10,657 bases of DNA from Eubacterium sp. Its GTDB lineage: Bacteria; Bacillota; Clostridia; Oscillospirales; Acutalibacteraceae. The notes under the pieces were generated by a model that saw only the letters and a list, made by a program, of their open reading frames with translations, searched no databases and was not told the DNA's origin. The stretch lies in NCBI GenBank assembly GCA_017543415.1, contig JAFYGD010000235.1, positions 1-10,657 on the forward strand. Direction: 5' to 3'. Every line of letters starts with the position of its first letter. The stretch's first letter is position 1. The translations under genes were made by a program, and so were the position numbers. Positions 1 to 10,657 of the stretch are shown one piece after another.

Positions 1-24
1 ACACCCATATGGGTGTCTTTTTTT
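1..24 (+). terminator. Rho-independent terminator of a gene left of the window
   Basis: A 6-bp stem (ACACCC 1-6 with GGGTGT 11-16) closes a 4-base ATAT loop and is followed by C and seven T (18-24). This is the form of an intrinsic terminator for rightward transcription. The stem starts at the first base of the window, so it may be longer and the gene it ends is not visible. Confidence 0.7.
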
Positions 25-132
25 GGTATTAATAGGCTCGAACCTGTGAGGGATACGGAGAACTCGGCGTTTTACCGCCGAGGCTCGACAGAAAAACAGT
101 CCTGCGGACTGTTTTGAAGTATCCCTGATACC
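25..132. other. Hairpin-rich non-coding segment, nested helices
   Basis: No coding region is supported here. Complementary pairs nest: GGTATTA (25-31) with TGATACC (126-132, one G-U wobble), then GGGATAC (50-56) with GTATCCC (119-125). Inside lie two hairpins: CTCGGCG (63-69) with CGCCGAG (76-82), and a 10-bp stem AAAACAGTCC (93-102) with GGACTGTTTT (106-115) on a 3-base loop. Read as RNA this gives a three-way junction on a two-part basal helix. It could be a structured RNA, part of a 3' untranslated region, or a small non-autonomous repeat. The strand is not determined. I recognise no known RNA family. Confidence 0.5.
36..47 (+). repeat. 12-bp direct repeat, left copy
   Basis: GCTCGAACCTGT occurs here and again, exactly, at 175-186. 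The two copies enclose 127 bp that contain most of the hairpin-rich segment. An exact 12-mer twice within about 250 bp is unlikely by chance, so this may be a target duplication or a recombination scar. Its reverse complement contains TTCGAGC, which resembles a tRNA T-loop, but the flanks do not form a T stem. Confidence 0.55.
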
Positions 133-174
133 CTGCGCCCTTTCCGCTGCACGCATAGTATAAGTGGGGCATTT

Positions 175-186
175 GCTCGAACCTGT
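175..186 (+). repeat. 12-bp direct repeat, right copy
   Basis: Second exact copy of GCTCGAACCTGT (first at 36-47), with the start-to-start distance 139 bp. It lies just before the short tandem repeat at 195-226. Confidence 0.55.
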
Positions 187-194
187 TGAAGAAT

Positions 195-226
195 AATTCC
201 TAATTCCGAATTCCGAACCCCGAATT
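195..226. repeat. Short 7-bp tandem repeat
   Basis: Four and a half units of a 7-bp motif run head to tail: AATTCCT, AATTCCG, AATTCCG, AACCCCG, AATT. Two units are identical and the others differ by one or two bases. It lies between the right 12-bp repeat and the operon terminator, outside any gene. Confidence 0.6.
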
Positions 227-254
227 AAAAAAGACGGGCATTGCCCGTCTTTTT
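227..254 (-). terminator. Terminator of the ftsE-ftsX-M23 operon (bidirectional form)
   Basis: A 7-bp stem (GACGGGC 233-239 with GCCCGTC 243-249) has a 3-base loop. It is flanked by six A on the left and five T on the right, so it can end transcription from either side. It lies 13 bp beyond the stop codon of the M23 peptidase gene read leftward, so its main role is most likely to end that operon. Confidence 0.85.
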
Positions 255-262
255 GTTATGTA

Positions 263-1510
263 TTAAAGATAACTCAGCGGATTTACGCGCGTTCCGTTTA
301 CACGCACCTCAAAGTGACAGTGAGGACCGGTTGAATTACCCGTTGAGCCGCTTGAGGCAATCTGCTGACCCCTTGAAACATGGTCGCCTACGCCAACAAG
401 CAGGGTTGTATTATGCGCATAAAGCGTTGAAAGACCGTTGCCGTGGTCAACTATAAGATAGTGGCCGTAGCTGTAATTCAGGTTCTTGGCAACGATAACC
501 GTTCCTGCTTCCGCAGCGCAAACCGCTGTTCCGCTTGGGCACGGGAAATCAACGCCGCCGTGGTAACGTCCGCTTGAATAATTGGGATAACCGGCGGAAA
601 TTGAGCGGTAAGCCGTAGGATAGCCGAGAGTTCCGCTGTGGGAGCCGTCGCCGTAGGAGCCGCCTATGCTGCCCGTTCCGTCGCCGTGGGAAGCTCTTGC
701 ATAGGCTGCCTGAATATCCCTTTCAACCTCTGCTGCTTCTTCCCTGTTGTCGCTGATAGCCTCCTGATACTCGGCGGTTTCGCTTGCGAGCTTGCGCATT
801 AAAGCGTTAGCCTTTGAAACCTCCGCGTCAAGAACGCTTTTTGAAGCCTCAATTTTGGAAATGTTTTCCTCAAGCTCTTTTTTGTTTTCCTCAAGCTTAA
901 CCTTATCCTCGTTAAGCTTATTGATTTTTGATTCAAGAGCAGCCTTTGCCTTTTCAATTTCGCTCATTTTTTCCATTAAGCCGTTGAGGATTGCGCTGTC
1001 CTGTTCGGAAACGGAGCGAATCATCTGTGAACGGGTAAGGATTGAGCTTATATCGGTACTCGTCATAAGCACCTCAAGGCTGCTTGCGTGGCCGGAAACG
1101 TACATTGCACGCAGGCGCTGACAGTATTCCTCAAAGTTTTTATCAAACTCCTTCTGCATTCTGTCAATTTCAGCCTGGGTTTTTTTGATTTCGTCTTCGG
1201 TATTAACAATATCCTCTTCAATCTGCGTAATCTGACGCTGAAGGGCGTCTGCGTCATCCTGAAGAACGTCAATTTCATCCTGCATAAGGCTGATTTTTTT
1301 ATCAAGCGCAGTAATGGTTTCCTGGGTTTCTTCCTTTTTTTCTGCAAGCTTGTCAATCTCTGCCTGTGCCTTTTCAATCTGAGCTTCGATTTTCTGCTTT
1401 TTCTCTTTAAGGTCGCTTATATCGTCTGCATACGCAGAGGCAGCAGAAAATACCGTAAAGCAAAGTGCAAGCAGAACAGCAAAGCTGCGTTTTAAATATT
1501 TAGATAGCAC
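263..1510 (-). CDS. Secreted M23 peptidoglycan endopeptidase with coiled coil (EnvC/PcsB-like FtsEX partner)
   Basis: This 415-residue protein probably cuts peptide cross-links in peptidoglycan outside the membrane during division. Residues 1-28 are a signal peptide with likely cleavage after the A-Y-A at 26-28. Residues 31-270 are an almost continuous charged coiled coil, 275-296 a Gly/Ser/His-rich linker, and 310-415 an M23 (LytM) domain. The M23 zinc and catalytic residues are all present: H317 and D321 (HGGVD), H366 (YAH), H397 and H399 (PHCH). EnvC itself has lost these, so this enzyme should be a hydrolase rather than only an activator. The start is GTG at 1508-1510, with AGGAAGG upstream (1522-1528), and overlaps the end of ftsX by 11 bases. 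As the third gene after ftsE and ftsX it parallels PcsB and CwlO, which FtsEX controls through the coiled coil. The domain call is firm; activation by FtsEX is inferred from family knowledge and position. Confidence 0.93.
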   Translation of the reverse strand: MLSKYLKRSFAVLLALCFTVFSAASAYADDISDLKEKKQKIEAQIEKAQAEIDKLAEKKEETQETITALDKKISLMQDEIDVLQDDADALQRQITQIEEDIVNTEDEIKKTQAEIDRMQKEFDKNFEEYCQRLRAMYVSGHASSLEVLMTSTDISSILTRSQMIRSVSEQDSAILNGLMEKMSEIEKAKAALESKINKLNEDKVKLEENKKELEENISKIEASKSVLDAEVSKANALMRKLASETAEYQEAISDNREEAAEVERDIQAAYARASHGDGTGSIGGSYGDGSHSGTLGYPTAYRSISAGYPNYSSGRYHGGVDFPCPSGTAVCAAEAGTVIVAKNLNYSYGHYLIVDHGNGLSTLYAHNTTLLVGVGDHVSRGQQIASSGSTGNSTGPHCHFEVRVNGTRVNPLSYL

Positions 1511-2420
1511 TTATCTCACTGCCTTCCTTATTCAAATATCTTCTCATTGTAATCAGCGAGCCGCCGACGCCGCTTACAATACCGATTGCAACGAAGATGC
1601 CGAGCATCTGCCATGCGTAATCAATAAAGTTGAGCGGAACAATCTGAATAGCCTTGAACAAATCGCTGAACTGCTGAATTGCAAAATCATACGCAAGCCA
1701 TACCACCCCGAGCGAAGCAACGCCCGAAATAACGCCGATAAGGCAACCCTCTACAACAAACGGAAGCCTTACGAAGGAGTTTGTTGCGCCTACGGATTTC
1801 ATAATACTGATTTCAAGACGGCGCGAATAAACCGTAAGCTTGATTGTGTTTGAAATAATGAACAGTGAAATTGCAAACAGCACGGCAATAATTATAATTG
1901 CAATAATGCTTATTCCATGGCTGATAGTATCAAGCTTTTTGGCAAGGTCGGTATTCTGGCGGATAGTATAAATGTGGTCAAGCTTTTTAATCTGCTTAAC
2001 CGTTGTTGAAAACTTTGTAAGGTCGTCAACGGTAATCTTATACGCGTCCGGAAGCGGAATATCAGAGCTTACCTCCGTAAAGAAGCGCGCCTGGGCGTCC
2101 TCCATGGTTTTAAGCTGGTCTGCCCACGCCTCCTCCTTTGAAACAAATTCAACAAGCTCAATGTTCGGAATAGCCTTAAGCTTTTCGCCCATTTCGCTAA
2201 TCTGTTCATCGGTGGTATTATCGTCAATGAAAACCATAATTACGTTTTCATCTTCAATTCTTTCAACAATTGAGTTGATGTTAAGGAACATCATTGAAGC
2301 GGAGCCGATAAGCACAAGGCAGCAGAGCAGTACGGCAATTGAGGCAAAGCTCATCATACGGTTTGTCCAAGTGTTTTTTAAGCCCTCTTTAATAAGGTAT
2401 CTTAAGCTTGATGCTGTCAT
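1500..2420 (-). CDS. ftsX: Cell division protein FtsX
   Basis: FtsX is the membrane subunit of the FtsEX complex, which uses ATP hydrolysis by FtsE to activate peptidoglycan hydrolases at the division site. The 306 residues show the FtsX plan: a cytoplasmic N-terminus, TM1 at about 24-46, a large extracellular loop at 47-165 (the hydrolase-binding part in studied homologues), then TM2 at 170-192, TM3 at 222-245 and TM4 at 269-292. The conserved stretch R-L-E-I-x-I-M-K-x-V-G-A-T (201-213), just after TM2, is diagnostic of the FtsX/permease fold. The ATG start shares one base with the ftsE stop (TAATG), and a strong site AGGGAGGTG lies just upstream (2428-2436) inside ftsE, so translation is probably coupled. 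Length is normal for the family. The gene pair rules out a general lipoprotein exporter as the simpler reading. Confidence 0.95.
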   Translation of the reverse strand: MTASSLRYLIKEGLKNTWTNRMMSFASIAVLLCCLVLIGSASMMFLNINSIVERIEDENVIMVFIDDNTTDEQISEMGEKLKAIPNIELVEFVSKEEAWADQLKTMEDAQARFFTEVSSDIPLPDAYKITVDDLTKFSTTVKQIKKLDHIYTIRQNTDLAKKLDTISHGISIIAIIIIAVLFAISLFIISNTIKLTVYSRRLEISIMKSVGATNSFVRLPFVVEGCLIGVISGVASLGVVWLAYDFAIQQFSDLFKAIQIVPLNFIDYAWQMLGIFVAIGIVSGVGGSLITMRRYLNKEGSEISAI

Positions 2421-3325
2421 TACTGCTCACCTCCCTCTTCACTCTCTTCGGCAGGTATGTCAGCTTCCTGCGCAGCGTCCTCAAGTACGTCGTCGGCAAC
2501 CTCCTCAACCTCGGGCTCTTCCTCTTCGGCAGGCTCGGTGTTGGGAACAACGATGTTTTCAAAAACGTCTGTTACCTGGTCGTTCTGTACGCTTTCTTCA
2601 AAGTAGTACATATCGGTAACCTCTTCCTGCTTCTCGGTCTTGAACTGAGCGTAGGTGGGGTCCGGAGTATCGGAAACAACCTGGCCGTTCTGAATAACGA
2701 TTACCCTTCTCTGGAACGAGCGTACAAGCTCGTGCTCATGGGTAACCATAACTACGGTTGTTCCGCTGTTATTGATTTTTGTAAGAAGGTCAACGATTTC
2801 ATGGCTCATTTCGGGGTCAACGTTACCGGTAGGCTCGTCCGCAATAATAAGGTCCGGATTGTTAACAAGAGCTCTTGCAAGGGAAACACGCTGCTGCTCG
2901 CCGCCCGAAAGCTCGTTGGGCATAGAGCGCGCCTTCTTTGAAAGGCCTACAAGGGTAAGGATGTAGGGAACTCTTTTCCTGATGTCCTTTTCCTTTGCGC
3001 CGATAACGCGCATTGCAAACGCAACGTTATCGTAAACCGTCATTTTGGGAATAATTCTGAAATCCTGGAAAACGATACCCATAGTACGTCTGTAATACGG
3101 TACCTTCCTTTTTTTCAGGGTTGCGGAGGAATAGCCGTTAACGATAACCTCGCCTTCGGTGGGTTTTTCCTCATGCATTATCAACTTTAAGAAAGTACTT
3201 TTACCTGCGCCCGATGAGCCCACAACGAAAACAAATTCGCCGTCGTCAATTTTGATATTGACATTGTCAAGCGCTTTGGTACCGTTACTTTCGTATACCT
3301 TTGTAACATCCTTAAATTCAATCAC
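2420..3325 (-). CDS. ftsE: Cell division ATP-binding protein FtsE with long acidic C-terminal tail
   Basis: FtsE is the cytoplasmic ATPase of FtsEX. Residues 1-225 form a complete ABC domain: Walker A GSSGAGKS (36-43), Q-loop Q87, signature LSGGEQQR (139-146), Walker B LIIADE (159-164) and the switch histidine H196. The protein is 301 residues, whereas most FtsE are about 220-230. The extra 70 or so residues (about 231-301) are rich in Glu, Asp, Ala and Pro, lack predicted structure and end in a Glu/Gly-rich tail. The start is GTG at 3323-3325, nine bases after GGAG (3335-3338). A sigma-A promoter lies at 3388-3416, giving a leader of about 55 bases. The first gene of the operon, it overlaps ftsX by one base. 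Identity rests on the ABC motifs plus the adjacent ftsX. The role of the tail is unknown. Confidence 0.95.
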
Positions 3326-3387
3326 TTCGTTTTACTCCAATCGTAAAATAGTATGCCAAATAAAGGCATTACAGCCTTATCTTATAT

Positions 3388-3416
3388 ATAATATATCAAA
3401 CAAAAAGCATATGCAA
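3388..3416 (-). promoter_or_regulatory. Sigma-A type promoter of ftsE operon
   Basis: On the minus strand, TTGCAT (3411-3416) serves as the -35 and TATTAT (3388-3393) as the -10, separated by exactly 17 bp. They match the consensus at 4 and 5 of 6 bases. Transcription would start near 3381, about 55 bases before the GTG start of ftsE. Confidence 0.65.
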
Positions 3417-3470
3417 GTCTTTTTTGTTGTTTTTTTGTAAATATTGTAACATTTGTGTAAACGAAAGCTC

Positions 3471-3571
3471 CCCTGTAAAAGGCGAGGTGCGATAACGGTC
3501 TTTGCTTTGTAAGTATTGTTTCCCGCAGCCTTAATCTTAACCTTGATTTTATAGGTTTTGCCTTTTTTCAT
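3471..3571 (-). pseudogene. Probable remnant of a surface-protein Ig-like repeat
   Basis: The minus strand reads M-K-K-G-K-T-Y-K-I-K-V-K-I-K-A-A-G-N-N, followed by T-Y-K-A-K-T-V. This is the pattern of the last strands of bacterial Ig-like or fibronectin-like repeats in Clostridia surface proteins, in which KGTYKIKVKVTAKGN...YK...KTV is typical. Only about 25-30 residues match. The reading frame then continues into unrelated sequence and through the ftsE promoter, and there is no matching sequence upstream. I therefore read it as a broken end piece, not a gene. A chance lysine-rich reading of AT-rich DNA is the alternative. The boundaries are approximate. Confidence 0.35.
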
Positions 3572-3652
3572 TTTGAACAATCTTTTCGTTATTTGTTGAT
3601 TTAATTTTATCAAAATTATTATTCAATGTAAAGAAATTATAAAAACTATAAA

Positions 3653-3681
3653 TTGACAAGCGCGTTTTGATTTGATAAAAT
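3653..3681 (+). promoter_or_regulatory. Near-consensus sigma-A promoter of the phosphoesterase gene
   Basis: TTGACA (3653-3658, perfect -35) and TAAAAT (3676-3681, 5 of 6 for -10) are spaced by exactly 17 bp. The start point would be near 3688, only about 12 bases before the ATG at 3700, which leaves a very short leader. Confidence 0.75.
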
Positions 3682-3699
3682 TCGATTTGGTGATGATTT

Positions 3700-5043
3700 A
3701 TGAAAGAATTTCTTAAAAAGACAGGAAAAACAATAGGAATAATTCTTGCCTGCGTTGTGGGCTTTCTTGCAGTTCTTTGCGTTATAACCCTTTGCTGGGG
3801 GGCAGCGCAGAGAAATACGGGAACCGTAACCGAACAGCTTCCCGTTGTTGCTGAGGATTTCACCCCGACGGTGCGTTTAGTAGTTATGACCGATACGCAT
3901 AACGAAAACGAAAACGTTGCGGACGCTATTGACACGGCGTACAGGCTTTTTGACAGCGACAAGGAGTACAAGGGCGTTGACGGCTTTGTATGCCTCGGCG
4001 ACTTTTCAAGCGTAGGCGGCAAGGACGATTATATCAATTACAACAACACCGTTAAGGAGCACGTAAGAAAAGAAACTCCGTTTATAACCATTCACGGAAA
4101 CCACGAATTCAAGGATAAAAACTACAAGGAATACTTTAACGAGGTTTTCGGCGCGGAGTGCAACACGGTAACGGAAATCAGCGGCTTTTCCTGCATTGCA
4201 TTTTCGGGCGAGCGCTCGCTTACAGAGTGGACCTTTACGCCGAAAAGCCTTAAATGGCTTTCGGATTCTATTGAGGACGCGGAGGAAAAATACGACGGCA
4301 AACCGATTTTCGTTTTCACTCACCCGCACCCGTGGGGAACGGTTTACGGAAGCACCGTCTGGGGCGACCCGCAGCTTAACGTTGTACTTAACGGCCACAC
4401 AAGCGTAATTGATTTTTCGGGCCATTCGCATTTCCCGTTAAACGACCCGAGAAGTATTAACCAGTCCTCATACACCACGGTAGGCTGCGGCGCCATGGCC
4501 CGCTTTGAGCTTGACAACAACTACATTGTTGGACAGCACCCCGACGGTTACGAGGACGCTGCACAGATTTGCATTGTTGAAGCGGACGACGACGGCAGCG
4601 TAAGACTCCGCGGTTATGATTTGCTTTCGGATACATATTTCTGCGACTACTATATTGAAAACGTAAACGATAAAAGCGCTTATCCGTACACCTACAAAAA
4701 TATGAAGGCTCATGACAAGGCGCCGGTTTTCAGGGCTGAAACCAAGGCAACCGCAAAGACGAACGAAAACGGCGAATGGATACTTTCGTTTGACGAGGCG
4801 CAGGCGGCAGAGGGTTACATTGTTCACGAATACAAGGTTGAGATTAAAGATGCAGGCGGCGCAACCGTTTTCAAAAAGAACTTTATTAACGATTACTATA
4901 TAATTGACGGTGACGACACCGCCGATTTGAACCTCGGCACAGGCACATTGCAGGCGGGTGAAACCTATACGGCAATCGTCCGTGCGGAAAGCGCGTACCA
5001 CCTTTATTCGGAAACGGTTGACCTCACCTTTACGGCAGAATAA
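3700..5043 (+). CDS. Membrane-anchored calcineurin-like metallophosphoesterase
   Basis: The 447-residue protein probably hydrolyses phosphate mono- or diesters on the outer face of the membrane. A basic N-terminus (K2, K6, K7, K10) and one hydrophobic segment (11-34) form a signal anchor, placing the rest outside. The phosphoesterase domain (about 57-310) has every metal-binding motif in order: D65-x-H67, G100-D101, the GNHE motif at 133-136, H208, and GHSH at 241-244. Residues about 342-447 form a beta-rich domain resembling fibronectin type III, a common C-terminal partner in secreted Clostridia phosphoesterases. The ATG at 3700 is preceded by a weak GGTGA (3689-3693). The gene is a single transcription unit with its own promoter and a terminator at 5051-5081. 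The substrate is not shown by the sequence; nucleotides, phospholipids, teichoic acids or sugar phosphates are all possible. Confidence 0.9.
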   Translation: MKEFLKKTGKTIGIILACVVGFLAVLCVITLCWGAAQRNTGTVTEQLPVVAEDFTPTVRLVVMTDTHNENENVADAIDTAYRLFDSDKEYKGVDGFVCLGDFSSVGGKDDYINYNNTVKEHVRKETPFITIHGNHEFKDKNYKEYFNEVFGAECNTVTEISGFSCIAFSGERSLTEWTFTPKSLKWLSDSIEDAEEKYDGKPIFVFTHPHPWGTVYGSTVWGDPQLNVVLNGHTSVIDFSGHSHFPLNDPRSINQSSYTTVGCGAMARFELDNNYIVGQHPDGYEDAAQICIVEADDDGSVRLRGYDLLSDTYFCDYYIENVNDKSAYPYTYKNMKAHDKAPVFRAETKATAKTNENGEWILSFDEAQAAEGYIVHEYKVEIKDAGGATVFKKNFINDYYIIDGDDTADLNLGTGTLQAGETYTAIVRAESAYHLYSETVDLTFTAE

Positions 5044-5050
5044 ACATTTT

Positions 5051-5081
5051 AAAAATTCCCGACGGAAGTCGGGATTTTTTT
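5051..5081 (+). terminator. Terminator of the phosphoesterase gene
   Basis: A 7-bp stem (TCCCGAC 5057-5063 with GTCGGGA 5068-5074) on a GGAA loop is followed by seven T (5075-5081). It begins eight bases after the stop codon and ends just two bases before the -35 of the next promoter, cleanly separating the two units. Confidence 0.9.
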
Positions 5082-5082
5082 A

Positions 5083-5111
5083 TTGCCAAATACTTTAAAG
5101 TATTATATAAT
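5083..5111 (+). promoter_or_regulatory. Sigma-A promoter of the transporter cluster
   Basis: TTGCCA (5083-5088, 5 of 6) and TATAAT (5106-5111, perfect) are spaced by exactly 17 bp. The start point would be near 5118, about 23 bases before the ATG of the transporter, with a site AGAGGCAAGGA in between. Confidence 0.8.
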
Positions 5112-5121
5112 TTAAAGTATA
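5089..5121 (+). promoter_or_regulatory. Tandem operator-like palindromes over the transporter promoter
   Basis: AATACTTTAAAGTATT (5089-5104) is a perfect 16-bp palindrome filling the promoter spacer. A second 16-mer, TATAATTTAAAGTATA (5106-5121), matches the first at 13 of 16 bases and is palindromic at 7 of 8 pairs. It covers the -10 and the likely start point. Their centres are 17 bp apart. A dimeric repressor bound here would block RNA polymerase. No regulator gene lies in the window, so the regulator family is unknown. Confidence 0.65.
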
Positions 5122-5140
5122 GAGTAAAAGAGGCAAGGAT

Positions 5141-6361
5141 ATGAAAAAAGACAGAAAACAGTCCTTGGTACTGATTATAGCTTTGTGTTGGGTTGCCTAC
5201 ACCGTTGCTTACATAGGCAGGCTTAACCTCAACGCATATATAGAGCCTATAAGGGACCAGCTCGGCGCAAGTAAAACCGAGCTTGGACTTGTGAGCTCTT
5301 TTTTCTTTTTTTCATACGGCGCGGGCCAGCTTGTTCACGGTATACTCTCAAAAAAATACAACACCCGTTTTTCCGTAACCGCCGCGCTTTGCGGAAGCGC
5401 CGCCGTCAATCTTGCAATGGCGTTATGCACAAGCCCCTCCGCAATGAAATACATCTGGCTTTTAAACGGCTTTTTCCAGTCAATACTGTGGAGTTCGGTA
5501 ATCAAAACGCTTGCCGACCGCCTTCCCGACGATATGCTGCCGAAGGCAATTATGGTAATGAGCACTCCGCCCGCAATAGGAACCTTCCTTGTTTACGGAA
5601 TGTCCGCCCTGCTTTCGGCTGCGGGCGTAAGCTACAAAACCGTTTTTATTATCCCCGCGGTTCTTCTCGGTATTTCGGGCTGCGCATGGTTTGTTTTAAT
5701 CCGCACCGCAGACAGAACCGAAACCCCGAAGCCCGCCGAAGCTAAAAAGCGTGTTGCTCTTACTCCTGCATTTATATTCGGCGCGGTGCTGCTTTGCTTT
5801 GCGGCGATTTCAAACGGCTTTATCAAAGACGGCGTAACAACCTGGACTCCTTCAATCCTCAAGGAGCGTTACGGTATGAAGGAAGCGCTTTCAATTCTTG
5901 TTACCGTTATCCTTCCGCTGATTGCGGTAATAGGCGCGTGGTTTTCAACCGCTCTTCATAAAATTCAGAAAAACACTTCCGTACTTAACGGCTCTCTGTA
6001 TTTTGCGGAAAGTCTGATTTTGCTTTTCGTTCTTTTACAGGCGCGCGCTTCGGTTAAAAGCCCCGTGCTTTTAATTGTACTTTTCAGCATTTCGGCAATG
6101 CTGATGAGCGCCGTCAACAACGTAATTACAAGCATTATTCCTTTATATATGCGCGACAGAGCGGCGCCCGGACTCCTTGCAGGCGTGCTCGACACCTTCT
6201 GCTACGTAGGAAGCACGCTCAGCACGGGGCTGCTCGGCTATATTTCCGATAAAAGCTCCTGGAACGGCGTTTTCCTTTGCCTTTTCATTTTCGGTGCGGC
6301 TGCGTTTTGCGCCTGCGTAATATCAGCCGTAAGCGGTAAAAAACAAATCCGTCCGGATTAA
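5141..6361 (+). CDS. MFS transporter, organophosphate:phosphate antiporter (GlpT/UhpT)-like
   Basis: A 406-residue membrane protein with about 12 membrane segments, two halves split by a basic loop near 188-206. TM1 carries A-Y-x-x-x-Y-x-G-R-L-N, placing R27 where GlpT has its first phosphate-binding arginine. In TM7, residues 227-242 (F-I-K-D-G-V-T-T-W-T-P-S-I-L-K-E) follow GlpT's L-L-R-Y-G-I-L-D-W-S-P-T-Y-L-K-E, so K229 sits at the second arginine. These two basic sites bind phosphate in that family, which supports import of a phosphorylated organic compound. The GlpT comparison is from memory. The A-G-Q-L-V-H-G-I-L-S-K-K stretch (61-72) is the usual MFS loop 2-3. It is the first gene of the cluster, under a promoter with operator-like palindromes. 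No terminator follows. The substrate is not defined; an uncharged-sugar MFS carrier is the alternative. Confidence 0.82.
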   Translation: MKKDRKQSLVLIIALCWVAYTVAYIGRLNLNAYIEPIRDQLGASKTELGLVSSFFFFSYGAGQLVHGILSKKYNTRFSVTAALCGSAAVNLAMALCTSPSAMKYIWLLNGFFQSILWSSVIKTLADRLPDDMLPKAIMVMSTPPAIGTFLVYGMSALLSAAGVSYKTVFIIPAVLLGISGCAWFVLIRTADRTETPKPAEAKKRVALTPAFIFGAVLLCFAAISNGFIKDGVTTWTPSILKERYGMKEALSILVTVILPLIAVIGAWFSTALHKIQKNTSVLNGSLYFAESLILLFVLLQARASVKSPVLLIVLFSISAMLMSAVNNVITSIIPLYMRDRAAPGLLAGVLDTFCYVGSTLSTGLLGYISDKSSWNGVFLCLFIFGAAAFCACVISAVSGKKQIRPD

Positions 6362-6378
6362 ACCGAACAAGGAATTTA

Positions 6379-6408
6379 TTGAACAACAGTCTATTATCAT
6401 GATATAAT
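6379..6408 (+). promoter_or_regulatory. Possible internal promoter before the EEP-fold gene
   Basis: TTGAAC (6379-6384, 4 of 6) and a perfect TATAAT (6403-6408) are spaced by 18 bp in the 63-bp gap after the transporter gene. The start point would fall near 6415, inside the ribosome-binding site. It could add transcription of the downstream genes independent of the main operator. Confidence 0.45.
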
Positions 6409-6424
6409 ACTCGGGGGTGAAAGT

Positions 6425-7249
6425 ATGAAAAAAGAGTATAAATTTCCTATTCCGACTTTTGACATATCAAGCAGCTTTGATTCCGCGTGCGTTACGGTTG
6501 TCAGCTCCAACGTGCGCTGTTATACCGACGGCGACAGAGGAAAGAAAAACTGGTACTACCGCGCACCTTTTCTTGTTCGGACTTTAATTGACGCAAACGC
6601 GGATATAATCGGGCTTCAGGAGTGTATGCCCGTTCATTATGACTGCATAAGCGGCGCGTTAAAAGGCTACGGAAGCTTTATTTACTACCGTGAGGAAAAC
6701 GAAATGCCCGAGGGCTGCCCGATATTCTACAACCTTTCAAAGTTTGAGCTTATTAAAAAAGGCTCGTTCTGGCTCAGCGAAACTCCCGATGTCGTTTCTA
6801 AAGACTGGGGCGCGGCGTGTTACCGCATTTGCTCCTATGCAATTCTTAAACAGAAAACAGACGGCAAAAAGCTTGCCGTTTTCAATACGCACCTTGACCA
6901 CGTGAGCGAGGAAGCGCGTATTAAAGGAATTCGCCTTGTGCTTGAAAAGCTGAACGAATTCGGCGGTATGCCCTGTATTATTATGGGCGACCTTAACGAT
7001 ATTGAAAACAGCGAGACCTACAAATCCGCAACTCAGCTTTTTGACGACGCCAAATACAAGACCGCAGACAGCGATTCCGGCGCAACGTATCAAGGCTGGG
7101 GCGAATGTCTTGACAGTGAAAACATTGACTATTTCCTTATTTCAAAAACGGGGATTGAGGTTTTGCAGTACCGGGTAATAAGAACAACGTACGACGGCGT
7201 TTACCCGAGCGACCATTTCCCCATAAAACTGAAAATCAATCTTAAGTAA
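6425..7249 (+). CDS. Endonuclease/exonuclease/phosphatase (EEP) family hydrolase
   Basis: A 274-residue metal-dependent hydrolase of the exonuclease III/DNase I/inositol-phosphatase fold. It has no signal peptide, so it is cytoplasmic. The family residues are in order: N29 (S-S-N-V-R), E66 (L-Q-E-C), H156 and D158 (N-T-H-L-D), D189 and N191 (G-D-L-N-D), D235 (I-D-Y-F), and S262-D263-H264 with F-P (S-D-H-F-P). All catalytic positions are intact. The ATG at 6425 follows a strong GGGGGTGA (6413-6420). The fold covers nucleases, sphingomyelinases and sugar or inositol phosphatases, and motifs alone do not separate them. Between an organophosphate-type transporter and two putative carbohydrate-related genes, a small-molecule phosphatase or phosphodiesterase is more likely than a DNA repair enzyme; that part is inference. 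The gap to the next gene is 11 bases, so the two are cotranscribed. Confidence 0.9.
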   Translation: MKKEYKFPIPTFDISSSFDSACVTVVSSNVRCYTDGDRGKKNWYYRAPFLVRTLIDANADIIGLQECMPVHYDCISGALKGYGSFIYYREENEMPEGCPIFYNLSKFELIKKGSFWLSETPDVVSKDWGAACYRICSYAILKQKTDGKKLAVFNTHLDHVSEEARIKGIRLVLEKLNEFGGMPCIIMGDLNDIENSETYKSATQLFDDAKYKTADSDSGATYQGWGECLDSENIDYFLISKTGIEVLQYRVIRTTYDGVYPSDHFPIKLKINLK

Positions 7250-7260
7250 GAGGTACTTAT

Positions 7261-8796
7261 ATGTCCAAAGGCTATTTTGACGGCAGTATGCCGAGGGAGG
7301 TTCTTGAATACTACCTTTCCCGCGCATCCTCCGCACAGTGGATTTATTTAAGCAACACGCTTGATGACGACATCCGCGCAATTACAAACGCGGGCGTTAA
7401 ATTTCTCGACAGAGCGTCGGGTATATGGAAAGGCGAAATGCCCGAGGAGGAGCATTTTGAAAAATCGCGCCTTGCCGCCGAAAAAATCCACGCCGCCGAC
7501 CCCGAAATTATTTTACAGGCGTGCATTTTTGAAGCAATATACCGCGCTGACGTTGAAGCGGTTAAAATACCCGCCCGTGTTTTTGAAGCGTTCGGTCTTC
7601 CGTTTGAGGACAGACGCTTTGATTATGACGCCTGCCTTTTTGACAGTAAAACGGTAGAGCAGGGCGCGTGGGACGTTATGCCCGATATTACACAGACCGA
7701 AACGCAGATGTGGTTTTACTACCGCGGCACAAGATACATTGACTGCGGCTACGAAGCGGTTCATATGGGTCAGATTCACCTTTACACCGGCCATGACAGA
7801 GGCTATAAAGCAATCGGCAAAGTAATTGAAATGCTGCGCGAATACGGTAAAAAGAACGCCCGCAGGCACAAGGTTATTTTTGACGCGCATTCCCACAGTC
7901 TTGTTGTGAACGGCAAAAGCCTTCTTGATTACAATGCGATGCCCTTAACCCGCTTTCCCGTGCTTGACAGGCTTGGAGAAAAGCTTGTTCTTGTACGCGA
8001 GGGCAAATCGGGCGGCGGAATTTCGCCCGAAGGCGTTTACGAAAAAGCGCTTCCTTTTTTATACGAATACGACAACTGGGGCGGCAGAGACTTATGGGCT
8101 TACGAAAACCTTTCCTACGAGGAACGCGCGTGGGAACAGTGGTGGGGCGGCGACCAGATTTCCTGGTTTGCGCATCAGCCCGAGGAGGACCGCAACGCCT
8201 TTCTTGAATACACGATGAAGTGGACCGCAATCAACAACCCAGACGCGTTTTTTGCCTTCCCCGTAAGGCGTCCGCTCGGCAGCGGCGAGGTTGTAGGCAG
8301 CTATCCCTACTATCAGTTCAACAACCGTTCCCCTGCCTGCGAAAACGGATATTCACAGGAGGATAAGCTGAAAGAGCTGCTTGAAGGCGGCTACGAAAAA
8401 TACCGTAAATTTGCCAACCCGCGCGATATTCTTGACTACGGCGCAAAGGATACCGACGACCCGGAAACGGGCGTTCGCTACCCCGAAAAGGTTGTGCTTT
8501 ACGGCAGCTTTCAGCCATATGTCGGCGCTGTAAAAAACGATTCCAACAGTGAAATAACAAGGATGTACTATATCGGAAACGGCAGGTATTCATTAAGCTT
8601 CGTTATGCCGTATGAGGGCGAATACGATTTTGCCGTTTCGGTCTGGGGAACGCTTTCAGCCTGCGTTTCAACGGCGCACCCCTTCCCGTTTTGCGGAACG
8701 GGCAACAAAGGAAAACTGAACATAACCAAAGATAATACGATTGTAAAAATAACATTTACATATATGACAAACGAAATCAAAATTGAAACGGATTAA
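7261..8796 (+). CDS. Unrecognised 511-residue protein, possible barrel-fold enzyme with beta-rich C-terminus
   Basis: I do not recognise the family. There is no signal peptide or membrane segment, so it should be cytoplasmic. Residues 1-340 alternate predicted strands and helices as in a (beta/alpha)8 barrel: strands near 26-31 (W-I-Y-L-S-N), 46-50, 83-90, 158-170 (ending C-G-Y-E-A-V-H-M-G-Q) and 204-210 (V-I-F-D-A-H-S-H). Acidic and His residues at strand ends (E91, E165, H168, D208, H210, H212) could form an active site. A Trp-rich stretch (273-302, including W-E-Q-W-W-G-G-D) resembles sugar-binding surfaces. Residues about 405-511 are beta-rich with aromatic patches, like a carbohydrate-binding or sandwich domain. 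AAGAGGT (7248-7254) precedes the ATG, and 3 bases separate it from the GH3 gene. A glycosidase or sugar-modifying role is inference from layout and neighbours. Confidence 0.85.
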   Translation: MSKGYFDGSMPREVLEYYLSRASSAQWIYLSNTLDDDIRAITNAGVKFLDRASGIWKGEMPEEEHFEKSRLAAEKIHAADPEIILQACIFEAIYRADVEAVKIPARVFEAFGLPFEDRRFDYDACLFDSKTVEQGAWDVMPDITQTETQMWFYYRGTRYIDCGYEAVHMGQIHLYTGHDRGYKAIGKVIEMLREYGKKNARRHKVIFDAHSHSLVVNGKSLLDYNAMPLTRFPVLDRLGEKLVLVREGKSGGGISPEGVYEKALPFLYEYDNWGGRDLWAYENLSYEERAWEQWWGGDQISWFAHQPEEDRNAFLEYTMKWTAINNPDAFFAFPVRRPLGSGEVVGSYPYYQFNNRSPACENGYSQEDKLKELLEGGYEKYRKFANPRDILDYGAKDTDDPETGVRYPEKVVLYGSFQPYVGAVKNDSNSEITRMYYIGNGRYSLSFVMPYEGEYDFAVSVWGTLSACVSTAHPFPFCGTGNKGKLNITKDNTIVKITFTYMTNEIKIETD

Positions 8797-8799
8797 GCT

Positions 8800-10657
8800 A
8801 TGGATTTTAAAGAAGCAAAAAACAAAGCGGAAAAAATTGTTTCAAAAATGACTGCTGAGGAAAAAATGTCCCAGCTGCTTTATAACTCGCCCGCCATTGA
8901 GCGCCTCGGCATCAATTCCTACAACTGGTGGAATGAAGCGTGCCACGGCGTTGCAAGGTCCGGCGTTGCAACCGTTTTTCCGCAGTCAATAGGAATGGCT
9001 GCAACTTTTAACCCCGAGCTTGCAGGCGAGGTTGCAAAGGCGGTTTCAACAGAGGGCAGAGCCAAGTACAACAAAAGCGTTGCCCGCGGCGACAGGGATA
9101 TTTACAAGGGGCTGACCTTCTGGGCGCCGAACATAAATATCTTCCGCGACCCCCGCTGGGGACGCGGCCAGGAAACCTGCGGCGAGGACCCGTTTTTAAC
9201 CTCCGCAATAGCAAGGGCGTACATAACGGGCCTTCAGGGAAACGGTGAATTCTTAAAAGCTGCCGCCTGTGCAAAGCATTTTGCGGTTCATTCCGGACCG
9301 GAGGGAAAACGCCACAGCTTTAACGCAAAGGTTAGCAAAAAGGATTTGTTTGAAACCTACCTTCCCGCATTTGAAAAATCGGTTGAAGCGGGCGTTGCCG
9401 GCGTTATGGGCGCGTATAACAGAACCAACGGGGAACCCTGCTGCGCAAGCCCTGCTCTTATGAATATTCTCCGCAGGCAATGGGGCTTTGAGGGCTATTT
9501 TGTTTCGGACTGCGGCGCAATCCGCGATATTTACGAGGGGCACAAATACGCCCATTCTCTTAAACGAGCTGCCGCCGCCGCGCTGAAAGCGGGCTGCGAG
9601 CTCAACTGCGGAGACGCATATCTTTCCTTAAAAAAGGCATATAAGGATAAGCTTATTACAGAAGCAGAAATAACCGCAGCGGCAACACGTCTTTTTACAA
9701 TCCGCGTTATGCTCGGCGAATTTGAAGAGGTAAGACCTTACAGCGATATTCCCTATTCGGCAGTATCGTGCGAGGAGCATAAAAAGCTGAATCTTAAAGC
9801 AGCGGAGGAAACGCTCGTTCTTCTTGAAAATAAAGATTCCTTCCTTCCGCTTGATAAAAACTGCAAGTTAAAAATTGCGGTTGTCGGTCCTAACGCGATG
9901 AGCCGTCTTGCTCTTGAGGGCAATTACAACGGCCACGCGGACGAATACGTTACCGTTGCGGACGGAATCCGAAGGGTATTTAAAAACGCCCGTATTTCCG
10001 TTGCGGACGGAGCCGGCATCAGAGGCATAAACTCCTCCCGCTGGAACGATTTCGGCGAGCTTTTAAGCGAGGGCGTTGCGGCAGCCGAGGAAGCCGACGT
10101 TACGGTTTTATGCCTCGGACTTGACAGGGGCATTGAAGGCGAGGACCTCGGTTTCGGCAACGAATTTACCGACTGCGGCGACAGAAGAACCACCGCCCTC
10201 CCCTTTAATCAGCAGCAGCTTGCAGAGGCGGTGTGCGACGTTTGCAAAAACGTTATAGCCGTTGTGCTGTGCGGAAGCTGCGCGGACCTCGGCGATAAGG
10301 TAAGGCAGCACGCAAAGGCTGTAATTCACGGCTGGTACCCCGGTGCGCTCGGAGGTCTTGCTGTTGCAAGAGCAATTGCGGGCGAATTCTCCCCGAGCGG
10401 CAAGCTGCCGATAACCTTTTACCGCGCGGATACAGAACTTCCCGATATAGAAAACTATTCAATGAAAAATCGCACTTACCGTTTTTCAGAGAAGGAGCCG
10501 CTTTATCCCTTCGGTTACGGGCTCAGCTACACAAGCTTTGAATTCGGCAGCCCGAAGGTTACCGAATTAAATGAAAACGAAATAAAATGTACGGTTGAAA
10601 TTACCAACAGCGGTGATTATGACGGCGCAGTTAAGGTTCAGTGCTACGCGCATTATA
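8800..10657 (+). CDS. Glycoside hydrolase family 3 enzyme, beta-xylosidase/beta-glucosidase type (3' end cut by window)
   Basis: The reading frame is open for 619 codons to the window edge, so the C-terminus is missing. Residues 10-300 form the GH3 barrel with N-W-W-N-E-A-C-H-G-V-A (42-52), the K-H-F motif (159-161), and the nucleophile D237 in V-S-D-C-G-A. Residues about 335-545 form the GH3 C-terminal alpha/beta domain, with G-I-E-G-E-D-L at 444-450; E446 and E448 are candidates for the acid/base, which I cannot assign. P-F-G-Y-G-L-S-Y-T (570-578) leads into the fibronectin III-like domain, cut after residue 619. The W-W-N-E-A-x-H-G motif is typical of the xylosidase-like branch, but beta-glucosidase activity is also possible. 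There is no signal peptide, so it acts on imported oligosaccharides or glycosides. The ATG follows the previous stop by 3 bases with only a weak GGA (8790-8792), suggesting translational coupling. Confidence 0.93.
   Translation, partial: MDFKEAKNKAEKIVSKMTAEEKMSQLLYNSPAIERLGINSYNWWNEACHGVARSGVATVFPQSIGMAATFNPELAGEVAKAVSTEGRAKYNKSVARGDRDIYKGLTFWAPNINIFRDPRWGRGQETCGEDPFLTSAIARAYITGLQGNGEFLKAAACAKHFAVHSGPEGKRHSFNAKVSKKDLFETYLPAFEKSVEAGVAGVMGAYNRTNGEPCCASPALMNILRRQWGFEGYFVSDCGAIRDIYEGHKYAHSLKRAAAAALKAGCELNCGDAYLSLKKAYKDKLITEAEITAAATRLFTIRVMLGEFEEVRPYSDIPYSAVSCEEHKKLNLKAAEETLVLLENKDSFLPLDKNCKLKIAVVGPNAMSRLALEGNYNGHADEYVTVADGIRRVFKNARISVADGAGIRGINSSRWNDFGELLSEGVAAAEEADVTVLCLGLDRGIEGEDLGFGNEFTDCGDRRTTALPFNQQQLAEAVCDVCKNVIAVVLCGSCADLGDKVRQHAKAVIHGWYPGALGGLAVARAIAGEFSPSGKLPITFYRADTELPDIENYSMKNRTYRFSEKEPLYPFGYGLSYTSFEFGSPKVTELNENEIKCTVEITNSGDYDGAVKVQCYAHY

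Follow-up and report, generated by a model that had tools for sequence, protein, structure and literature searches.

An unnamed (beta/alpha)8 barrel protein encoded beside a GH3 glycosidase in Eubacterium sp., a candidate new family of carbohydrate-active enzymes

The gene at 7261..8796 (+) in the 10,657-nucleotide stretch of Eubacterium sp. DNA analysed here (the window) probably specifies a cytoplasmic enzyme of an unnamed (beta/alpha)8 carbohydrate-active family, most likely a glycoside hydrolase that cleaves an imported oligosaccharide together with its operon partners. Sequence comparisons and structural models make a new carbohydrate-cleaving enzyme a well supported reading, and the bond cleaved would be glycosidic. 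A first-pass annotation had proposed a new glycoside hydrolase, lyase or sugar-modifying enzyme, and the absence of a family name, the glycosidase-type barrel, the operon and domain fusions all speak for this, although the residue details it gave hold up only in part. The reading frame is an intact ORF of 511 codons for 511 amino acids, as that annotation had it, and the homologue set and codon-position bias agree that it is real; compared with a 90%-identical homologue in locus L015, differences at codon positions 1/2/3 number 45/29/225 across 512 codons, so purifying selection is plain. No signal peptide is evident by eye, the protein beginning directly at the barrel, and a cytoplasmic location is presumed.

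The window protein matches 0 families in Pfam and 0 in NCBIfam at E<=1, which upholds for these two collections the earlier claim that it belongs to no known family, and among PDB chains a profile finds none at E<=10 and the single sequence just one (E=2). Homologues number 439 at E<=1e-3 (best 120 of 439 examined), a second search, its query being nine aligned single-barrel relatives of distant kinship, gave 741 matches (best 120 of 741 examined), and a third gave 56, these being multidomain proteins with the barrel; overlap between the three totals was not removed. Among the 240 matches listed the source name is 'hypothetical protein', and 0 of the 240 carry a precomputed Pfam domain. The spread is patchy: within the order 9 genomes out of 394 have the gene, and within the class, at E<=1e-10, 3 out of 391, its own genome being included each time. 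Source names among the multidomain relatives include Gemmataceae, Verrucomicrobiae, Sphingobacteriales, Prolixibacteraceae, Saprospiraceae and Clostridia, which we take to represent the phyla Bacillota, Bacteroidota, Planctomycetota and Verrucomicrobiota. Hundreds of sequences from rumen, gut and other bacteria are without a family name in Pfam or NCBIfam, and one characterised member would annotate the rest. By comparison with Pfam, NCBIfam and PDB, the barrel proteins are a candidate for a new family, the kind of enzyme being a known one. That it is a glycoside hydrolase family already numbered by CAZy and lacking a Pfam or NCBIfam model seems somewhat unlikely: recent GH families are often absent from Pfam, but no PDB sequence matches even by profile at E<=10, and the papers listed by literature searches include none recognisable as describing the barrel family.

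Conservation is counted in an alignment of 264 rows (241 proteins and 23 locus translations; a length filter removed none), in which clade I, meaning groups Ia and Ib, has 135 members and groups II and III the 129 others, and which also holds 2 of the 56 distant barrels. In a quick tree with SH-aLRT as its sole support measure, a branch with support 100 sets the 23 clade I members included apart from the rest.

A model of the whole protein has a pLDDT of 91 and an AF2 model of the barrel alone one of 89.3, with pTM 0.90; the predicted fold is a (beta/alpha)8 barrel like those of glycoside hydrolases, followed by a C-terminal beta domain. Two models thus confirm the barrel-like alternation of strands and helices and the beta-rich C-terminus that had been read from the sequence. 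The fold search that had been called for returned only glycosidase-type structures among the 50 neighbours listed for the barrel, with no single family standing out; AmyP (GH13) is the top fold row, but GH13, GH5 and GH29 structures score level with one another, and no mechanism can be read from the fold. For the whole model, 46 of the 50 Foldseek rows listed are glycosidases or transglycosidases by title (some short PDB titles being read as we presume them to mean), and the remaining rows are two of untitled Planctomycetota protein, one X25 domain and one putative xylose isomerase (rank 39). Matches in a viral fold library were weak, and most of the best ones that carry a name are glycosidases. 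The domains and the residues discussed below are placed as follows, strands being those of the model.

7261..8415 (+): (beta/alpha)8 barrel domain, residues 1-385 (AF2 model, fold comparison)
7531..7533 (+): E91, after strand 3, candidate catalytic carboxylate (264/264; 55/56 distant)
7771..7773 (+): Q171, strand 4 end, strand 4 being 166-168 (264/264; 49/56 distant)
7888..7890 (+): H210, after strand 5 (264/264; 47/56 distant)
8065..8073 (+): E269-Y-D271, strand 7 end (266-269), candidate nucleophile E269 and invariant D271 (263/264 and 264/264)
8152..8157 (+): D298-Q299 (D298 264/264, 54/56 distant; Q299 clade I-specific)
8473..8793 (+): C-terminal beta domain, about residues 405-511, X25-like (model; relatives' Pfam; Foldseek)

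The C-terminal domain resembles the starch module X25 of pullulanase and of R. bromii Sca5. At E<=0.1 Pfam X25_BaPul_like (PF22058) matches 22 of the 43 relatives in an alignment, the best with 1e-5, although the window protein's own domain gives no match and lies below Pfam detection, and Foldseek relates the model to the X25-2 domain of Sca5 with E 2.5e-4, a score for the whole model. At least about 112 residues follow position 400 in all 135 clade I members, against 0-8 in all 129 of groups II and III. Position 299 is divided in the same way, being Q in 135/135 of clade I and E/D in 129/129 of groups II and III and in 56/56 distant barrels; because clade I is one side of the tree with support 100, Q299 and the additional domain are coupled. 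This Gln, with the X25-like domain, may point to a new substrate or reaction for clade I, in which the domain would probably hold the substrate or another module.

What argues most strongly for the barrel being a carbohydrate-active module is its fusions. In the 56 multidomain proteins the barrel is preceded by over 200 residues in 33 and followed by over 150 in 23, and a Pfam scan of 20 of the 56 found a GH95 domain in P0247, a GH99-like domain in P0259 (under cut-off in P0266, 42% identical to it), CBM_4_9 in P0261, laminin-G in P0262 and P0267, an AXE1-type esterase in P0265, and a dockerin over cut-off in P0263 and under it in P0242 and P0264. P0271 has a beta-helix with a faint GH141 match, P0273 a T9SS tail and P0280 Fib_succ_major; sub-threshold matches are to alpha/beta-hydrolase in P0250 and P0256 and to F5/F8 in P0244. 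Four of the 20 scanned (P0245, P0246, P0269, P0279) gave no Pfam match, and several others have no carbohydrate domain. Members thus occur joined to glycosidase or carbohydrate-binding domains in larger proteins, and also in glycan-degradation operons. Two barrel proteins in one genome (L094:1807-5643 and L095:3718-7500; 1279 and 1261 aa) have signal-peptide-like starts and lie near pectate-lyase-like and GH2 genes, the L094 protein showing a sub-threshold dockerin match.

The glycosidases found with the barrel are its operon or fusion partners and not its profile relatives. Against GH38, GH125, GH4, GH99 and GH95 the barrel scores hhalign probabilities of 0.1-0.4% (GH99 standing for two sequences and GH95 for one), and in P0259 the GH99 match (PF16317, 63-414) lies outside the barrel at 442-819, the comparison with two GH99-like domains giving 0.2%. 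Homology of the barrel to the fused GH95 and GH99-like domains was therefore rejected for want of a profile link.

Upstream and downstream of the gene the window holds the following.

5057..5111 (+): terminator-like hairpin (5057-5074) followed by a promoter-like site (5083-5111), both preceding the MFS gene (consensus scan only)
5141..6361 (+): MFS transporter, likely the operon's first gene (Pfam/NCBIfam search)
6379-6408: second promoter-like site, before the EEP gene (consensus scan only)
6425..7249 (+): EEP (endonuclease/exonuclease/phosphatase) protein (Pfam PF03372)
7261..8796 (+): gene of the 511-aa barrel protein (ORF, homologues, codon differences)
8800..10656 (+): GH3 glycosidase, truncated by the window end (Pfam PF00933/PF01915)

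Pfam confirms both flanking genes, so the position first described, between an EEP hydrolase and a GH3 glycosidase, is correct. Gaps of 11 nt (EEP to barrel gene) and 3 nt (barrel gene to GH3) separate the three, and the proposed operon context with a glycosidase is supported by the closeness of GH3 and by glycosidase runs in relatives. The transcription unit is probably MFS, EEP, barrel gene and GH3, since the hairpin and promoter-like site precede the MFS gene and the second promoter-like site the EEP gene. The top NCBIfam scores of the MFS protein are PgtP/GlpT, yet far under the family cut-offs. In L017 and L074 the order is metallophosphoesterase, MFS, EEP, barrel gene, GH3, GH38, second GH3 and GH78, and so continues beyond what the window shows. 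The source genome has two GH38 genes, just 25-36% identical to three operon copies of relatives, and for this reason the operon's own GH38 copy may be absent from the 68%-complete assembly, in which GH125 was not found. A metallophosphoesterase with an N-terminal membrane-like segment is encoded at 3700-5043 (+), and a related metallophosphoesterase cluster stands in the same order upstream of the barrel gene in L016, L017 and L074. Three minus-strand genes occupy 263-3325 (-), one for an FtsE-like protein with a long acidic C-terminal tail; presumably the three resemble an EnvC/M23-type murein hydrolase, FtsX and FtsE.

For the neighbourhoods of relatives 80 loci were retained out of 145 confirmed ones. 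Group Ia is counted in 66 loci and group Ib in 14, the latter at about 50% identity and including Anaerocolumna, Lacrimispora, Niameybacter, Robinsoniella and Blautia. Neighbour genes were called greedily, taking the longest ORFs first down to 100 aa, which can admit a false antisense frame, and clusters were named from one Pfam-scanned representative apiece. Same-strand runs in group Ib (n=14) hold a recognised GH in 13, a GH38 and/or GH125 alpha-mannosidase in 11, PfkB in 9 and GH4 in 9; those in group Ia (n=66) hold a recognised GH in 21, PfkB in 13, GH4 in 11 and GH38 in 4, the 45 runs without a recognised GH being in many cases short contigs. Each of six named genomes has one full-length GH125 gene (one genome with an extra partial match), which lies inside the fetched locus in three, L081, L084 and L085, and GH38 has 4 to 16 matches in each, so common that GH38 adjacency alone is weak evidence. 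Among distant single-barrel relatives, the one in L105 has a GH38/57-like gene and a gene for an ABC sugar-binding protein next to it, and the one in L101 has GH78 and GH2. The one group Ib locus whose run has no recognised GH is L088 (L088:6654-7946), with a GFO/IDH/MocA oxidoreductase just upstream where others have GH125 or M17; GFO/IDH/MocA proteins include NAD-dependent glycosidases. Two conserved neighbours also recur in the runs of close loci, a membrane-like protein of 288 aa with no Pfam match over cut-off (L063:11926-12789; 17 of 66) and one of 366 aa with a faint NPCBM_assoc match under cut-off (L093:9902-10999; 16 of 66).

In the proposed pathway the clade I protein would cleave one linkage of an imported oligosaccharide while its operon partners cut the others, these being GH3 here and GH38, GH125, GH4, GH78 and GH123 in relatives. 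A characterised member would add a step to the alpha-mannoside pathways of Lachnospiraceae. One version of that step, which we consider unlikely, is an exo-beta-mannosidase that, once the alpha-mannoses have been taken off by GH38 and GH125, opens the Man-beta-1,4-GlcNAc of the N-glycan core and so replaces the GH5_18, GH2 or GH130 of other systems. Like the GH5_18 exo-beta-1,4-mannosidases CaMan5_18 and BlMan5B, the window protein has no evident signal peptide and the family has GH38 gene neighbours, and no replacement GH2, GH5 or GH130 appears near group Ib genes among 25 listed of 48 Pfam families (42 of 70 unassigned neighbour ORFs listed). However, 4 of the 6 named genomes carry GH130 elsewhere, GH85 is in just 2 of the 6 (one weakly), the GH3 of the window operon is joined in relatives by GH78, for which N-glycans do not call, and the GH5_18 fold rows tie with GH13 and GH29. 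For the core step the review PMC10154615 gives GH2, GH5_18 and GH130, and comparable loci of C. acnes are described in PMC6160142.

Action on a glycan or a glycolipid head group, either of them phosphorylated or phosphodiester-linked, with phosphatases and an organophosphate-type transporter feeding the same pathway, would account for the metallophosphoesterase, the GlpT/PgtP-like MFS protein and EEP upstream in the window, as well as for two metallophosphoesterase clusters (18 and 9), a PF01663 phosphodiesterase (8) and EEP (7) in the 66 close-locus runs; invariant R51 (strand 2) and nearly invariant R337 (strand 8) flank strand 1. It is nevertheless quite unlikely, as 0 such clusters are counted in the 14 group Ib runs (10 of which hold unassigned genes) and the secreted fusions point to plain polysaccharides. 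Cleavage of an imported oligosaccharide by a glycoside hydrolase remains the preferred reading.

Residue geometry is taken from DSSP of the model together with conservation. R51, W56, E91, Q171, D179, H210, D223, D271, N272, D298 and W302 are, among others, present in 264/264 rows, and E269 and R337 in 263/264; the 56 distant barrels keep D271 in 56, D179 and E91 in 55, D298 in 54, R51 in 53, R337 in 52, E269 in 50, Q171 in 49 and H210 in 47. In the model E91, Q171, H210, E269/D271 and R337 end or follow strands, on the barrel's catalytic face, and the active site would lie at the barrel mouth with R51, W56, E91, Q171, D179, H210, E269-x-D271-N272, D298, W302 and R337. The first-pass annotation had instead pointed to E165, H168, D208, H210 and H212 at predicted strand ends. 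All five are present and mostly conserved (262, 262, 255, 264 and 204 of 264 homologues; 51, 52, 34, 47 and 14 of 56 distant barrels), but only H210 is both invariant in the 264 rows and just past a strand's C-terminal end. E165 and H168 precede or lie inside strand 4 of the model, not past its C-terminal end, and are probably structural. D208 is N or T in some rows, and outside the window's clade H212 is not fully conserved. On position in the model and on conservation, E165/H168/D208/H212 was rejected as a catalytic set. E91, D271, D298 and E269 are better catalytic candidates. The conserved E91, H210, E269 and D271 could also hold a metal, but a barrel that isomerises or epimerises sugars with the help of a metal, or a sugar enzyme of some other non-hydrolytic type, is very unlikely, since the single xylose isomerase row stands against the 46 glycosidase rows, and the CBM, dockerin, GH95 and GH99-like fusions fit a glycan-cleaving enzyme better.

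Clan GH-A, GH13 and GH29 enzymes have a carboxylate ending strand 4. In clan GH-A an Asn-Glu acid/base ends strand 4 and a Glu nucleophile strand 7, and in GH13 the triad is Asp at strand 4, Glu at strand 5 and Asp at strand 7. The window protein shares the (beta/alpha)8 barrel of clan GH-A/GH5, as predicted, and E269, at the end of strand 266-269, would match the strand 7 nucleophile; in contrast strand 4, with its end as placed by the model, is followed by Gly-Gln (G170-Q171, both 264/264) rather than Asn-Glu, and from that model the Q171 position may be equivalent to the clan GH-A acid/base Glu. Compared with GH13 of the AmyP type, the barrel has M169-G170-Q171 at strand 4 and D208-A209-H210 at strand 5, lacking the Asp of strand 4 and the Glu of strand 5, and no Pfam match. 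GH5 homology was not seen by profile, the barrel giving an hhalign probability of 0.6% against a GH5 alignment from 12 Clostridia-class loci while two GH5 positive controls reached 97.6-97.8%.

With an invariant Gln and no carboxylate at the strand 4 end in the 264 rows, catalysis by the preferred glycoside hydrolase would use the strand 3 Glu and strand 7 acids. It is tentatively suggested that this is a widespread new GH family, perhaps its own clan, whose catalytic acids have moved to those places; equally speculative is a two-carboxylate mechanism with E269 as nucleophile and E91 as acid/base, to which exact pair D271 is the main alternative. The family could test whether a glycosidase barrel works without a strand 4 carboxylate. 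In the distant barrels E269 is replaced by His in four and by Val or Tyr in two more, and in a distant group (P0280, P0281, P0282, P0286) Q171 to F/Y, H210 to D and E269 to H occur together, as natural active-site variants.
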